NCBI GenBank assembly: GCA_013348725.1
Contig: CP054689.1
Span: 2,290,501-2,354,500, forward strand
Source of the DNA: Ectothiorhodospiraceae bacterium 2226
GTDB taxonomy: Bacteria; Pseudomonadota; Gammaproteobacteria; GCA-013348725
Reading direction: 5' to 3'
Length of the DNA: 64,000 nucleotides
The translations under genes were made by a program, and so were the position numbers. Under the pieces are notes generated by a model, which made no database searches, was not told where the DNA came from, and worked only from the letters and a program-made list of their open reading frames with translations. This document shows, one piece after another, positions 1 through 64,000 of this stretch (position 1 is the stretch's first letter; each line of letters opens with the position of its first letter).

Positions 1-396
1 GGCGCACAGGCGCCCCCCCAGAGCGGCGAGCAGGAGGCCTATCAGGCGGCCTTCGATCTGCTGCGTGAGTTGCGTTACGAGCAGGCGGTGCAGGCCTTCA
101 CGACCTTCCTGGACAGCTACCCTCAGGGACGCCACGCGCACATGGCGCAGTATTGGATCGCCGAGGCCCATTACGCCCAGCGACGGTTCCCGCAGGCGAT
201 CGAGCACTACCGCGCGCTGCTGGAGAACCACCCGCGCAGCCCCAAGGTGCCGGAGGCCCTGCTCAAGATCGGTTACAGCTACCACGAGTTGGGAGAATCC
301 GCCGAGGCTCGCCAGGTGGTTCAGACCCTGCTGCAGCGCCACCCCGATACGACGGAGGCGGGGCAGGCACGGACCCTGCTGGAAGCCTTGCGTTAG
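1..396 (+). CDS. cpoB: CpoB/YbgF periplasmic TPR protein, C-terminal part
   Basis: The last 131 codons of a tetratricopeptide-repeat protein; the frame is open to the window edge, so the signal peptide and N-terminal coiled coil lie upstream. About three helical repeats are visible, each closing on a similar turn (FLDSYPQG, LENHPRSP, LLQRHPDT), which is the pattern of the CpoB/YbgF C-terminal domain. In the family CpoB is periplasmic and links the Tol-Pal machine to PBP1B during septal wall synthesis. The gene runs into queE, the usual order after tol-pal in Gammaproteobacteria. The family assignment is firm; only the 3' end is present. Confidence 0.9.
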   Translation, partial: GAQAPPQSGEQEAYQAAFDLLRELRYEQAVQAFTTFLDSYPQGRHAHMAQYWIAEAHYAQRRFPQAIEHYRALLENHPRSPKVPEALLKIGYSYHELGESAEARQVVQTLLQRHPDTTEAGQARTLLEALR

Positions 397-531
397 CGCC
401 TGAACCGTCCCCGGGGCGCGCGTCTTGCGAGGTTCGAGTCCCGCTTGGAACCGGCCTGCGCACCCCGCGCGGTCCGAGGCCGCGGTGGCTTCCGCGATGA
501 TATACTGAGCGGTCTCTCGTCATCGTCGCTC

Positions 532-1209
532 ATGTCCGTGTCTCATCCCTCTGATCAAAGCCCGCGCGCCGAACGCCTGCGCGTCACCGAGATTTTCCAT
601 TCCCTGCAGGGCGAGACCCGTACTGCCGGCGTGCCGACCGTGTTCGTGCGCCTGACCGGCTGTCCGCTGCGCTGCGGCTATTGCGACACCGCGTATGCTT
701 TCCAGGGCGGCGAATGGATGAGCCTTGGCGAAATCCTCGCCGAGGTGGCCCGCTACACACCGCGTTACGTGACGGTCACGGGGGGCGAGCCGCTGGCGCA
801 GAAGAACTGCCTCGAGCTACTTACCCGACTGTGCGACGCCGGCTACGAGGTATCGCTGGAGACCAGCGGCGCGCTGGACGTGGCCGAGGTCGACGCGCGG
901 GTGGTCAAGGTGCTGGACCTCAAGACGCCGGGATCCGGCGAGAGCGCGCGTAACCGCTGGGAGAATCTCGCGCACCTCAGCGCGCGCGACCAGATCAAGT
1001 TCGTGCTCTGCGACCGCGCCGACTACGAATGGGCGCGGGAGGTGCTGCGCGAGCGCGCGCTGGCCGCGCGTTGCGAGGTGCTCTTCTCACCGAGCTACGG
1101 GCAGCTCGCGCCCGCCGCGCTCGCGGAGTGGGTGCTGGCCGACCGCCTGCCGGTGCGGGTGCAGATCCAGCTGCACAAGGTCCTGTGGGGCGAGGCGCAG
1201 GGCCGATGA
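532..1209 (+). CDS. queE: 7-carboxy-7-deazaguanine synthase QueE
   Basis: Radical-SAM enzyme of 225 residues that converts 6-carboxytetrahydropterin to 7-carboxy-7-deazaguanine in queuosine synthesis. Seen: the CxxxCxxC cluster motif (Cys44, Cys48, Cys51) and the SAM-binding GGEP (84-87). The ATG at 532 is chosen because it puts the conserved start ([13 protein letters not shown]) 17 residues in; an in-frame TTG at 445 would add an unconserved Arg-rich leader. Its stop overlaps the queC start by four bases (ATGA), so the two are translationally coupled. Size is typical for the family. Confidence 0.95.
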
Positions 1210-1892
1210 GCCGCCGCGCCGTGGTGTTGCTGTCGGGCGGCCTGGATTCGGCGACCGTGCTCGCCCTGGCGCGCGCCGAGGGCTTTGCCTGTCACGCCCT
1301 CAGCTTCGACTACGGGCAACGCCATGGTGCCGAACTGGCCGCTGCGCGGCGCATGGCCGCCGCGCAGGGGGTCGTCGAGCATAAGGTGGTGCACGTGGAT
1401 CTCGGCGCGCTCGGCGGCTCGGCGCTCACCGACCCCGCCATCGCGGTGCCGGACGCCGCGCCGGCGGGTGCGCCCACCGCCATCCCGGTCACCTACGTGC
1501 CCGCGCGCAACACCGTGTTCCTGGCCGTCGCGCTCGGTTATGCCGAGGTGCTCGGCGCGGCGGATATCTTCATCGGCGTGAACGCGGTGGATTACTCGGG
1601 CTATCCGGATTGTCGCCCGGCGTTCATCGAGGCGTTCGAGGCCCTCGCACGCGTCGCCACGCGCGCGGGCGTGGCGGGGGAGCGACTGCGGGTGCGAGCG
1701 CCCCTCATGCGCATGAGTAAGGCGGAGATCATCCGCGCGGGGCGTGCGCTGGGGGTGGATTATGGCCTCACGGTGTCGTGCTACGCGGCCGATGCGCGCG
1801 GTCGGGCATGTGGACGCTGCGATGCCTGCCGGCTGCGCGCCGAGGGATTTTCAGCCGCTCAAGTCCCTGATCCTACGCAATACCAAGTGTAG
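1206..1892 (+). CDS. queC: 7-cyano-7-deazaguanine synthase QueC
   Basis: ATP-dependent ligase of 228 residues that turns 7-carboxy-7-deazaguanine into preQ0, the step after QueE. Seen: the N-type PP-loop SGGLDS (10-15), a central YVPARN motif, and the zinc-binding C-terminal cysteines Cys192, Cys202, Cys205 and Cys208. It starts in the ATGA overlap with queE. The pair suggests that a queD/queF step is encoded elsewhere. No terminator is evident after the stop, and the 136 bases before the next gene hold no convincing -35/-10 pair, although an AT-rich patch (TATTAT, 1968-1973) is present. Confidence 0.96.
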
Positions 1893-2028
1893 GACCGGCG
1901 ACCGCCTGGGCGAAACAGTAGCACCCCATGCCATTTGCATTTAGAATCGGCCGGATAAACATTCCTGTATTATTCGGGCCGCGGCGGATCGCCACAGCAC
2001 CGCACGCGGTAAATCCACCGGAGGATGT

Positions 2029-3246
2029 ATGGATATCACCACGCAGATTCTGCTGTACGGCTTCGGCATTGCGCTGATCCTAGGCGCCGTGGCGCAGAAG
2101 ACCAATTTTTGTACCATGGGCGCGGTATCCGACTACGTCAACATGGGCCACACCGGCCGCATGCGCGCCTGGTTCCTGGCCATCGGCGTCGCGATCCTGG
2201 GCGTTTTGCTGCTCGAGCTGCTGGGCCTTGCCAACATGGCGATGACCACCTCCAACGCCACCTCGCAGCCCCCGTACCGCATCGACCAGCTCGCCTGGCC
2301 GCGCTACATCCTCGGCGGCATCATCTTCGGTATCGGCATGACCCTCGGCAGTGGTTGCGGCAACAAGACCATGCTGCGCCTGGGCGGGGGTAACCTGAAG
2401 TCCATCGTGGTGATTCTGTCCATCGGTGTGGCGGCGTACATGATGCTGTTCACCAGCTGGGATCACTATCTGTTCCTGCAGTGGATGAACCCGCTGGCCA
2501 TCGATCTGGGCGGCCGCGGCATCGAAAGCCAGGAGATCGGCGTCATCCTGGGCGGCTTGGCCGGCATGGAGAACCCGCGTACCTTGGCGTACATCGTGGC
2601 GGGCATCGTCGGCCTCGGCACGCTGGCCTGGGTGTTCAAGTCCGCCGATCTGCGCTCGAACTTCGACAACATCCTGGGCGGTGGGGTGATCGGCCTGTGC
2701 GTGGTCGCCGCTTGGTATGTCACCGCCGGTCCGATGGGCGCCGAGTGGATGGAGGCCCTCGAATGGGGTGAGACACAGTCGCTGGCCTCCGGCGCGCAGT
2801 CCTACACCTTCATCGCCCCGGCCGGTCAGTTCCTGAACTGGCTCACTAACCCGACCATGAGCCTGGTGTCCTTCGCCATGGCGGCCCTAGCGGGCGTGAT
2901 CGTCGGTTCGCTGGCTTGGTCGCTGATCAGCCGCACCTTCCGCTGGGAGTGGTTCAGCTCCTTCCGCGACTTCATGACCCACGTGCTCGGCGGTCTGCTG
3001 ATGGGTGTGGGTGGCGTGCTCGCCATGGGCTGCACCATCGGTCAGGGCGTGACCGGTGTGTCGACCATGGCGCTCGGCTCCTTCCTGGCGCTTGGGTCGA
3101 TCATCTTCGGCAGTGCGCTGACCATGAAGATCCAGTACTACAAGATGGTCTACGAAGACGAAGCCAGCTTCGGCAAGGCCTTCGTGACCGCGCTGGTCGA
3201 CATGCGCCTGCTGCCCAGCGGGATGCGCAAACTCGAGGCGGTCTAA
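2029..3246 (+). CDS. YeeE/YedE family (TsuA-like) thiosulfate or sulfur-compound transporter
   Basis: Inner-membrane protein of 405 residues with about ten hydrophobic segments in two halves, as in the Sulf_transp/YeeE fold. Cys28 (TNFC), Cys110 (GSGCG) and Cys335 (GCTIGQG) are conserved motif positions; in TsuA/YeeE, cysteines lining the pore relay thiosulfate. The start is fixed by GGAGG at 2020-2024, four bases before ATG 2029; another ATG at 2025 is out of frame. Single-gene unit between queC and tRNA-Lys. Thiosulfate uptake would fit a sulfur oxidiser (soxA at the window's right end), but the substrate is inferred and selenium or sulfide handling is possible. Confidence 0.85.
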   Translation: MDITTQILLYGFGIALILGAVAQKTNFCTMGAVSDYVNMGHTGRMRAWFLAIGVAILGVLLLELLGLANMAMTTSNATSQPPYRIDQLAWPRYILGGIIFGIGMTLGSGCGNKTMLRLGGGNLKSIVVILSIGVAAYMMLFTSWDHYLFLQWMNPLAIDLGGRGIESQEIGVILGGLAGMENPRTLAYIVAGIVGLGTLAWVFKSADLRSNFDNILGGGVIGLCVVAAWYVTAGPMGAEWMEALEWGETQSLASGAQSYTFIAPAGQFLNWLTNPTMSLVSFAMAALAGVIVGSLAWSLISRTFRWEWFSSFRDFMTHVLGGLLMGVGGVLAMGCTIGQGVTGVSTMALGSFLALGSIIFGSALTMKIQYYKMVYEDEASFGKAFVTALVDMRLLPSGMRKLEAV

Positions 3247-3264
3247 GCCGTTTCATGCAGTGCC

Positions 3265-3292
3265 GGTGGGCGGGCCCTCGCGCCCGTCCACC
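3265..3292 (+). terminator. GC-rich stem-loop after the YeeE-family gene
   Basis: An 11-bp stem (3265-3275 with 3282-3292, one G-T pair) and a six-base loop lie 18 bases after the stop codon and just before tRNA-Lys. There is no T-run behind it, so it is either a weak terminator or a 3' end protector/processing signal. Confidence 0.45.
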
Positions 3293-3299
3293 GCTCTCC

Positions 3300-3375
3300 G
3301 GGCCGTTAGCTCAGCTGGTAGAGCACCGGACTTTTAATCCGATGGTCGTAGGTTCGAGCCCTACACGGCCCACCA
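3300..3375 (+). tRNA. tRNA-Lys (anticodon TTT)
   Basis: Full cloverleaf of 76 bases with encoded CCA. The acceptor stem GGGCCGT (3300-3306) pairs with ACGGCCC (3365-3371), with discriminator A and CCA at 3372-3375. The anticodon loop CTTTTAA carries TTT at 3333-3335 and the T-loop is GTTCGAG. The top pair of the anticodon stem is a C-A mismatch. Its place after cpoB-queE-queC matches the tRNA-Lys position near tol-pal in many gammaproteobacteria. Confidence 0.98.
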
Positions 3376-3388
3376 ACAATGTGTCGCG

Positions 3389-3420
3389 AAAGGGGTTAGG
3401 CCCAGCCTAATCCCTTTTGC
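3389..3420 (+). terminator. Rho-independent terminator after tRNA-Lys
   Basis: Stem AAAGGGGTTAGG (3389-3400) pairs with CCTAATCCCTTT (3406-3417), 12 bp with one G-T pair and a five-base loop. The 3' arm ends in a T-rich run. It lies 13 bases after the tRNA CCA end. Confidence 0.85.
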
Positions 3421-3630
3421 TTTATTGAGGCGCGCGAGGCCCGCGACCCACCGGACGCCCAGTCCTGCGATGCGCTGGAACTCAGCCGCGCCGCGCGCCA
3501 TGCTCAGGGCTCATCGCTTGGCATACGCGACCTCGGCGGCCGGGCGGACTGTCATTAGTTGGCGTAGCCGCACTGCTTGGGGGAACTGAGCCATGAGCGG
3601 TGGATTGGATTGGGAGAGGAGCCTCTTACC

Positions 3631-4488
3631 GTGGCAAGTCTGCGCCTGACGGCCGCCTGTCCTGACCGAGTGGGATTGATCGCCGCGGTGACCCGCTTCA
3701 TCGCCGAGCATGGCGGCTGGATCACGGAGGCGGCGCAGCACTCCGACCCCACCAGCGGCTGGTTCTTCATGCGCTACGAGTTGCGCGCGGATTCGCTGCC
3801 CTGGGACGCGCAGGGCCTGCGCGCGGCATTCGCACCCCTGGCGCGCGAGTACGCCATGGAGTGGCGGGTGTCGGATGCGGGTGTGCCGCGCCGGGTCGTG
3901 CTGATGGCCAGTCGCGAGCCGCATTGCCTCGCTGATCTCCTGTATCGTTGGCGCAGCGGTGAACTGCCGTTTGACCTTCCCTGCGTGATTGCCAACCATC
4001 CCGACCTCGCGGAGTACGCCGCCGCCTACGGCGTGCCTTTTCATCACGTGCCGGTGGGGCGGAGCGAGATCGCGCGCCGAGAAGCGTTCGCCAGGGTCCG
4101 CGAGTTGATCGACAGAGCCGAGGCGGACACCGTGGTGCTCGCCCGTTACATGCAGATCCTGCCGCCCGCGCTCTGCGAACATTATGCGGGCAGGATCATC
4201 AATATCCACCACAGCTTCCTACCCTCCTTCGCCGGCGCGCGGCCCTACCACCAGGCGGCCGAACGCGGCGTCAAACTCATCGGGGCCACCTGCCACTACG
4301 TGACCGCCGACCTCGATGCCGGCCCCATCATCGAGCAGGACGTGGTGCGCGTGCAGCATGACGACAGCGTCGACGACTTGGTGCGACTCGGGCGCGACGT
4401 GGAAAAAAGCGTGCTCGCCCGCGGCCTGCGCTACCACCTCGAAGACCGGGTGCTGATTCACGGCAACAAGACGGTTGTTTTCTCCTGA
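3631..4488 (+). CDS. purU: Formyltetrahydrofolate deformylase PurU
   Basis: Hydrolyses 10-formyl-THF to formate and THF, balancing one-carbon pools. Protein of 285 residues: an N-terminal ACT domain (about 3-85) followed by the formyltransferase domain. The catalytic triad is visible as Asn191 and His193 in NIHHSFLPSF and Asp229 before GPI. The GTG at 3631 is preferred because a strong GAGAGGAG lies at 3614-3621, nine bases upstream, and the ACT domain begins directly after it; longer in-frame starts (3577) add an unconserved leader. Single-gene unit. Confidence 0.94.
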   Translation: MASLRLTAACPDRVGLIAAVTRFIAEHGGWITEAAQHSDPTSGWFFMRYELRADSLPWDAQGLRAAFAPLAREYAMEWRVSDAGVPRRVVLMASREPHCLADLLYRWRSGELPFDLPCVIANHPDLAEYAAAYGVPFHHVPVGRSEIARREAFARVRELIDRAEADTVVLARYMQILPPALCEHYAGRIINIHHSFLPSFAGARPYHQAAERGVKLIGATCHYVTADLDAGPIIEQDVVRVQHDDSVDDLVRLGRDVEKSVLARGLRYHLEDRVLIHGNKTVVFS

Positions 4489-4653
4489 TCTCGTCCTTCC
4501 CGTCTCGTCCATGACCGACGAAGCGAACGCAAGTTTTCTTCGTGATGCGCCACCACTGTTCTTGACGACGCCGTGTTCCCTAACTAAGCCTTAATACCGA
4601 AAAGCAGAAGAAGTGGTTGTCCGGGTCACGCCGGGCAAGGGGGGGAGGTCGTC

Positions 4654-5796
4654 GTGCCCGGTCAGCGCGCCTTGGTTTCGGTGGTCATGCCGGCGTTCAA
4701 TGCAGAACGCTATTTGGAGGCGGCGATCCAGTCGGTGCTCAATCAGAGCTACCGCACGCTCGAGTTGCTGGTGGTCGACGATGGCTCGTGCGACGGGACG
4801 GTCGAGATCGTACGGCGCTACGCCCGGCGCGACGCGCGGGTGCGCCTGCTGCGCCAGGGCAATGCCGGCGTTGCCGCGGCCCGCAATCGAGGCTTGGCGC
4901 ACGCGCGCGGCGAATATATCGCACCGTTGGACGCGGACGACCTTTGGTATCCGAATAAACTCGCCCTGCAGGTGGCGTGCCTGGAACAAGCACCGGACGA
5001 GGTGGGCGTCGTCTATGCGTGGTCCGCCCACATCAACGAGCACGGCGCGTTGACCGGCGGCTACAGTGCTGCGCAGGAGGAAGGGGACGTGTACGCCGCC
5101 TTGGTGCTGGGCAACTTCATTGGCAATGCCAGCGCCACCTTGTTTCGGCAGGCCTGCGTCGAGCGTTGCGGCGGCTATGACGCCAGCCTGCGCGCGCGCG
5201 ACGCCGAAGGCTGCGAGGACGCTGATCTGTATTTGCGCTTTGCCCGCCATTTCCGTTTCGCCTGCGTCCCGCGCCTGTTGATCGGATACCGACTGCTGCC
5301 CGACAGCATGTCCTGCAACTGGGCACGGATGGCGCGCTCCCATCGTTACGTGATCGACAACCTGCGCACGAGCCACCCCCGCCTGCCGGCCGCCGTACGA
5401 CGCTGGTCGAATGCGAGTTTTTATCGCTATCTCGCGTGGCAGTGTGGTCGCACTGACGACTATTGGGGCGTGCTGTGCTGCCTGGCGCGCGCAGGCATCG
5501 CGGATTGGCGTTTGTGGCAGGAGCGCCGCTTTCGGCAGATGGCGCGCCACGCCGTGCGCCGCCTGCGGGACCGAGCGCCCGCGCCCACCAAGCGCGTCGC
5601 GTCTAAGCTGACGGTCGAGGAGTTGGAACAGCGCCTTTACGGACACGCGGCGGGAGGGAAGCGAAGCGCCGGCGGCGAGGATCGTTTGGCCTTGGCGCGT
5701 GCCTGGCTCGGCGGGCCCGCTGAACCGCAGTCGGGACCAGCATTGAAACTACGCAACGCGCAAAGGAGTGCATTAGATGAGGGCGTTACTGGATAA
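4654..5796 (+). CDS. Family 2 glycosyltransferase (paralogue A)
   Basis: Cytoplasmic GT-A fold glycosyltransferase of 380 residues. Seen: VVMPAFNAE at the start, nucleotide-binding DDGS (42-45) and the metal-binding DADD (93-96), then a [10 protein letters not shown] / FIGNASAT acceptor region. The C-terminal 130 residues are basic and have no recognisable domain. GTG start at 4654 behind GGGGGGAGG. It overlaps the UDP-xylose synthase gene by 20 bases, so they form one operon. The protein is a close paralogue of the one at 10031-11161 (by eye well over half identical over the first 240 residues). Donor and acceptor cannot be told from sequence. Confidence 0.88.
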
Positions 5797-6748
5797 ACGG
5801 ACCTTGGTGACCGGAGGGGCAGGTTTCGTCGGCTCCCACCTCTGCGAGCGCCTATTGGCGATGGGGTGCGACGTGTTGTGTGTGGACAATTTCTACACCG
5901 GCTCCAAACGCAACATCGAACACTTGATGGACAACCCCTATTTCGAACTGCTGCGCCACGACATCACCCTGCCGCTTTACGTCGAAGTGGATCGTATCTA
6001 CAACCTCGCCTGTCCTGCGGCTCCGGTGCATTACCAGAAGGATCCCGTGCAGACCACCAAGGTCAACGTGCACGGCTCGATCAATATGCTCGGCTTGGCC
6101 AAGCGCGTGAAGGCGCGGGTGCTGCAGGCCTCGACCTCGGAGTGCTATGGCGATCCCGAGGTTCATCCGCAGACCGAGAGCTACTGGGGCAGCGTGAACC
6201 CCATCGGCGTACGCGCCTGCTATGACGAAGGCAAGCGCTGCGCCGAGACGCTCTTCTTCGACTATCACCGCCAGCACGGGGTCGAGGTCAAGGTGGGACG
6301 GATCTTCAACACCTACGGTCCGCGCATGCACCCGGATGATGGGCGCGTGGTCTCCAACTTCATCGTACAGGCGCTGCGCGGCGAACCCCTCACCGTTTAC
6401 GGAGATGGATCGCAGACGCGTTCGTTCTGCTACGTCGACGACCTGGTCGAGGGCCTGATCCGCCTGATGAACTCGCCGGCGGATTTCACCGGGCCGGTGA
6501 ACCTCGGCAACCCGCACGAGATGCCGGTCGGCGAACTGGCCGAGCATGTCGTCAACCTGACCGGCAGCCGATCCAAGATCGACTACCGCCCCCTGCCGCA
6601 GGACGACCCGCACCGTCGACGGCCGGACATTTCGCTGGCCCGCGAGCGGCTCGATTGGTCGCCGCAGGTAGGGCTGGAGGAGGGGCTGGTCAAGACCATC
6701 AACTACTTTGAAGAGCTTCTGCGGGCGCCGCGCGAGGGATGCTGGTAG
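5777..6748 (+). CDS. UDP-glucuronate decarboxylase (UDP-xylose synthase type)
   Basis: SDR enzyme of 323 residues expected to convert UDP-glucuronate to UDP-xylose. Seen: Rossmann GGAGFVG (13-19), the UXS signature [12 protein letters not shown] (76-87), Glu122 in STSE, and the catalytic Tyr149 and Lys153 in YDEGK. The length fits soluble bacterial UXS proteins. AAAGGAG lies nine bases before ATG 5777, inside the end of the upstream glycosyltransferase. No UDP-glucose dehydrogenase is present in the window, so the UDP-glucuronate source must be elsewhere. The product suggests a xylose- or arabinose-containing glycan. Epimerase activity on another uronate is the main alternative. Confidence 0.88.
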
Positions 6749-6827
6749 CGCATTGCGCGATCCTCGTACGCGACGACACAGAGTAGAACAAGGGAGAGCG
6801 GCGCCGGAGCCGCCGAAGGGGGAAAGG

Positions 6828-7835
6828 ATGAGGACCATCCTGGTCACGGGAGGCGCGGGCTACATCGGCAGCCACACCTGCAAGGCGTTGGCGGCGGCGG
6901 GCTACCGGCCGATCGTGCTCGACAACTTGGTGTACGGCCACCGCTGGGCGGTCAAGTGGGGGGCGTTGGTGGAGGGTGATGTACGCGATGCGGCGATCCT
7001 CGATCACGTGTTCTCTCAGTACCGGCCTGAAGCGGTGCTGCACTTCGCGGCCTACGCCTATGTGGGCGAATCGGTGGGCGCCCCCGGCAAGTACTACGCC
7101 AATAACGTCGCGGCCAGCGTCGCGCTCTTGGAGGCAATGCGTCGCCACGGCTGCGCGAACCTGGTTTTCTCCAGCACCTGTGCCATTTTCGGCGAGCCGG
7201 AACAGGCATTGATCGACGAGCGCACGCCTACCCGCCCCGTCAATCCCTACGGACGCAGCAAGCTGATGGTCGAGCAGATCATGCAGGACTTCGGCCGTGC
7301 TTACGGGCTACGGCATGTGAGCCTGCGTTACTTCAATGCCGCCGGCGCCGACCCCGAGCAGGAGGTGGGGGAGGCGCACGAGCCCGAGACCCACCTCATC
7401 CCGCTGGTGTTGGAGGTCGCGCAGGGGCGGCGCGCGCACATCGACATCTATGGCACGGACTATCCGACTCCGGACGGTACTGCGGTGCGGGATTATGTGC
7501 ATGTGGCCGATCTCGCCAGCGCGCATGTGCAGGCGCTGGAGTACCTGCGCGGCGGCGGGGTCAGCTCAGCGTTCAATCTCGGTTTGGGGCGCGGCTACTC
7601 GGTGCAGGAAATCGTGGACGCCGCGCGGCGCGTCACCGGATGCACAATCACCACGCGCGGCGCGCCGCGCCGGGCCGGCGATCCACCACACCTGGTCGCC
7701 GATCCGGGCGCGGCGGCCCGCGCGTTGGACTGGCGTCCGCACTATGGCCAGCTCGACGACATCGTTGCCACCGCGTGGGCTTGGCATCAGAGAATCACCG
7801 CCGATGAGGGACAAGCGGGCAGGGGTAGCGCATGA
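6828..7835 (+). CDS. galE: UDP-glucose 4-epimerase GalE
   Basis: SDR-family epimerase of 335 residues interconverting UDP-glucose and UDP-galactose. Seen: GGAGYIG (8-14), FSST (114-117), the catalytic YGRSK (Tyr141, Lys145), and an RYFNAAGADP motif. ATG 6828 sits right behind GGGGGAAAGG; the longer in-frame start at 6708 would overlap the previous gene and is not conserved. Its stop overlaps the wzm start (ATGA, 7832-7835). Together with the UXS gene it supplies nucleotide sugars for the polysaccharide exported by the adjoining ABC transporter. Confidence 0.93.
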   Translation: MRTILVTGGAGYIGSHTCKALAAAGYRPIVLDNLVYGHRWAVKWGALVEGDVRDAAILDHVFSQYRPEAVLHFAAYAYVGESVGAPGKYYANNVAASVALLEAMRRHGCANLVFSSTCAIFGEPEQALIDERTPTRPVNPYGRSKLMVEQIMQDFGRAYGLRHVSLRYFNAAGADPEQEVGEAHEPETHLIPLVLEVAQGRRAHIDIYGTDYPTPDGTAVRDYVHVADLASAHVQALEYLRGGGVSSAFNLGLGRGYSVQEIVDAARRVTGCTITTRGAPRRAGDPPHLVADPGAAARALDWRPHYGQLDDIVATAWAWHQRITADEGQAGRGSA

Positions 7836-8632
7836 ACGTTTCCTACCCGGCACCGGCGCCCCACGTTCTGCAGCGCCTGGGCTACTTGCGCGACCTGATG
7901 CGCGAGATGGTTTGGCGCGACGTGCGGGTGCGTTACAAGCGGTCCGTCCTCGGCATCGCCTGGACCATGGTGAACCCGTTGCTGCACCTGTTGGTGTTCT
8001 ATTTCGTGTTCCAGGTCATCCTGGCGATGGACACCCCGCGTTTTACCTCGTTTGCCCTGACCGGGTTGCTGGTGTGGGGCTGGGTGACCGCCTCGCTGGC
8101 GCAGTCGGCCGGTTCGATCACCAACAATGCCACCATGCTACGCCAGCCGGGCTTTCCGCCTACTATCCTGCCGCCGATCATCCTGAGCACGCACTTGGTG
8201 TACTTGCTGTTCGCCTTGCCCGTGCTGACCGTGTTCTTGATCGTCGGCGGTAGCCGGCCGGGTCTGGGCCTGCTCACCTTGCCCTTGATCCTGGCCGTGA
8301 ACTTCGTGTTCATACTCGCGCTGGCCTACTTCGTGGCGGCCGCGAACGCGTATTTTCGCGATATCCAGCATTTCCTCGACGTTCTGCTGCGTCTGTCGAT
8401 GTTTCTGAGCCCGGTGTTCTACGAGGCGCAGCGGGTGCCGGAAGCGTATCAATACTGGTATCAGATGAACCCCATGGTGCCGCTGTTGGAGGCCTACCGC
8501 GCGGTGCTGATGTACGACACCCGTCCCGACTGGGAGCGCCTGGCCGTCGTGTTCTTGGTCTCATTGCTGGTGCTGTATTTCAGTGTGCGCCTATACCGCC
8601 GCGCCGCGGTTCGTAAGGTGGACGAACTATGA
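7832..8632 (+). CDS. ABC-2 type polysaccharide export permease (Wzm-like)
   Basis: Integral membrane protein of 266 residues with an N-terminal amphipathic stretch (RDLMREMVWRDVRVRYKRS) and six hydrophobic segments, the Wzm/TagG/KpsM arrangement. The signature VRYKRSVLGIAWTMVNPL near residue 33 is the ABC2_membrane consensus for O-antigen and teichoic-acid exporters. It is translationally coupled on both sides: ATGA with galE and ATGA with the ATPase. In the family it moves lipid-linked glycan across the inner membrane. Confidence 0.93.
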   Translation: MNVSYPAPAPHVLQRLGYLRDLMREMVWRDVRVRYKRSVLGIAWTMVNPLLHLLVFYFVFQVILAMDTPRFTSFALTGLLVWGWVTASLAQSAGSITNNATMLRQPGFPPTILPPIILSTHLVYLLFALPVLTVFLIVGGSRPGLGLLTLPLILAVNFVFILALAYFVAAANAYFRDIQHFLDVLLRLSMFLSPVFYEAQRVPEAYQYWYQMNPMVPLLEAYRAVLMYDTRPDWERLAVVFLVSLLVLYFSVRLYRRAAVRKVDEL

Positions 8633-9885
8633 ACACGCCAATCGCCATAGCCTGTGCCGGTATCAGAAAGCGTTTCCGGCGCTACAGCCGCAGTCGCCCC
8701 GATCGACTGAAGGACGTCCTGCTTGGCAATTGGCGCGGCCTGCGCCCCGAGGCCGTGCTGTGGGCACTGCAGGACGTGAGCTTCAGCCTGGAGCGCGGGC
8801 GGATGCTCGGCGTGATCGGCCACAACGGTGCCGGTAAATCGACCCTGTTGCGCTTGGTCGGCGGCGTGAGCCAACCCGATGCCGGCAGTCTGCGCGTCAA
8901 CGGGCGCATCGGCGCCCTGCTGGATCTCGGCCTCGGTTTCCATCCCGAACTCACGGGGCGCGAGAATGCGTACGTCAACGGCGTGATCTCCGGACTCACG
9001 CGTCGGGAGGTTGCGCGGCGCATGGACGACATCGTCGGCTTTGCTGAGCTCGAGGCATTCATCGACGCCCCGCTGCGCACCTACAGCAGTGGTATGCGCC
9101 TGCGCCTGGGGTTCGCGATTGCCGCGCACACCGATCCCGAAGTGCTACTCATTGATGAAGTTCTGTCGGTCGGTGACCTCAGTTTCCAGAACCGCTGCAT
9201 GGAGCGTATTGCACACTTCAAGCGTGAGGGCACCGCCATATTGCTCGTATCGCACAACGTGGCTGAAGTGCGTCGGCTGTGCGACCAGGTCCTGTGGTTG
9301 GAGAAGGGTCAGGTTCGCCGTCACGGGACGACGGCCGAAGTGGTGGCGGCTTACGAAGCCGCCGTGCCGGGCGCTGACACCGGCGACCCGATCACGCCGG
9401 TGGCAACGGCCACGGCAGCGGGGGTGCCGCTGACCATGAACGAGAACCGCTTCGGCACCCTGGAGGTGGAACTGACGGACGTACGGGTGCCGGCGGCGCT
9501 GCAGGCGAGGGCGGCCCTGCCCATCGAGATGGCGTTCGTCGCGCACCGCGCGCTGCCGCCGCCCATCATTCAGGTGAAGCTGGTGCGCGACGACGGCGTG
9601 GTGTGTTGCGATCTCAATTCGCACGAAGCCGGTATCGTCGTGCCCATGGCAAACGGGCGCGGGCGGGTCCGGTTGTGGCTCGATCGCCACGATCTGGCGG
9701 GCGGGGCGTACTTTGTCGAAGTGGGGCTTTACCACGAGAACTGGGAACGGATGTTCGACTATCATGCGCGCGCTTACCGCATGCAGATCGACGCGCCCGC
9801 CGCCGGGGAGGGCGTGCTGCGCCTCCCCGCGCGCTGGGAACTGCCAGCGGACGTTAATCCCTCGCCGCGCATGGAAATGCCTTGA
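8629..9885 (+). CDS. ABC polysaccharide export ATPase with C-terminal glycan-binding domain (Wzt-like)
   Basis: Protein of 418 residues. The ATPase part has Walker A GHNGAGKST (64-72), signature YSSGMR (152-157) and Walker B LLIDE (173-177). About 150 further residues (roughly 265-405) form a beta-rich region like the Wzt C-terminal domain, which in E. coli O9a-type systems recognises the capped non-reducing end of the finished glycan before export. That extension separates it from KpsT-type ATPases, which lack it, and argues for O-antigen-type export. It starts in the ATGA overlap with wzm. The 145 bases after it show no terminator. Confidence 0.92.
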   Translation: MNTPIAIACAGIRKRFRRYSRSRPDRLKDVLLGNWRGLRPEAVLWALQDVSFSLERGRMLGVIGHNGAGKSTLLRLVGGVSQPDAGSLRVNGRIGALLDLGLGFHPELTGRENAYVNGVISGLTRREVARRMDDIVGFAELEAFIDAPLRTYSSGMRLRLGFAIAAHTDPEVLLIDEVLSVGDLSFQNRCMERIAHFKREGTAILLVSHNVAEVRRLCDQVLWLEKGQVRRHGTTAEVVAAYEAAVPGADTGDPITPVATATAAGVPLTMNENRFGTLEVELTDVRVPAALQARAALPIEMAFVAHRALPPPIIQVKLVRDDGVVCCDLNSHEAGIVVPMANGRGRVRLWLDRHDLAGGAYFVEVGLYHENWERMFDYHARAYRMQIDAPAAGEGVLRLPARWELPADVNPSPRMEMP

Positions 9886-10030
9886 GGCGCGCTTCGCAGC
9901 GTGAGGCCGCGCGCCGTCATCGGTTGAGCGCGCGCCGCGCGCCGGCAGCGAGCAGGCACATCACACGAGGAAGTGGCATGCACAGGGCAGGCACGGGTCC
10001 GGTGCCGGCGATGCCTGCGGGAGCAACGGC

Positions 10031-11161
10031 ATGGTAACGGGAAAGGGCGGATTGGTGTCGGTAGTGATGCCGGCCTACAACGCCGAGCGCTTTATCAGGC
10101 AGGCGATCGACTCCGTCATCGGGCAGGACTACCAGAATCTGGAACTGCTGGTGGTCGACGACGGATCCACGGATGGCACGGCGCGCGTCGTGGCGGACTA
10201 CGTACGACGTGATCCGCGCGTGAGACTCCTGCGCCAAGCCAACGCCGGAGTGGCCGCGGCGCGCAACGCCGGTATCGCGCACGCGCGCGGCGAGTACATC
10301 GCACCGCTGGATGCGGATGACCTGTGGTTTCCCGACATGCTTGCGCTGCAGGTGCGGCGGCTATCGGCCGAATCCGAGCGCGTGGGCGCCGCGTATGCGT
10401 GGTCGGTGCACGTCGATGAAGCCGGCCGGCCGACCGGCGGATACAACGCGGGGGGCGAAGAGGGCGATGTGTACGCCGCGCTGATGGTCGAGTTCTTCAT
10501 CGGCAACGCCAGCGCCACGGTGTTTCGCCGCGCGTGCTTCGAGCGCTGTGGCGGCTATGACCCCACGCTTCGCGCGCGCCGGGCCGAAGGATGTGAAGAT
10601 TACGATCTGCACCTGCGTGTGGCGCGGCACTTCCACTTCGTGAGGCTGCCGCGGCTGGTCGTGGGCTATCGCCAGTTGACCAGCAGCATGTCGAGCAGCA
10701 ACTGGCGGCGCATGGCGCGCGCCCACCGGTTCGTGTTCGCCGCGCTGCGCCGCCACCACCCGACGATGCCGCGCGCCTTGCGCCGCGGGGTTTACAGTCG
10801 ATTCCACCGCTATTACCTGGCGGAACTGTGTGCACGCGCGAATGACGCCCGTGGTCAGTTGCTCTGCCTCGCGCGGGCGGCCGCGGCGGACGCGCGCCTG
10901 TTGCGCAACCGAGAGTTTCGCCAAGCGGTGCGTCAGTCGCTGCGCGGACTTCGTGACGGCAAGTGCGCGTTCCAGACCGCGCAGCGCCCGCCGCCTTCCC
11001 TCCAGGCACTGGAGCGGTATCTGCATGAGCACCCACCCTCGGTAGACGCCCGGCTGCTCGGATTCGCGAGAGCGTGCGTCGAGAGCTCGGCGAAGGGGGC
11101 GCCTTCCTCCGCACGCGAACCCGGTGCGGCGGCACCGCTGCACCAAGCGGGGGGACGATGA
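10031..11161 (+). CDS. Family 2 glycosyltransferase (paralogue B)
   Basis: GT-A glycosyltransferase of 376 residues, closely similar to the protein at 4654-5796 along its length: DDGS (43-46), DADD (94-97), [19 protein letters not shown] and RCGGYD are shared. The two genes flank the UXS-galE-wzm-wzt block, as if one arose by duplication. GGGAG about ten bases upstream supports ATG 10031. The tails (after residue 250) diverge more than the catalytic halves, which would fit different acceptors or linkages. It faces a convergent glycosyltransferase operon. Confidence 0.87.
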   Translation: MVTGKGGLVSVVMPAYNAERFIRQAIDSVIGQDYQNLELLVVDDGSTDGTARVVADYVRRDPRVRLLRQANAGVAAARNAGIAHARGEYIAPLDADDLWFPDMLALQVRRLSAESERVGAAYAWSVHVDEAGRPTGGYNAGGEEGDVYAALMVEFFIGNASATVFRRACFERCGGYDPTLRARRAEGCEDYDLHLRVARHFHFVRLPRLVVGYRQLTSSMSSSNWRRMARAHRFVFAALRRHHPTMPRALRRGVYSRFHRYYLAELCARANDARGQLLCLARAAAADARLLRNREFRQAVRQSLRGLRDGKCAFQTAQRPPPSLQALERYLHEHPPSVDARLLGFARACVESSAKGAPSSAREPGAAAPLHQAGGR

Positions 11162-11180
11162 GCGAGGACGTTGCGAGGCC

Positions 11181-11205
11181 GTGCGCGTGAGTGTGTCACG
11201 CGCGC
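11181..11205. terminator. Hairpin between convergent glycosyltransferase operons
   Basis: Perfect 8-bp inverted repeat GCGCGTGA (11183-11190) and TCACGCGC (11196-11203) around a five-base loop, extendable to 10 bp with one wobble pair. It lies in the 59-base gap between two convergent genes. No T-run on either side, so a bidirectional terminator is likely but not certain. Confidence 0.5.
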
Positions 11206-11220
11206 AACGCGGCTGCGGGG

Positions 11221-12360
11221 CTAATGGATTTTGGAAGACCGGCGTCGCCTGATGGCGCCGGGCGCAGGCAGACGCGCTTCGAACCGCGTGCCGCGCGTCA
11301 CGATCTCCCGATAGAACGTCTCGAAGCGGAGCGCGATGCTCGGCCACGCCAGTTCCTCGGCGCGCCGCCGGGCCTCGCGGGCGAGGGCGGCGCGCCGGTC
11401 CGGCTGATCACGTAGGGCGCGCAGTGCTTCCACGCACGCTCTTGCGTCGGCGGGCGGAGTCAGGATGGCGCCCGCGCCGGCGAGATGAAAGCGCGTTCCC
11501 GCCAGATCGGTCGTGACGGCCGGCAGCCCGCTGGCGATGCCCTCCAGGAGCGCGTTGTTGGCCGTGCATTCCGTGAGCGGCAGCAGGAGCGCGTCCGCTT
11601 GACGATAGCGTTGCGCGAGCTCGTCGTCCGAGATGCCGCGGTAGAGGGTGACATTGGGTAATCCATCGAGGCCAGTGTCGCCACTGCTCACCACGTGGAA
11701 GTGCACGCGAGGGTCGTCGCGGAATGCCGCGGCGACGGCGCGCATGAGCGGCCAGTCCCGCAGCCAGTGGCCCACGGTGATGCAGTGCAGGCGATCGGTG
11801 TGTTGCCGCTGCATCGGCGGGCGGAAGAACGCCGTGTCGACGCCATGCGCAAACAAGTGGATGCGCTCGCGCGGCAGGTAGCGCGCGAGAAACGGCACCT
11901 GAGAGGGCGAGAGCACCGTAACGTGGTCCAGGGCGCCGATCAGGGTCGGGTTGAGAAGTTGTTCCTGCAGGGTGTGCGGCTGATGGAAGCTCGCGACCGT
12001 CACGGGACGCGGCCAGGGCACGCGTTTGAGCCAGCGCGGCAGGTACTGGCCCGCATGTTCCCCGTCGAGGAAGTGGACCGCGTGATAGCGTCCCGCCAGC
12101 GCCCCCGGAAGGGCGCGCAGCTCGGCCATCAGGTCGCCCAGTTTGTACCAAGGCATCGCGCCGCGCGCGACGCGCCGGCGCAGCCAGGGTTTGGCGGCCG
12201 CAAGCCAGCGCGGCACGTCGTCGTCACTGTCGGCCGCGCCGTCCAGCACGCTGCGAAAGCCGGCAGGATCGAGGTGGCGCACGACTTGCGTAAAGCCTGA
12301 GCGCGCACACCAGTGCGGGTAGCGCGTATGGACGAAGCGCAGACGCAGGAGCCGGCTCAT
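11221..12360 (-). CDS. Family 4-type (GT-B) glycosyltransferase
   Basis: Protein of 379 residues with a GT-B layout: N-terminal acceptor half and a C-terminal Rossmann half with VGHWLRDWPLM, a GISDDELAQRYRQADALLLPL segment, and ANNALLEGIASGLPAV, which holds the E-x7-E-like donor-binding region of GT1/GT4 enzymes. ATG 12360 overlaps the preceding GT2 stop (ATGA). Third gene of a minus-strand operon with 13286 and 15469. Role in the same surface glycan is inferred from position. Confidence 0.85.
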   Translation of the reverse strand: MSRLLRLRFVHTRYPHWCARSGFTQVVRHLDPAGFRSVLDGAADSDDDVPRWLAAAKPWLRRRVARGAMPWYKLGDLMAELRALPGALAGRYHAVHFLDGEHAGQYLPRWLKRVPWPRPVTVASFHQPHTLQEQLLNPTLIGALDHVTVLSPSQVPFLARYLPRERIHLFAHGVDTAFFRPPMQRQHTDRLHCITVGHWLRDWPLMRAVAAAFRDDPRVHFHVVSSGDTGLDGLPNVTLYRGISDDELAQRYRQADALLLPLTECTANNALLEGIASGLPAVTTDLAGTRFHLAGAGAILTPPADARACVEALRALRDQPDRRAALAREARRRAEELAWPSIALRFETFYREIVTRGTRFEARLPAPGAIRRRRSSKIH

Positions 12361-13286
12361 GCGCGCCTCCCTGCGCCTAGCAAGCCGGCGATGTGCCCCA
12401 GTTCGATCAGCGCGAAGCAATGGCGGGTGAAGGCCTGTGCATCGCGCGCGGGGCGCACGAGATCACGCAGCGTCTGCGTCGAGCCGAGCAGCCGCGCGGC
12501 CCGGCGCAGCACCGCGCGCATGCGCCGGCGCGCGTCCGGCCGACGCTCGATCATTTCCATTGCCGCATCGGAGCGTCCCTGCCAGTAGTGGCGCTGGCGA
12601 AACCAGCGGGGCGTGAGGCGCGCAGGGGCCACCGGATGGCGCACGCGCATGTCGGGCCGGTATAGCCGGGGATAGCCGCGCCGCTGCGCCTCGCGCTGAA
12701 TGAGGATGTCGCCGTTAGACAGCAGGTTGGCACCGCAGCGGTCCAGGCGCGGGTCGAACCCGCCCACCGACTCGAGCAGCGCCACCGGCATCGCCATGTT
12801 CGCCCCGATCAGCCACTCGCTGGCTACGTCGCCCAGTGCGCGCGCCTCGCCGCCCCAGTCGATGGCCGGCAGCGCCACGGCGAGCTGGTCGGACAGCCAG
12901 GCGGGGCGCGCCCCGCACCACACCGGCTCCACCGGGCCGCCGACGATGGCCGGCCGCCCGTCCGCGGCGGCGAGCCCGGCCCGCACGGCGGAGATCCATC
13001 CGGGTGCGGCCTCGGCGTCGTCGTCCAGGAACGCGACGTAGCGCGCGTGCGCCGCCCGCCAGCCGGCGTTGCGCGCCGGGTTGAGGCCCGGTGTGGACTC
13101 GTACACATAGCGCACGTCCGGATACGCGGCCACCACCTCGGCGGTGCGGTCGGTGGAGGCGTTGTCCACCACCAGTAACTGGAAATCCCTTGCCGGGTCA
13201 TGCTGCGCGAGAACGCTCTCAATGGCCCCACGTAGGGGGCCGGCGCGATTGTGGGTACAAATGATCACGCACAGGCGCTCGTTCAC
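12357..13286 (-). CDS. Family 2 glycosyltransferase
   Basis: Protein of 309 residues with a GT2 catalytic domain: CVIICTHNRAG start, VVDNASTDRT, and FLDDDAE as the metal-binding DxD. The frame stays open far upstream through the neighbouring gene, but the real start is a GTG at 13286 in a GTGA overlap with the upstream fusion gene, which places the conserved first strand at residue 5. The C-terminal part (about 225-309) is Arg-rich with a short hydrophobic end. No sugar specificity can be read. Confidence 0.88.
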   Translation of the reverse strand: MNERLCVIICTHNRAGPLRGAIESVLAQHDPARDFQLLVVDNASTDRTAEVVAAYPDVRYVYESTPGLNPARNAGWRAAHARYVAFLDDDAEAAPGWISAVRAGLAAADGRPAIVGGPVEPVWCGARPAWLSDQLAVALPAIDWGGEARALGDVASEWLIGANMAMPVALLESVGGFDPRLDRCGANLLSNGDILIQREAQRRGYPRLYRPDMRVRHPVAPARLTPRWFRQRHYWQGRSDAAMEMIERRPDARRRMRAVLRRAARLLGSTQTLRDLVRPARDAQAFTRHCFALIELGHIAGLLGAGRRA

Positions 13287-15469
13287 GGTGCGCTCTCCTC
13301 GCGCAGCGTGCGCGCCGGGGCCACGCCCCCTTGCAGGCGCGCGAGCCAGCGGGCCGCGCGGCGGCGCAGTCGCGCGGCCCGCCGCCGCCACGCCTCGCGC
13401 CGTCCCCGCGGCCGGGGTGGCGGCGGAGGCAGCGTGCGTGCGTCCAGGGGGACGAACACCTCGGTGATGAGGTGCGCGGCGCGCGCCAGCGCCTCCGGAT
13501 GGCGGCGTACCAGTGCCGCGCGCCGCTCGCGGAAGGCCACCAGCGTCTCCCACGGCAGCACGCCGGGCAGTGGATCGCGCGCGCGCCGGGCGAGCAGCGC
13601 GGGATAGGTAAGTCCGCGCCAGCCGAGGGCGAGTACGCCTACCGCCAGTTCCCAACGCTCCAGCCCCGCCCCGGCGGCGGGCGCAAAAGGCTCCCCCGGC
13701 GGCAAGGCCGTCGCGCGAAACACCGTCGCATGACCGAGCGCCGGCGCGAACCACAGATGCGGCAGGGCGGGATCGAGCGGCACGTGCGTCCCACCCTCCG
13801 GCAGCGCGCTCCAGCACGTGACCAGCCCTGCGTCGGGCGCCGCCGCCAGTGCCGCCCCCAGCCGCTCCAGGGCGTCGGGGGCGAGCAGGTCGTCCTCGTC
13901 GAGAAACATCCATCCAGGTGCGGCAGCGGCGCCCGCGCGCGCGGCGCGGGCATAGCCTGCGTTCCAGGCCTCGGTGCCGCTCTGCGCGCGCAATGCCACC
14001 AAGGCCGCGCCGGCGGCGTCGGCCTCGGCCTTGACCGCGCTCTCGGGCGGCCCGACCACGACCAGGCACGTCGGCGGTGTAGTCTGCGCGTGCAGCGCAT
14101 CCAGTGCGCTGCGCGCTCCGTGGACGCTGCGCACCCACAGCACCACGCCGGGCGCGGGTGCCGAGGCGGCGGTCTCGGCCCGCGCGCCCGCGCCGCGCTC
14201 GGCCACGCGGGCGCGCAGGGCGATGTGTGTCTGCACGATGCGGCGGTTGTCGCACAGGGTGCGCACGGCTGCCGCCGCCGCCTCCCCCATGGCCTGGCGC
14301 TGCGCGGGCGAGGCGCGAAGGCAGCGCTGCAGCGCCTCGTGCAGCGCCGGCGCGAGTGTGGTCTGATCGGGCGCATCGGCGATCCAGCCGGTCTCGCCGT
14401 CCCCGACCATCTCCGCCATGCCGCCGAAGCGCGAGGCGATCACCGGCAGGCCGCTGCCCATGGCCTCGATACAGGTGTTGGGGAAGTTCTCCCAGCGCGA
14501 GGGCACCACCGCGGCGCGGGCGCGCGCCAGAAAACCCGGCAGGGCCTCGCGCGGCTGGGGGCCGTGGAAGCGGAAGCGTGGACGTAGCGGCGGGGGAATG
14601 CGCTGGCGCAGGAAGGCGCGCATGCTCAGGCCGCCGTCGCCGGCCGGGTGGTCCGCGCCGATGAAATCGAAACACACGTTCGGATCGCGCGCGGCCGCCT
14701 GAACCGCGGCATCCACCCATTCGATGACGCCCTTGCGCGGCTCCAGGCGCCCGACGTAGCAAATACTGCCCCTGGTCCAGGTCAGCGCACTGCGCACCTG
14801 CGGCGTGAGGTCGCCAATGGGCAGGCGGATCACCGACACGCTGTTCGGCGCCAGGCCGTAATGCGCCTCGCACTGGCGCGCCAGAAATCGGCTGGGGCAT
14901 AGGTGGGCATCGGCGCGGATGATGCAGTAGCGTTCCATGTGCTGCATGGCGTAGGCGCCGGCGCTCGCGCCGTGCTGCCCGTCGTAGCGGGTTATGAATT
15001 CGCTCGGCGAGTGCAGGTGCACGATGCAGGGTGGTCGACGCGCGGGCGCCAGGCCCAGCTCGCGGCGCAGCAGGAGGTAGTAGAGGGGCGCCTCCCACTC
15101 TTGGCCCTCGATGACGTCGATACCCTCTTCCTCGATCAGACGCTCGGCCAGAAGGGCTGCGTGCAGGGCGAACCATTGGTTGGGGAAAGGCGCGCCACGC
15201 AACGCGCGCAGCTCCTCCGCCCAGCGCGCCCGCGCGTGACCCGCCAAGGGCCGGGGCGGTCGATCCTCGGGGGCGATGCGGTGGATCACCAGGCGCCCGC
15301 CGCAGCGCACCTCGTGGCGATCCGGTGCGCCCTCCCAGCGCTGGCCGATGACGTGCACCGTCTCGCCCTCGGCGGCCAGAAGCCGCATGATGTTGTCGAC
15401 GTAGGTGCCTATCCCCCCCGCCGCATAGGGCGCGGGCGGCAGTTCACGGCTGATGATGAGGTGCTTCAT
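13283..15469 (-). CDS. Two-domain glycosyltransferase: GT4 (GT-B) fused to GT2-like (GT-A)
   Basis: A 728-residue bifunctional protein. Residues 1 to about 420 are a GT4 enzyme: GGIGTYV near the start, YVGRLEPRKG (238-247) and SRWENFPNTCIEAMGSG with Glu327 and Glu335 of the E-x7-E donor motif. Residues about 440-640 are GT2-like: GVVLWVRSVH, WNAGYARAAR and LDEDD (523-527) as the DxD motif. The GT2 half lacks a clean DDGS, so it may be divergent or a binding module. The tail is very Arg/Pro-rich. First gene of the minus-strand operon; no clear Shine-Dalgarno precedes ATG 15469. The 255 bases to the divergent Mrp operon hold no convincing promoter pair. Confidence 0.85.
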   Translation of the reverse strand: MKHLIISRELPPAPYAAGGIGTYVDNIMRLLAAEGETVHVIGQRWEGAPDRHEVRCGGRLVIHRIAPEDRPPRPLAGHARARWAEELRALRGAPFPNQWFALHAALLAERLIEEEGIDVIEGQEWEAPLYYLLLRRELGLAPARRPPCIVHLHSPSEFITRYDGQHGASAGAYAMQHMERYCIIRADAHLCPSRFLARQCEAHYGLAPNSVSVIRLPIGDLTPQVRSALTWTRGSICYVGRLEPRKGVIEWVDAAVQAAARDPNVCFDFIGADHPAGDGGLSMRAFLRQRIPPPLRPRFRFHGPQPREALPGFLARARAAVVPSRWENFPNTCIEAMGSGLPVIASRFGGMAEMVGDGETGWIADAPDQTTLAPALHEALQRCLRASPAQRQAMGEAAAAAVRTLCDNRRIVQTHIALRARVAERGAGARAETAASAPAPGVVLWVRSVHGARSALDALHAQTTPPTCLVVVGPPESAVKAEADAAGAALVALRAQSGTEAWNAGYARAARAGAAAAPGWMFLDEDDLLAPDALERLGAALAAAPDAGLVTCWSALPEGGTHVPLDPALPHLWFAPALGHATVFRATALPPGEPFAPAAGAGLERWELAVGVLALGWRGLTYPALLARRARDPLPGVLPWETLVAFRERRAALVRRHPEALARAAHLITEVFVPLDARTLPPPPPRPRGRREAWRRRAARLRRRAARWLARLQGGVAPARTLREESAP

Positions 15470-15724
15470 GGGCGCGGCCGCGCGCCTGCGGCGCTTGCCT
15501 GCGTCGACGACGCTTCGCGGTCCACGGCGCGCGATCCCTTGTGCGGCAGTTCCATTGCTGTCCCCCCGGTGAACTCTCGTGCGTGCCGCTGCGGCTGCAT
15601 CTTGTGCACGTGCAGAAAACGTAGTTCACACTTTGTGGCCGTGCAACGCGCCGACCGGGCGCCTTGAACTGACGCTAAGGCACTGACAAGCTTGTGGGTA
15701 GCTTCACGGGGCGGGAGGATGCTC

Positions 15725-16261
15725 GTGGTATCCGATAAAGACATGCTTGCGGCCAGCTATCCGATCGCCTTCGTGTGGCGCACCCTGTTGCTGGGCGGTT
15801 TCTGGTGGGCACTGACCGACGGCTCGACCTATGCGTGGTGGCTCGGTGTGGTGGCGGTCGTGACGGTGGCGGGGCTTAGCCTGCTCACGCTTGCGCCCGG
15901 CGATCTGTGGTGGCGGCCGATCAACCTTGGGCGGTTTGTGGTGTACTTCGCGGGGCAGTCTTTGATCGGTGCAGTGGATGTCGCGCGGCGGGCGCTGCAG
16001 CCGCGCATGCCGCTGGACCCCGCGTTCGTGGACTATGAGTTGCGGCTGCGGGCCGCGTTGCCGCGGGCGCTGTTTCTCAACACGCTCAGCCTGACGCCGG
16101 GCACCCTCAGCGCGGAAATCGAGGACGATCGCCTGCGTCTGCATGTGCTGGTGGCCGGACCGCACTACCCGGACTATCTAGCGGCGCTGGAGCGGCGCGT
16201 CGGCGCGGTGTTCGGCGAGAGCTTCCCGGCTGCCTCCGGCAACGCGGGAGCGAGCCGTTGA
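15725..16261 (+). CDS. mnhE: Mrp/Mnh antiporter subunit E
   Basis: Membrane protein of about 179 residues, first gene of an eight-gene Mrp-type operon. Two or three N-terminal hydrophobic segments, then the conserved soluble end (FLNTLSLTPGTLSAEI ... LHVLVAGPHYP), typical of MrpE/MnhE/MbhA. GGGAGG at 15713-15718 is spaced six bases from GTG 15725, so that start is used; ATG 15719 abuts the ribosome site and TTG 15692 would add a leader, so the start is uncertain by a few codons. MrpE is needed for assembly or full activity of the multisubunit complex. Confidence 0.85.
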   Translation: MVSDKDMLAASYPIAFVWRTLLLGGFWWALTDGSTYAWWLGVVAVVTVAGLSLLTLAPGDLWWRPINLGRFVVYFAGQSLIGAVDVARRALQPRMPLDPAFVDYELRLRAALPRALFLNTLSLTPGTLSAEIEDDRLRLHVLVAGPHYPDYLAALERRVGAVFGESFPAASGNAGASR

Positions 16262-16557
16262 ATCTCGTACTGCTGGCGGTGACGGTGTTTCTGCTCCTGA
16301 ACGTGGCGGCCGGTCTGGTGCGGGTCATGCGCGGGCCCACCCCCGCCGACCGCATGATGGCGGCGCAGCTGTTCGGCACCACCGGCGTGGGCGTGCTGGT
16401 GCTGCTTGCCTTCGCGGTGGACCAACCCGCGCTGCTCGACGTCGCACTGGTGTTCGCGCTGCTGGCGGCCCTGGTGGTGGCGGCCTTCGTCCATCAGTGG
16501 GGTGGTCATTATCCCGACGAGCGCGCGCGCAACCTGCGCGGCGAGGAGCGGGAATGA
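16258..16557 (+). CDS. mnhF: Mrp/Mnh antiporter subunit F
   Basis: Small membrane protein of 99 residues with three hydrophobic helices and the MrpF signature VMRGPTPADRMMA after the first helix. It starts with TTG at 16258 in a TTGA overlap with mnhE, with GGGAG a few bases upstream. The short charged tail (PDERARNLRGEERE) carries the ribosome site for the next gene. In the Mrp complex F packs with E and G around the ion path. Confidence 0.9.
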   Translation: MNLVLLAVTVFLLLNVAAGLVRVMRGPTPADRMMAAQLFGTTGVGVLVLLAFAVDQPALLDVALVFALLAALVVAAFVHQWGGHYPDERARNLRGEERE

Positions 16558-16853
16558 TCCTCGACCTCCTGTCGCTGTTGCTGGTGGTGACCGGCGCGCT
16601 GTTCTTTGCCGCAGGCACTGTGGGACTGCTGCGTTTCCCCGATGTCTACACGCGCCTGCACGCCATCACCAAGGCCGACAACGTCGGACTTGGGCTGATG
16701 ATCGTCGGTCTGATGCTGCAGGCGGAAGGCGCCGCCCAGGTGGTCAAGCTGCTGACCATCTGGCTGCTGGTACTGTTCGCTAGCGCGACCGCCTGCCACC
16801 TCATCGCGCGCGCCGCCTTGCGTGAGGGCGTAGCCGCCTGGAGGCGTCGATGA
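16554..16853 (+). CDS. mnhG: Mrp/Mnh antiporter subunit G
   Basis: Membrane protein of 99 residues with three helices and the MrpG motif LLRFPDVYTRLHAITKADNVG (split over residues about 25-45). ATG 16554 in an ATGA overlap with mnhF, preceded by GAGGAG. The in-frame upstream start (16497) lies inside mnhF and is rejected. Ends in an ATGA overlap with the next gene. Confidence 0.93.
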   Translation: MILDLLSLLLVVTGALFFAAGTVGLLRFPDVYTRLHAITKADNVGLGLMIVGLMLQAEGAAQVVKLLTIWLLVLFASATACHLIARAALREGVAAWRRR

Positions 16854-17830
16854 GCATCGTGGCCGCGGTGTTCGACGCCGTGCTTGGGCTTATGTTGATC
16901 TGGCTCGCGTGGCGCCTGCTGCGTAGCGACGACCTGTTCAAGGCGGTGGTGTTGTTCATCGTATTCGGCCTGATGGTGGCGCTGGCGTGGGCGCGTCTCG
17001 GCAGCCCGGATCTGGCCCTCGCCGAGGCGGCCATCGGCGCCGGCCTGACGGGCGTGCTGCTGCTGATTACGCTGGCCACTACCGGCCACAGTGCCTATGC
17101 GACCTTCGATGCGCGGCCCCGCGTACGGCTGGGTTGGGCGGGGCGTTGGACGCGGGGATTGCTGGTGGCGGGCGTGGCCGCCATCCTCGCCACGGCGGTA
17201 TGGAGCATGGCGGAGGACTTCCGCGGGCTCGCGCCGGCAGTGGACCAGCGCATAGCCGAGGCCGGCGCCGCCAATCCGGTCACCGCGGTGCTGCTCAATT
17301 TCCGCTCTTGGGACACGCTGCTTGAGATCGGGGTGCTGCTGCTCGCGCTCACCGCCACCTGGGCGCTTGGCGGCCGGCCGGTGAGCGCGTTTCCGGGTGC
17401 GGTCCGCATGGGCGGCATGTTCACCGTGCTCGCCCGCTTTCTGGTGCCGCTGCTGGTGCTGACCGGGATTTATCTGGTCTGGGCCGGAACCAACCAGCCA
17501 GGCGGGGCCTTCCAAGCCGGGACGCTGATCGGTGCCGCCGGCATCGTGCTGCTGCTGTCCGGCCTGCTCGCGCCGCACCGGGGTCATGCCTTCCCGCTGC
17601 GGGTGCTCCAGGTGTTCGGCCTGCTGGTGTTTCTGTCGGCCGGATTGGCGGGTCTGTTCGGCGGCCATTTCCTCGAGTATCCGGCGGGGCAGGTCGGCGC
17701 GTTTATCCTGGGCGTGGAACTCGCGCTGACCGTATCCATCGCCGTCACGCTGGGTGCGCTGTTCTTCGCGGCCGAGCCCCACGCCGCACGCCCGCTGCCC
17801 GTGCAGGGTCGACAACAGGAGGCGCCGTGA
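16850..17830 (+). CDS. Fused Mrp subunit: MbhD-like + MbhE-like + MnhB
   Basis: A 326-residue membrane protein joining three parts that are separate genes in archaeal Mbh clusters. Residues 1-80 are DUF4040/MbhD-like (PDLALAEAAIGAGL with Glu59), the stretch otherwise found at the C-terminus of MrpA. Residues about 100-175 are MbhE-like (NPVTAVLLNFRSWDTLLEIG). Residues about 190-315 are MnhB (LVPLLVLTGIYLVWAG, QPGGAFQAG). So the MrpA tail is fused to MrpB and not to a NuoL-like head. It overlaps mnhG (ATGA) and mnhC (GTGA). Confidence 0.88.
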   Translation: MSIVAAVFDAVLGLMLIWLAWRLLRSDDLFKAVVLFIVFGLMVALAWARLGSPDLALAEAAIGAGLTGVLLLITLATTGHSAYATFDARPRVRLGWAGRWTRGLLVAGVAAILATAVWSMAEDFRGLAPAVDQRIAEAGAANPVTAVLLNFRSWDTLLEIGVLLLALTATWALGGRPVSAFPGAVRMGGMFTVLARFLVPLLVLTGIYLVWAGTNQPGGAFQAGTLIGAAGIVLLLSGLLAPHRGHAFPLRVLQVFGLLVFLSAGLAGLFGGHFLEYPAGQVGAFILGVELALTVSIAVTLGALFFAAEPHAARPLPVQGRQQEAP

Positions 17831-18168
17831 CGCAGGGGGTGTGGTTCATGCTGGTGGGGGTGGCGCTGTTCAGCCTTGGGCTGCACGGCTTGCTCGCCAA
17901 GGCGCACCTGTTGCACAAGGTGCTGGGCTTGAACGTGATGGCCAGCGGCACCTTTATGGTGTTCATCGGCGCCGGCGCACGGGTGCCGGGGGTGGCGCCG
18001 GACCCGGTCCCGCAAGCCATGGTACTGACCGGCATCGTGGTGGCCGTCTGCACCGCGGCCTACGCGCTGGCCCTGACGCGGCGTATCCGCGACGTCACCG
18101 GCCGAACCACGCTGCCCGGCGAGCACGACACGCCGCCGCCGCCCCACCGCGCTGCCCGCGACTACTAA
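17827..18168 (+). CDS. mnhC: Mrp/Mnh antiporter subunit C (NuoK-like)
   Basis: Protein of 113 residues with three helices, homologous to NuoK: KVLGLNVMASGTFMVFIG in the middle helix and PQAMVLTGIVVAVCTAAYALAL in the third. GTG start at 17827 in a GTGA overlap with the fused B subunit. The last 25 residues are polar and Pro-rich. Completes the order E-F-G-(D/E/B)-C that precedes the large antiporter-like subunits. Confidence 0.92.
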   Translation: MTQGVWFMLVGVALFSLGLHGLLAKAHLLHKVLGLNVMASGTFMVFIGAGARVPGVAPDPVPQAMVLTGIVVAVCTAAYALALTRRIRDVTGRTTLPGEHDTPPPPHRAARDY

Positions 18169-18172
18169 GCGC

Positions 18173-19636
18173 GTGTCGGCGGCGCTCTTTCTCGCAGGCT
18201 CCTTGGCGCTGCCCCTCGCGGGTGCGGCGCTCGCCTTTGTGGTGGGCCGCGCCATGCCGTACTTCGCCCTCGCGGTGTCCACGCTCGCGCTGGGCAGTGC
18301 CGCGGGCTTGGCGCGGCACGTGGCGCTGGAGGGGGCGCTGCGTTATCCGCTGGGGGGCTGGGGTGCGCCGCTCGGTATCGACCTCTACGTCGACGGGCTC
18401 GCCGCGCTGGCATTGTTGATGACGGGCGTGGTGAACTGGTTCATCGGCCTGTATGCCACCGCCTATTTCGCGGACGACCGGGCCGGCCGCTACTTCTGGC
18501 CGTTGTGGCTGTTCCTGAGCGGCGCGCTCAATGCCCTGTTCGTCTCGGCCGACCTGTTCAATCTCTACGTCACACTGGAGCTCGTGGGGCTCGCGTCGGT
18601 GGCGCTCGCGGCGCTGAGCGGCAAGGGACCGGCGCTGGTCGCCTCCATGCGGTATCTGCTGGTCACCCTGCTGGGTTCGCTGCTGTACCTGATGGCGGTG
18701 GCGCTGTTGTATGCCGCCTACGGTGCGCTCGACATCGCCACTGTCGGCGCGCGCCTGCAGAACGAGCCGGTCGCTTGGGTGGCCTTCGCCCTCATCACCG
18801 TCGGCATGTGGCTCAAGATCGCGCTGTTCCCCTTGCACTTCTGGCTACCGCCGGCGCACGCCAATGCGCCGGGGCCGGTCAGCGCGCTGTTGTCCGGGCT
18901 GGTGGTGAAGGCGGGCTTCTACCTGTTGCTGCGGTTTTGGATCATGTTGTTCCCCGACACCTTCGATCCGCGTGCCGGGCACGTGCTCGGCGCGTTCGGT
19001 GTGGCGGCGATCATATGGGGTTCGTTGCACGCACTGCGCCAGCGCCGGCTCAAGTTGCTGGTGGCCTATTCGACCGTCGCACAGATGGGCTACCTGTTCC
19101 TGTTGTTTCCCTTGTCGTTCACGGTGCAGGGGGCCAGTGCCTGGAGCGGTGTGGTGCTCTACATGCTGGCCCATGCCGGGGCCAAGGCCGCCATGTTCAT
19201 GGCCGCCAGCAACCTGCTGCTGGCCTACGGGCATGATCGCATCGACGGCTTGTCCGGCAGCGCGCACATCATGCCGGTGACGCTGTTCGCGTTCGGCCTC
19301 TCGGGCGTGACCCTGATGGGGCTGCCGCCGAGCGGCGGCTTCGTCGCGAAGTGGCTGCTGTTGAGCGCCGCGGTCGAGGCACAGATGTGGTTCTACGTCG
19401 GCGCGATCGTGCTGGGCGGGCTGCTCGCGGCGGCCTACGTGTTCCGCGTGCTGCGCAGCGCCTCGCGCATCGTGCCCTCGACGGCGGCCGGCACCCTGGC
19501 GGTGCGGCGGCTGCCGAGGCGCCTGGAGTGGGCGCCGCTGGTGCTGGCGGCGGTGGCCGCCGCGCTGGGCTTTTACGCGGTGCTGCCATTGGAGTTGCTG
19601 GAAGAGGCCGCCCCGTTTACCGAGGTGGCACCATGA
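18173..19636 (+). CDS. mnhD: Mrp antiporter-like subunit D1 (NuoL/M/N family)
   Basis: Membrane protein of 487 residues with about 14 helices. Key residues of proton-translocating subunits are present: Glu136 in TM5 (LYVTLELVGL), Lys215 in TM7 (GMWLKIALFPLHFWLP), the VVKAGFY lysine of TM8, and Lys in FVAKW of TM12. GTG start at 18173, four bases after mnhC. First of three consecutive subunits of this family; in Mrp complexes MrpD and MrpA each form an ion channel module. Confidence 0.92.
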   Translation: MSAALFLAGSLALPLAGAALAFVVGRAMPYFALAVSTLALGSAAGLARHVALEGALRYPLGGWGAPLGIDLYVDGLAALALLMTGVVNWFIGLYATAYFADDRAGRYFWPLWLFLSGALNALFVSADLFNLYVTLELVGLASVALAALSGKGPALVASMRYLLVTLLGSLLYLMAVALLYAAYGALDIATVGARLQNEPVAWVAFALITVGMWLKIALFPLHFWLPPAHANAPGPVSALLSGLVVKAGFYLLLRFWIMLFPDTFDPRAGHVLGAFGVAAIIWGSLHALRQRRLKLLVAYSTVAQMGYLFLLFPLSFTVQGASAWSGVVLYMLAHAGAKAAMFMAASNLLLAYGHDRIDGLSGSAHIMPVTLFAFGLSGVTLMGLPPSGGFVAKWLLLSAAVEAQMWFYVGAIVLGGLLAAAYVFRVLRSASRIVPSTAAGTLAVRRLPRRLEWAPLVLAAVAAALGFYAVLPLELLEEAAPFTEVAP

Positions 19637-21123
19637 TCGGCTCGGCGCTGCCCTTGCTGGTGGTACTGAGTTCGCTGTTGGCGGGGCTGATCATCTTCAC
19701 CCTGCCGGAAGGGCGCCGCGGCCTGCGCACCGTCATCAACCTCACCGGCGCGCTGAGCAAGCTCGTGCTGATCGGCTTCATGCTCTGGGGCGTGTACCAC
19801 GGCGTAGAGTACGAGTTGCGCTACCCGCTGTTGCCGGGGCTTGACCTGGTGCTGCGCGCCGATCCGCTGGCCCTGCTGTTCGTCACCCTGTCGGCCGGCC
19901 TGTGGCTGCTGACCACCGTTTATGCCATCGCCTATCTGGAGCACGAAGGCTCGGGCAACCGCAGCCGCTTCTTCGGGTTCTTTTCGCTGTGCGTGTCGGC
20001 CACCGTCGGCATCGCCATGGCGGGCAATCCGTTCACCTTCTTCGTGTTCTACGAGATACTCACCTTGGTCACCTATCCGCTGGTGGTCCACCGCGGCACC
20101 GAGGCGGCACTGCGCGCCGGGCGGGTGTACCTCGCCTATACGCTCAGCGGCGGCGTGGTGCTGCTGGTCGGGCTGGTGTGGCTATACGCGCTGGCCGGTC
20201 CGGTGGAATTTGCCGCGGGCGGCGTGCTGGCCGATGCCGGCCTGTCCCATGGCATTCTCGTCGCGCTGTTCGTGCTGTTGATCGGCGGGCTGGGGGTCAA
20301 GTGCGCCCTGTTCCCGCTGCATGGCTGGTTGCCGGTGGCGATGGTCGCGCCGGCGCCGGTGAGTGCCCTGCTGCACGCGGTGGCGGTGGTCAAGGCGGGT
20401 GCCTTCGGCATCGTGCGGGTGGTGTACGAGATCTACGGCGTGGAGTTCGCGCGCGACCTCGGCCTGATGTGGCCGCTCGCGAGCCTGGCGGCCTTCACCA
20501 TCATCTACGCCTCGCTGCGGGCGCTCATGCAGGAAGACCTCAAGCGGCGGCTTGCCTTCTCCACCGTCAGCCAGTTGTCCTACATCGTGCTCGGTGTGGC
20601 CATCGTGGGGCCGCTTGCCACCCTCGGCGGGGTGGTGCATTTGGTGCACCAGGGCGTCATGAAAATCACCCTGTTCTTCTGCGCGGGCAATTACGCCGAG
20701 ACGCTGCATATCCATCGTGTCAGCGAGCTCAACGGGGTGGGGCGGCGCATGCCGTGGACCACTGCGGCCTTCACCGTCGGCGCCCTCGGCATGATGGGTA
20801 TGCCGCCGATAGCGGGTTTCGTGAGCAAGTGGTATCTCGGCCTCGGCGCCCTGGAGAGCGGGCAGGGGCTGTGGATCGCCGTGCTGGCAGGCTCGACGCT
20901 GCTGAACGCCGCCTACTTCCTCCCGCTGCTCTACCGGGCGTGGTTTCTGCCGACCACGGCCGGCTGGGCTGATCCGCGCCCACGCCCGGAGACCGGGCGG
21001 GCCCTGTTGTGGCCGCCGGTGATTACGGCCGCCATCAGCCTTTTGATCGGGCTGTTTGCCGCGGCGGCCTGGAGCCCCTTGGCGTGGACGGCGCTCGCCA
21101 CGCGGGAGCAGTACGCGCCATGA
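19633..21123 (+). CDS. Mrp antiporter-like subunit D2 (NuoL/M/N family)
   Basis: Membrane protein of 496 residues with about 14 helices. TM5 Glu141 (FVFYEILTLV), TM7 Lys223 (GGLGVKCALFPLHGWLP), TM8 VVKAGAFG and TM12 FVSKWY are all retained, so it should be a working antiporter-like module. ATG 19633 in an ATGA overlap with D1; the longer in-frame start (19351) lies inside D1. It lacks the MrpA C-terminal extension, which is provided by the fused subunit at 16850. Confidence 0.92.
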   Translation: MIGSALPLLVVLSSLLAGLIIFTLPEGRRGLRTVINLTGALSKLVLIGFMLWGVYHGVEYELRYPLLPGLDLVLRADPLALLFVTLSAGLWLLTTVYAIAYLEHEGSGNRSRFFGFFSLCVSATVGIAMAGNPFTFFVFYEILTLVTYPLVVHRGTEAALRAGRVYLAYTLSGGVVLLVGLVWLYALAGPVEFAAGGVLADAGLSHGILVALFVLLIGGLGVKCALFPLHGWLPVAMVAPAPVSALLHAVAVVKAGAFGIVRVVYEIYGVEFARDLGLMWPLASLAAFTIIYASLRALMQEDLKRRLAFSTVSQLSYIVLGVAIVGPLATLGGVVHLVHQGVMKITLFFCAGNYAETLHIHRVSELNGVGRRMPWTTAAFTVGALGMMGMPPIAGFVSKWYLGLGALESGQGLWIAVLAGSTLLNAAYFLPLLYRAWFLPTTAGWADPRPRPETGRALLWPPVITAAISLLIGLFAAAAWSPLAWTALATREQYAP

Positions 21124-21136
21124 GGGGGCAAGCGCG

Positions 21137-22855
21137 ATGAGCGCGTTGTGGCTGCTGGCGCTGCTGTTGCCGACCGCAGTGGCGGCGCTGCTGGTGGTGG
21201 CGCCGCTGCGCCCGGTCGTGCTCGCCATGGCGCCGTGGACCATCCCGCCGGTGTTCGGCTTGGCGCTGTATGCCCCGCCGCCCCTGTACCTCGACGATGT
21301 GTTGTTCGGCGTGGTGCTGGGGGTCGATCTCAGCGGCGAGATCCTGCTGCTGCTGGTGGCGCTGCTGTGGTGGCTCGCGGGTCTGCAGGCCCAGGCGACG
21401 CTGGCTCGCGACCCGGCCGCGCCACGCTTCTTTGCCTTTTTTCTGCTCAGCTTCGTTGGCAGCGCGGGGCTCATCATGGCGCAGGACGCGGTGAGTTTTT
21501 ACGCCTTCTTCACCCTGATGAGCTTCGCGGCCTACGGACTGATCCTGCACCGCGGCGATGCGCAGGCGCGCGAGGCGGGGCGCATCTATCTCATTCTCGC
21601 TCTGCTGGGCGAGGCCGTCCTGCTCGCGGGGGTGTTGATGGCGGTCGCGGCGGCGGGCGAGGCCGGCTTTGCGGCCCTGCGGGCGGCGGTTGCCACCGCC
21701 CCCGAGCGCGACCTCATCGTGGCCCTCATCGCGGTCGGTTTCGGTATCAAGGTCGGCGTGATACCGCTGCACGTGTGGCTGCCGCTCGCCCATCCGGCGG
21801 CCCCGGCGCCGGCCAGCGCGGTGCTGAGCGGAACCATCATCAAGGCCGGCCTGCTGGGCTGGCTGCGTTTTCTGCCGATCGGAGAGACCGCACTGCCGGG
21901 CTGGGGCGCGGCCTTCGTCGCCTTCGGTCTGTTGGCCGCGTTCTACGGCGTGGCGGTCGGCCTGGCGCAGCGGGAACTGAAGGTGGTGTTGGCCTACTCG
22001 AGCATCAGCCAAATGGGGTTCGTCACCGTGGGCGTGGGGCTGGCGCTGTTGCACCCGGCGCAGGCCGAGATCATCCTGTGGGCGATCCTCATCTACGCGC
22101 TGCACCACGGCTTCGCCAAGGGTGCCTTGTTCATGGGGGTGAGCGTGATCTCCCCGCTGCCGCGCGCGCGTCTCGCGCGCGTGGCGGTCGTCGCCGGCGT
22201 CGCGCTGGCGGGGCTCGCGCTGGCGGGCGCGCCGCTCACCAGTGGCGCTCTGGCCAAGGCGCTGCTCAAAGCGGCCGTGGCCGACAACCATCTGGACGCC
22301 GTCCTGGCGCTGGCGGCAATGGGGACCACCTTGTTGATGGCGCGCTTCTTGTGGTTGGTGCTGCACAAGCCGCACGGGCAGGCGGCCGCGCCCGGGGTGT
22401 GGGTGCCGTGGTTGGGGACGCTCGCGCTCATGGCGGGCGTGGCGTGGGTCGTGGCGGTCTACGGTCGGGCGCCGCTCGCCGCGCCCGGCCCCCTCGGCGC
22501 CGGGTGGGACGCCCTTTGGCCGGTGTTGGCCGGCATTGTCGTGGCGGCTTTCGGCTGGCGGTTTGGTGGGGGGATTCGATGGCCGGGTGTGCCGCCGGGG
22601 GATCTGCTACGTCCGGCCGAAGCGCTACTCAGGCCATTGGCGTCCGTTTCCTTGGACGTGCCCCGCCGACGCGTGCAGGCCTTCGGTCTCTTGCTTGAGC
22701 GACGGACGCGCGCATTGGTGCTGGGCAACATCGCCCTGGTGGAGCGTCGGCTCAGCCGTTGGCGCACACCGGCAGGCCTGGTGTTGGTGCTGGCCCTGGT
22801 GTTGTGGTGGTCGCTGGGCTACGGCGGCGGCTGGCTGGGTTATTCACCGCACTGA
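21137..22855 (+). CDS. Mrp antiporter-like subunit D3, lacking the TM5 glutamate
   Basis: Membrane protein of 572 residues, the third NuoL/M/N-type subunit of the operon. Lys205 in TM7 (GFGIKVGVIPLHVWLP), the TM8 IIKAGLLG lysine and a lysine in SGALAKALL are present. The TM5 glutamate is not: aligned on the following HRG, position 126 is Thr where D2 has Glu141. It also has an extra C-terminal region (about 480-572) with a helix and an amphipathic stretch ending in a final TM. GGGGG lies eight bases before ATG 21137. Either an altered ion pathway or a structural subunit. Confidence 0.88.
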   Translation: MSALWLLALLLPTAVAALLVVAPLRPVVLAMAPWTIPPVFGLALYAPPPLYLDDVLFGVVLGVDLSGEILLLLVALLWWLAGLQAQATLARDPAAPRFFAFFLLSFVGSAGLIMAQDAVSFYAFFTLMSFAAYGLILHRGDAQAREAGRIYLILALLGEAVLLAGVLMAVAAAGEAGFAALRAAVATAPERDLIVALIAVGFGIKVGVIPLHVWLPLAHPAAPAPASAVLSGTIIKAGLLGWLRFLPIGETALPGWGAAFVAFGLLAAFYGVAVGLAQRELKVVLAYSSISQMGFVTVGVGLALLHPAQAEIILWAILIYALHHGFAKGALFMGVSVISPLPRARLARVAVVAGVALAGLALAGAPLTSGALAKALLKAAVADNHLDAVLALAAMGTTLLMARFLWLVLHKPHGQAAAPGVWVPWLGTLALMAGVAWVVAVYGRAPLAAPGPLGAGWDALWPVLAGIVVAAFGWRFGGGIRWPGVPPGDLLRPAEALLRPLASVSLDVPRRRVQAFGLLLERRTRALVLGNIALVERRLSRWRTPAGLVLVLALVLWWSLGYGGGWLGYSPH

Positions 22856-22957
22856 TAGTCGGTCATCCTAGGCATATGGGGGGCTGGTCTGCGGCCGTCC
22901 ATCCGGGATAAACTCATGAGGACATTATAAAAAGGATCCTCGAGGCGCAGGGAGCGC

Positions 22958-25378
22958 ATGACCGAACAGCGACCAGCGCAAGCCGGTGGGGGAGGGCGCC
23001 ACTGGTATCTTCCGACCTACATTGCTTTGGCGGGCGGTGTGGTGCTGGCGGCCGTCGCCTATGTCTTGATTTCCAATCACGAACAGCGCGAACTTCATCT
23101 GGAGTTCGAGCTCATCGCCCACGATCGTATCACGGCCCTGCAACGCGAACTCGACCACGAGCTCGAGGTTATCCGTGCCACGGCGGCGTTTCGCATGGCG
23201 CACTCGCTGCCGGATGAGCGTGACTTTGTCGATTTCCTCAATGTATTCGGGCAGCGCTTCTTCGCCGTGCAGGCGGTCGGCTGGGCGCCCGCTGTGGAGC
23301 CGACCGATCTCGCCGGCTTGGAAGCGCAGCTGCGGCGCCGGCTGCCCGGCTTCCACATCGAGCAGGCCTGGATAGACGACCCGCTCAACCTCTACGAGCC
23401 GCCGTTGCCCTTTGCGTTTCCGCTGATCACGTTGGCGCCCGCCCTGGACGAATGGCTGGGGCGGGACCTGGCGGTGAGCGGCACGGCGCACGAGGCCCTG
23501 CAGCGGGCACGCGACACCGAGCGGCTTGCACTCAGCGGCCGCCTGCCGTACACGAACGGGCCTGACGAAGGTGTCCATGCGGTGCTCGGCGTGCATCCGG
23601 TGTTTGCACGCGACGCCACCGAAGGGGAACGGCACGCGTCGCTGGAAGGTTTCGTAGTGGGGGTCTTGCACGTCGGGCACCTGGTGGAACAGGCGCTGCG
23701 CCACCTGGAGCCGCGCGGCGTGGATATTCTCCTGTATGACGAGTCGGGGAGCGCCGGCGAGCGCTTTCTCTACGCTTACAGTGACGGTGTCGCCGCCCGT
23801 ACCGAGGCGGCACCCTATCCGTGGGCGGCGCGGCGCATGTTCGTGGTGGGCGGGCGCGCCTGGGAGGCAGTGGCGACCCCGAGTCCCGCCTTCTACGGGC
23901 GGCACGCTCACCGGCCGCGGCGCGCCTGGGCCGCGGCCGCCACGGTGATGCTGTTCAGCCTGTTGCTGGCCGGGTACCTGCGCGCCCACGGTCGCTACAG
24001 CCGGCGCGTGGAGCGCCTGCTCGGCGCATTGCAGGACGAGGTGGTGGATCGGCGGCGCATCGAGCAGACGCTCAGTCGCGAGCGCGACTTTCGCAATGCG
24101 GTGTTCGATACCGCCGATGCCTTCGTGTTGGTGCTGTCGCCCGACGGGCGCATCGCCGAGTGCAACCGCAGCTGCGAACGCCTGGTGCGCCAATCGAGCG
24201 CGGCGCTACGCGGACGGCCGGTGTGGGAGGTGCTCAGCGAGCGTTCGCAGGCCGCCGCGGCGAAGAACCTCATGCACCACATCAGCACCTCGCCCGGCGC
24301 CCGGCGCATGGAGTTGTGGGTAGGCCGCGGCAAACGTCAGCGCATGGTCGACTGGACGTTTCGGCGCTTGTGCGGCGCGCATGGCGAGGCCGAGTTTCTG
24401 GTCGCCACCGGCATCGACATCACGCGCCGCTATCACGTGGAGCAGGCCTTGCGGCGCAGCGACGAGCAGTTCCGCCAGCTGGCCGAAAACATCCGCGAGG
24501 TGTTCTGGATCAGCGACCTGGCCCGCCCGCGCCTGGTGTATGTCAGTCCGGCCTACGAGGAAATCTGGGGGCGGTCGCGCGAGCGCCTGCGCACCCGGCC
24601 CGGCGACTGGATCCACGGCGTGCACCCCGAGGACCGCTCCCACGTATTCGCCACCATTCGCGCCTTGGCGTCGGTGCTGCGCGAGCAGCCGCAGGTCATC
24701 ATGGAGTTTCGTGTCGTACGCCCGGACGGCACGCTGCGTTGGGTGCAGGCGCGCGGCTTTCCCGTACGCGACGACAGCGGCCGCCTGGTGCGCGTGGCGG
24801 GCCTCATGGAGGACGTCACCGAGCGCAAGGCCTTCGAGGAGCGCCTCCAGCACCTCGCGCACTACGACGTGCTGACGGGCCTGCCGAACCGCGCCCTGTT
24901 CATCGACCGGCTCGATCAGGCGCTGGCGCACGCGCAGCGCGCCCGCGAGAAGCTCGCCGTGTTCTACGTGGACCTGGACGACTTCAAGGGCATAAACGAC
25001 ACCCTGGGGCACGAGTACGGTGACTTGCTGCTGCGCCAGGTCGCGCGTCACCTGGAGGGGGTGGTGCGCGCCGAGGACACGGTCGCCCGCATCGGCGGAG
25101 ACGAATTCACGCTGTTGTTGCGGGGTCTGGAATCGGTCGCCGACGCGACCGTGGTGGCCGAGAAGATCATGAGTGAGTTGTCACGGCCGCTGCCGCTCAA
25201 AGAGCACCAATGCCTGATTCGCGTCAGCGTGGGTATCGCGCTCTATCCGCTCGATGCCCAGGATCGGGACGGTCTGCTGCGCAGCGCCGACGCCGCCATG
25301 TACGAGGTGAAGCACGGCGGCAAGCAGAGCTTCCGTTTCTTCAGCCGCCGCTTCGAGAACAACCAGTCCACCCCCTGA
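22958..25378 (+). CDS. Membrane-bound sensor diguanylate cyclase (periplasmic CHASE-like domain, two PAS, GGDEF)
   Basis: Protein of 806 residues. TM1 about 19-41, a periplasmic sensory domain about 45-320 (CHASE-like, with FAVQAVGWAP), TM2 about 323-342, PAS about 365-480, PAS/PAC about 490-625, GGDEF about 640-800. The active-site GGDEF is intact at 713-717 and an inhibitory RxxD (RAED, 704-707) sits five residues before it, so it should make c-di-GMP with product inhibition. No EAL domain. GGGAG before ATG 22958; an AT-rich ATTATAAA (22924-22931) could be the -10. Its ligand is unknown. Stands alone between the Mrp operon and a spermidine-synthase-like gene. Confidence 0.93.
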   Translation: MTEQRPAQAGGGGRHWYLPTYIALAGGVVLAAVAYVLISNHEQRELHLEFELIAHDRITALQRELDHELEVIRATAAFRMAHSLPDERDFVDFLNVFGQRFFAVQAVGWAPAVEPTDLAGLEAQLRRRLPGFHIEQAWIDDPLNLYEPPLPFAFPLITLAPALDEWLGRDLAVSGTAHEALQRARDTERLALSGRLPYTNGPDEGVHAVLGVHPVFARDATEGERHASLEGFVVGVLHVGHLVEQALRHLEPRGVDILLYDESGSAGERFLYAYSDGVAARTEAAPYPWAARRMFVVGGRAWEAVATPSPAFYGRHAHRPRRAWAAAATVMLFSLLLAGYLRAHGRYSRRVERLLGALQDEVVDRRRIEQTLSRERDFRNAVFDTADAFVLVLSPDGRIAECNRSCERLVRQSSAALRGRPVWEVLSERSQAAAAKNLMHHISTSPGARRMELWVGRGKRQRMVDWTFRRLCGAHGEAEFLVATGIDITRRYHVEQALRRSDEQFRQLAENIREVFWISDLARPRLVYVSPAYEEIWGRSRERLRTRPGDWIHGVHPEDRSHVFATIRALASVLREQPQVIMEFRVVRPDGTLRWVQARGFPVRDDSGRLVRVAGLMEDVTERKAFEERLQHLAHYDVLTGLPNRALFIDRLDQALAHAQRAREKLAVFYVDLDDFKGINDTLGHEYGDLLLRQVARHLEGVVRAEDTVARIGGDEFTLLLRGLESVADATVVAEKIMSELSRPLPLKEHQCLIRVSVGIALYPLDAQDRDGLLRSADAAMYEVKHGGKQSFRFFSRRFENNQSTP

Positions 25379-25501
25379 CGCGCGGCCGACGGTTCATTGG
25401 CCTCTACGATCATGATAGGCTGCGGCCATGCCCGATTCCGGGCCGAACATCCCGCACCGCGGCGCCTCGGGTCGCGGTCTGCATGAGGCAGCGCAAACAG
25501 C

Positions 25502-27040
25502 ATGACCGACGTAGCAAGCCGCGCAAACCGCGCGCGATTGATGTGGTACGGAGCAGTGGTCTTCGTCAGTTCCGCCTTCCTTCTGGTGCTGGAGATCGTC
25601 GCCGGGCGTCTACTCGCGCCCTATGTCGGCGTCTCCCTGTACACCTGGACGTCCATCATCGGCGTGATTCTCGCCGGCCTGTCGCTGGGCAATTGGCTCG
25701 GCGGTCTATGGGCGGACCGGGGCGGTGACGAACAGGCGGTCGGCCTCACCCTCGGTCTGGCCGGCCTGTTCAGTCTGGCGATCCTGCCGCTGCTGACGCT
25801 GGTCGCGCCCATGATCGAGACGCGCGGACTGGGGCTGCTGAGCGCCAGTTTCTTTTACGTGCTGGCCCTGTTCTTCATCCCCGGGGTGCTGCTCGGCGTG
25901 ATCACGCCGCTGCTGACCACCATCGCGCTGCGCCTGGATGCGCGCGCCGGCCACGTGGTGGGGCGCATGCATGCCCTGGCGGCGCTGGGCGCCATCCTCG
26001 GCACCTTCATCACCGGCTTCGTGCTCATCCAATACGTCGGCACGCGCAACGTGATCGTCGGCACCGGTATCGGGCTCCTGGTGCTCGCGGCGCCGTTCCT
26101 GTTGCGCGCGCGCCGCGCGGTGCCCGCCGCCCTGGTCGCCGGGTTGGTGCTGATCGCCTCCGTGGGCTATGCGCGCGGCGCCCTGATCGACCCGTGCGAG
26201 CGTGAGAGCAGCTACTTCTGCATCCGCGTGGTCGACGAGCCCAGTGCCTTCGGCCCCACCCGCGCCTTGGTGCTCGACTACCTCAAGCACGGCGCCAACA
26301 GCTCCCAGCACCCGGCGTTGTTCGTGGCCCCCTATGTGCACCTGATGGACGAGCTGGTGCTGCACCACTTCGGCCGTGAGCGCGCCGGCGACCTCAACTA
26401 CTTCTTCGCCGGCGGCGGCGCCTACACCCTGCCGCGCGGTATTCGCCACCTGCGCCCCCAGGCGGGCATTACGGTGGCGGAGATCGACCCGCTGGTGACG
26501 CGCGTGGCGGCCGAAAAGCTGTTCGTGGACACCGCCGACATGCGCATCCTGCACGAGGACGCGCGCATGGCCCTCGGGCGCAACGACACCCGCTACGACG
26601 TGGTGTTCGGCGATGCCTTTCACGACATCTCCATTCCCTATCACCTGGTCACGCGTGAGTACAACCAGTTGGTCAAGTCGCGGCTGACCGAGCACGGCAT
26701 CTACATCCTCAACGTGCTGGATGCCTTTCCCAACGCCGAGCTCGTCAAGACCATGGTCAACACCCTCGAGCGCGACTTCGCGCACGTGGCGGTGTGGATG
26801 GAGTTCGCGCCTTCGGAACCGACCCGCATGACCTACGTGATCTCCGCCAGCGATGCCCATGCACCGCCGGAGTTCATCCGGCCCGCGCGCCAGGGCGGCG
26901 GCCAGCGCGGCTGGTTGCGGGTCAACGAGCCGCTGTTCCAGGTCGGCCTGCCACGCGAGCAGCTGCCGGTTCTCACGGACGATTTCGTGCCGGTCGAGCG
27001 GCTGGTCTCCGGCTTCTTTTTCGACACGCTGGGTAACTGA
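25502..27040 (+). CDS. Membrane-fused spermidine-synthase-like protein
   Basis: Protein of 512 residues: about eight hydrophobic helices (1-230) with an MFS-like ExVAGRLLAPYVG start, then a soluble spermidine-synthase fold (about 260-480). Methyltransferase-like motifs are visible: AGGGAYTLPR, VAEIDPLV, and YDVVFGDAFHD in place of the D-S-x-D-P loop of true SpeE. Because the polyamine-binding loop differs, aminopropyl transfer is not assured. Such fusions are common in proteobacteria but lack an assigned function. No clear operon partner; ends 18 bases before a decayed gene on the other strand. Confidence 0.82.
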   Translation: MTDVASRANRARLMWYGAVVFVSSAFLLVLEIVAGRLLAPYVGVSLYTWTSIIGVILAGLSLGNWLGGLWADRGGDEQAVGLTLGLAGLFSLAILPLLTLVAPMIETRGLGLLSASFFYVLALFFIPGVLLGVITPLLTTIALRLDARAGHVVGRMHALAALGAILGTFITGFVLIQYVGTRNVIVGTGIGLLVLAAPFLLRARRAVPAALVAGLVLIASVGYARGALIDPCERESSYFCIRVVDEPSAFGPTRALVLDYLKHGANSSQHPALFVAPYVHLMDELVLHHFGRERAGDLNYFFAGGGAYTLPRGIRHLRPQAGITVAEIDPLVTRVAAEKLFVDTADMRILHEDARMALGRNDTRYDVVFGDAFHDISIPYHLVTREYNQLVKSRLTEHGIYILNVLDAFPNAELVKTMVNTLERDFAHVAVWMEFAPSEPTRMTYVISASDAHAPPEFIRPARQGGGQRGWLRVNEPLFQVGLPREQLPVLTDDFVPVERLVSGFFFDTLGN

Positions 27041-27058
27041 GCGCCCGCTCGGCTCCTT

Positions 27059-27360
27059 TCAGGAGGTCGCAGTCACCACGATCGTGCCGCTGTAGCTGCC
27101 CGGCACCGCCGGCGGCTGACGCGGCAGGTGGCCGTAGATGGGTGGTCCACCGGTGCTTCGCCGGTGGTCCCGCTCGCCGCACCGGTCCCACCGTTGCCAT
27201 CGCCCCAGATCACCGTCCGTCCCGCATCCACATACAGGTTGTGGGCGAGCGTTGCCCGCTCGCTCACCATCCGCCGCTCCAGATACTGTCCACGCCCGGT
27301 GAGCTCTATGGTGGGGTCGAGGCCGAAAAAGAAAATGCCATTCAGCGTGGCCCGCACCAT
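27059..27360 (-). pseudogene. Decayed spore-coat-U (SCPU) domain gene, truncated and frameshifted
   Basis: Two minus-strand frames together read as the C-terminal half of a spore coat protein U domain, the CsuA/B-type pilin-like family. The first frame gives RRMVSERATLAHNLYVDAG then RTVIWGDGNGGTG. The second resumes as PIYGHLPRQPPAVPG then SYSGTIVVTATS and a stop at 27059. The frame changes near 27140-27165. The signal peptide and N-terminal half are absent, and there is no usher or chaperone nearby. The remaining 134 bases up to tRNA-Pro hold nothing recognisable. Confidence 0.7.
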
Positions 27361-27494
27361 GGAAGGCGCGGCTGGGGCTCAACAGAGCCACCTGCGTACC
27401 GCCAGGGACGGCAGGCACTGCCTCACAAGGAATCTGGGCGGAAAGGTTTGACGCTGAAACGCCAGCTACCGCAAAAAACTCGGGAACAGAACGA

Positions 27495-27571
27495 TGGTCG
27501 GGGTGAGAGGATTTGAACCTCCGGCCCCTGCCTCCCGAAGGCAGTGCTCTACCAGGCTGAGCTACACCCCG
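27495..27571 (-). tRNA. tRNA-Pro (anticodon CGG)
   Basis: Cloverleaf of 77 bases with encoded CCA (complement of 27495-27497). Acceptor CGGGGTG pairs with CACCCCG, the anticodon stem is CTGCC/GGCAG around TTCGGGA giving CGG, and the T-loop is TTCAAAT. It begins 21 bases after the ispB stop on the same strand, so ispB read-through may contribute to its expression. A T6 run lies about 15-20 bases past the CCA, without a good hairpin before it. Confidence 0.97.
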
Positions 27572-27592
27572 AAAACTGGAAATTGGACAACG

Positions 27593-28561
27593 TCAGTAGG
27601 TGCGGTTGACCGCGAACTCGGCCAGTCCGCGCAGCGCGTCCTTGTAGCGCGAGGCAGGTAAGTCGTCCAGGCAAGCAATGGCTTGGTTTGCCTGGTCCTG
27701 CGCGCAGCGCGCAGTGTACGCGATGGCGCCGGTGGATTCAACGGCGTGCGTGACATCCGCGATGGCCTCGCGTCCGCCCTGTTCGATGGCGCGGCGGATG
27801 ACCTCGGCTTGCTCAGGGGTGCCGTGACGCATGGCATAGATGAGGGGCAGGGTCGGCTTGCCCTCGGCGAGATCGTCGCCGATGTTCTTGCCCATTTCTT
27901 CCGGTGAGGCGCTGTAGTCGAGCACGTCGTCCACCAACTGGAAGGCGGCGCCGAGGTGGCGCCCGTACGCGGCCAGATCCTGTTCCTGCGCGGGCGTGGC
28001 GCCCGCGAGCACGGCGCCGAGCTGTCCGGCGGCCTCGAACAGCTTGGCCGTCTTGCGGTGGATCACCTCGAGGTAGCGCTCCTCGGTGGTGTCGGCGTCG
28101 TGGCAATTCAGGAGCTGCAGCACCTCGCCCTCGGCAATGGTGTTGGTGACCTCGGCGAGGATCTCCATGACCCGCATGCTGCCGATCTGCACCATCATCT
28201 GGAAGGAGCGCGAGTAGAGGAAGTCGCCCACCAGCACGCTGGCCTCGCTCCCCCAGCGGGCATTGGCCGTTTCCTCGCCGCGGCGCAGCTGCGAGGCGTC
28301 CACCACATCGTCGTGCAGCAGCGTGGCGGTGTGGATGAACTCGATGACCGCGGCCAACTCCCAGTGTTGACGGCCGTTGTAGTTCAGGGCCCCCGCGGAG
28401 AGCAGCAGCAGCGCGGGGCGCAGGCGCTTGCCGCCGCTGTTCACGATGTAATAGCCGATCTGGTTGATGAGCGCGATATCGGAGCGCAACTGGCGCTGGA
28501 TTACCGCGTCCACGGACTGCATATCGTCTTGGATGAGGGTGTAAAGGCCCTGAATCGTCAT
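27593..28561 (-). CDS. ispB: Polyprenyl (octaprenyl) diphosphate synthase IspB
   Basis: Trans-prenyltransferase of 322 residues making the ubiquinone/menaquinone side chain from FPP and IPP. Seen: first Asp-rich motif DDVVD (84-88) and second DDVLD (211-215), and the GGKRLRP substrate motif (43-49). The length fits the family (E. coli 323). Divergent from rplU, the usual arrangement in Gammaproteobacteria, with its own sigma70-type promoter at 28594-28622. Chain length (C40, C45) cannot be fixed from sequence. Confidence 0.95.
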
Positions 28562-28593
28562 GGTTTCCCAACACGGGGCTGAGGGGGATGTGC

Positions 28594-28622
28594 ATGCTAT
28601 GGGCCACCCCTGGAGGTGTCAA
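28594..28622 (-). promoter_or_regulatory. Sigma70-type promoter for ispB
   Basis: On the minus strand TTGACA (28622-28617), a 17-base spacer, then TAGCAT (28599-28594), 33 bases before the ispB start. The perfect -35 and ideal spacing make it convincing. It lies back to back with the rplU promoter, the two -35 boxes being 18 bases apart. Confidence 0.7.
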
Positions 28623-28640
28623 GCAAATGCCCCGCCGACG

Positions 28641-28669
28641 TTGACCTGCCGCGGCCGTGTCGCTAGAAT
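28641..28669 (+). promoter_or_regulatory. Sigma70-type promoter for rplU-rpmA
   Basis: TTGACC (28641-28646), a 17-base spacer, TAGAAT (28664-28669), giving an untranslated leader of about 50 bases before rplU. Confidence 0.75.
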
Positions 28670-28727
28670 TGCCGCCTTTGGTGGTGCCTCCCGCCGCGTC
28701 GCGCGGGACTTTCGGAGAATTCAGACC

Positions 28728-29042
28728 ATGTACGCTGTAATCAAGACCGGCGGAAAGCAGTATAAGGTGAGCGAAGGGCAGACCCTGCGCGTCGAGAAGT
28801 TGGACGCTGAGGCGGGCGCCGAGATCGAGCTCGACCAGGTGCTGCTGGTTACCGACGAGGACAAGGTCACCGTCGGCGCGCCGCTGGTGGATGGTTGCAC
28901 CGTGAAGGCGCGCGTCGAGGGCCACGGCCGCGGTGATAAGATCACCATCATCAAGATGCGTCGGCGCAAGCACTACCGTAAGCGTCAGGGGCACCGGCAG
29001 GACTACACCGAATTGAAGATCACCGGCATCAACGTCGGCTGA
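28728..29042 (+). CDS. rplU: Ribosomal protein bL21
   Basis: Large-subunit protein of 104 residues binding 23S rRNA. The start [14 protein letters not shown] and the basic [14 protein letters not shown] segment are the L21 signatures. ATG 28728 behind CGGAGA; the upstream in-frame start (28560) would run across the promoter and is rejected. Cotranscribed with rpmA 17 bases downstream. Confidence 0.98.
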
Positions 29043-29059
29043 GCTGAGGATTTCTAGCC

Positions 29060-29317
29060 ATGGCACATAAAAAGGCAGGCGGTAGCACGCGCAACGGGCG
29101 CGATTCCATTTCCAAGCGCCTGGGCGTGAAGCACTACGGCGGCGAGAGCGTGCGCGCCGGCAACATCCTGGTGCGTCAGCGCGGTACGCGCTTCCATGCC
29201 GGCGTCAACGTCGGCTGCGGTGTCGACCACACCCTGTACGCCAAGGCGGACGGGCAGGTGGTGTTCGAGACCAAGGGGCCGCAGAAGCGCAAGTACGTGA
29301 GCGTCGTCGCGGGCTAG
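29060..29317 (+). CDS. rpmA: Ribosomal protein bL27
   Basis: Large-subunit protein of 85 residues whose N-terminus reaches the peptidyl-transferase centre. [16 protein letters not shown] is the standard gammaproteobacterial start with no N-terminal cleavage extension. It follows rplU directly and ends at a strong terminator, so rplU-rpmA is its own transcript with read-through or a further promoter needed for obgE. Confidence 0.98.
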
Positions 29318-29338
29318 GCGCTACCGGTCATCTTGTGA

Positions 29339-31562
<2,224 letters not shown>

Positions 31563-31582
31563 GCGCGCGTGCGGGCGGCCGC

Positions 31583-31619
31583 GCACGAAAAAGCCGGCGC
31601 GAGGCCGGCTTTTTCGTGC
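31583..31619. terminator. Bidirectional terminator between proB and rpsT
   Basis: Perfect 16-bp inverted repeat (31583-31598 and 31604-31619) around a five-base loop. The core is GCCGGC flanked by A5 on the left and T5 on the right, so a T-run follows the GC core on either strand. It serves the convergent proB and rpsT. Confidence 0.93.
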
Positions 31620-31655
31620 AACTTTGGGTGCCTTACATCGCGCGCAAGCGCGCGT

Positions 31656-31919
31656 TTAAGACATGGCGCGCAGACGCGCGTTCAGACGGCTCTTGTGGCG
31701 GGCGGCCTTGTTCTTGTGGATCAGGCCCTTGCCGGCCATGCGGTCGAGCAGGGGGACCGCCGACTTGAACGCGCTCTCGGCCTGCGTCTTGTCCCCGGCC
31801 GCCATCGCCTTGAGCACCTTCTTGACGGAGGTGCGCAGCATGGAGCGCTGGCTGGCGTTGAGCTTGCGGTGCCGCTCCGCCTGACGGACGCGCTTGCGGG
31901 CTTGGGCAGTATTGGCCAA
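31656..31919 (-). CDS. rpsT: Ribosomal protein bS20, with UUG start
   Basis: Small-subunit protein of 87 residues (ANTAQARKRVRQAERHR start, KNKAARHKSRLNARLRA end). The start codon is TTG (complement of 31917-31919), six bases after a strong GAGGAG. A UUG start is also known for E. coli rpsT, where it is tied to autoregulation of translation by S20; the same may hold here. Promoter at 31958-31986. Confidence 0.97.
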   Translation of the reverse strand: MANTAQARKRVRQAERHRKLNASQRSMLRTSVKKVLKAMAAGDKTQAESAFKSAVPLLDRMAGKGLIHKNKAARHKSRLNARLRAMS

Positions 31920-31957
31920 GGTACGACTCCTCGAAACCGGGTTGAATAAAGCGCGTA

Positions 31958-31986
31958 ATGATTCCCGATCGGTGGGTCGTTGTCAA
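31958..31986 (-). promoter_or_regulatory. Sigma70-type promoter for rpsT
   Basis: On the minus strand a perfect TTGACA (31986-31981), 17-base spacer, AATCAT (31963-31958), about 40 bases before the rpsT start. The -35 box overlaps a TTGTCA on the opposite strand that could serve murJ. Confidence 0.65.
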
Positions 31987-32008
31987 GCCAAAGCCCATGC
32001 CGTACGCT
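31980..32008 (+). promoter_or_regulatory. Possible promoter for murJ
   Basis: TTGTCA (31980-31985), 17-base spacer, TACGCT (32003-32008), 33 bases before ATG 32042. The -35 is good and the -10 poor (three of six). It overlaps the rpsT -35 box, so the two promoters would compete. Confidence 0.35.
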
Positions 32009-32041
32009 TGCCGCTCTGCCGCTGCCGCACCTCGGTCCCCC

Positions 32042-33619
32042 ATGAGCCGAAAGTTGTTCAAATCCACCGCCGTCGTGGGCGGTTACACGATGATTTCGCG
32101 CGTGCTCGGCTTCATTCGCGACATCGTGATCGCGCGGGTGTTCGGCGCGGGCGCGGCGACCGACGCCTTCTTCGTGGCGTTCAAGATCCCGAACTTCTGG
32201 CGTCGGCTGTTCGCCGAGGGGGCCTTCTCGCAGGCCTTCGTGCCGGTCCTGTCCGAGTACCGCACGCAGCGGGAACACGCCGAGGTGCAGGCGCTCACCC
32301 GCCAGGTGGCCGGCACCCTCGGCGGTGTGCTGTTGCTGGTCACGCTGGTCGGCGTCCTGGCTGCGCCGCTGTTGGTGATGCTGTTCGCGCCCGGCTTCAT
32401 CAACGAGGTCGAGCGCTTCGATCTCACGGTCGAGATGCTGCGGCTCACCTTCCCGTATCTCTTGTTCATCTCACTCACCGCGTTCGCGGGCGCCATTTTG
32501 AACAGCTACGGGCGCTTCGGCGTGCCCGCGATCACCCCGGTGCTGCTCAATCTCGCGCTGATCGGCGCGGCGTTGGGGTTGGCGCCCTATTTCGAGCAGC
32601 CGGTGGTGGCCCTGGCCTGGGGCGTGCTGGTGGCCGGGGTCGCGCAGCTCCTGTTTCAGATCCCGTTCCTGATTCGCCTACGCCTGTTGGTGCGCCCCGT
32701 GTGGGCTTGGCGCGCGCCCGGCGTGCAGCGCATCCTGCGGCTCATGCTGCCGGCGATCTTCGGCTCCTCGGTGGCGCAGATCAACCTGCTGTTCGATACG
32801 GTGATCGCCTCCTTCCTGATCGCGGGCAGCGTGTCCTGGCTGTACTACTCCGATCGGCTGGTGGAGTTCCCGCTCGGGGTGTTCGGCATTGCGCTGGCGA
32901 CGGTGATCCTGCCCAGCCTGTCGCGCTCGCACGCGCGCGGCTCGGCCGAGGCCTTTTCGCGCACGCTGGACTGGGCGCTGCGCCTGGTGGCGCTGATCGC
33001 GCTGCCGGCCACCTTGGGCCTGATGCTGTTGGCCGCGCCCATGCTGAGCACGTTGTTTCTGTACGGCGAGTTCACCGCGCGCGACGTGGAGATGGCGGCG
33101 CTCAGCCTGGCCGCCTACGGCTTCGGCCTGACCGGCTTCATCCTGGTGAAGGTGCTGGCGCCGGGGTTCTTCGCCCGCCAGGACATGCGCACCCCGGTGC
33201 GCATCGCGGTGATCGCGATGGTCAGTGGCATGGTGCTGAACCTGGTGTTCGTGGTGCCCATGGCCTGGGCCGGCATCCCCGGCGCCCACGCGGGTCTCGC
33301 CTTGGCGACCGCCTTGGCGTCCTTCATCAACGCCGGGCTGCTGTTTCGCGGCCTGCGCGCCACCGGCGTGTACCGCCCCGAACCGGGGTGGGGCCGTTTC
33401 GCCCTGCAGCTGCTGTTCGCCAACGGGGTGATGGCGGCCGGTCTGGTGTGGTTCACGCCGCCGCTCGCGGCCTGGATCGGCGCCGGCGGCGGCGAGCGGA
33501 CGCTCTGGCTGGGTACGGCGATCGGACTGGCGGCACTGGGCTATGTCCTCGCCTTGGTGCTGGTGGGGGTGCGCCCGCGCCAGTTCGCCCGGGCGCCGGT
33601 GCAGGGGGAGGAGCCATGA
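32042..33619 (+). CDS. murJ: Lipid II flippase MurJ
   Basis: Inner-membrane protein of 525 residues with 14 hydrophobic segments, MVF/MOP family, which flips lipid II for peptidoglycan synthesis. Seen: the RVLGFIRDIVIARVFGAG start, FRxPNFxRRxxAEGAFSQAFVPV region, and conserved loop arginines. ATG 32042 (MSRKLFKS) fits the family start; in-frame ATGs upstream overlap the promoter region. No clear Shine-Dalgarno precedes it, so initiation may be weak. Followed by ribF after 73 bases. Confidence 0.95.
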   Translation: MSRKLFKSTAVVGGYTMISRVLGFIRDIVIARVFGAGAATDAFFVAFKIPNFWRRLFAEGAFSQAFVPVLSEYRTQREHAEVQALTRQVAGTLGGVLLLVTLVGVLAAPLLVMLFAPGFINEVERFDLTVEMLRLTFPYLLFISLTAFAGAILNSYGRFGVPAITPVLLNLALIGAALGLAPYFEQPVVALAWGVLVAGVAQLLFQIPFLIRLRLLVRPVWAWRAPGVQRILRLMLPAIFGSSVAQINLLFDTVIASFLIAGSVSWLYYSDRLVEFPLGVFGIALATVILPSLSRSHARGSAEAFSRTLDWALRLVALIALPATLGLMLLAAPMLSTLFLYGEFTARDVEMAALSLAAYGFGLTGFILVKVLAPGFFARQDMRTPVRIAVIAMVSGMVLNLVFVVPMAWAGIPGAHAGLALATALASFINAGLLFRGLRATGVYRPEPGWGRFALQLLFANGVMAAGLVWFTPPLAAWIGAGGGERTLWLGTAIGLAALGYVLALVLVGVRPRQFARAPVQGEEP

Positions 33620-33692
33620 GCGAACGGGGGGTGCATCGGTCGCGGGGCCGGTCCTTGATATACTCTGGCCTCTTTGGCGGAACGACGACACG

Positions 33693-34625
33693 ATGGAGCT
33701 GATCAGGGGCCTGCACAACCTGCGCGCGCGCCACCGCGGCTGTGCCGCGACCATCGGCAACTTCGATGGCGTGCACCGCGGACATCAAGTGGTGTTGCAG
33801 CGTCTGCATGCCGAGGCCGAGCGCCTGGCGATGCCGGCCACGGTGATCATCTTCGAGCCGCAGCCGCGCGAGTTCTTCGCGCCCGCGGCCGCCCCGGCGC
33901 GTCTGACGCGCCTGCGCGAGAAGCTGATGCAACTGGCGGCGCAGGGCGCGGAGCGCGTGCTGTGCCTGCGTTTCGACGCGGCGCTGGCGGGGCTCAGCGC
34001 CGAGGCCTTCATTCAGCGTGTGCTGGTCGAGGGCCTGGGCGTGCGTTACGTCATGCTGGGCGACGATTTTCGTTTTGGGCGCGACCGCGCGGGCGATTTC
34101 GAGCTGCTGCAGGCGGTAGGGCAGGCGGCGGGTTTCGCCGTGGAGCGTACCCCGGGCTTCGAACTCGATGGCCGACGCGTGAGCAGCACCCGCGTGCGCG
34201 AGGCGCTCGGCGCGGGCGAACTGGAGACCGCCGCGCGCCTGCTCGGGCGGCCCTACGCCATGGCCGGGCGGGTGGCGCACGGCGACAAGCGCGGGCGCAG
34301 CATCGGCTTCCCGACCGCCAACATCGCCCTGCACCGGCCGGCCAGTCCGGTGCAGGGCGTGTTCGCCGTGCACCTCTGTGTCGACGGAGAGCAGCTGCCG
34401 GGCGTGGCCAACGTGGGCACGCGACCCACGGTGGGCGGCACCCGCGTATTGCTCGAGGTGCACGTGCTGGACTTCGAGGGCGATTTGTACGGCCGTCACG
34501 TCGAGGTCGCGTTCCTGCGCAAGCTGCGCCCGGAGATGCGCTTCGAGTCGTTCGATGCCTTGCGCGCCCAGATCGCGACGGACGTGGAGGCCGCGCGCGC
34601 GTACTTCGCGCACGCGCCCCATTGA
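33693..34625 (+). CDS. ribF: Bifunctional riboflavin kinase/FAD synthetase RibF
   Basis: Makes FMN then FAD from riboflavin. Protein of 310 residues: N-terminal nucleotidyltransferase domain with GNFDGVHRGH (22-31) and VSSTRVREAL, C-terminal flavokinase domain with GFPTANI and PTVGGTR. ATG 33693 puts the conserved start at MELIRGLHNLRARHRG; the in-frame start at 33543 lies in murJ. Order murJ-ribF-ileS-lspA-fkpB-ispH is standard. Confidence 0.95.
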   Translation: MELIRGLHNLRARHRGCAATIGNFDGVHRGHQVVLQRLHAEAERLAMPATVIIFEPQPREFFAPAAAPARLTRLREKLMQLAAQGAERVLCLRFDAALAGLSAEAFIQRVLVEGLGVRYVMLGDDFRFGRDRAGDFELLQAVGQAAGFAVERTPGFELDGRRVSSTRVREALGAGELETAARLLGRPYAMAGRVAHGDKRGRSIGFPTANIALHRPASPVQGVFAVHLCVDGEQLPGVANVGTRPTVGGTRVLLEVHVLDFEGDLYGRHVEVAFLRKLRPEMRFESFDALRAQIATDVEAARAYFAHAPH

Positions 34626-34663
34626 AACCATTTGCAAACCAGAGGCGCTAGCGCGCATTACCT

Positions 34664-37495
34664 GTGACTGATTACAAACAGACCCTCAATCTTCCCCAGA
34701 CCGCCTTTCCCATGCAGGCCAACCTCGCCAAGCGCGAGCCCGAGGTGCTGGCGCGCTGGCAGGCCATGGACCTGTACGGCGCGCTGCGCAAGGCCGGCGC
34801 CGGCCGCCCGCGCTTCGTGCTGCACGACGGCCCGCCCTATGCCAACGGCGACATCCATATCGGCCACGCGGTCAACAAGATCCTCAAGGACATCATCGTC
34901 AAGGCCAAGACTCTGAGCGGCTTCGACGCGCCCTACGTGCCGGGCTGGGACTGCCACGGGCTGCCCATCGAGTTGCAGGTGGAGAAGAAGGTGGGTAAGG
35001 CGGGCGCCAAGGTGAGCGCCGCGGAGTTTCGCGCCGCCTGCCGCGACTATGCGCACAAGCAGGTGGAGGGGCAGCGCGAGGACTTCAAGCGCCTGGGCGT
35101 GCTGGGCGACTGGGAGCGGCCCTACCTCACCATGGACTACGCGACCGAGGCCGACATTGTACGGGCGCTCGGGCGCATCATCGAGCAGGGCCATCTGCAC
35201 AAGGGCTTCAAGCCGGTGCACTGGTGCACCGACTGCGCCTCGGCGTTGGCCGAGGCCGAGGTGGAGTACGAGGACAAGACCTCGCCCGCCATCGACGTGC
35301 GCTTCGAGGTGCTGGACGACGCGGCGCTGATGGCGCGCTGCCGCCACGTCGAAGGCCACGAGGGCAAGGGCCCGCTGGTCGTCCCGATCTGGACCACCAC
35401 GCCGTGGACGCTGCCCGCCAACCAGGCCGTGGCGCTGCACCCGGAACTCGACTACGCCGTGGTGGCCAGCGTCGGTGAGCAGGGCCCCGAGCGGCTGGTG
35501 TTGGCCGAGGCGCTGGTGAAGAGCGTGATGGGCCGCCTGCAGCGCGACGACTATCGCGTCATCGCGTACTGCACGGGTGCGGACCTCGAGGGCCTCAAGC
35601 TGCGCCACCCGTTCTATGAGCGCGAGGTGCCGGTGGTGCTGGGCGACCACGTCACCACCGAGGCGGGCACCGGCGCGGTGCACACTGCCCCCGGGCACGG
35701 TCAGGAGGACTATGTGGTGGGCAGCCGTTACGGCCTGCCGATCGACAACCCGGTAGGCGGTAACGGCGTGTTTCTGCCCGACACGCCGCTGGTCGGCGGT
35801 CAGCACGTACTCAAGGCCAACGACGCGATCGTCGAACTCCTCAAGACGCGCGGCGCGCTGCTGCACGAAGAGGCCCTGCGCCACAGCTATCCGCACTGCT
35901 GGCGCCACAAGACGCCCATCATCTTCCGTGCCACGCCGCAGTGGTTCATCAGCATGGAGCAGGCGGGCCTGCGCGGCCAGGCGCTGGAGGCGATCCGCGG
36001 CGTGCGCTGGATGCCGGATTGGGGTCAGGCGCGTATCGAGGGCATGGTGGAGAAGCGCCCGGACTGGTGCATCTCGCGCCAGCGCACCTGGGGCGTGCCC
36101 ATCACCTTGTTCGTGCGCCGTGACAACGGCGAGTTGCATCCGCGCTGGCAGGCGCTGCTGGAGCAGGTTGCCGTGCGCGTCGAGGCGGGCGGCATCCAGG
36201 CCTGGTTCGACCTGGACGCGCAGGAACTGCTGGGCGAGGAGGCGGCCGACTACGAGAAGGTGCCCGACACCCTGGACGTGTGGTTCGACTCGGGCGTCAC
36301 TCACGCGAGCGTGCTGGAACGGCGCGCGGAGCTAGGCGGCGCGCCGGCCGACCTGTACCTCGAAGGCTCCGACCAGCACCGCGGCTGGTTCCAGTCCTCG
36401 TTGCTGAGCAGTGTGGCGATGCGCGGCGCGGCGCCCTACCGCAGCGTGCTCACGCACGGTTTCACGGTAGACGCGCAGGGCCGCAAGATGTCCAAATCCG
36501 TGGGCAACGTGGTCGCGCCGCAGAAGGTGGTGAATTCGCTCGGCGCCGACGTGCTGCGCCTGTGGGTGGCGGCCACCGACTATCGCGCCGAGATGAGCGT
36601 CTCGGACGAGATTCTGCGCCGCACCGCCGAGGCCTATCGGCGCATCCGCAATACCGCACGCTTCATGCTCGGCAACCTGGCGGGCTTCGATCCCGCGCGC
36701 GACGCGCTGGCGCCCGCCGATCTGCTGCCGCTGGACCGTTGGGCGCTGCATACGGGCAAGGATCTGCAGGACGAGGTGCTGCAGGCCTACGAGCGCTACG
36801 AGTTCCACCACATCTACCAGAAGGTGCAGCGTTTCTGCACCGTGGAGCTGGGCGGTTTCTACCTCGACATTCTCAAGGACCGCCTCTACACGACGCCGCC
36901 CGAGTCGCAGGTGCGGCGCTCGGCGCAGACCGCGCTGTATCATCTGGTCGAGGCGCTGGCGCGCTGGCTCGCGCCCATCCTGAGCTTCACCGCCGAGGAG
37001 ATTTGGCAGCAGCTGCCGGGCGAGCACGGCGAGTCGGTGTTCCTGAGTACCTGGTATGCCTTCCCCGACCTCGCCGCGGCGCCGGTGGACGAGGCGCAGT
37101 GGGTCAGCGTCATCGGTGTGCGCCAGGCGGTGGCCAAGGAACTCGAGCGGCTGCGCAATGAGGAGGTCATCGGCGGCGCGCTGGACGCTGAGGTGACGAT
37201 CTACGCCGAGGAGCCGATTTACGCCCGGCTGGCCGCGCTGGGGGACGAGCTGCGCTTCGTCACCATCACCTCCGACGCCGATGTGTTGCCCGCGGCCGAG
37301 CGGCCCGCCGAGGCCGCCGAGTACCTGCTCGGCGACGTGCACCTGTGGGTGAGCGCGCGGCGCAGCCAGAACGAGAAGTGCGTGCGCTGCTGGCACCGGC
37401 GCGCGGACATCGGAGAGCATCCGGAGCACACGCAGATCTGCGGCCGCTGCGTTGCCAACGTGGCGGGCGGCGGCGAGGTCCGCCGGTGGGCATGA
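34664..37495 (+). CDS. ileS: Isoleucyl-tRNA synthetase
   Basis: Class I synthetase of 943 residues. Seen: NGDIHIGH (HIGH at 65-68), [10 protein letters not shown], the CP1 editing domain ([27 protein letters not shown]), KMSKS (608-612), and the C-terminal zinc finger built from CVRC and CGRC. This is the bacterial mupirocin-sensitive-type (IleRS1) layout. GTG start at 34664. Stop overlaps lspA (ATGA). Confidence 0.97.
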
Positions 37496-38001
37496 GCGCG
37501 AGCATGGGGGCACGCAGCCATCTGTTCGTCGTCAGCGGTTGGCGCTGGTTGTGGCTGGCGCTGGTGGTGATCGTGCTCGACCAGGCCACCAAGCAAGTGG
37601 CGGTCGCGCTGCTCGATCCCTATCAGCCGGTGCCGGTGTTCCCGGGCTTCAACTTCACCCTGATGTTCAACACCGGCGCCGCGTTCAGCTTTCTGGCCGC
37701 CGCCGGCGGCTGGCAGCGCTGGTTGTTCGCGGCCATCGCGCTCGGAGTCAGCATCTTCATTCTGATGTGGCTGCGGCGTATCCCGCGGGCCGAGGTCTGG
37801 CTGCCGATCGCGCTGGTGTTGATTCTCGGCGGTGCGCTCGGCAACCTGTGGGACCGCATCGTGCTCGGCCATGTGGTGGACTTCATCGACCTGTACGCGG
37901 GCGACTATCGCTGGCCGGCCTTCAATGTCGCCGACAGCGCCATCAGCGTCGGCGCGGTGATGTTGGTCATCGATGCCTTCCGGCCGCAGCGCCATCGCTG
38001 A
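37492..38001 (+). CDS. lspA: Lipoprotein signal peptidase LspA
   Basis: Aspartic intramembrane protease (169 residues, four helices) that removes signal peptides from prolipoproteins. The catalytic pair is Asp130 (VVDFID) and Asp148 (NVADSA). ATG 37492 is in an ATGA overlap with ileS; a second ATG at 37504 is possible. Neighbour fkpB follows after 41 bases with GAGGAGG-like ribosome site. Confidence 0.96.
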
Positions 38002-38042
38002 GGCTTGGTTAGACTTGCGGGTTAACGAGGAGGAATCGGCGC

Positions 38043-38504
38043 ATGGAGCAAGCGAACAGCGGCCCGGCCGTCGGGCCGGGCAGTAAGGTCGCGATCCGCT
38101 ACACGCTGGCCCTGCCGGATGGCACGGTGGCCGACGAGAGCGGCGACACGCCGCTGCATTTCACGCTCGGTGATGGCACCATGATCCAGGGGCTGGAGTA
38201 CGCCCTGTACGGGATGCACGCGGGCGAGCAGCGCTGTGTGCGCATCGACCCGCGCGACGCCTTCGGCTACCGCGACCCGCACAACGTCCACGTCATGTCG
38301 CGGGGCACCTTCGACGCCAAGATGCCGCTCGAGCCCGGCACGGTGATCGGTTTCACCACGCCGGCCGGCGACGAGGTGCCCGGCACCATCGACGCGGTGG
38401 AGGGCGACGAGGTGCGGGTCGACTTCAATCACCCGCTGGCCGGCATCGAGGTGACCTTCGACGTGGAGGTTCTCGAGGTGCAGGCGCCGGCAAACGAGGA
38501 ATAG
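38043..38504 (+). CDS. fkpB: FKBP-type peptidyl-prolyl isomerase FkpB (SlpA)
   Basis: Protein of 153 residues in the SlyD/SlpA group: an FKBP half-domain ([31 protein letters not shown]), an inserted IF chaperone domain (about 72-125), and a closing [19 protein letters not shown] strand. It lacks the His-rich tail of SlyD. One base separates it from ispH. The ordering lspA-fkpB-ispH is shared with E. coli and Pseudomonas. Confidence 0.94.
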
Positions 38505-38505
38505 C

Positions 38506-39441
38506 ATGCAAATCGTACTGGCCAGTCCGCGCGGCTTCTGCGCGGGTGTCGACCGCGCGATCGAGATCGTGGAACGCGCGCTCACCCTGTTCGGCGCGCC
38601 CATCTACGTGCGCCACGAGGTGGTGCACAACCGCTACGTGGTCGAGGATCTGCGCGCCAAGGGCGCGGTGTTCGTGGACGAGCTCGACGCCGTACCGGAC
38701 GATCAAACGGTGATCTTCAGCGCCCACGGCGTGGCCCAGGCGGTGCGCCGCGAGGCCGAACGGCGTGGGCTCCGCGTGTTCGACGCCACGTGCCCGCTGG
38801 TGACCAAGGTGCACATGGAGGTCGCGCGTCACAGCCAGGCGGGGCGCGAGTGCATCCTGATCGGCCACGCCGGACACCCCGAGGTGGAGGGCACGCTGGG
38901 GCAGTTCGACGTCTCCAGGGGCGGGCGCATGTACCTGGTGGAGACGCCCGAGGACGTGGCGCGTCTGCCGGTGCGCGACCCCGACAACCTCGCCTTCGTC
39001 ACCCAGACCACGCTGTCGATGGACGACACGGCGCGGGTCATCGACGCCCTGCGCGCGCGCTTTCCCAACATCGTCGGGCCCAAGAAGGACGACATCTGTT
39101 ACGCGACCCAGAATCGCCAGGACGCCGTGAAGGCGCTGGCCGAGCGCTGCGACGTGATGCTGGTGGTCGGCTCGCCCAACAGTTCCAACTCCAACCGCCT
39201 CAAAGAGGTAGCCGAGAAGCACGGCCTCCCGGCGTATCTGGTGGATCGGGCCGACGACCTGCAGCGGGCGTGGTTCGCGGGCAAGTCCTGCATCGGCCTG
39301 ACCGCCGGCGCCTCGGCGCCCGACATCCTGGTTCAACAGGTGATCGCGCGCCTGCGCGACTGGGGGGCGGCAGGTATGGAGGAGTACGTCGCCCGTCCCG
39401 AGAACGTGGTGTTCCCGTTGCCCAAGACCCTGCAGGCCTGA
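38506..39441 (+). CDS. ispH: 4-hydroxy-3-methylbut-2-enyl diphosphate reductase IspH
   Basis: Iron-sulfur enzyme of 311 residues for the last step of the MEP isoprenoid pathway. The three cluster ligands are Cys12 (GFCAGV), Cys96 (ATCPLV) and Cys198 (DICYAT), with the catalytic Glu128 in HPEVEGT. Closes the housekeeping operon and converges with the pilus operon, 13 bases apart, as in Pseudomonas. Confidence 0.97.
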
Positions 39442-39454
39442 GGCGGCGGTCGGC

Positions 39455-39850
39455 TCACCAGCAGCGCCCGGTGTCGGTACCGGTGGCCGCGGTGGTCTGC
39501 AGGTGGTCGAAGGTGAGCGCGGTGCAGTAGGCGTCGCGCGCCTGCGGGCCGTCTGCGCGCGGGGTGGCGGTTAACAGAAAGGTATCGGCGCCGCGCACCA
39601 CGGCCAGGGCGTAGTGGCCCTGGGGCGACGCGGCGGGCAGCGCCGGACAAGCGTCGGCGTCATAGCGATGGAACTCCGTGTAGCAGCGCTCGAGGTGTTG
39701 CGCGGCGTTCAGCAGGGCAATGCGTGCATCGGCCCGGTGGGTCTTGCGTACCTGCTCCTGATAGGCCGGCAGGGCGATCGCGGTCAGGATGCCGACGACC
39801 GTGACCACGATCAGCAGTTCGATGAGCGTAAACGCCCTTTGTTTGCGCAT
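39455..39850 (-). CDS. pilE: Minor type IV pilin PilE
   Basis: Prepilin of 131 residues. Cleavage after the Arg/Gln-rich MRKQRA leader would expose FTLIELLIVV with Glu5, followed by one long hydrophobic helix. Two C-terminal cysteine pairs (Cys in CYTEF and ACPAL; YCTAL and GRCW) fit a D-loop. Start at ATG 39850; longer frames add an unconserved leader. Last gene of the pilV-W-X-Y1-E operon, which in Pseudomonas forms the pilus-tip priming complex. Calling it PilE rests on position after pilY1. Confidence 0.88.
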   Translation of the reverse strand: MRKQRAFTLIELLIVVTVVGILTAIALPAYQEQVRKTHRADARIALLNAAQHLERCYTEFHRYDADACPALPAASPQGHYALAVVRGADTFLLTATPRADGPQARDAYCTALTFDHLQTTAATGTDTGRCW

Positions 39851-39941
39851 CGTGTGCCTTCTCTCAATGGGCGCCGCGAAGCAACGCGGGAACCGCCTGT
39901 TTGCATGGTCTGAGCAACGGGACGGATGCATGTAGACCTCG

Positions 39942-42900
39942 TTAGCGCAGTTCGCGCCATGACTGGCGCCCGCCGAGGTCGCTGCCGCGCTCGACGGTCA
40001 CCTCGATATTGCCGCTGGAGCCGCTGGTGTACTTGTACTCGGTCTCCCCGGCGCTCACGATGCCGGGCGATTTGATAATGCCCTCGCGCGAGCGTCTCCC
40101 GCTCACCGGCACGTCGACCGGCTCTCCATCGATGATGACGCGCAAGAAATCGTCGGCACTGAAGGCCCCGTCGCCATCCACATCGAATGGCGTGTAAGCC
40201 AGCCGCGCGCCGGTGAGCGCGCTCATCTCCATCAGCCAGCCGCCGCCGCCGAACGCGCAAGGGTCCCGATCCGGTACCAGGGTGACGAAGATCACGCGCC
40301 CGTGGCGCAGCAGCGGCGCACTCACCACCCGCTCGCCCTGCGGCCCCGCTGCCGGCGACACCAAGTCGATAAACCAGCCGCGCTGATCGGCCCAGCGCAC
40401 CGGCTCCTCGGTGGTCACGCGCCAGTCGTCACCGTGCGCCGCGACCTCGGCCAGAATCGACTGCTCGACCAACGCGCTGCGGCCCGCGCCGAGTACGCTG
40501 CCGTTGTCCAGGATGCCGTAGAAGCTCTGCACGGCCGGTGCGTCCGGGACGTGGTTGTCGCCGTCCGCGAAATATCGGCCGGTGCCGAAGTAGACCATGG
40601 TACCGGCGGCGCCGTCGGGTCCGGTGCCGAGGGCAGGCCGGCTGGTGATGGGCTGCTCGTTGCCCGCCGCGTCACGCGCGACGAACAGCGGCTGCGGCAC
40701 GTTGCCCTGCCGGTAGGCCACCCCCCAGGTGTTGACGTTGCCGCTCAGGTCGAACTTCCACAGCCGCCCCAGGAGATCGCCTGCGTAGATGGCGCTGGTG
40801 ACGCGGTTGTGGCCCGGCGCGTAGGGGGCGGGGCTGGCGAGCCCGTTCGGGTGGGCCGAGTCGCCGAGGCCCGTGTCGAGACGCGCGACCAAGGCGCCGG
40901 TGGCCAGATCCACGACGAACAGCCGCGCCCGATGGTCCGCGCTGTTGTAACCGTTGCCGAACACGGCCATCCAACCGGCGGCGGTACGCACCACCGTGGG
41001 CTGACCGATGGTGTAACCGAGGCCCGCGTCTTGCAACTCCGTAAACTCCCACAGCACCCGCGGCGCGTCGGGGTCGGTGACGTCCAGGGCGAACACCGCG
41101 CGGCCGCCGGCGCCGGTGCTGCCTAGCAGCACCGTGCGCCAGCGCGCGCCCTGGCCGTCGCCGGTGTCGATGTAGGCGTCGCTGGCCCGCGGCGAGCCAT
41201 CGACGTAATAGCGGTGGCGGTAGTCCGGCGCGGTGAGCTGGCTGAGTGCCGCGTAGACTGCGTTCGGCACGTAGGCAAAGCGCTCGGCGCCGGTCTCGGC
41301 ATCGAAGCCGTGCAGCATGCCGGCGTTGCTGCCGATGTAGATCATCGGCGGGCGCTCGCGGACGCTCGCACGAAATGCGGCGTAGCTCGCGGCCTCCGCA
41401 TAGGGCAGGGCGGTGAACCCGTAGTCCTGGCTGCCGACGAACAGCGGGTCGGAGTTGACGAGGTCGCCGAGCGACGTGCTGCGCGGCCGCATGCCCGCCA
41501 CCTCGGCGCCGCGCAGCCACGCCAGCCGCTGCTCGCCACGCCCGTCGGGCTCACCCGCGCCATCGCGGTGCAGCGCCGCCTGCTGCGCCGCATTGAGCGC
41601 TGGCCACGCAAAGAGCGCTGTTTGCCCGCTATTCGGCTCGTAGGTGATGATCCGTCGCGCCGCAGGCGGTGGGATCAATGCTCCAGCCTCCCAGCGCGGC
41701 GTCGGATCGACGCTGCCGTCCGCGCGCAGCGCAAAGGCGTACAACTGGCCGCTCCAGTCCGCGCTGTTGAACCGCGCTTGGTAAACCACCGTGTCGGTGT
41801 CGAGGCGGGTGGAGTTGGCCGCCACCGACGAGGCGGAGCTGACTTGCGCGAAGATGGTGTCGCTGGCGGTCTGAAACGCCCGAATCAGGCCGTCTTCATC
41901 GTCCGCGACCAAGAAGCGGCCGCCGCCCTGCGCAGCGGTTTCCTGCAACAGGGGATCGTGCAGCACGTCCTCTTCGGCGAAGCCGATCACGTAGGTTGCG
42001 AGGTTGTTTTTGACCGGGCGGCCTTCCGCGTCGACGAGGTCGGGGCGCAGGTCGATGTCGTACAGCGCCGCCGCCACGTCGTCGAGGTAGTCGCTACCGC
42101 GCGACTCGTAGTCCCGCTCCGGCTTGCGGTCGAAGCTCAGGCAGCCGCCCCCGAGGCAGTCGCCGTCGTAATCGCGGTAGGCGGCGATGGGATGGGTCGA
42201 CAGGGCGCGATCGGCCTGCGGGCGACCGTCGGTCATGATCACCGCGTAGTTCTGCTGGCACCAGTGTTCGATCGGCGAGGCCTGCCGCACCCCGGCGGCG
42301 TAGGTCGGCGGCACGTTGAAGATGGAGTAGGCGTCGTGGGTGCTCGGCGCGTACGGATAACCGGAACTCGCGTCTGGATGCAGTGTCAGCGGCTGATTGT
42401 GGCCTTGGACGAAATAGCGCCCGACGGAGTGCAGGGACTCCGCCAAGGGTGTGAGGCCGTTGGCGCTGAGGGCGGCGATGGCGTTGGAGACGGTCGTGCG
42501 GTTGAGGTCGATGTGATCGACCCCGGCCATGATGTGTGCGGGCAGGTAGCGCGCGTCGGTGAAGTCGACGACGTCGGAGTAACGCGCAAGCCCGAGCCGC
42601 ACGTCTCGTAGCGACCCGACCAGGGCCTGCGCAGCCTCGCGCGCCACCGTCATGCGGCTCGCTACACTCGGTTTGATGGTCTGCCCCGCCGTCCAGAAGG
42701 GCGTGGTGTTGGTGGAATCGAAATACCAGTTGAGGTAGTTGCCCGAGTAGGGCGCCGGAAGATAATTGCTTGGCTGGGTGCCGGCATCGGCGTTGAGGCG
42801 GGCCATGTAGCTGCCGTTGGTCAGGAAGCAGCGCTGGCCTGTCCCGCTCCCCCATACATAGTTGACGCCGCCATAGCGTACGCGTGGCGCCCCGCTCACG

Positions 42901-43169
42901 ATGCGCAGATCCACGTTGGCGCCGCTCGGGATGGGATCGGCACACCCGGCCGGGTAGATCTGAGAGGCGTCGTAGGGCGCTTGGGCGACGACGTTTTGCA
43001 TGGAGCCCGAGGTGTCGATCAGCAGCATCACGTTGGGCTCGGCGCCGCCGGTGAGGAACAGCGGCGCGTCGGCGATCGATAGCGCCTGGGCGTTGCTCGT
43101 CACCAGCAAGGCGCCGAGCACGCCGCCCAGACAGTGACCCAGGCGGCGCGTGGCGGAGGACAATTTCAT
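39942..43169 (-). CDS. pilY1: Pilus tip adhesin/mechanosensor PilY1
   Basis: Secreted protein of 1075 residues with a Sec signal (about 1-29, ends NAQA). Residues about 45-470 are a von Willebrand A-like domain with MIDAS DTSGS (52-56); about 530-1060 form the PilY1 beta-propeller. A calcium-binding DVDGDG loop sits at 996-1001. In the family PilY1 primes pilus assembly with the minor pilins and controls surface sensing, c-di-GMP signalling and adhesion. Slightly shorter than the P. aeruginosa protein. Follows pilX after 150 bases in which I see no terminator. Confidence 0.93.
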   Translation of the reverse strand: MKLSSATRRLGHCLGGVLGALLVTSNAQALSIADAPLFLTGGAEPNVMLLIDTSGSMQNVVAQAPYDASQIYPAGCADPIPSGANVDLRIVSGAPRVRYGGVNYVWGSGTGQRCFLTNGSYMARLNADAGTQPSNYLPAPYSGNYLNWYFDSTNTTPFWTAGQTIKPSVASRMTVAREAAQALVGSLRDVRLGLARYSDVVDFTDARYLPAHIMAGVDHIDLNRTTVSNAIAALSANGLTPLAESLHSVGRYFVQGHNQPLTLHPDASSGYPYAPSTHDAYSIFNVPPTYAAGVRQASPIEHWCQQNYAVIMTDGRPQADRALSTHPIAAYRDYDGDCLGGGCLSFDRKPERDYESRGSDYLDDVAAALYDIDLRPDLVDAEGRPVKNNLATYVIGFAEEDVLHDPLLQETAAQGGGRFLVADDEDGLIRAFQTASDTIFAQVSSASSVAANSTRLDTDTVVYQARFNSADWSGQLYAFALRADGSVDPTPRWEAGALIPPPAARRIITYEPNSGQTALFAWPALNAAQQAALHRDGAGEPDGRGEQRLAWLRGAEVAGMRPRSTSLGDLVNSDPLFVGSQDYGFTALPYAEAASYAAFRASVRERPPMIYIGSNAGMLHGFDAETGAERFAYVPNAVYAALSQLTAPDYRHRYYVDGSPRASDAYIDTGDGQGARWRTVLLGSTGAGGRAVFALDVTDPDAPRVLWEFTELQDAGLGYTIGQPTVVRTAAGWMAVFGNGYNSADHRARLFVVDLATGALVARLDTGLGDSAHPNGLASPAPYAPGHNRVTSAIYAGDLLGRLWKFDLSGNVNTWGVAYRQGNVPQPLFVARDAAGNEQPITSRPALGTGPDGAAGTMVYFGTGRYFADGDNHVPDAPAVQSFYGILDNGSVLGAGRSALVEQSILAEVAAHGDDWRVTTEEPVRWADQRGWFIDLVSPAAGPQGERVVSAPLLRHGRVIFVTLVPDRDPCAFGGGGWLMEMSALTGARLAYTPFDVDGDGAFSADDFLRVIIDGEPVDVPVSGRRSREGIIKSPGIVSAGETEYKYTSGSSGNIEVTVERGSDLGGRQSWRELR

Positions 43170-43319
43170 CGTGGATCCCCTTGTTATTCTTGTCTCGTTG
43201 AGCCGCCCCGCGTTGGGGGGCAGCCGCGGCGTTGTCCGCTTTGAGCGACAGGATGAAGCCGAGCCAGCGCGCTGGGCGAAGCGCGATCATCGCTCCGGCC
43301 CGAGCAGTCTGACGCCTAG

Positions 43320-43838
43320 CTAGCGCAAATAGGTCGCCTGGAGCAGCACGACGGCGTTCGCGCTGCCGCCCACGGCGCGCGCCGTGATGCGGTACATCTG
43401 TCCCTCGCCCGCGGGTTCGTCGGCCGCCAGGCTGCCGCCGGCGAGCGGGATCGCCCCCATCTCCTCGATGATGTAACGCGGCTGCGCCGCCAGCCCCTCC
43501 AGCGGGTCATCGGCGAACGTGTCGTAGGCCGTTCCAAAGCGCTGCCAATCCTCGTGGTCCCAGCTTCGCCACGGCGCCCCCGCCTGATAGAGCCCGTCGG
43601 CATCGGCGAAAGGCGGCAGCGTTGCCTGAGAAAGAAACTGTTGGCCCGCGCGCAGCGCCGCCTCGGCGGCCTGAAAGGCGAGCTGCTGGTCGCGCAGGTT
43701 GCCGGCCATGCGTTCTTCGAGCAGGGTCGTTTTGAGTGCGGTCACGCCCAGCATGGACAGCACCAGAAGGAACAGCAGGCTCACCAGCAGCACGGCGCCA
43801 CGTTCGGCGTGAGAAGGGGCGGACGTTTCGAAGTACAT
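43320..43838 (-). CDS. pilX: Minor pilin PilX
   Basis: Protein of 172 residues with a PilX N-terminal signature: short polar leader ending ERG, then a hydrophobic helix (AVLLVSLLFLLVLSMLG) and EERMAGNLRDQQLAFQAAEAALR. As usual in PilX, the mature start lacks a classical FTLxE. The C-terminal half has no conserved domain. Twelve bases after pilW. Confidence 0.9.
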   Translation of the reverse strand: MYFETSAPSHAERGAVLLVSLLFLLVLSMLGVTALKTTLLEERMAGNLRDQQLAFQAAEAALRAGQQFLSQATLPPFADADGLYQAGAPWRSWDHEDWQRFGTAYDTFADDPLEGLAAQPRYIIEEMGAIPLAGGSLAADEPAGEGQMYRITARAVGGSANAVVLLQATYLR

Positions 43839-43850
43839 GGCCTCAGCTCC

Positions 43851-44900
43851 TCAAGGGGCGCGGTTGCGCAGCGTGACGGTGGTCGCGAACACGCGGCGCA
43901 CGCGCCCGTCGTCGGTCGCCACGGTCTCGTCCAGCAAGGCGTAGCTGCGCGCCTCCCGCGGCTGGACCTCATCGGCGCTGGCAAGCAACAACGCCAGGCG
44001 CGCACTGAGCACGCGCGGCCACAGCCCTGCGGTCTCCACCTCGGCGGCCGTGTGGTAGGCGTCGATCTGCCGATCGCCGGTGGTGTCGACACCGTAACGA
44101 ACGACCATGCGCTCGACGTTCGAGATGAGTTCGGCCGGATTGCTGCCGCTTACCGGGCGGCTGTTGTGGTACTGCCACAGGGCGGGGCGGCCATTCTGAC
44201 CCGTGCGCAGGAAATAGCTGCGGCGAACGATGCGGCCGATCTCGGCGTCGCCCTGGAAGACGGCGCCGAGATTGGAGGTGGCGTTGCCCGGGGTGCCGAG
44301 CCCGGTGTTGTGCACCAACTCACCGGAGCCGCTGGGATTGTTGTTGGTGATCTGCATGATGGCGCTGTGGCGGCAGTCGCCGACCAATACGATGTCGAAC
44401 TGCTGCAGGCCGCTGCCGGGCGCTGCGTGCAGCGTGGCGGACTGGTTGTTCATGAAGGGCGGCACTACGGCGATGTCGTCGTCCTGCAGCGCGGTGAGGG
44501 TGACGATGTCGCTGCCCGCGAGAGGACTGCGCGCCAGCAGGGCGCTGTCGAGCGGCGGTTGCCAGCCGGTGCCGCTCGCGCCGAAGCCGCGGATCGCGTC
44601 GGCGAAGTCGTAGGCGAGGGTGTCGCTGTCGTTGAGGGTGTTGACCACCTGGTCGAGAGCGCGCCCGTTGCAGCCGAGATAGCCTGCCATGCGCAAATCG
44701 CGGCCGAGCACCTCGATGGCGAAGCGGCCGTTCTCCTGCACGCGTGCGAGGGCGTCCTGGAGGGTGTAAGTCCGCTTGGTGTGCGACAAGACCTGCAATA
44801 CGCCGGCCATCAGGATCAGGCTGAGAGTGAGCGCGATCAGAATCTCGACCAGCGACACGCCGGCTTGGCGGGTGCGGCAGCTCACAACGCACTGCTCCAT
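43851..44900 (-). CDS. pilW: Minor pilin PilW
   Basis: Protein of 349 residues. Leader ending TRQAG, then VSLVEILIALTLS with Glu5, and a long globular part with one CN pair (GYLGCNGR, GDCRH). PilW is the largest minor pilin and bridges the tip complex to PilY1. It overlaps the pilV end by 19 bases. Confidence 0.92.
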   Translation of the reverse strand: MEQCVVSCRTRQAGVSLVEILIALTLSLILMAGVLQVLSHTKRTYTLQDALARVQENGRFAIEVLGRDLRMAGYLGCNGRALDQVVNTLNDSDTLAYDFADAIRGFGASGTGWQPPLDSALLARSPLAGSDIVTLTALQDDDIAVVPPFMNNQSATLHAAPGSGLQQFDIVLVGDCRHSAIMQITNNNPSGSGELVHNTGLGTPGNATSNLGAVFQGDAEIGRIVRRSYFLRTGQNGRPALWQYHNSRPVSGSNPAELISNVERMVVRYGVDTTGDRQIDAYHTAAEVETAGLWPRVLSARLALLLASADEVQPREARSYALLDETVATDDGRVRRVFATTVTLRNRAP

Positions 44901-45388
44901 ACGAAGGCCATCGGCGGCTCAGGCGTGTCCTCGTCGTCATGCTCGCGCCATCGCTCGCGCCACTCGACGCGCACGGTGACGGCGATCTCGCGGCCGCTGG
45001 TGCTGACGGCGATGCTGCCGTCACCTTGCGGCAGATTACGCGCGAGCGCCGCCTTCCAGGCTTGCAACTCGGCGCCCGCGAGGTCGCCGCCGCTCGGGGT
45101 CGCGCCCACATCGATGTTGTAGGCGCCGGTCGCAGCGGCCGCGCGGTTCGCGCGCATGACGTCGATGATCTCGGTACTGAGCAGGGTGGCCTGGGTGCGT
45201 AGCTGCGCGGTGTGGTTGTGCTGCAACGCCTGGACGTGCAGGGCGGCGAAGCCGAGCAGCCCGCCGGAAACGACCAGCAGGGCGATGAGTAGCTCCAGCA
45301 GGCTGTAACCGCCGGGGCGTGGTACGGAACGGATGAAAATGCCGCGCGCACCGCCAACGGCGGCGCGCGCGGCCCGGCCCTGGTGCAT
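44882..45388 (-). CDS. pilV: Minor pilin PilV
   Basis: Protein of 168 residues from ATG 45388. The prepilin site is PGG/YSLLELLIALLVVS with Glu5, giving a long leader of about 27 residues. The start is uncertain: the only strong ribosome site upstream (GAGGAGG, six bases before ATG 45446) opens a different frame, offset by one base, so either a short overlapping upstream frame or a frameshift lies in the leader. First gene of the minor-pilin operon; a FimU/FimT-type pilin, usual before pilV, is absent here. Confidence 0.82.
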   Translation of the reverse strand: MHQGRAARAAVGGARGIFIRSVPRPGGYSLLELLIALLVVSGGLLGFAALHVQALQHNHTAQLRTQATLLSTEIIDVMRANRAAAATGAYNIDVGATPSGGDLAGAELQAWKAALARNLPQGDGSIAVSTSGREIAVTVRVEWRERWREHDDEDTPEPPMAFVWSSAL

Positions 45389-45493
45389 CGACGCACGGCG
45401 TCGGCGCACGCAGGCCCTGGGGCCGCGAGCGGTCGGAACGGCACATCCCGCCTCCTCATGGATTTTTGTTGTTTGTTTGATGGCCGTGGCGCC

Positions 45494-45523
45494 ATTGTGC
45501 GCTCGCGCGGTCGCTCATCGCAA
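45494..45523 (-). promoter_or_regulatory. Possible promoter for the pilV operon
   Basis: On the minus strand TTGCGA (45523-45518), 18-base spacer, CACAAT (45499-45494). Both boxes are four of six. A palindrome CCCCAT-G-ATGGGG at 45524-45536 abuts the -35 and could be a regulator site. Confidence 0.35.
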
Positions 45524-45536
45524 CCCCATGATGGGG
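45524..45536. repeat. 13-base palindrome in the pilV-folA gap
   Basis: CCCCAT, one base, ATGGGG: perfect six-base arms. It lies between the divergent pilV and folA promoters, immediately upstream of the proposed pilV -35. Operator function is a guess. Confidence 0.4.
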
Positions 45537-45588
45537 AATGAATTGCCCCTTCCATGCGCGGTTGAGAGGAGGCGCGAGGGTGGTCGGT

Positions 45589-45617
45589 TTGAACTGCCCG
45601 CAGCGGGCGCATACACT
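45589..45617 (+). promoter_or_regulatory. Sigma70-type promoter for folA
   Basis: TTGAAC (45589-45594), 17-base spacer, TACACT (45612-45617), leaving a leader of about 25 bases before ATG 45649. Both boxes match four of six. Confidence 0.55.
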
Positions 45618-45648
45618 CGCGGTAGTCGAGTCGCCCCGGGAGGGCGCT

Positions 45649-46152
45649 ATGCACATTTCGCTGATCGCGGCCATGGCCGATCAACGTGTCATCGGCAAGG
45701 ACAATGCCATGCCCTGGCATCTGCCCGCCGACATGGCGCATTTTCGCAAGCTCACCCTGGGCAAGCCTGTCCTGATGGGGCGCAAGACCTTCGAATCCCT
45801 GGGCAAGCCGCTGCCGAGCCGGACCAACATCGTGCTGACGCGCGATGCCGAGTTTCACGCCGAGGGCTGCCTGGTGGTGCATTCGGTGGAAGAGGCGCTG
45901 AAGGTCGCGAGCAACGCCTTCGAGTTCATGGTCATCGGCGGGCAGCACGTGTACGAGCTCATGCTGCCCCGCGCGCAGCGCATGTACCTGACGCTGGTGC
46001 ACGCGCGGGTGGACGGCGATGCCTACTTTCCGCCTTTCGCCCCCGGTCACTGGCGCGAGGAGGAGCGGGAGGAACATCCGGCGGACGAGCGCAATCCCTA
46101 TCCGTATACCTTTCTGACCCTGGAGCGCATCGCCACGGGCGTGGCCGAGTGA
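45649..46152 (+). CDS. folA: Dihydrofolate reductase FolA
   Basis: NADPH-dependent reductase of 167 residues making tetrahydrofolate. Seen: ISLIAAMADQRVIG start, the catalytic Asp28 in MPWHLPADM, LMGRKTFESLG and VIGGQHVYE. ATG 45649 follows GGGAGG; the in-frame start at 45538 would run through the promoter. Monocistronic, converging with apaH nine bases away. Confidence 0.96.
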   Translation: MHISLIAAMADQRVIGKDNAMPWHLPADMAHFRKLTLGKPVLMGRKTFESLGKPLPSRTNIVLTRDAEFHAEGCLVVHSVEEALKVASNAFEFMVIGGQHVYELMLPRAQRMYLTLVHARVDGDAYFPPFAPGHWREEEREEHPADERNPYPYTFLTLERIATGVAE

Positions 46153-46161
46153 CCCACCCTC

Positions 46162-46992
46162 TTAGCCAGGCTTACGCTGGCTGGGGCATGGTACCGCGTA
46201 CATCTGCTCCTCGTCGTCCAGGCGCAGCGCCGTGAGGCGCCCCCCCCATAGACACCCCGTATCGAGCGCACGCACGTCCCCCGCCAGGCGCAGGCCCAGG
46301 GTGGACCAGTGGCCGCACACCACCGGCGTTCCGGCCCAAGCGCGTGCCGGCGCCTCGAACCAGGGCAGTAGCGGCGCCGGCTGAGTGCCCGGCGCGCCCT
46401 TGTGCTGAAAATCCAGGCGGCCGTCCGCGTCGCAGTAACGCATGCGGGTGAAGCAGTTCACCGCGAAGCGCAGCCGCGCCATACCCTGCAGGTCATCGCG
46501 CCAGCGGTGCGGCTCGTTGCCGTACATGTGGGCGAGAAACTCTCGTACGCCGTCGCCGCGCAAGACCGCCTCGACCTCGCCGGCCATGGCCTGCGCCTGC
46601 GGGATGTCCCATTGCGGCGGCAGCCCGGCATGCACCATCGCGTAGCCGAGCGTCGGGTCCACGTGCATCAGCGGGCGGTGGCGCAGCCAGTCGAGCAGGG
46701 CATCACGGTCGGGCGCCTCGAGGACAGGGATGAGCGTATCGCCGGGCTTGTGGTAGCGGGTGAGGCCGTAGGCCACGGCGATCAGGTGCAGGTCGTGGTT
46801 GCCGAGCACGCAGTGGGCGGTCTCACCCAAGGCGTGCACGAAGCGCAGCGTCTCCAGCGACTGGGGCCCGCGGTTGACCAAGTCCCCCGCGAACCAAAGC
46901 CGGTCAGTCGCCGGGTCGAAGCGCAGTTCGTCCAGCAGGCGTTGCAGCGGCTCGAGACAGCCCTGTAGGTCGCCGATGGCATAGACGGCCAT
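46162..46992 (-). CDS. apaH: Bis(5'-nucleosyl)-tetraphosphatase ApaH
   Basis: Hydrolyses Ap4A symmetrically to ADP; also removes Np4 caps from RNA in E. coli. Protein of 276 residues of the calcineurin-type phosphoesterase family: [19 protein letters not shown] and LGNHDLHL carry the metal ligands. Its ATG shares one base with the stop of the upstream methyltransferase gene. Last gene of the long minus-strand lptD-apaH series. Confidence 0.95.
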
Positions 46993-47600
46993 CAGCGGGG
47001 CTCCACCGCGCGCACCTCCAGTTCCAGGAGGCGGAACCAGCCGCCCGCCAGGGCTGGGGCGTCGTGACGCACCCGCAGCTCGGGCACCTGCTCGAGCAGG
47101 TCCTCGAGCACCACGTCGGTGCGGGTGGCGATGCGGCCCAGCAGGGGACTGAGCGCGCGGCGCACCGGCGCCCGTTGCCCGCGGCGCAGGAACTTGTCCA
47201 ATACGAGCAACTGGCCGCCCGGTACCACGGCACGCGCTGCCTCTCGCAGTGCGCGCACGGGATCGGGCACCACCGCGAGGATGAGGTGCAGCACCGCCGC
47301 CTGAAAGCTCCAGCGCGCCACCGGCAAGGCCATGGCGTCGCCCTGCACCAGCGCCACGTCGCGCTCGCGCCTTCGCTCGGCGCGCCGGAGCATGGCGCGG
47401 GTGAGGTCGACCCCCACGTAATCCGGCCCCGGCGCCAGCAAGGGCAGGTCCAGCCCGGTTCCCACACCGACCAGCAGCACGCGGCTGCCGGCGCCCACGC
47501 GCAGCCGGGCCAGACTGTCGGCGCGCGCGCCGCGGGTGGGGGCGTCGACCAGCATGTCGTACAGCGGAGCGAAGAGGGTGTAGCTGCGCTGCAACCCCAT
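46992..47600 (-). CDS. Class I SAM-dependent methyltransferase
   Basis: Protein of 202 residues with a methyltransferase-11/UbiE-like fold: [13 protein letters not shown] start, SAM-binding [14 protein letters not shown], acidic loop VGVDLT, and VQGDAMALP. The substrate is not readable; a quinone or small-lipid acceptor is possible. It is inserted between apaG and apaH, which are adjacent in E. coli, and is coupled to apaH by a one-base overlap. Confidence 0.82.
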
Positions 47601-47604
47601 GCGC

Positions 47605-47985
47605 TCAGTGCAGGATGTGGGGCACGGACAGGCGGAAGGGTGCGATCTCGGCCTCGAACTCGACCCCGTCGTCGGCGATCATGTGGTAGGTGCCCTGCAT
47701 GGTACCGACCGGCGTCTCGATCACGGTGCCGCTGGTGTAGCGAAAGTGCTCGCCGGGCTCGAGGTGCGGCTGTTCACCGACCACGCCCTCGCCCTCGACC
47801 TCCTGCACCCGCCCCTCAGCGTCGGTGATGATCCAGTGGCGCGTCAGCAGTTTCGCCGCAACAGTCCCTTCATTGCGGATGGTGATGGTGTAGGCAAACA
47901 CGAACCGTTGCTGCTCGGGTTCCGATTGCTCCTCGATGTAGCTGGTCTCGACTCCGACCTTGATGTTGTATTGTGCGTTCGACAT
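47605..47985 (-). CDS. apaG: ApaG protein
   Basis: Immunoglobulin-like beta-sandwich protein of 126 residues (E. coli 125). Conserved: FAYTITIRNEGTVAAKLLTRHW and GTMQGTYHMI. Homologues include the F-box ApaG domain; the bacterial function is unclear, linked to cobalt resistance and magnesium efflux. ATG 47985 is the conserved start (MSNAQYNIKV); earlier frames add a leader. Confidence 0.94.
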   Translation of the reverse strand: MSNAQYNIKVGVETSYIEEQSEPEQQRFVFAYTITIRNEGTVAAKLLTRHWIITDAEGRVQEVEGEGVVGEQPHLEPGEHFRYTSGTVIETPVGTMQGTYHMIADDGVEFEAEIAPFRLSVPHILH

Positions 47986-48033
47986 GGCGTGTATTTGACC
48001 TAAGTCTTTGCGTGGCGGCAAGTGCGGCGCCGG

Positions 48034-49047
48034 TCAGTCGATCAGGCGCGCGGCCACCATTGCCGCGCCGAGCAGCCCCACGCGCGGGTTGAGCACCACA
48101 TGCACCGGCATGTTGGCCGTGAGGCGAGCCATGCGGCCCTTGTTGTTGAAGGCGTGCAGGAAGGTTTCGCCCTTCATGCGCGCGAGGATCTTGGGGGCGA
48201 TGCCGCCGGCGATAAACACTCCGCCGTGCGCCAACGTCATCAAGGCCACGTCGCCGGCCTGGGCGCCGTACAACGCCACGAACAGGTCCAGCGCATGCTC
48301 TGCGATCGGGTCCTCGCCGGAGAGCGCGAAGCGTGAGATGACGGCGGCCGGGTCCTCCTCCGTCAGCGCCTCCTTGAGCTGCGGCATCACCGGTTGCGCC
48401 GCGCGCTCGCGCAGGAACTCGAAAATGTCCACCAGCCCCGCGCCGGAGACCAGCCGCTCGGCCGAGACCCGATCGTACTTGCGCATCATGTAGCGCAGCA
48501 GATCGACCTGTTCCTCGGTGGTCGGGGCGAAGCTCACGTGCCCGCCCTCGGTGGCGTAGACCTCGTAGCGATCCTGCTGCCACAGCAGCATGCCGACGCC
48601 CAGGCCCGTGCCGGCGCCCACCAGCGCGCGCGGCGCCTGCGCCTGCGCGTAGCCGCTTTGCAGGGTGTGCAGGTCGCCCGCCGACAACAGCTCGATGCCG
48701 TGCCCGACCGCTTGGAAGTCGTTGATGAGCCGCACGCGCGGGATGTCGAGCGCGCGCGCCAGCACCTGGCTGTCGAGCACCCACGGCAGGTTGGTGAGTC
48801 GACTCTGCTGACCTGCGGAGGTGACCGTGAGCGGCCCGGCGATGCCCAGACAGGCGGCCGCCACCGGCTCGCCCGGCGGCGCACCGGACAAAAATTCCTG
48901 CACCAGCGGCAGAAAATCAGGGAAGGCCTGGCTGTCGAAGCGCCGGTCGTGCAGCGGTGCGCCGGTGCCGGGCAGTCCGGTCGCCGCGCAATCGATGAGC
49001 TGCAGGATGGTCTTGGTGCCGCCGATGTCGCCCGCCAGGACCCGCAT
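48034..49047 (-). CDS. glk: Glucokinase
   Basis: Protein of 337 residues that phosphorylates glucose with ATP. Seen: phosphate-binding GDIGGTKT (6-13), LINDFQAVGHG with the catalytic Asp, GAGTGLG, and GGHVSF with the glucose-binding residues. One base separates it from pgl. The pair feeds glucose into the oxidative pentose phosphate or Entner-Doudoroff route; no zwf is present in the window. Confidence 0.94.
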   Translation of the reverse strand: MRVLAGDIGGTKTILQLIDCAATGLPGTGAPLHDRRFDSQAFPDFLPLVQEFLSGAPPGEPVAAACLGIAGPLTVTSAGQQSRLTNLPWVLDSQVLARALDIPRVRLINDFQAVGHGIELLSAGDLHTLQSGYAQAQAPRALVGAGTGLGVGMLLWQQDRYEVYATEGGHVSFAPTTEEQVDLLRYMMRKYDRVSAERLVSGAGLVDIFEFLRERAAQPVMPQLKEALTEEDPAAVISRFALSGEDPIAEHALDLFVALYGAQAGDVALMTLAHGGVFIAGGIAPKILARMKGETFLHAFNNKGRMARLTANMPVHVVLNPRVGLLGAAMVAARLID

Positions 49048-49048
49048 T

Positions 49049-49792
49049 TCAGCCCTCCTCGCCGAGGCGGGCGCCGGCCGTGCGGTCGAGATACCAACTC
49101 ACCTCGCCGTTGCGGGGTTCGGCTTGGCGGATCGGCAGTTCTGCCCCCGCCTCGGTGTGCAGGGCCTCGTACACGACGTCGGCCTTGCTCTCGCCGGCGG
49201 CGAGCACCAGCGCCGCGCGGGCGTGGTGAAACACGGGCAGCGTGAGGCTCACCCGCCACGCCTGCAGCTTGTCGACATAGACCTCCGCCGCCAGACGCTG
49301 CTGCTCATTCATGATGGGGGTGCCGGGGAACAGCGAGGCGGTGTGCCCGTCCTTGCCCACGCCGAGCAGTGTGAGGTCGACCACCGGGCGGTTGTCGGCA
49401 TCGCGCGGCGCGCTGGCACGCACCGCCTCTTCGTATTCCCGCGCCGCCACCGCGGGCTCCGCCTCGGTGCGAAAGCGCAGCACGTGGTCGGGGGGAATGG
49501 GCACGTGGCGCAGCATGGCGTCCTGCGTCATGCGGTAATTGCTGTCTTCGTGATCGGGCGGCACGCAGCGCTCGTCGCCGAAATAGATGTAAACCTGCGT
49601 CCAGGGCATGTCCTTGCTGAACTCGGGGCGCGCCAAGGTCGCATACAACTCGCGCGGCGTGCCGCCGCCCGACAGGACCCAGTGGAAGCGCCCGTGCTGC
49701 GCGACTGCCGCCTGAGCCGCGTCGATCACGAAACGGGCGGCCGCCTCGGCCAGCGCCGGGGCGTCGTCGAAGATACGCACTTCCTGAGGCAT
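49049..49792 (-). CDS. pgl: 6-phosphogluconolactonase
   Basis: Protein of 247 residues of the SOL/DevB family (PF01182): VLSGGGTPRELYATLA, YFGDERCVPPDHEDSNYRM and LGVGKDGHTASLFPG are the diagnostic motifs. ATG 49792; the longer open frame upstream codes for an Arg/Pro-rich leader and is rejected. Coupled to glk. Confidence 0.95.
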   Translation of the reverse strand: MPQEVRIFDDAPALAEAAARFVIDAAQAAVAQHGRFHWVLSGGGTPRELYATLARPEFSKDMPWTQVYIYFGDERCVPPDHEDSNYRMTQDAMLRHVPIPPDHVLRFRTEAEPAVAAREYEEAVRASAPRDADNRPVVDLTLLGVGKDGHTASLFPGTPIMNEQQRLAAEVYVDKLQAWRVSLTLPVFHHARAALVLAAGESKADVVYEALHTEAGAELPIRQAEPRNGEVSWYLDRTAGARLGEEG

Positions 49793-49884
49793 GCAGAAAC
49801 TCCCGCGATTAACCTTTAGGAAGCAGTATAGCCGCCGGACCTGCGGCCCCTGAGCAGGAGCCGTGGCGGCGGGCGTGAGCGGAT

Positions 49885-50421
49885 CTAGGCGCGTAGGCGC
49901 CAGCAGGGGCGGGCGCCTTCGTCGATCAAACCGTGCTGCTGCAGCCAGGTGCGTGCGTCGTCGGCATCCTCGGCGAACCAAGCCGCCGCCGAGCCTAAGC
50001 GGAAGCTGTAGCCCCAGGCGTCCATGTCGCGCAGGGCGCGCGCCCGCCCGAAGCCGGACAGCTGATCGGCGAGCAGGATCTGCAGGTAACAGACCGCATC
50101 CTCTTCGTCGTAGCCGCCGCCGGCGTCGGTATGCAACGCGGCGCGCCGCGCCCCGTCCATGCAGATGACGTGACAGGCCTCGTGCAGCGCCGAGTGGACC
50201 GGCGTGTCGGGGCGCACGTAGACGGCGGTGCCGATTACGCCCGCCTCGGGTTCGCCCCAGAAGCTGCCGGGGATGGCGTCATCGCGGGCGAGTTCGTGCA
50301 GGCTCAGGCCGAAGCGGGCCAGCAGCGCGCGCAGCGCGCCGGCGGGCAGCGCCGCGCACGGCAGCACGGCGGCCTCGGCGGGGCCGGCTGCGCCGGGTCT
50401 TGCGTCGGGCATGCCCGTCAT
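49885..50421 (-). CDS. Uncharacterised HExxH protein (zincin-like)
   Basis: Protein of 178 residues of no function known to me. An HEACH motif (His80-His84) in a helix after SALH looks like the zinc site of zincin metalloproteases, and Glu106 or Glu107 in YDEEDAVCYLQ could be the third ligand. No signal peptide or membrane segment, so it should be cytoplasmic. ATG 50421 is in an ATGA overlap with rsmA, so it belongs to the surA-pdxA-rsmA operon. The C-terminal third is rich in Trp and Ala with no motif. A non-catalytic fold is possible. Confidence 0.75.
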   Translation of the reverse strand: MTGMPDARPGAAGPAEAAVLPCAALPAGALRALLARFGLSLHELARDDAIPGSFWGEPEAGVIGTAVYVRPDTPVHSALHEACHVICMDGARRAALHTDAGGGYDEEDAVCYLQILLADQLSGFGRARALRDMDAWGYSFRLGSAAAWFAEDADDARTWLQQHGLIDEGARPCWRLRA

Positions 50422-51197
50422 GCGCGGCGCCCGCTGAGCCGGTCCGCCAAGCGCGCGTAGCCCTCCAGCCCGATGCGCTCGGGGCGTTCGCCGGGCGGTA
50501 TCGCGGCGGCCTCGAGGTCGGCGGCGTCGAGCAGGCCCTTGAGGGCGTTGCGCAGCGTCTTGCGCCGCTGCGAGAAGGCTTGGCGTACCACCTGTTGCAG
50601 CGCCTGCGGGTCTTGCACGCGTACCGGCGGCACGGCGTGGGGCGTCAGGCGCACCACCGCCGAGTCCACCTTCGGCGCGGGATGGAAGGCGCCCGGGCCG
50701 ACCGTGAACAGGCGCTCCACCGCGCAGTGGTACTGCACCATGATGCCGAGGCGCCCGTAGGCGGGCTCGCCGGGCCGCGCCGCCAGCCGGTCGACCACTT
50801 CCTTCTGCAGCATGAAGTGCATATCGGCCACGCAGGCGCGCTGCTCGAGCAGGTGGAACAGCAGCGGCGTGCTGATGTTGTAGGGCAGGTTGCCGACCAC
50901 CCGCAGTGGCGCGCCCAGGCTGCAAAAATCGAACTTGAGCGCGTCCACGTTGTGGACCTGCAACTCGCCAAGGGCGCCGCAGGCCTCCTGCAAGAGCGGA
51001 ATCAGGTCGCGGTCGAGTTCGACCACGTCCAGGCGCTCAAGGGCCGGCAGCAGGTGCCGGGTGAGGGCGCCGAGGCCGGGGCCGATCTCCACCATGCGCT
51101 GGCCGGGACGCGGGTCGATGGCCTGCACGATGCGCCCGATGATGCCGGGATCGTGCAGGAAGTTCTGACCGAAGCGCTTGCGCGCGCGATGCGCCAC
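50418..51197 (-). CDS. rsmA: 16S rRNA dimethyladenosine transferase RsmA (KsgA)
   Basis: Dimethylates A1518 and A1519 of 16S rRNA during 30S maturation. Protein of 259 residues: RKRFGQNFLHD start, SAM motif VEIGPGLGALT, and the catalytic NLPYNIS. GTG start at 51197, three bases from pdxA. Overlaps the HExxH gene by four bases. Confidence 0.96.
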   Translation of the reverse strand: MAHRARKRFGQNFLHDPGIIGRIVQAIDPRPGQRMVEIGPGLGALTRHLLPALERLDVVELDRDLIPLLQEACGALGELQVHNVDALKFDFCSLGAPLRVVGNLPYNISTPLLFHLLEQRACVADMHFMLQKEVVDRLAARPGEPAYGRLGIMVQYHCAVERLFTVGPGAFHPAPKVDSAVVRLTPHAVPPVRVQDPQALQQVVRQAFSQRRKTLRNALKGLLDAADLEAAAIPPGERPERIGLEGYARLADRLSGRRA

Positions 51198-51200
51198 CGG

Positions 51201-52184
51201 CTAGCCCCCGCTCAGGCGGATGGCGAGCGCCAGCGCCTCATGCAGGCTGCCCGCGTCGGCGCGGCCGGTGGCGGCGAGGTCGAGCGCCGTGCCGTGGTCC
51301 ACCGAGGTGCGCACGATGGGCAGCCCGAGGGTCACGTTGACGGCATGGCCGAAGCCGCGGTGCTTGAGCACCGGCAGCCCCTGGTCGTGATACATGGCCA
51401 ACACCGCGTCGCCCTGCGCGAGGACCTGCTCGGTGAAGGCGGTGTCGGCCGGCAGTGGGCCCCGCAGGTGCAGACCCTCGGCGCGCAGGCGCGTCAGTAC
51501 GGGCTCGATGACCTCGATCTCCTCGCGGCCGAGGTGGCCGCCCTCGCCGGCGTGCGGGTTGAGCCCGCACACCAGGATGCGCGGCTGCGCGAAGCCGAAC
51601 CGGGTGCGCAGATCGTGATCCAGCACCCGTAGTACAGCCTCCAGGAGTTCCGGCGTGATGGCATCGGGCACCGCGCGCAGCGGCAGGTGGGTGGTGGCCA
51701 GCGCCACGCGCAGCTCGCGCGCCACCAGCATCATGACCACCTGCGGGTCGCCGCAGCGCGCGGCGAGGAACTCGGTGTGACCGGTGAAGGGGATGCCCGC
51801 CTCGTTGATCACGCCCTTATGGACCGGCGCCGTCACCACGGCGTCGAAGGTGTCCGCCTTGCAGCCGTCGACGGCCGCCTCCAGGGTCGCGAGCACGTAG
51901 CGCGCATTATCGGGGTCGAGCGTGCCCGGTTGCTCGCGGCGCGCCAAGGGCAGCGGCAGCACCGCCAGGGTGCCCGGGGCGTGGGCCTGCGGGGCGCGCC
52001 CTTGCTTGAAGGGGGTGATCCGCAGGGGGAGGGCGAGGGCCTCGGCGCGCCGGGCCAGCAGGTCGGGATCGGCCACCGCGACCAGCTCGGCCGGGTGGGG
52101 GTGCTGGGCCAGCATGATGCACAGGTCAGGCCCGATCCCGGCCGGCTCGCCGGGGGTGAGGGCGATGCGGGGCAGGCTTGCCAC
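51201..52184 (-). CDS. pdxA: 4-hydroxythreonine-4-phosphate dehydrogenase PdxA
   Basis: NAD-dependent enzyme of pyridoxal-phosphate synthesis, 327 residues. Seen: [11 protein letters not shown] start, [21 protein letters not shown] with a metal-binding His, and [14 protein letters not shown] and [12 protein letters not shown] with the other metal ligands. GTG start at 52184, overlapping the surA stop by one base. Standard neighbour of surA and rsmA. Confidence 0.96.
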
Positions 52185-53482
52185 TACAGGCGGTACTCGA
52201 CGTAGGCCTCGTCGCGCAGGCGTCGCAACCAGGCCTGCAACTCCTCTTCGGTCTTGCGCGCGCGGATGGCCTCGCGGGCCTGCATGCGACGCACCTCGCG
52301 CGTGTCGTCGTGCTCGGCCCGCTCCAGCACTTGTACGATGTGCCAGCCGAACGGGGAGCGGAACGGCTCGCTCACGTCGCCGGCCTCCAGGGCGTTCATC
52401 TGTTCCTCGAACTCGGGCACGGTCTGTCCGGACGTCACCCAGCCGAGCTCGCCGCCCTCGCGCGCGGTGGTGGTGTCGTCGGAGTGGGCGCGCGCCATAT
52501 CGGCGAAGCTGGTGCCCTGCGCGATGCGATCGCGCAGGTCGGCGAGCCGGGTGCGAGCCTCCGCGTCGGTCACGAGGGCGCTGGGCCGGATCAGGATGTG
52601 GCGCGCGCGGGTGCGCGTGACCACGTGCTGATCGGTGTCGCGCACGTCGAGCAGCTTCACGACGTGAAAGCCGCTCGGGCTGCGGATGATGTCGCTGAGC
52701 TCGCCCTGGCGCAGGCGCGGCACGGCATCGGCGAATACGGTGGGCACCTGGGCCGGCGAGCGCCAGCCGAGGTCGCCGCCCTCCAGCGCCTGCTGGCCGT
52801 CCGACTCGGCCATCACGGTTTGATGGAAATCGGCGCCGGCGCGTAGCTTGGCCAGCACCGCCTCGGCGCGCTCGCGCGCCTCGGCGATCTGGTCGGGGCC
52901 GGCGCCCTCGGGAATGGATACCAGCAGGTGCCCGAGGCGGTACTCGACGTTCGGCCCGCGTTGGGTCTCCAGCGTTTCCAGGTAGTGGGCGATCTCCTGT
53001 TCGTTGACCTCCACGCGGTTGTTCACCTGGCGCTGGCGCAGCCGGTTGATGGTGATCTCCTCGCGGATTTGCTCGCGAAACTGGGCGAAGCTGATGCCGT
53101 CCATCTCGAGGGCGCGGCGGAACTCGGTCAGCGAGAGGTTGTTCTGGCGGGCGATATTCCCCACCACCTCGTTGAGCGTCTGGTCGTCGACGCGGATGCC
53201 GCTGTCCTCGGCCTCGCGCAGCTGCAGGCGCTCGACCACCAGCCGCTCGAGCATCTGGCGCGCCAGCACCTCCTGCGGCGGCGGGGCGGTGCCCTGCGCG
53301 TGCAGCTGGTCCACGATCTCCCGCACCCGGAACTCCAGCTCGCTCTGCAGGATGACGTCGCTCTCGACCACCGCGACGATGCGGTCGATGGTTTCGGCGT
53401 GCGCCGCGGACAGGGCGCCGGGATGGGGGGCGGCGACCGCGATCAGGAGGGCGGCCGTCAGGCTACGGAACAGGTGCTTCAT
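52184..53482 (-). CDS. surA: Periplasmic chaperone/prolyl isomerase SurA
   Basis: Outer-membrane-protein chaperone of 432 residues (E. coli 428). Signal peptide about 1-30 ending AHA, SurA N-terminal domain ([18 protein letters not shown]), two parvulin domains (about 178-280 and 288-390, the second with ARHILIRPS and FGWHIVQV), and a C-terminal helix. ATG 53482 fits the signal peptide; longer frames are rejected. Follows lptD, whose product is a SurA client. Confidence 0.95.
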
Positions 53483-53537
53483 GATGCGGTAGGACTCCGG
53501 AGTCAGGGTGGCGCACGACGGGCGGCAGGGCCGGGCG

Positions 53538-55832
53538 TCAGCGCACGCCAAGGATACCATCTTGCAGCAGGCTATCCATGAGCCCGCGTTCGCCGATGCT
53601 GGACAGACCCTTCAGTTCCAGCTCCAGCATGATCGCGCGGTCGTACTCGCCGTCGGCGGTCAGGAAGCGGCGGCCCACCACCCGCAATCCCCAGCAGCAG
53701 TCCTCATAGCCGAGGCCGCCGAGGGTCTCCAGGCTTTGGCCGTCCTGCAGCGAGTACACCCAGCGCCCGACCGCCGCCCACTGGCGCCCGATGGGCCAGG
53801 CGGCGGCGACATCGGTTTGTTCCAGTTGGTCGCGCCGCAGGCGGTAGGCAAGGTTGAGCCGGCGCCGGTCTTCGCCGCGGTACTGGGCGCGCGCCGTCGC
53901 CACGCGCCACTCCTCGGCCTCGGGATTCCAGTGCCCCTCGGCGCCCGCGCTCCAGTGGCGCGTCAGGCGCGCATTCACGGCACCGAGCAGATCCGAGCGC
54001 GCCTCCGTTTCCGGCGCGGCGCCCGGCGCGAGCTGCACGCGCCGATCCGCGAAGTAGACGATTTGACCGACGCTGGCGCTCAGGCGTTCCATGCCGCTGT
54101 TGCTCTCAAGCAGGCGCGAGGTCAAGGCCACGGTGAGTTGGTTGGCGTCGCCGACGCGATCCGGGCCGATGTAACGGTCGTCGCGAAACAGTTGCGCGAA
54201 GCTCATGTCGTAGCGGCCGGTATCGAACCGCGGCAGTTCGTCCTGGTCCCGGTAAGGCACGTACAGGTAATACAAGCGCGGCTCCAGTGTCTGCAGCATG
54301 GGCGTCCCGCCCAGGGTGACGTCGCGCTCCAGGAATACCCCGGTGTCCACGCTGGCGATCGGCACCGTGCGGCTCAGGTTCTCACCCTCACCCGTGTCTT
54401 CCAGCGCATAGGCGGTGTGCCGGAGCGCGACGCGCGGTACCAGGAACGCGCCGAGGCCACGCAATGGGTAGCTGAAGGCGGCGGTGACGTCGCCGCGCCC
54501 GCCGGTGGGCACGTTGGTCGGGTGATCGAAGTAGGTCAGCTCGCTGTTCAGTCCGAGGTTGAGCTGGCCGGGGCGCTCGGCGCGCGTGGTGCGGAACATG
54601 AGCTGCGGAACGCGCTGGTATGGCTGGGTGCCGCGCAGGGTTTGGAAGTCCTGGGCGCGGGCGTCGAATACCCAGTCGTCCGCGCGATAGGTCGCGCGCG
54701 CTGTGCGTTCGAGGTGCGAGGCGGTCGCGCCGGCCAGGCCCCCGCCGAAATCCGGCAGATAGTCGACGTCGCTGACGCGGTGGTAATCCGCCGCCACCGT
54801 CCAGCGCTGGGTGGGGCGCCCGCGGTGCGTGAAGTAGTATTGCGCGCGGTCGTCGCCGTAGAGGCGATCGTCGGGCAGGTAGTCCACCAGCACCTCGCCG
54901 CGGCTGCGCGGGTTCAGGTAGCGGATCTCGCTCTGCAGCATGAGCCCGCGGCGGCTCATGCTGTTCAGCGTCAGCGTGGCGTCCCGATGCGGGGCGATGT
55001 TCCAGTAATAGGGCAGCGCCAACTGGAAGCCGGAGCGGCTCGATTGGCCGATGCTCGGATAGAGAAACCCCGACATGCGCTCGTCGGTGACGGGGAAGCG
55101 GATGTACGGCGTGTACAGAATCGGCACCCGCTTGAAGTTCAGCACCACGTGGGTGGCGCTGCCTTGGCCGGTGGCGCGGTTCACCCGCAGGTCGCGCGCG
55201 CGCAGCACCCAGCTCAGGTCGTCGGGCGCGCAGGTGGTGTAGCGCGCGCCACGCACCCGCAGGCGATCCTCGCCGAGCAGTTCCACCCGCTCGCCGCTGC
55301 CGGAGCCGTGGCGGTCGCGCAGCTGATAGGTGACCGGGCTAAGCGTGCCGCGGTTGCGCACCAGGTCGAAGCGGCCGTGGTCGCCCTGCAGGAACACCTC
55401 GCCGCGGTTGTAGGTGACCTGCTCGGCCTCGATCTGACCCGCGTCGGGGGCGATCTCGGCGGCATAGTAACGCACCGTGTCGGCCGCGATGCGGTGCTCG
55501 TCGCGCTGCAAAACGACGTTGCCCTCGAAGACGCTGACACCATCGCGATGGACCTCGCTGCGCGCGGCCTCCAGGTACAGGACGCCGGGTGCGGGATCCG
55601 GGCGCAGCGGCGCCACCAGCGGCAGCTGCTGCGGGGGACACAGAGCCCACTCCGGGCCGAGCGGCGCGAGGGGCGGATCCCACAGGTAGTCGCGGCCGCC
55701 GACTTCGGTGAGCGACGGCGGCGCGGCGCGGGGCACGGCCTCGGCGTCGGGCGTCTGCGCGCCGCTGCACAAGGGCGCGACAAGCAGCCCTACGGCGATC
55801 GCAAGCGGCCGGCGGCGCATTGGTCCTGGCAT
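53538..55832 (-). CDS. lptD: LPS-assembly protein LptD
   Basis: Outer-membrane translocon that inserts lipopolysaccharide. Protein of 764 residues: signal peptide about 1-25, N-terminal OstA beta-jellyroll (about 85-210), C-terminal beta-barrel. Four cysteines match the disulfide pattern needed for maturation: Cys65, Cys201 and the adjacent Cys712-Cys713. ATG 55832 or 55820 are both possible; AGGA lies just before the second. It implies an LPS-type outer membrane, consistent with the Wzm/Wzt locus. First gene of the minus-strand surA-apaH series. Confidence 0.95.
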   Translation of the reverse strand: MPGPMRRRPLAIAVGLLVAPLCSGAQTPDAEAVPRAAPPSLTEVGGRDYLWDPPLAPLGPEWALCPPQQLPLVAPLRPDPAPGVLYLEAARSEVHRDGVSVFEGNVVLQRDEHRIAADTVRYYAAEIAPDAGQIEAEQVTYNRGEVFLQGDHGRFDLVRNRGTLSPVTYQLRDRHGSGSGERVELLGEDRLRVRGARYTTCAPDDLSWVLRARDLRVNRATGQGSATHVVLNFKRVPILYTPYIRFPVTDERMSGFLYPSIGQSSRSGFQLALPYYWNIAPHRDATLTLNSMSRRGLMLQSEIRYLNPRSRGEVLVDYLPDDRLYGDDRAQYYFTHRGRPTQRWTVAADYHRVSDVDYLPDFGGGLAGATASHLERTARATYRADDWVFDARAQDFQTLRGTQPYQRVPQLMFRTTRAERPGQLNLGLNSELTYFDHPTNVPTGGRGDVTAAFSYPLRGLGAFLVPRVALRHTAYALEDTGEGENLSRTVPIASVDTGVFLERDVTLGGTPMLQTLEPRLYYLYVPYRDQDELPRFDTGRYDMSFAQLFRDDRYIGPDRVGDANQLTVALTSRLLESNSGMERLSASVGQIVYFADRRVQLAPGAAPETEARSDLLGAVNARLTRHWSAGAEGHWNPEAEEWRVATARAQYRGEDRRRLNLAYRLRRDQLEQTDVAAAWPIGRQWAAVGRWVYSLQDGQSLETLGGLGYEDCCWGLRVVGRRFLTADGEYDRAIMLELELKGLSSIGERGLMDSLLQDGILGVR

Positions 55833-56078
55833 GTCATTGTCACGGAGAAGGTTTGGCGGTGCTATCGGCGCGCGATCGCTCGCCCATCCGGCACCGGTGG
55901 GTTGCTGCGCGGCGGCATCGTGCGCCCGCCGCCCGTCCTTTTTTGATTACAGTTGCGCCCGCCGTGCGCGCCGGCCGACCGATCACATATTCCGCTTCTT
56001 GTCGGACGAAGCCGACGTAAAATCGCACACCTTGGGCCGCGGTTCAAACCGCGCGTCGCGGGATCGCTGCGCACCCTC

Positions 56079-56087
56079 TGCTATAAC
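56079..56087 (+). promoter_or_regulatory. Extended -10 promoter for the subtilase cassette
   Basis: TGCTATAAC is a TGn-extended -10 with a five-of-six hexamer, 38 bases before ATG 56126. No -35 match at the right spacing, as is usual for extended -10 promoters. It is in the 293-base gap between divergent lptD and the subtilase gene, which otherwise holds only a short GTCGG/CCGAC hairpin near 56000. Confidence 0.55.
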
Positions 56088-56125
56088 TGCGCAGGGGGGA
56101 ACACGATAAGAGCAAGGAGAGCGGC

Positions 56126-57628
56126 ATGTCGAAGGCGTGGTTGCGCGGGGGGATGGTGAGTCTGTGCCTGTTGTTTGCGGGCGCGGTCGTGGCCGAGCCG
56201 ACGGAAGAGGTCGGCGTGGAGGCGTTGCGCGCGCAGGCGCAGGCGCAGGGCGCGGTGCGGGTCATCGTGCGCCTGCGCGAAGGTCATGTGCCCGAGGCCT
56301 GGCTCGGCGCGGCGCAGGGCGCCGAGCAGCGTCAGCGCATTGGGCGCGCCCAGGCGCTGGTGCTGGAGCGGCTGGGGCGCTCGCCCGCCCTTGATGAACG
56401 CCGCTTCCAAACGCTGCCCTACCTCGCCCTTGCGGCCAGTCCCGAAGAACTCGATGCGCTGGCGGCCTCGGACTTGGTGGCGGAGGTATTACCCGACCGC
56501 GTGGTACGCCGTGCGCTGGCCGACTCGGTGCCGCACGTGGGCGCACCGACGGCTTGGAACTTGGGCTATGCCGGGGCGGGGCAGGTAATCGCCATCCTCG
56601 ACGACGGGGTGGCGAAGGACCATCCCTTTCTGGCGGGCAAAGTGGTGGAGGAGGCCTGCTACTTGATGCCCCTGGCGGGGCGCGACGCAGCGCGGGACGC
56701 TTGTCCCGACGGCGACAGCACCGTCGGGCCGGGCGCGGCCGTGCCCCCCGAGGCCTGCGCCGACGGCTGCGCGCACGGGACGCACGTGGCCGGCATCGCC
56801 GCCGGACGTGGTGCTGAAGACGAGCCCTCCGGCGTGGCGCGCGACGCCGACCTGATCGCGGTGCGGGTGCTCGACAGCGCGGGCAGGGGCCTGGAGTCGG
56901 ACCTCTTGATGGGACTGGAGTTTATCTACGACTTGCGTGAGACCCACCCGGTAGCAGCCATTAACATGAGCCTCAGCGGCGACGTTTACACCGGTGCCTG
57001 CGATCACCGCGGCGGGCCGGTGCGCGCGATGTTCGAGCAGCTGCGGGCGGCGGGCATCGCTCCGGTGGTCGCCACCGGCAACAATGCCGCGTTCGGGGCC
57101 ATCGGCTTCCCGAGCTGCCTCAGTAGCGCCATTGCCGTCGGCGCCATAGCGCGCGCCGACGACATCGTCCCCATCTATTCGAACAATGCCACGATGGTGG
57201 ACTTGTTGGCACCCGGCGGTACCGAGCAGGCGCCGATCGTATCGTCCTTGCCCGGCGGCGGGTTCGGGGGCTTCTACGGAACCTCCATGGCCGCGCCCCA
57301 CGTGGCCGGCGCCTTCGCCATCATGCGCTCCCGGTATCCCGAGGCCGACCTGGAGACCTTGCTGCTGTGGCTCAAGCTCACCGGGCGCCCGGTGGAGGAA
57401 CTGCTGAGCGGCAGCAGCATCGTCAACCCGCGCATCGGCATGGCGACCGCCATCGAGGCCGACAGCGTGGCGCCGGATGCGCCCACCTATGATCGCCTGA
57501 TGGGCACCACCGAGACCCACACGGAACGCTCCGGCTCGGGCTGTACGCTGCGCGGGGGGCGGCCGGATCCGCTGCTGCCGCTGTTGTTGCTGATGGCCGC
57601 GGTTTGGCTGGTTCGGCGTCGGGCCTGA
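56126..57628 (+). CDS. Secreted S8 (subtilisin-like) serine protease with Cys-type C-terminal sorting tail
   Basis: Protein of 500 residues. Signal peptide about 1-23, a propeptide-like region about 40-130, then the S8 domain with Asp159 (AILDDGV), His220 (HGTHVAG), oxyanion Asn320 (ATGNN) and Ser387 (GTSMAAPH), so the triad is complete. The C-terminus is tripartite: SGSGC (469-473), hydrophobic helix (about 482-495), RRR. This resembles the JDVT-CTERM tail, and also MYXO-CTERM in having a Cys before the helix. AAGGAG lies seven bases before ATG 56126. The frame overlaps the next gene, an intramembrane protease likely to process this tail. Confidence 0.9.
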   Translation: MSKAWLRGGMVSLCLLFAGAVVAEPTEEVGVEALRAQAQAQGAVRVIVRLREGHVPEAWLGAAQGAEQRQRIGRAQALVLERLGRSPALDERRFQTLPYLALAASPEELDALAASDLVAEVLPDRVVRRALADSVPHVGAPTAWNLGYAGAGQVIAILDDGVAKDHPFLAGKVVEEACYLMPLAGRDAARDACPDGDSTVGPGAAVPPEACADGCAHGTHVAGIAAGRGAEDEPSGVARDADLIAVRVLDSAGRGLESDLLMGLEFIYDLRETHPVAAINMSLSGDVYTGACDHRGGPVRAMFEQLRAAGIAPVVATGNNAAFGAIGFPSCLSSAIAVGAIARADDIVPIYSNNATMVDLLAPGGTEQAPIVSSLPGGGFGGFYGTSMAAPHVAGAFAIMRSRYPEADLETLLLWLKLTGRPVEELLSGSSIVNPRIGMATAIEADSVAPDAPTYDRLMGTTETHTERSGSGCTLRGGRPDPLLPLLLLMAAVWLVRRRA

Positions 57629-58089
57629 GCGCGCGCCGCGCGAGGGGGCGCGCGGCCGCCGATCCGCTGCTCTGGCTGGCGCTGGCGGCGGCGCTACCCG
57701 TATGGGCCGTCATCGCCTGGTGGCGCCCGTTGGCCGACCCTGCCTGGCCGTTGGCGCTGCCCGCCACCTTCGCATTGCTGGTCCTGGTGTATCCGGTGGT
57801 CGAGGAACTGGTATTTCGCGGCGCCTTACAAGGAGCCTTGCTGAGCCGCGCCTGGGGCCGTCGGCGATGGGGGCCTGTGAGCCTGGCCAACGGGCTCACG
57901 ACCGCCGCCTTCGTGAGTCTCCATCTGTTGTATCAGCCGTGGGCGTGGGCCCTCGCAGTGGTCGCGCCCTCGCTGGTGTTCGGCTATTTTCGCGAGCGTC
58001 ACGGCAGCGTGTGGACGCCCATCGTGTTGCATGTTACTTACAATGCCGGCTTCTTCTGGTTGTTCGGCGTCGGCGAGGAGTTTGTATGA
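57604..58089 (+). CDS. CPBP-family glutamic intramembrane protease (MrtJ-like)
   Basis: Membrane protein of 161 residues with four or five helices and all CPBP/Rce1 motifs: EELVFR (Glu67, Glu68, Arg72), FVSLH (His107) and HVTYN (His143, Asn147). It starts with TTG at 57604, 25 bases inside the subtilase gene; no ATG or GTG is available before the first helix, so the start is tentative. The overlap with a single CTERM-tailed substrate matches the JDVT-CTERM/MrtJ sorting pair as I recall it from NCBIfam. It would cleave the C-terminal helix, releasing or re-anchoring the protease. Its stop overlaps the next gene (ATGA). Confidence 0.85.
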   Translation: MAGSASGLSARRARGRAAADPLLWLALAAALPVWAVIAWWRPLADPAWPLALPATFALLVLVYPVVEELVFRGALQGALLSRAWGRRRWGPVSLANGLTTAAFVSLHLLYQPWAWALAVVAPSLVFGYFRERHGSVWTPIVLHVTYNAGFFWLFGVGEEFV

Positions 58090-58607
58090 GCCAGCGTTAC
58101 TTTGGGCGGGCGGGCGCATGCCTCCTATTGGCACCGTGGCTGGCGGCCGCTCCGTCGCTGGCGCACGCGCTCGGGCAAGTCGACGCCGGCGTCCTGGTGA
58201 ACGACTACGATTCGGCGGTCGACTCCACCACCGGATGGCGCGTAAGCGGGGGCTATCTGATCCACGATTTCGTCGCCTTGGAGCTGGCCTACGTCGCCCT
58301 GGGTCAGGGCGACTTGCGCGGCAAGCAGACCCGCTACCGCGTCGACGGGATCGCGTTCGGGGTGCGCGGCTATCTGCCGCTCACGCCCGATATCTTCGCC
58401 GTGGGCCATCTCGGCAGCTTCCATTACGAAAGTCGCATGCACCTGCTCGGCCAGTCGCATTATTCCGACGGGAACGGGCTGTATTTCGGCGTGGGCGCGG
58501 AGTGGTCGCCCGCGGGGCCGTGGTATGTGGGCGGTGACTGGCGCCGCTACCAAGTGCACGGCACGCACCCGCAGAGCTTCACGCTCTACGTCGGCGCTCG
58601 CTTCTGA
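58086..58607 (+). CDS. Small outer-membrane beta-barrel protein
   Basis: Protein of 173 residues with a signal peptide (about 1-28, ends SLAHA) and alternating beta strands typical of an eight-stranded OmpA/OmpW-like barrel (GGYLIHDFVALELAYVALG, GIAFGVRGYLPL). It ends in F (YVGARF), the usual barrel-assembly C-terminus. ATG 58086 in an ATGA overlap with the intramembrane protease gene. Function unknown; coupling to the subtilase cassette suggests a surface partner. Confidence 0.8.
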   Translation: MSQRYFGRAGACLLLAPWLAAAPSLAHALGQVDAGVLVNDYDSAVDSTTGWRVSGGYLIHDFVALELAYVALGQGDLRGKQTRYRVDGIAFGVRGYLPLTPDIFAVGHLGSFHYESRMHLLGQSHYSDGNGLYFGVGAEWSPAGPWYVGGDWRRYQVHGTHPQSFTLYVGARF

Positions 58608-58617
58608 CGCGCCGCGC

Positions 58618-59376
58618 CTACACCCGGCCGAGCAACCACAGCACCCCATAGAGCGCACCGAGCAGGATCGGCTGGTGCAGCATGTAGATGTGCAGGCTGT
58701 GGCGTCCGCCGAGCGCCAGGCCGCGTGCCAGCGCCGAGCGCGGCGCCGCCTGCAGCGGGCCCACCGGCCGGCGCTCGAACACGAGGCGGCCGAGGAACAG
58801 GCCGATCAGCACCACGCCGAACCAGGGCAGCAGAGGCACGTAGTCCTCGGTCACGGGCTTGTGGGTCATCAGGCCGACCCATTGCAGCCACGGGCGGTCG
58901 AACAGCGGGTGTGCGTACAGCAGCCCGAAAGCGACCAGTCCGGCGCCGAGGACGAGGTTGGTCCGGTACAGCCCGACGAAGGCGAGCCCGAGCACGCTCG
59001 CGAGGGCGATGAAGTGCAGCACACCGAAGAAGATCATGCTGTCGGGAAACAGCATATAACTGCCGGCGCTCACCAACAGCGCGTAGAGCACCAGTAGCGC
59101 CAGCCGCCGCGCATAACGTCGGGCCGACAGGCCGCCGCGGGCCGCCAGATGCAGGCTCACCCCCACGAGCAACAAGAACAGCGTCACGATAAAGGCGCGC
59201 AGGGCGAGCCACGGCTGCGCGTGATAGAGGTCGACCTGCACCACGCCGAAGTAGTGCAGGTCGAACACGAAGTGGTAGCCGATCATGAGCACGATGGCCA
59301 AGCCGCGTGCGGCGTCGACCAGCGGGTAACGGGTCCGTGCGGCGAGGGGGGTGCTTGTGGCTGGGGGCGGTTTCAT
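58618..59376 (-). CDS. Membrane acyltransferase-like protein (DUF1624/HGSNAT-type)
   Basis: Integral membrane protein of 252 residues with about seven helices. The start (RYPLVDAARGLAIVLMIGYHFVFDLHYFG) matches the heparan-alpha-glucosaminide N-acetyltransferase catalytic family (DUF1624), in which a His carries the acetyl group across the membrane; the His in MIGYHF is the candidate. The family usually acetylates a periplasmic sugar. Convergent with the subtilase cassette, ten bases apart, and divergent from amgK. Substrate unknown. Confidence 0.8.
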   Translation of the reverse strand: MKPPPATSTPLAARTRYPLVDAARGLAIVLMIGYHFVFDLHYFGVVQVDLYHAQPWLALRAFIVTLFLLLVGVSLHLAARGGLSARRYARRLALLVLYALLVSAGSYMLFPDSMIFFGVLHFIALASVLGLAFVGLYRTNLVLGAGLVAFGLLYAHPLFDRPWLQWVGLMTHKPVTEDYVPLLPWFGVVLIGLFLGRLVFERRPVGPLQAAPRSALARGLALGGRHSLHIYMLHQPILLGALYGVLWLLGRV

Positions 59377-59436
59377 GAGGCCCGCAGCCTACGGCGCGCG
59401 TGGCGGCGGATCAAGCCGTCCGGCACACGGTTCACA

Positions 59437-59464
59437 AAGGCGGACGACCGCCTTGGCGTACAAT
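59437..59464 (+). promoter_or_regulatory. amgK -10 element with upstream dyad
   Basis: A perfect 7-bp inverted repeat AAGGCGG (59437-59443) and CCGCCTT (59448-59454) with a four-base spacer, followed four bases later by TACAAT (59459-59464), a five-of-six -10 box. No -35 at usual spacing; the dyad occupies its place, so an activator or repressor site is plausible. Confidence 0.45.
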
Positions 59465-59501
59465 GCCTGCAACGATCATGGCAGCAGGAGTTGACGGCGG
59501 T

Positions 59502-61628
<2,127 letters not shown>

Positions 61629-61719
61629 CTCGTAAGGCCGGGGTGCGCCGCATGGCGCGCCCGCGGCGCTACCCGCACGGACGGCGGCCCCGGCCTGCAA
61701 ACGAGATAAGGAGATCTGG

Positions 61720-63153
61720 GTGGGGCAGGAGATCAGCGGTAGCCGCTTTACCAAGCGGGACTTCACACGCTTCAGCGCGCACCTCGCGCAAGAGACGCAG
61801 TTGCTCGCGCGTTGGTTCGACGAACAGGCCTTCGGTGTCTCCCCCTGTACCGGCGGATTGGAGTTGGAGGCGTGGTTGGTGGGCGCCGACATGCAGCCCG
61901 CGCCGCTCAACGCGCAGTTCCTGGAGGCGCTGCAGAATCCGCTCGCGTTTCCCGAGCTGGCGGCGTTCAACATCGAGCTCAACAGCGCACCGTCGCCGCT
62001 CACCGGCGATGCCTTGCGCCGCATGCAGGCGGAGCTCGAGGCGCTCTGGGCCGCCTGCCGCCGCGCCGCCGCCACGCTCGGGGTGCACATGGTGATGATC
62101 GGCACCTTGCCCACCGTGCGTCAGGAGATGCTCACGCTCGCGAACATGTCCGGCATGGCGCGTTACCGCGCGCTCAACGAGCAGGTGCTGAGGGTGCGCC
62201 GCGGCCGTCCGCTGCAGCTCGACATAGAAGGCCACGAGATCCTGCGCGTCGCGCATCACGACGTGATGCTGGAGGCCGCGACCACCTCTTTTCAGATCCA
62301 CCTGCAGGCGGCGCCGGAGCAAGCGGTGCGATTCTACAATGCCGCCATCGTCGCCTCGGCGCCGATGGTGGCGTTGAGTGCCAACTCGCCGTACCTGTTC
62401 GGGCACGACCTGTGGGAGGAGACCCGCATTCCCCTGTTTGAACAGGCGGTGGAAGTCGGCGGCTTCGAAGGGGCGGCTTTCGGGCCCATCAAGCGCGTGA
62501 CCTTCGGCTCGGGCTACGCGAGCGAATCGCTCCTCGAGTGCTTTCGGGAGAACCTCGAGCACTATCCGGTGCTGCTGCCGGTCGAGTTGGACGGGCCGGC
62601 GGAGGCGCTCAATCACCTGCGGCTGCACAACGGGACCATCTGGCGCTGGAACCGGCCGTTGATCGGCTTCGATGTCGAGGGGCGGCCGACGCTGCGCGTG
62701 GAGCATCGCGTGGTGCCGGCGGGGCCTACGATCGGGGATGCGGTGGCGAACGCGGCGTTCTTCCACGGGCTCGCGCACGCTCTGGCGCACCTGGAGGCGC
62801 CGCCGGAACTGCAACTGCCGTTCGCGGACGCGCGCGACAACTTCTATGCCGCCGCGCGCCATGGGTTGGGGGCAACCGTGGCGTGGTTGCGCGGTCAGCG
62901 CCTCAACGTGCGGGAGTTGATCCTCGGGCAGCTCATTCCCTTGGCGCGGGTGGGGTTGGAGGGGCTCGGCATCGATGCAGGTGACGTGGACCACTCCCTG
63001 CGCATCGTCGCCGGTCGGGTGCAGAGCGGGCGCACGGGAAGTGCCTGGCAACGCGCATTCGTCGCGGCACACGGCCGGGATTGGCAGGGGCTGGTGCGCG
63101 CCTACCTCGTGGGCCAGGAGTCCGGGGTGCCGGTGCACGAGTGGCCCGTCTGA
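61720..63153 (+). CDS. GCS2-family glutamate-cysteine ligase
   Basis: Protein of 477 residues of the glutamate-cysteine ligase 2 family (COG2170-like). Seen: LELEAWLVG and NIELNSAP (metal/ATP ligands), RVEHRVVPAGPTIGDAVANAAFF. In the family it joins glutamate to an amine such as cysteine. GTG 61720 lies seven bases after AAGGAGA. Single gene, convergent with soxA. In a sulfur oxidiser a thiol-forming role would make sense; other amine acceptors (as for EgtA or YbdK) cannot be excluded. Confidence 0.85.
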   Translation: MGQEISGSRFTKRDFTRFSAHLAQETQLLARWFDEQAFGVSPCTGGLELEAWLVGADMQPAPLNAQFLEALQNPLAFPELAAFNIELNSAPSPLTGDALRRMQAELEALWAACRRAAATLGVHMVMIGTLPTVRQEMLTLANMSGMARYRALNEQVLRVRRGRPLQLDIEGHEILRVAHHDVMLEAATTSFQIHLQAAPEQAVRFYNAAIVASAPMVALSANSPYLFGHDLWEETRIPLFEQAVEVGGFEGAAFGPIKRVTFGSGYASESLLECFRENLEHYPVLLPVELDGPAEALNHLRLHNGTIWRWNRPLIGFDVEGRPTLRVEHRVVPAGPTIGDAVANAAFFHGLAHALAHLEAPPELQLPFADARDNFYAAARHGLGATVAWLRGQRLNVRELILGQLIPLARVGLEGLGIDAGDVDHSLRIVAGRVQSGRTGSAWQRAFVAAHGRDWQGLVRAYLVGQESGVPVHEWPV

Positions 63154-63170
63154 CGTCGCGGCGAGGCGGT

Positions 63171-63208
63171 GCCGGCAGACCCCCCCGAAGAAGGAGGGGC
63201 CTGCCGGC
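63171..63208. terminator. Hairpin between the convergent GCS2 gene and soxA
   Basis: GCCGGCAG (63171-63178) pairs perfectly with CTGCCGGC (63201-63208); the inner C-run and GAGGGG extend the stem with mismatches. No T-run on either strand. It lies nine bases before the soxA stop on the complement, so a bidirectional terminator is likely. Confidence 0.55.
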
Positions 63209-63216
63209 GGGCGGTC

Positions 63217-64000
63217 TTAGAAGCGAGCTCCGGGGCCGTTCAGCGGCAGGCCGTTGCTGAAGTGGGTGTGGAAGTACTCCAGGTTGCGCAGGGTTTCACT
63301 CTCGGCCGCCGGAGGGGCGGCGCGCACCTGATTGTGGCAGCCGCGGTAACGCCGGTGCAGCGAGCCCATCTCGCCCCACTTGGAGCGGTACTTGGGCATA
63401 TGCGTCGTCTGCCCCAGGGCGGCACTCAGATTGTTGGTGCGCAGTGACTGACCGGCAGTCTCGAAATGGCAGTGATAACAGGCGAAGTTCAGCTGCCCGC
63501 GCCGCGAGAAATAGTACTCCTTGCCCGCGTTGTAGGCCTCGAGCGCGGCCGGGTCGTCCGGCACCTCCACATTCACCTGGCGCCCGCGAACCTGATAGGC
63601 GAGGTAGGCGGCGATGGATACCAGTTCGCCTTTCTCCGCGTCGAGCGGCTCCTCACCATTGGCTTCGCGGCATAGATTGATGGCGTAGCCCAGGGTAACC
63701 ACCTCACCGCGTTCGGCATCCCAGCGTGGATACTGATCGGCCACATCCGTGGCGCCGAAGCAATCAAGGTAGCTGCGCCCGTTGGCAAACGGGGTATTGA
63801 ACAACTGCTCCCCCTCCTCGATGTAGGGGTCATAGGGCGGGAACTCCTCGATCATCTCCCATTCCGCGCGGGCAGCCGGGAACAGGGCGTACAGACCGTT
63901 GGAGAAGTCCTCGTAGGGCACGTCCGGGAACTTGTTGCGGAAGTACTCCTGGATGACTTCCACGTCCTGCTCGGGGGTCGCCCCTGGCTTCATGAAGGGC
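63217..64000 (-). CDS. soxA: Sulfur-oxidation cytochrome SoxA, monoheme type, 5' end beyond the window
   Basis: Subunit of the SoxAX cytochrome that links thiosulfate covalently to SoxYZ in the periplasm. The visible 260 residues hold one haem site, CYHCH, followed by KYRSKWGEMGSLHRRYRGC, the SoxA signature whose last Cys is the modified haem ligand, and a NGPGARF end. The N-terminal domain has two separate cysteines (DCFG, NLCRE) in place of a second CxxCH, as in monoheme SoxA. The frame is open at the window edge, so the signal peptide is missing. Marks the organism as a Sox-type sulfur oxidiser. Confidence 0.9.
   Translation of the reverse strand, partial: PFMKPGATPEQDVEVIQEYFRNKFPDVPYEDFSNGLYALFPAARAEWEMIEEFPPYDPYIEEGEQLFNTPFANGRSYLDCFGATDVADQYPRWDAERGEVVTLGYAINLCREANGEEPLDAEKGELVSIAAYLAYQVRGRQVNVEVPDDPAALEAYNAGKEYYFSRRGQLNFACYHCHFETAGQSLRTNNLSAALGQTTHMPKYRSKWGEMGSLHRRYRGCHNQVRAAPPAAESETLRNLEYFHTHFSNGLPLNGPGARF

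Follow-up and report, generated by a model that had tools for sequence, protein, structure and literature searches.

The operon described here raises the question of whether the third antiporter-like subunit that it encodes can still take part in ion transport, given that it lacks the glutamate found in the fifth transmembrane helix (TM5) of its two neighbors. Known Mrp complexes contain two large antiporter-like subunits, in contrast to the three encoded in this operon, and whether the pair formed by the TM5 glutamate and the TM7 lysine drives, gates, or tunes proton flow is disputed for both complex I and Mrp. A previous sequence-only reading of the window, by which we mean the entire 64,000-nucleotide stretch analyzed, had proposed that this subunit, D3, may be an inert spacer or may use another ion route. 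Based on aligned sequences and on analogy with NuoL and DabB, we find it probable that D3 functions actively in a Mrp-type cation/proton exchanger as its third antiporter-like subunit, with an ion pair between Glu159 of TM6 and Lys205 of TM7 and with altered coupling to D2.

A Pfam profile search of the window identified MrpE, F, G, B, and C together with antiporter-like subunits, as in a Mrp (CPA3) operon, on the + strand in the order E-F-G-B-C-D1-D2-D3:

15692..16261, + strand, MrpE (MNHE), by Pfam match
16258..16557, + strand, MrpF, by Pfam match
16554..16853, + strand, MrpG (PhaG_MnhG), by Pfam match and tblastn of the D3 loci
16850..17830, + strand, MbhD/MbhE-like/MnhB fusion, corresponding to the C-terminal part of MrpA joined to MrpB (PF13244 and PF04039 over cut-off, PF20501 below cut-off)
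17827..18168, + strand, MrpC/NuoK-like subunit (PF00420)
18173..19636, + strand, D1, MrpD-like, with TM5 Glu136, Lys215, Lys246, and Lys393 (Pfam, NCBIfam, residue check)
19633..21123, + strand, D2, antiporter-like, with TM5 Glu141, Lys223, Lys254, and Lys399 (Pfam, residue check)
21137..22855, + strand, D3, third antiporter-like subunit (Proton_antipo_M), 572 aa (ORF, Pfam)

Between E and D3 of this operon, Pfam searches found no MrpA gene in which a NuoL-like part is combined with the MbhD/MbhE-like part. In the source genome, a single contig of 2.96 Mb, PF00361 is matched at twelve places and MrpE at four, and the four Mrp-type gene sets comprise two conventional sets, the set in the window, and another of the D3 type at C1:1733343-1738688 (L076, C1:1727000-1745000), in which D1 and D3 are present but D2 gave no match. 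The conventional sets lie near each other (L085, C1:2484000-2503000).

The D3 reading frame is intact, with 572 codons plus a stop, and its product belongs to the antiporter-like superfamily, scoring 142.4 bits against Proton_antipo_M (PF00361; cut-off 21.5). Among the best 25 of 73 NCBIfam matches none reaches its cut-off, and the highest is to HyfB (167.5 bits vs a cut-off of 667). An AF2 model of D3 is good over residues 1-340 (block means 74-96), and NuoL chains rank first in a structure search with this model (VIA-align; 8e9g_L, Z 40.9, rmsd 2.0, 337 residues aligned). The extra C-terminal region pointed out in the sequence-only reading is real. The model draws three helices there, the first TM15-like (454-476), the second at 511-540, and the third again TM-like (545-561), with pLDDT mostly <50. 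Because most of these residues fall below 50 and the computed moment of helix 511-540 is a modest 0.48, we tentatively read the region as having the NuoL-like order of TM15, lateral helix, and TM16:

22667..22756, + strand, candidate short lateral helix (residues 511-540) between the TM15-like and TM16-like helices, from AF2 at low confidence

A lateral helix close to the C-terminus is known in HycC (PMC9474812), in DabB2 (PMC13144422), and also in MrpA.

The residues of interest were compared across 221 distinct superfamily rows, a count made after removal of identical-core copies, cores <180 aa, and rows gapped at either key position. D3 membership was defined as a score of at least 230 bits against an HMM built from alignment A2, a profile that itself includes both key columns; this assigns 43 rows to D3, leaving 178 others. 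The 43 copies consist of the 31 that made up alignment A2 and 12 from a later phylum search, and D3 is set apart from the rest by the A2 profile scores, which drop from 262 directly to 192 bits. The codons on which the argument turns are the following:

21512..21514, + strand, Thr126 codon at the TM5 Glu position (phmmer, hhalign, codon read-back)
21602..21604, + strand, Leu156 codon at the NuoL Arg175 position (MAFFT, hhalign, codon read-back)
21611..21613, + strand, Glu159 codon in TM6 at the NuoL Asp178 position, acidic in 43/43 D3 copies (MAFFT, hhalign, codon read-back)
21749..21751, + strand, Lys205 codon in TM7, Lys in 43/43 D3 copies (alignment, codon read-back)
21842..21844, + strand, Lys236 codon in TM8 (KAG), Lys in 34/43 D3 copies (alignment, residue check)
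22256..22258, + strand, Lys374 codon in TM12, Lys in 38/43 D3 copies, with 4 gaps and 1 Arg (alignment, codon read-back)

The observation that started this work, that D3 has no TM5 Glu while D1 has Glu136 and D2 has Glu141, is correct. A phmmer alignment of D3 with Pyrococcus MbhH (6cfw_H) sets FFTLMS opposite FLEIMS, with Thr126 on the TM5 Glu, and profile-profile alignment (hhalign) of D3 with 28 NuoL sequences likewise places T126 opposite the NuoL Glu. The codons for F-T126-L, L156-L-G-E159, K205, and K374-A-L-L-K378 were confirmed in the DNA. The HRG motif on which the subunits had originally been aligned is shared after TM5 by D2 and D3, but D1 reads LSG at this site. A residue check also bore out that D3 keeps Lys205 in TM7, the KAG lysine Lys236 in TM8, and lysines in TM12 (Lys374 and Lys378). 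The absence of the TM5 acid extends to the entire family: conservation of Thr126 among orthologs, which had been suggested as a check, shows that the position is never acidic in the 43 distinct D3 copies (22 Ala, 11 Ser, 10 Thr), and Thr126 is therefore neither a chance occurrence nor a local mutation. Two acids considered as substitutes were rejected, as Asp117 aligns with an Asp/Asn cap that precedes TM5 in other families (D in 91 and N in 77 of the 178 non-D3 rows) and Asp64 is incompletely conserved (Asp in 33/43 D3 copies).

An acid is instead found one helix away. In the MAFFT alignment the TM6 motif reads LGE in D3, LGS in D1, and SGG in D2, and NuoL from the same genome reads NRVGD at the site of the D3 LGE. 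The hhalign comparison with 28 NuoL sequences sets E159 on the NuoL Asp and L156 on the NuoL Arg, and TM6 is free of gaps. This Asp can be equated with D178, since the Glu-Arg-Asp spacing in the aligned NuoL (31 and 34 residues after Glu) is that of E. coli E144-R175-D178. K229 and D178 have been designated the NuoL ion pair (PMC9271201), and a double ion pair has been described in which K229-D178 is at 3.3 Å and K229-E144 at 4.8 Å (PMC13324432). At the level of aligned residues, D3 thus retains the inner pair of NuoL and is without both members of the outer pair, TM5 Glu144 and TM6 Arg175. All 43 D3 copies combine the lack of a TM5 acid with an acid in TM6 (E in 38, D in 5) and the lysine in TM7, and position 156 is L/V/I/M/A in 43/43 and Arg in none. 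Column 159 is the sole column within residues 60-340 that is acidic in every D3 copy. The sequence-only reading had suggested looking for a replacement acid nearby and had named another Glu or Asp at the ion site as the finding that would overturn it; judged from the alignment, Glu159 is largely such a residue, given that published NuoL structures put Asp178 3.3 Å from the TM7 Lys. Since the TM6 acid is invariant at the NuoL Asp178 position, the inert spacer is no longer the leading view and finds no support here. The suggestion of another ion route comes closer, in the limited sense that the pair would be TM6-TM7 rather than TM5-TM7.

Among the 178 non-D3 rows, the TM5 acid stands alone in 147, both acids are present in 30 (NuoL), and one row has neither; in 29 of the 30 NuoL rows with both acids, the TM6 Arg is also present. 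Thus 220/221 rows have a TM5 or TM6 carboxylate next to the TM7 lysine. D3 resembles NuoL/ND5/Nqo12 in its TM6 acid at the aligned position, its TM7 Lys, and its modeled NuoL-like fold, but NuoL has the TM5 Glu in 30/30 rows, the Arg in 29/30, and a place in the tree separate from the D3 clade. From the NuoL triad, made up of the TM5 Glu and the Arg and Asp of TM6, D3 has just the TM6 acid. MrpA and MrpD share with D3 the superfamily and the accompanying E, F, G, B, and C subunits, but they carry the TM5 Glu and no TM6 acid. The sole row with neither acid is a NuoN-like subunit (L042:2764-3852, genome G025) with Leu at TM5 and Asn at TM6; its NuoM-like neighbor has Asp at TM5.

Maximum-likelihood trees were built from random subsets of rows with columns 126, 156, and 159 omitted, and are unrooted; four long-branch rows were excluded beforehand from the 65-row tree. 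There is one D3 clade in both trees, with support of 100/100 in the 65-row tree, where NuoL, DabB, and MrpA form a clade (100/97) that D2 joins at 97/88. The D3 clade falls outside NuoL+DabB+MrpA, and D3 does not group with NuoL. In both trees the closest clade to D3 is HyfB, a weak association (SH-aLRT 85; 84/73). These HyfB/HycC-type hydrogenase-4 subunits, which also gave the top, sub-cut-off NCBIfam match, differ from D3 in having the TM5 Glu and no TM6 acid in all HyfB-like rows shown (10 and 7 in the two trees). E. coli HycC is reported to have lost the TM7 Lys instead (PMC9474812). The TM6 acid requires two changes on the 65-row tree, and the AU test rejected a single clade for all 27 TM6-acid rows (lnL difference 32.7, p-AU 0.0107), so the TM6-acid solution most likely arose twice; as the trees lack a root, gain and loss of this acid are indistinguishable. 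Descent of D3 from NuoL or from DabB was also considered, and is unsupported by the unrooted tree and the AU test.

In the mechanism that we favor, the acidic partner of the TM7 lysine has shifted from TM5 to TM6, and Glu159 would pair with Lys205 as Asp178 pairs with Lys229 in NuoL, at a distance that we infer from alignment with NuoL and DabB. With a replacement acid on the next helix, D3 is probably a working channel subunit and not a dead spacer, and proton conduction would be expected along the Lys205-Lys236-Lys374 axis of a subunit presumably placed at the distal end of the complex. In Mrp and complex I, the TM7 lysine and its acidic partner are believed to determine the pKa of the lysine in TM8 and to respond to the TM12 residue of the neighboring subunit (PMC7419157, PMC10212512), and the TM5 Glu of MrpA is reported to lie ~7 Å from the neighbor's TM12 Lys (PMC7419157). 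The missing carboxylate would be expected to alter how the TM12 lysine of D2 communicates with D3; the D2-D3 coupling point is without its usual carboxylate, and transfer between the two subunits should therefore be altered. Gating of D3 would either have passed to Glu159 or have loosened in the direction of an open state like that of DabB. A link has been drawn between how many antiporter-like subunits a complex contains and how many protons it moves (PMC10212512), in which case a third module may raise the ratio.

The earlier assertion that the TM5 Glu is needed for transport is too strong. Isolated Nqo12 E132Q and Nqo13 E123Q are reported to conduct protons faster (PMC11496545), DabB2 has a natural Ile at this position, and cells with MrpA E113Q still extrude Na+; both E113Q and NuoL E144Q had little effect in complementation (PMC4938563), which, as its authors point out, differs from the severe loss reported previously for complex I.

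Variation among D3 copies bears on the active-pair model from both sides. The five copies with a TM6 Asp (L066, L067, L069, L100, and L101) have lost the TM8 Lys but kept the acid and the TM7 Lys, and survival of the pair in their case favors an active role for it. Against this, the TM6 acid may fail to reach the TM12 Lys of the neighbor, and conservation of the Glu-Lys pair could reflect a need in folding alone. The TM8 Lys is absent in nine of the 43 D3 copies, and some copies may therefore not conduct. Four of the five TM6-Asp copies (L067, L069, L100, and L101) have short frames, L066 being longer, and three D3 matches from one genus (L090, L091, and L094, in genomes G427, G525, and G490) contain one or two in-frame stops and are possibly decaying or ending early; these copies, too, speak against an active D3.

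The best-surviving alternative, which we nonetheless regard as unlikely, is that D3 is a permanently open proton conduit like DabB, providing a controlled leak to the rest of the complex without gating by a neighbor, because the pair cannot close in the absence of the TM5 Glu. DabB2 of the DAB2 CO2-hydrating complex resembles D3 in having no TM5 Glu (Ile151) and a TM6 acid/TM7 Lys pair, and its short lateral helix may have a counterpart in D3. In DabB2, Lys235 and Asp185 are kept, and its authors read the combination shared with D3 as an open state; D185A, K235A, and I151E all reduce growth yield, which I151E halves (PMC13144422). In our survey the DabB-type combination of no TM5 acid, a TM6 acid, and a TM7 Lys is present in D3 (T/E/K) and, as I/D/K, in two of the three DabB-like rows whose length allowed these positions to be read. 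These two, L150 and L151, are encoded beside DabA genes and read I/R/D/K when the Arg position is included, which is in line with a DabB-like conduit, as is the faster conduction of the isolated E123Q and E132Q modules. DabB, however, keeps the NuoL-type Arg, has DabA as a partner, and sits with NuoL in the tree, whereas D3 is encoded in a Mrp operon, lacks the Arg in 43/43 copies, and lies outside the DabB/NuoL clade. The source genome has no DabA (no PF10070 match in a profile search), and not every DabB-like protein lacks the TM5 Glu. The exception is L161:3-1343, which is also beside DabA and, unlike L150 and L151, retains Glu in TM5 in addition to Arg and Asp in TM6. Identification of D3 as the DabB of a CO2 system was rejected in view of the missing DabA and the unrelated neighbors of a lone D3 gene in another genome (G052).

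Less probable still is that D3 is a structural spacer or cap in which Glu159 and Lys205 form a buried salt bridge for packing and no ion crosses. The nine copies without the TM8 Lys would fit such a role, as would the short copies (frames of 442 aa in L100 and 441 aa in L101) and the second D3 operon of the source genome, which manages without D2. An active Glu159-Lys205 pair agrees better with the retention of the whole lysine/histidine axis in most D3 copies (K236 in 34, H324 in 38, K328 in 37, and K374 in 38 of 43) and with the TM7 Lys and the relocated acid being among the fully conserved residues. It is very improbable that the TM6 alignment is shifted by a residue or a helical turn, leaving Glu159 away from the NuoL Asp178 position, for although one TM5-TM6 loop residue is gapped (33 residues apart in D3 vs 34 in NuoL), the G-acid motif (LGE/VGD) is ungapped in both MAFFT and hhalign, and no other column of the core is invariantly acidic.

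The gene order of the window is not peculiar to it, as E-F-G-B-C-D1-D2-D3 was found by tblastn in 8/15 D3 loci. Two of these eight, L077 (9193-12179) and L082 (6308-9379), have a tandem D3 pair, which would yield four antiporter-like subunits. Of the other loci, L006 misses only the E match, L080 has B, D1, D2, and D3 only, L076 of the source genome is without D2, three are on short contigs with D2-D3, with E next in two of them, and in L079 the D3 gene has none of the other operon genes beside it. A literature search at the level of titles and abstract openings found no description of a third Mrp antiporter-like subunit or of a TM5-to-TM6 Glu shift in Mrp, which is weak evidence. We put forward as possible, though doubtful, the wider view that D3 is a distinct, undescribed clade belonging to three- and four-module exchangers (D1-D2-D3 and D1-D2-D3-D3), in which the TM6 ion pair was re-invented independently of NuoL and DabB, the proton-to-cation ratio is changed, and self-gated entry replaces neighbor-gated entry. 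D3 constitutes a widespread natural experiment, with no TM5 Glu and with an invariant acid on the adjacent helix. Should the complex prove active, this Glu would not be obligatory for the superfamily, and the rule would become one carboxylate next to the TM7 lysine, whether from TM5 or from TM6. Mrp-type operons with three or four antiporter-like subunits also offer a test of whether subunit number sets proton number.

D3 at >=262 bits occurs in 16/398 genomes of the phylum sample, and its known taxa are Pseudomonadota (kinship labels and named Gammaproteobacteria records), Kiritimatiellae (L001-L003), and Actinomycetota. A copy on a Rubrobacter radiotolerans plasmid (WP_051590046.1, annotated as "complex I subunit 5 family protein"), which tblastn located in a plasmid collection and which belongs to neither the A2 nor the later-search set, reaches 544 bits and has S/E/K at the three positions. 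The genes for MrpE, F, G, and an MbhD protein come before it, and two further antiporter-like genes come after it. The lone D3 of genome G052 (L079:6059-7900) has neighbors that appear unrelated by eye in the ORF list, and further antiporter-like genes are located ~34 kb from it, at C1:1402367-1404741.

Follow-up and report, generated by a model that had tools for sequence, protein, structure and literature searches.

Anchoring of proteins on the bacterial surface by Rce1-like sorting proteases has come to be recognised recently. To our knowledge, MrtX is the only enzyme of this kind to have been tested, and we know of no MrtJ that has been assayed. MrtJ is said to have been defined in a 2024 J Bacteriol paper, in which OmpA-type neighbours are possibly also mentioned. 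MrtX cleaves the MYXO-CTERM protein TraA, for which a pair of cysteines is required, and MrtX alone suffices in E. coli; MYXO-CTERM proteins probably leave the cell through type II secretion (PMC11980579). TraA acts together with TraB, a protein with a barrel and an OmpA domain that is needed for a functional adhesin and whose gene overlaps traA by four bases (PMC3325183, PMC6626042), and in Myxococcus xanthus the two proteins form 1:1 complexes (PMC12045341). In MXAN_5598, an adhesin, an internal MYXO-CTERM, a barrel and OmpA are combined in a single protein, which has been likened to TraA plus TraB; the MrtJ-JDVT system, by comparison, is summarised as a two-gene neighbourhood (PMC11980579).

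Serine proteases with a tripartite C-terminal signal are also displayed on the surface, by way of type II secretion, in the rhombosortase/GlyGly-CTERM system (Vibrio VesB and others, PMC3237569). The locus described here resembles that system in the type of protease and signal and, as predicted, in secretion and display, but there the processing enzyme is a rhomboid, none of which scores over the cut-off in the present genome (best 25.6 bits against 84).

A three-gene unit in Ectothiorhodospiraceae bacterium 2226

The window (the whole stretch of 64,000 nucleotides that was analysed) contains three closely spaced genes, for an S8 subtilase, a small CPBP protease and a small outer-membrane barrel (Table 1). 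The first-pass annotation of this DNA had proposed that a dedicated intramembrane protease trims the subtilase tail, with the barrel as partner, and its description of the sequence proved accurate: the catalytic triad, the SGSGC/helix/RRR end, the CPBP motifs and the overlaps of 25 and four bases are all present, and the third gene does encode a small barrel protein. The TTG start of the protease gene, mrtJ, lies inside the subtilase tail region, giving the 25-base overlap, and the start of the barrel gene overlaps the mrtJ stop in the four bases ATGA.

The unit is preceded by a divergent lptD-like gene and followed by a gene, convergent with that of the barrel, for an HGSNAT_cat acetyltransferase-like membrane protein, after which amgK-like and murU-like genes can be read. 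Since lptD-amgK-murU is a frequent gene order in Gammaproteobacteria, the three genes look like a cassette inserted into it. Third-position GC is similar in the three genes (0.81-0.86), lptD (0.88) and amgK (0.83), so composition gives no sign of a recent foreign origin.

Table 1. Positions of the genes and features discussed (window numbering unless a locus is named)
Feature	Position	Strand	Evidence
lptD-like gene	53538-55832	-	
S8 subtilase precursor, JDVT-CTERM tail, 500 aa	56126..57628	+	PF00082 142 bits; triad Asp159/His220/Ser387
JDVT-CTERM sorting signal, residues 468-500	57527..57625	+	NF033191 33.6 bits, cut-off 27
Cys473 codon; predicted lipidation/cleavage site	57542..57544	+	invariant Cys; role by analogy to MYXO-CTERM/MrtX (PMC11980579)
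MrtJ, glutamic-type intramembrane protease (CPBP/Rce1-like), 161 aa	57604..58089	+	NF033192 123.8 bits; PF02517 65.3 bits
Small OmpA-type outer-membrane beta-barrel protein, 173 aa	58086..58607	+	PF13505 47.0 bits; PF01389 31.9 bits
HGSNAT_cat acetyltransferase-like membrane protein gene	58618-59376	-	
gspG pseudopilin gene	L048:6505-6963		194 bits
Tandem CHB_HEX_C/Fn3_assoc JDVT genes with divergent barrel-only gene	L180:4707-10878 (genome about 1321206-1327377)		
EF-hand protein gene	L180:4707-5258		
Barrel-only gene	L180:10165-10878 (genome about 1326664-1327377)		
Propeller-like repeat protein, JDVT tail	L181:5519-7522	-	
Propeller-like repeat protein, JDVT tail	L182:10543-12564	+	
Repeat protein-JDVT-barrel fusion	L233:3431-8089	-	
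Repeat protein-JDVT-barrel fusion	L248:5125-9201	+	
Repeat protein-JDVT-barrel fusion	L249:1518-6254	+	
Repeat protein-JDVT-barrel fusion, contig edge inside barrel	L256:3-3185	-	

The subtilase tail and its protease

As read from its sequence, the subtilase begins with a signal peptide (roughly residues 1-23) and has a propeptide-like region and a catalytic S8 domain at residues 150-411. Its tail runs in the order RSGSGC473, TLRGGRPDP, hydrophobic helix LLPLLLLMAAVWLV and RRRA end, with SGSGC at residues 469-473, and thus contains a Cys motif, a hydrophobic helix and an Arg-rich end. When tail and protease were searched against curated models, as the first-pass annotation had suggested, both scored over the cut-off: NF033191 (JDVT-CTERM) matched residues 468-499 of 500, and NF033192, the MrtJ equivalog model, has a cut-off of 75 bits. 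Because both models pass, and because no match over the NF033191 cut-off turned up in 14 control genomes, the pair is judged to be beyond chance. Gly472 and Cys473 occupy positions that are invariant across 40 JDVT proteins taken from MrtJ loci, which have little in common beyond Gly-Cys and the helix; the window tail deviates slightly from the consensus in having DP without a preceding F. On these matches the subtilase is a true JDVT-CTERM domain protein.

The protease carries the motifs EELVFR (residues 67-72, EExxxR), FVSLH (103-107, FxxxH) and HVTYN (143-147, HxxxN), in which E67, E68, R72, F103, H107, H143 and N147 are invariant in an alignment of 30 MrtJ sequences, and an AF2 model (pLDDT 92.4) places the catalytic-motif residues in helices. 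The MYXO-CTERM, MrtX, MrtC, MrtP and MrtS models all stayed under their cut-offs for tail or protease (10.2 bits against 20 for MYXO-CTERM, TIGR03901, on the tail; 30.5 against 180 for MrtX, NF040593, on the protease). Searches of the PDB with MrtJ, by structure (Foldseek) and by sequence, gave no meaningful match. Model scores and motifs together identify the CPBP gene as mrtJ, and the pair as a further case of the known MrtJ/JDVT-CTERM system: MrtJ and a JDVT target adjoin, both over curated cut-offs, in a gammaproteobacterium. The window differs from that system in having a barrel as third gene of the operon and a subtilase as target, and the genome as a whole in having one MrtJ for five targets.

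Subtilases account for four of the 40 JDVT proteins, the other three being at loci L048, L128 and L133. Directly behind the subtilase-MrtJ pair of L048 lies a gspG pseudopilin gene, which connects the pair physically with type II secretion; in L128 and L133 the gene behind the pair is clpB-like. Three relatives of the window subtilase (L196, L197 and L199) were seen to have no JDVT tail, and at least one of them, that of L199, ends in a hydrophobic sorting-like tail of another kind, so the anchor of this subtilase family seems to be exchangeable.

Other JDVT-CTERM proteins in the same genome

The genome is complete (2.96 Mb, one contig) and encodes one MrtJ over the cut-off. Five JDVT tails were found in it, four over the NF033191 cut-off and one below. 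Besides the subtilase, they belong to two adjacent CHB_HEX_C/Fn3_assoc proteins and two propeller-like repeat proteins. The tail of the second propeller-like protein, AGCTAGAPQRTDAILL, is the one that scores under the curated cut-off; the protein resembles a paralogue of one of the other four and its tail is rightly placed, so that NF033191 probably misses real members. With one MrtJ to five JDVT tails, the protease is not dedicated to the subtilase, contrary to what had been claimed, and that part of the annotation must be given up. The genome also encodes the type II secretin GspD (593.5 bits).

The tandem CHB_HEX_C/Fn3_assoc locus borders a divergent barrel-only gene. Twelve PF13505 genes exceed the cut-off in the genome, and the chance of a second such barrel-JDVT neighbourhood (12 barrels, about 2700 genes) is about 3% by our own estimate, made after the fact. 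An EF-hand protein gene was also observed close to this JDVT pair.

MrtJ and JDVT-CTERM tails across the Gammaproteobacteria

In 369 gammaproteobacterial genomes drawn evenly from the class, MrtJ was found in 52 and JDVT tails in 38, with both present in 36. Tails occurred in 36 of the 52 genomes with MrtJ and in 2 of the 317 without it (Fisher p 6e-35), and GspD in 49 of 52 and 174 of 317 respectively (p 8e-9), both statistics ignoring phylogeny. The 16 of 52 MrtJ genomes in which a JDVT tail was not found at E 1e-5 may reflect the shortness of the model, incomplete genomes or other clients. This co-occurrence bears on the alternative in which the C-terminal helix does no more than anchor the protein in the membrane and the CPBP protease has some other substrate, for example a bacteriocin. 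Although CPBP proteases have many roles and the window tail is slightly off consensus, such a reading is very improbable, given that both curated models are passed, that MrtJ and JDVT tails go together genome-wide, and that Gly-Cys and the helix are common to the tails of otherwise little related proteins. Processing of the subtilase tail by MrtJ is in our judgement highly probable.

A set of 89 distinct MrtJ loci was assembled from the survey genomes and added named genomes. In 22 of these, the window among them, a JDVT gene lies within about 600 bases 5' of mrtJ; in 11 more, one barrel gene intervenes between the JDVT gene and mrtJ; and in 56 the JDVT gene is in neither position. No obvious candidate for an acyltransferase was seen in the neighbour families that recur most often. 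MrtJ-like genes were also seen in records labelled outside Pseudomonadota, namely two Campylobacterota MAGs (L076 and L081) and a Nitrospirae MAG (L073); two of the three have JDVT neighbours, and transfer or binning errors are possible.

Barrel genes beside and fused to JDVT-CTERM genes

The window barrel has a signal-peptide-like start and clears the PF13505 (OMP_b-brl) cut-off of 28.7 bits as well as the cut-off of PF01389; no NCBIfam model matched it, and the OmpA peptidoglycan-binding domain PF00691 is absent from its 173 residues. When neighbours of mrtJ were collected by strand and distance, a PF13505 gene was found 3' of mrtJ in none of 50 other downstream candidates (a set that includes spurious reading frames and is not one of verified genes), nor is a barrel present at any of the three other subtilase-MrtJ loci.

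On the 5' side of mrtJ the situation is different. Candidate genes there include PF13505 in 18 of 51 and the OmpA domain PF00691 in 18 of 51. A profile built from such proteins was run over the flanks, about 827 kb in all (about 420 kb on the upstream side and 407 kb on the downstream side). In 20 of the 89 loci it placed an OmpA-type barrel gene on the strand of mrtJ, at most 251 bases 5' of that gene and often overlapping it; elsewhere in the flanks it gave three matches, two of which fall in a single overlapping region of L084. A barrel profile that had the window barrel among its seeds necessarily matches that protein, and this match was not counted in its favour. Control loci gave no OmpA matches; they come from other phyla, and are hence a weak control next to the positional contrast within the loci. 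Mapped on the MrtJ tree, in which many forks are weak, the barrel requires at least seven changes and is clustered, so the association appears to be neither random nor a single event that can be placed on the tree.

The gene before the OmpA-type barrel is a JDVT gene in 11 of the 20 loci, many with overlapping ends, and hemB in seven, while in two the contig ends. The hemB-barrel-mrtJ loci (L051, L058, L072, L075, L077, L137 and L150), mostly in Granulosicoccus-like genomes, have no adjoining JDVT gene. Together with the five JDVT tails for the single MrtJ of the window's genome and the 56 loci in which no JDVT gene lies directly 5' or one barrel gene away, they would suit a general role, in which MrtJ serves a whole set of surface proteins, its adjacency to the subtilase is accidental, and the barrel assists every JDVT client in the envelope instead of being a partner of the subtilase. 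This we consider unlikely, because JDVT-mrtJ adjacency recurs in 22 loci, and in 11 others with an intervening barrel, and because subtilase and mrtJ overlap translationally at the window.

Barrels also accompany JDVT genes that are unlinked to MrtJ. Three of these (L232, L240 and L251) are followed directly by a barrel gene, and in four further cases (L233, L248, L249 and L256) a single reading frame fuses a large repeat protein, an internal JDVT signal and an OmpA-type barrel, with a second signal-peptide-like stretch between signal and barrel. Fusion of two genes is a classical sign that their products work together, and with this architecture the four proteins would be natural polyproteins, in need of a sorting protease to separate their parts. 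Barrel-only partners are found at L086, L130 and L251, in addition to L180 of the same genome as the window.

To judge from their sequences, the JDVT-OmpA arrangements of the survey are the TraA/TraB and MXAN_5598 design in another protease and tail family. The likeness to the MrtX/MYXO-CTERM system of Myxococcus xanthus extends from a Cys-type C-terminal signal, an Rce1-like sorting protease and, probably, type II secretion to overlapping genes and to an outer-membrane barrel that is encoded beside the CTERM protein or fused to it, and the difference lies in the families of protease and tail; TraB, moreover, has TSP3 repeats and a peptidoglycan-binding domain, whereas the window barrel has neither. 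In the proteobacterial dedicated sortase system (TIGR03789), likewise, the sorted protein is accompanied by an OmpA-family protein, the OmpA-like PdsO, whose model scores below its cut-off on OmpA-type partners of MrtJ loci. There the enzyme is a sortase and not a CPBP protease, and the window barrel lacks the OmpA C-terminal domain. The statement that coupling of a barrel to such a pair is not described was only partly right, given that TraA/TraB and MXAN_5598 are described for MYXO-CTERM (PMC11980579); barrel genes as recurrent, sometimes fused neighbours of JDVT tails are less well known.

Proposed role of the window barrel

These results bear on the window barrel in opposite ways. It lies 3' of mrtJ, while the OmpA-type partners elsewhere lie 5', and it shows no specific similarity to them beyond the Pfam families. 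That, the absence of any barrel 3' of the other MrtJ genes or at the other subtilase-MrtJ loci, and the abundance of small barrels in the genome would fit an unrelated outer-membrane protein that merely shares a transcript, with the subtilase-MrtJ pair alone as the functional unit. This reading is rather doubtful, although we take it seriously: the barrel gene overlaps mrtJ by four bases, other lineages show a strong concentration of barrel genes around those for MrtJ and JDVT proteins, and even fusions to JDVT proteins, and the second JDVT locus of the genome borders a barrel-only gene. The idea of the barrel as partner thus finds no backing in conservation at this position and is strengthened by the independent loci and the fusions. 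We hold it to be evenly balanced that the window barrel is a partner of the displayed protein, in which case it would fit as a barrel-only variant of the JDVT-OmpA design.

On our preferred reading the three genes are an accessory operon for surface display, with MrtJ processing and a barrel partner, an explanation that we regard, taken whole, as moderately probable. The subtilase would be exported by Sec and retained in the inner membrane by its JDVT-CTERM helix; Cys473 would be modified, probably lipidated, and MrtJ would remove the helix by a cut next to it. The released, probably lipid-anchored subtilase would then be taken across the outer membrane by the type II secretion system and remain on the surface. 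The barrel would most likely dock the displayed subtilase or work with it in the outer membrane, as a barrel-only counterpart of the OmpA-type proteins whose genes elsewhere lie between a JDVT gene and mrtJ or are joined to a JDVT gene. MrtJ would also serve the four JDVT-tailed proteins encoded elsewhere in the genome. What the first-pass annotation put forward on the MrtJ pairing, on the cysteine and on sorting to the surface agrees with the curated models, the co-occurrence and the precedent of MrtX; cleavage, lipidation, the secretion route and barrel binding at the window are steps that we infer.

It is tempting to suggest, as a tentative generalisation on the doubtful side of even, that two-component display modules of sorted protein and barrel, on the TraA-TraB pattern, are common among the JDVT/MrtJ systems of Gammaproteobacteria, that some of them are made as polyproteins, and that the window holds a protease-plus-barrel-only version. 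If so, MrtJ would have to split such polyproteins at the internal JDVT signal. With its 161 residues, MrtJ represents a minimal core enzyme that is convenient for biochemistry. In the natural fusions, where the JDVT signal lies inside the chain, both the cut site and the sequence of processing steps would be open to direct test. The barrel association extends the TraA/TraB design beyond the myxobacteria and hints, most strongly through the fusions, at what holds or presents sorted proteins in the outer membrane.
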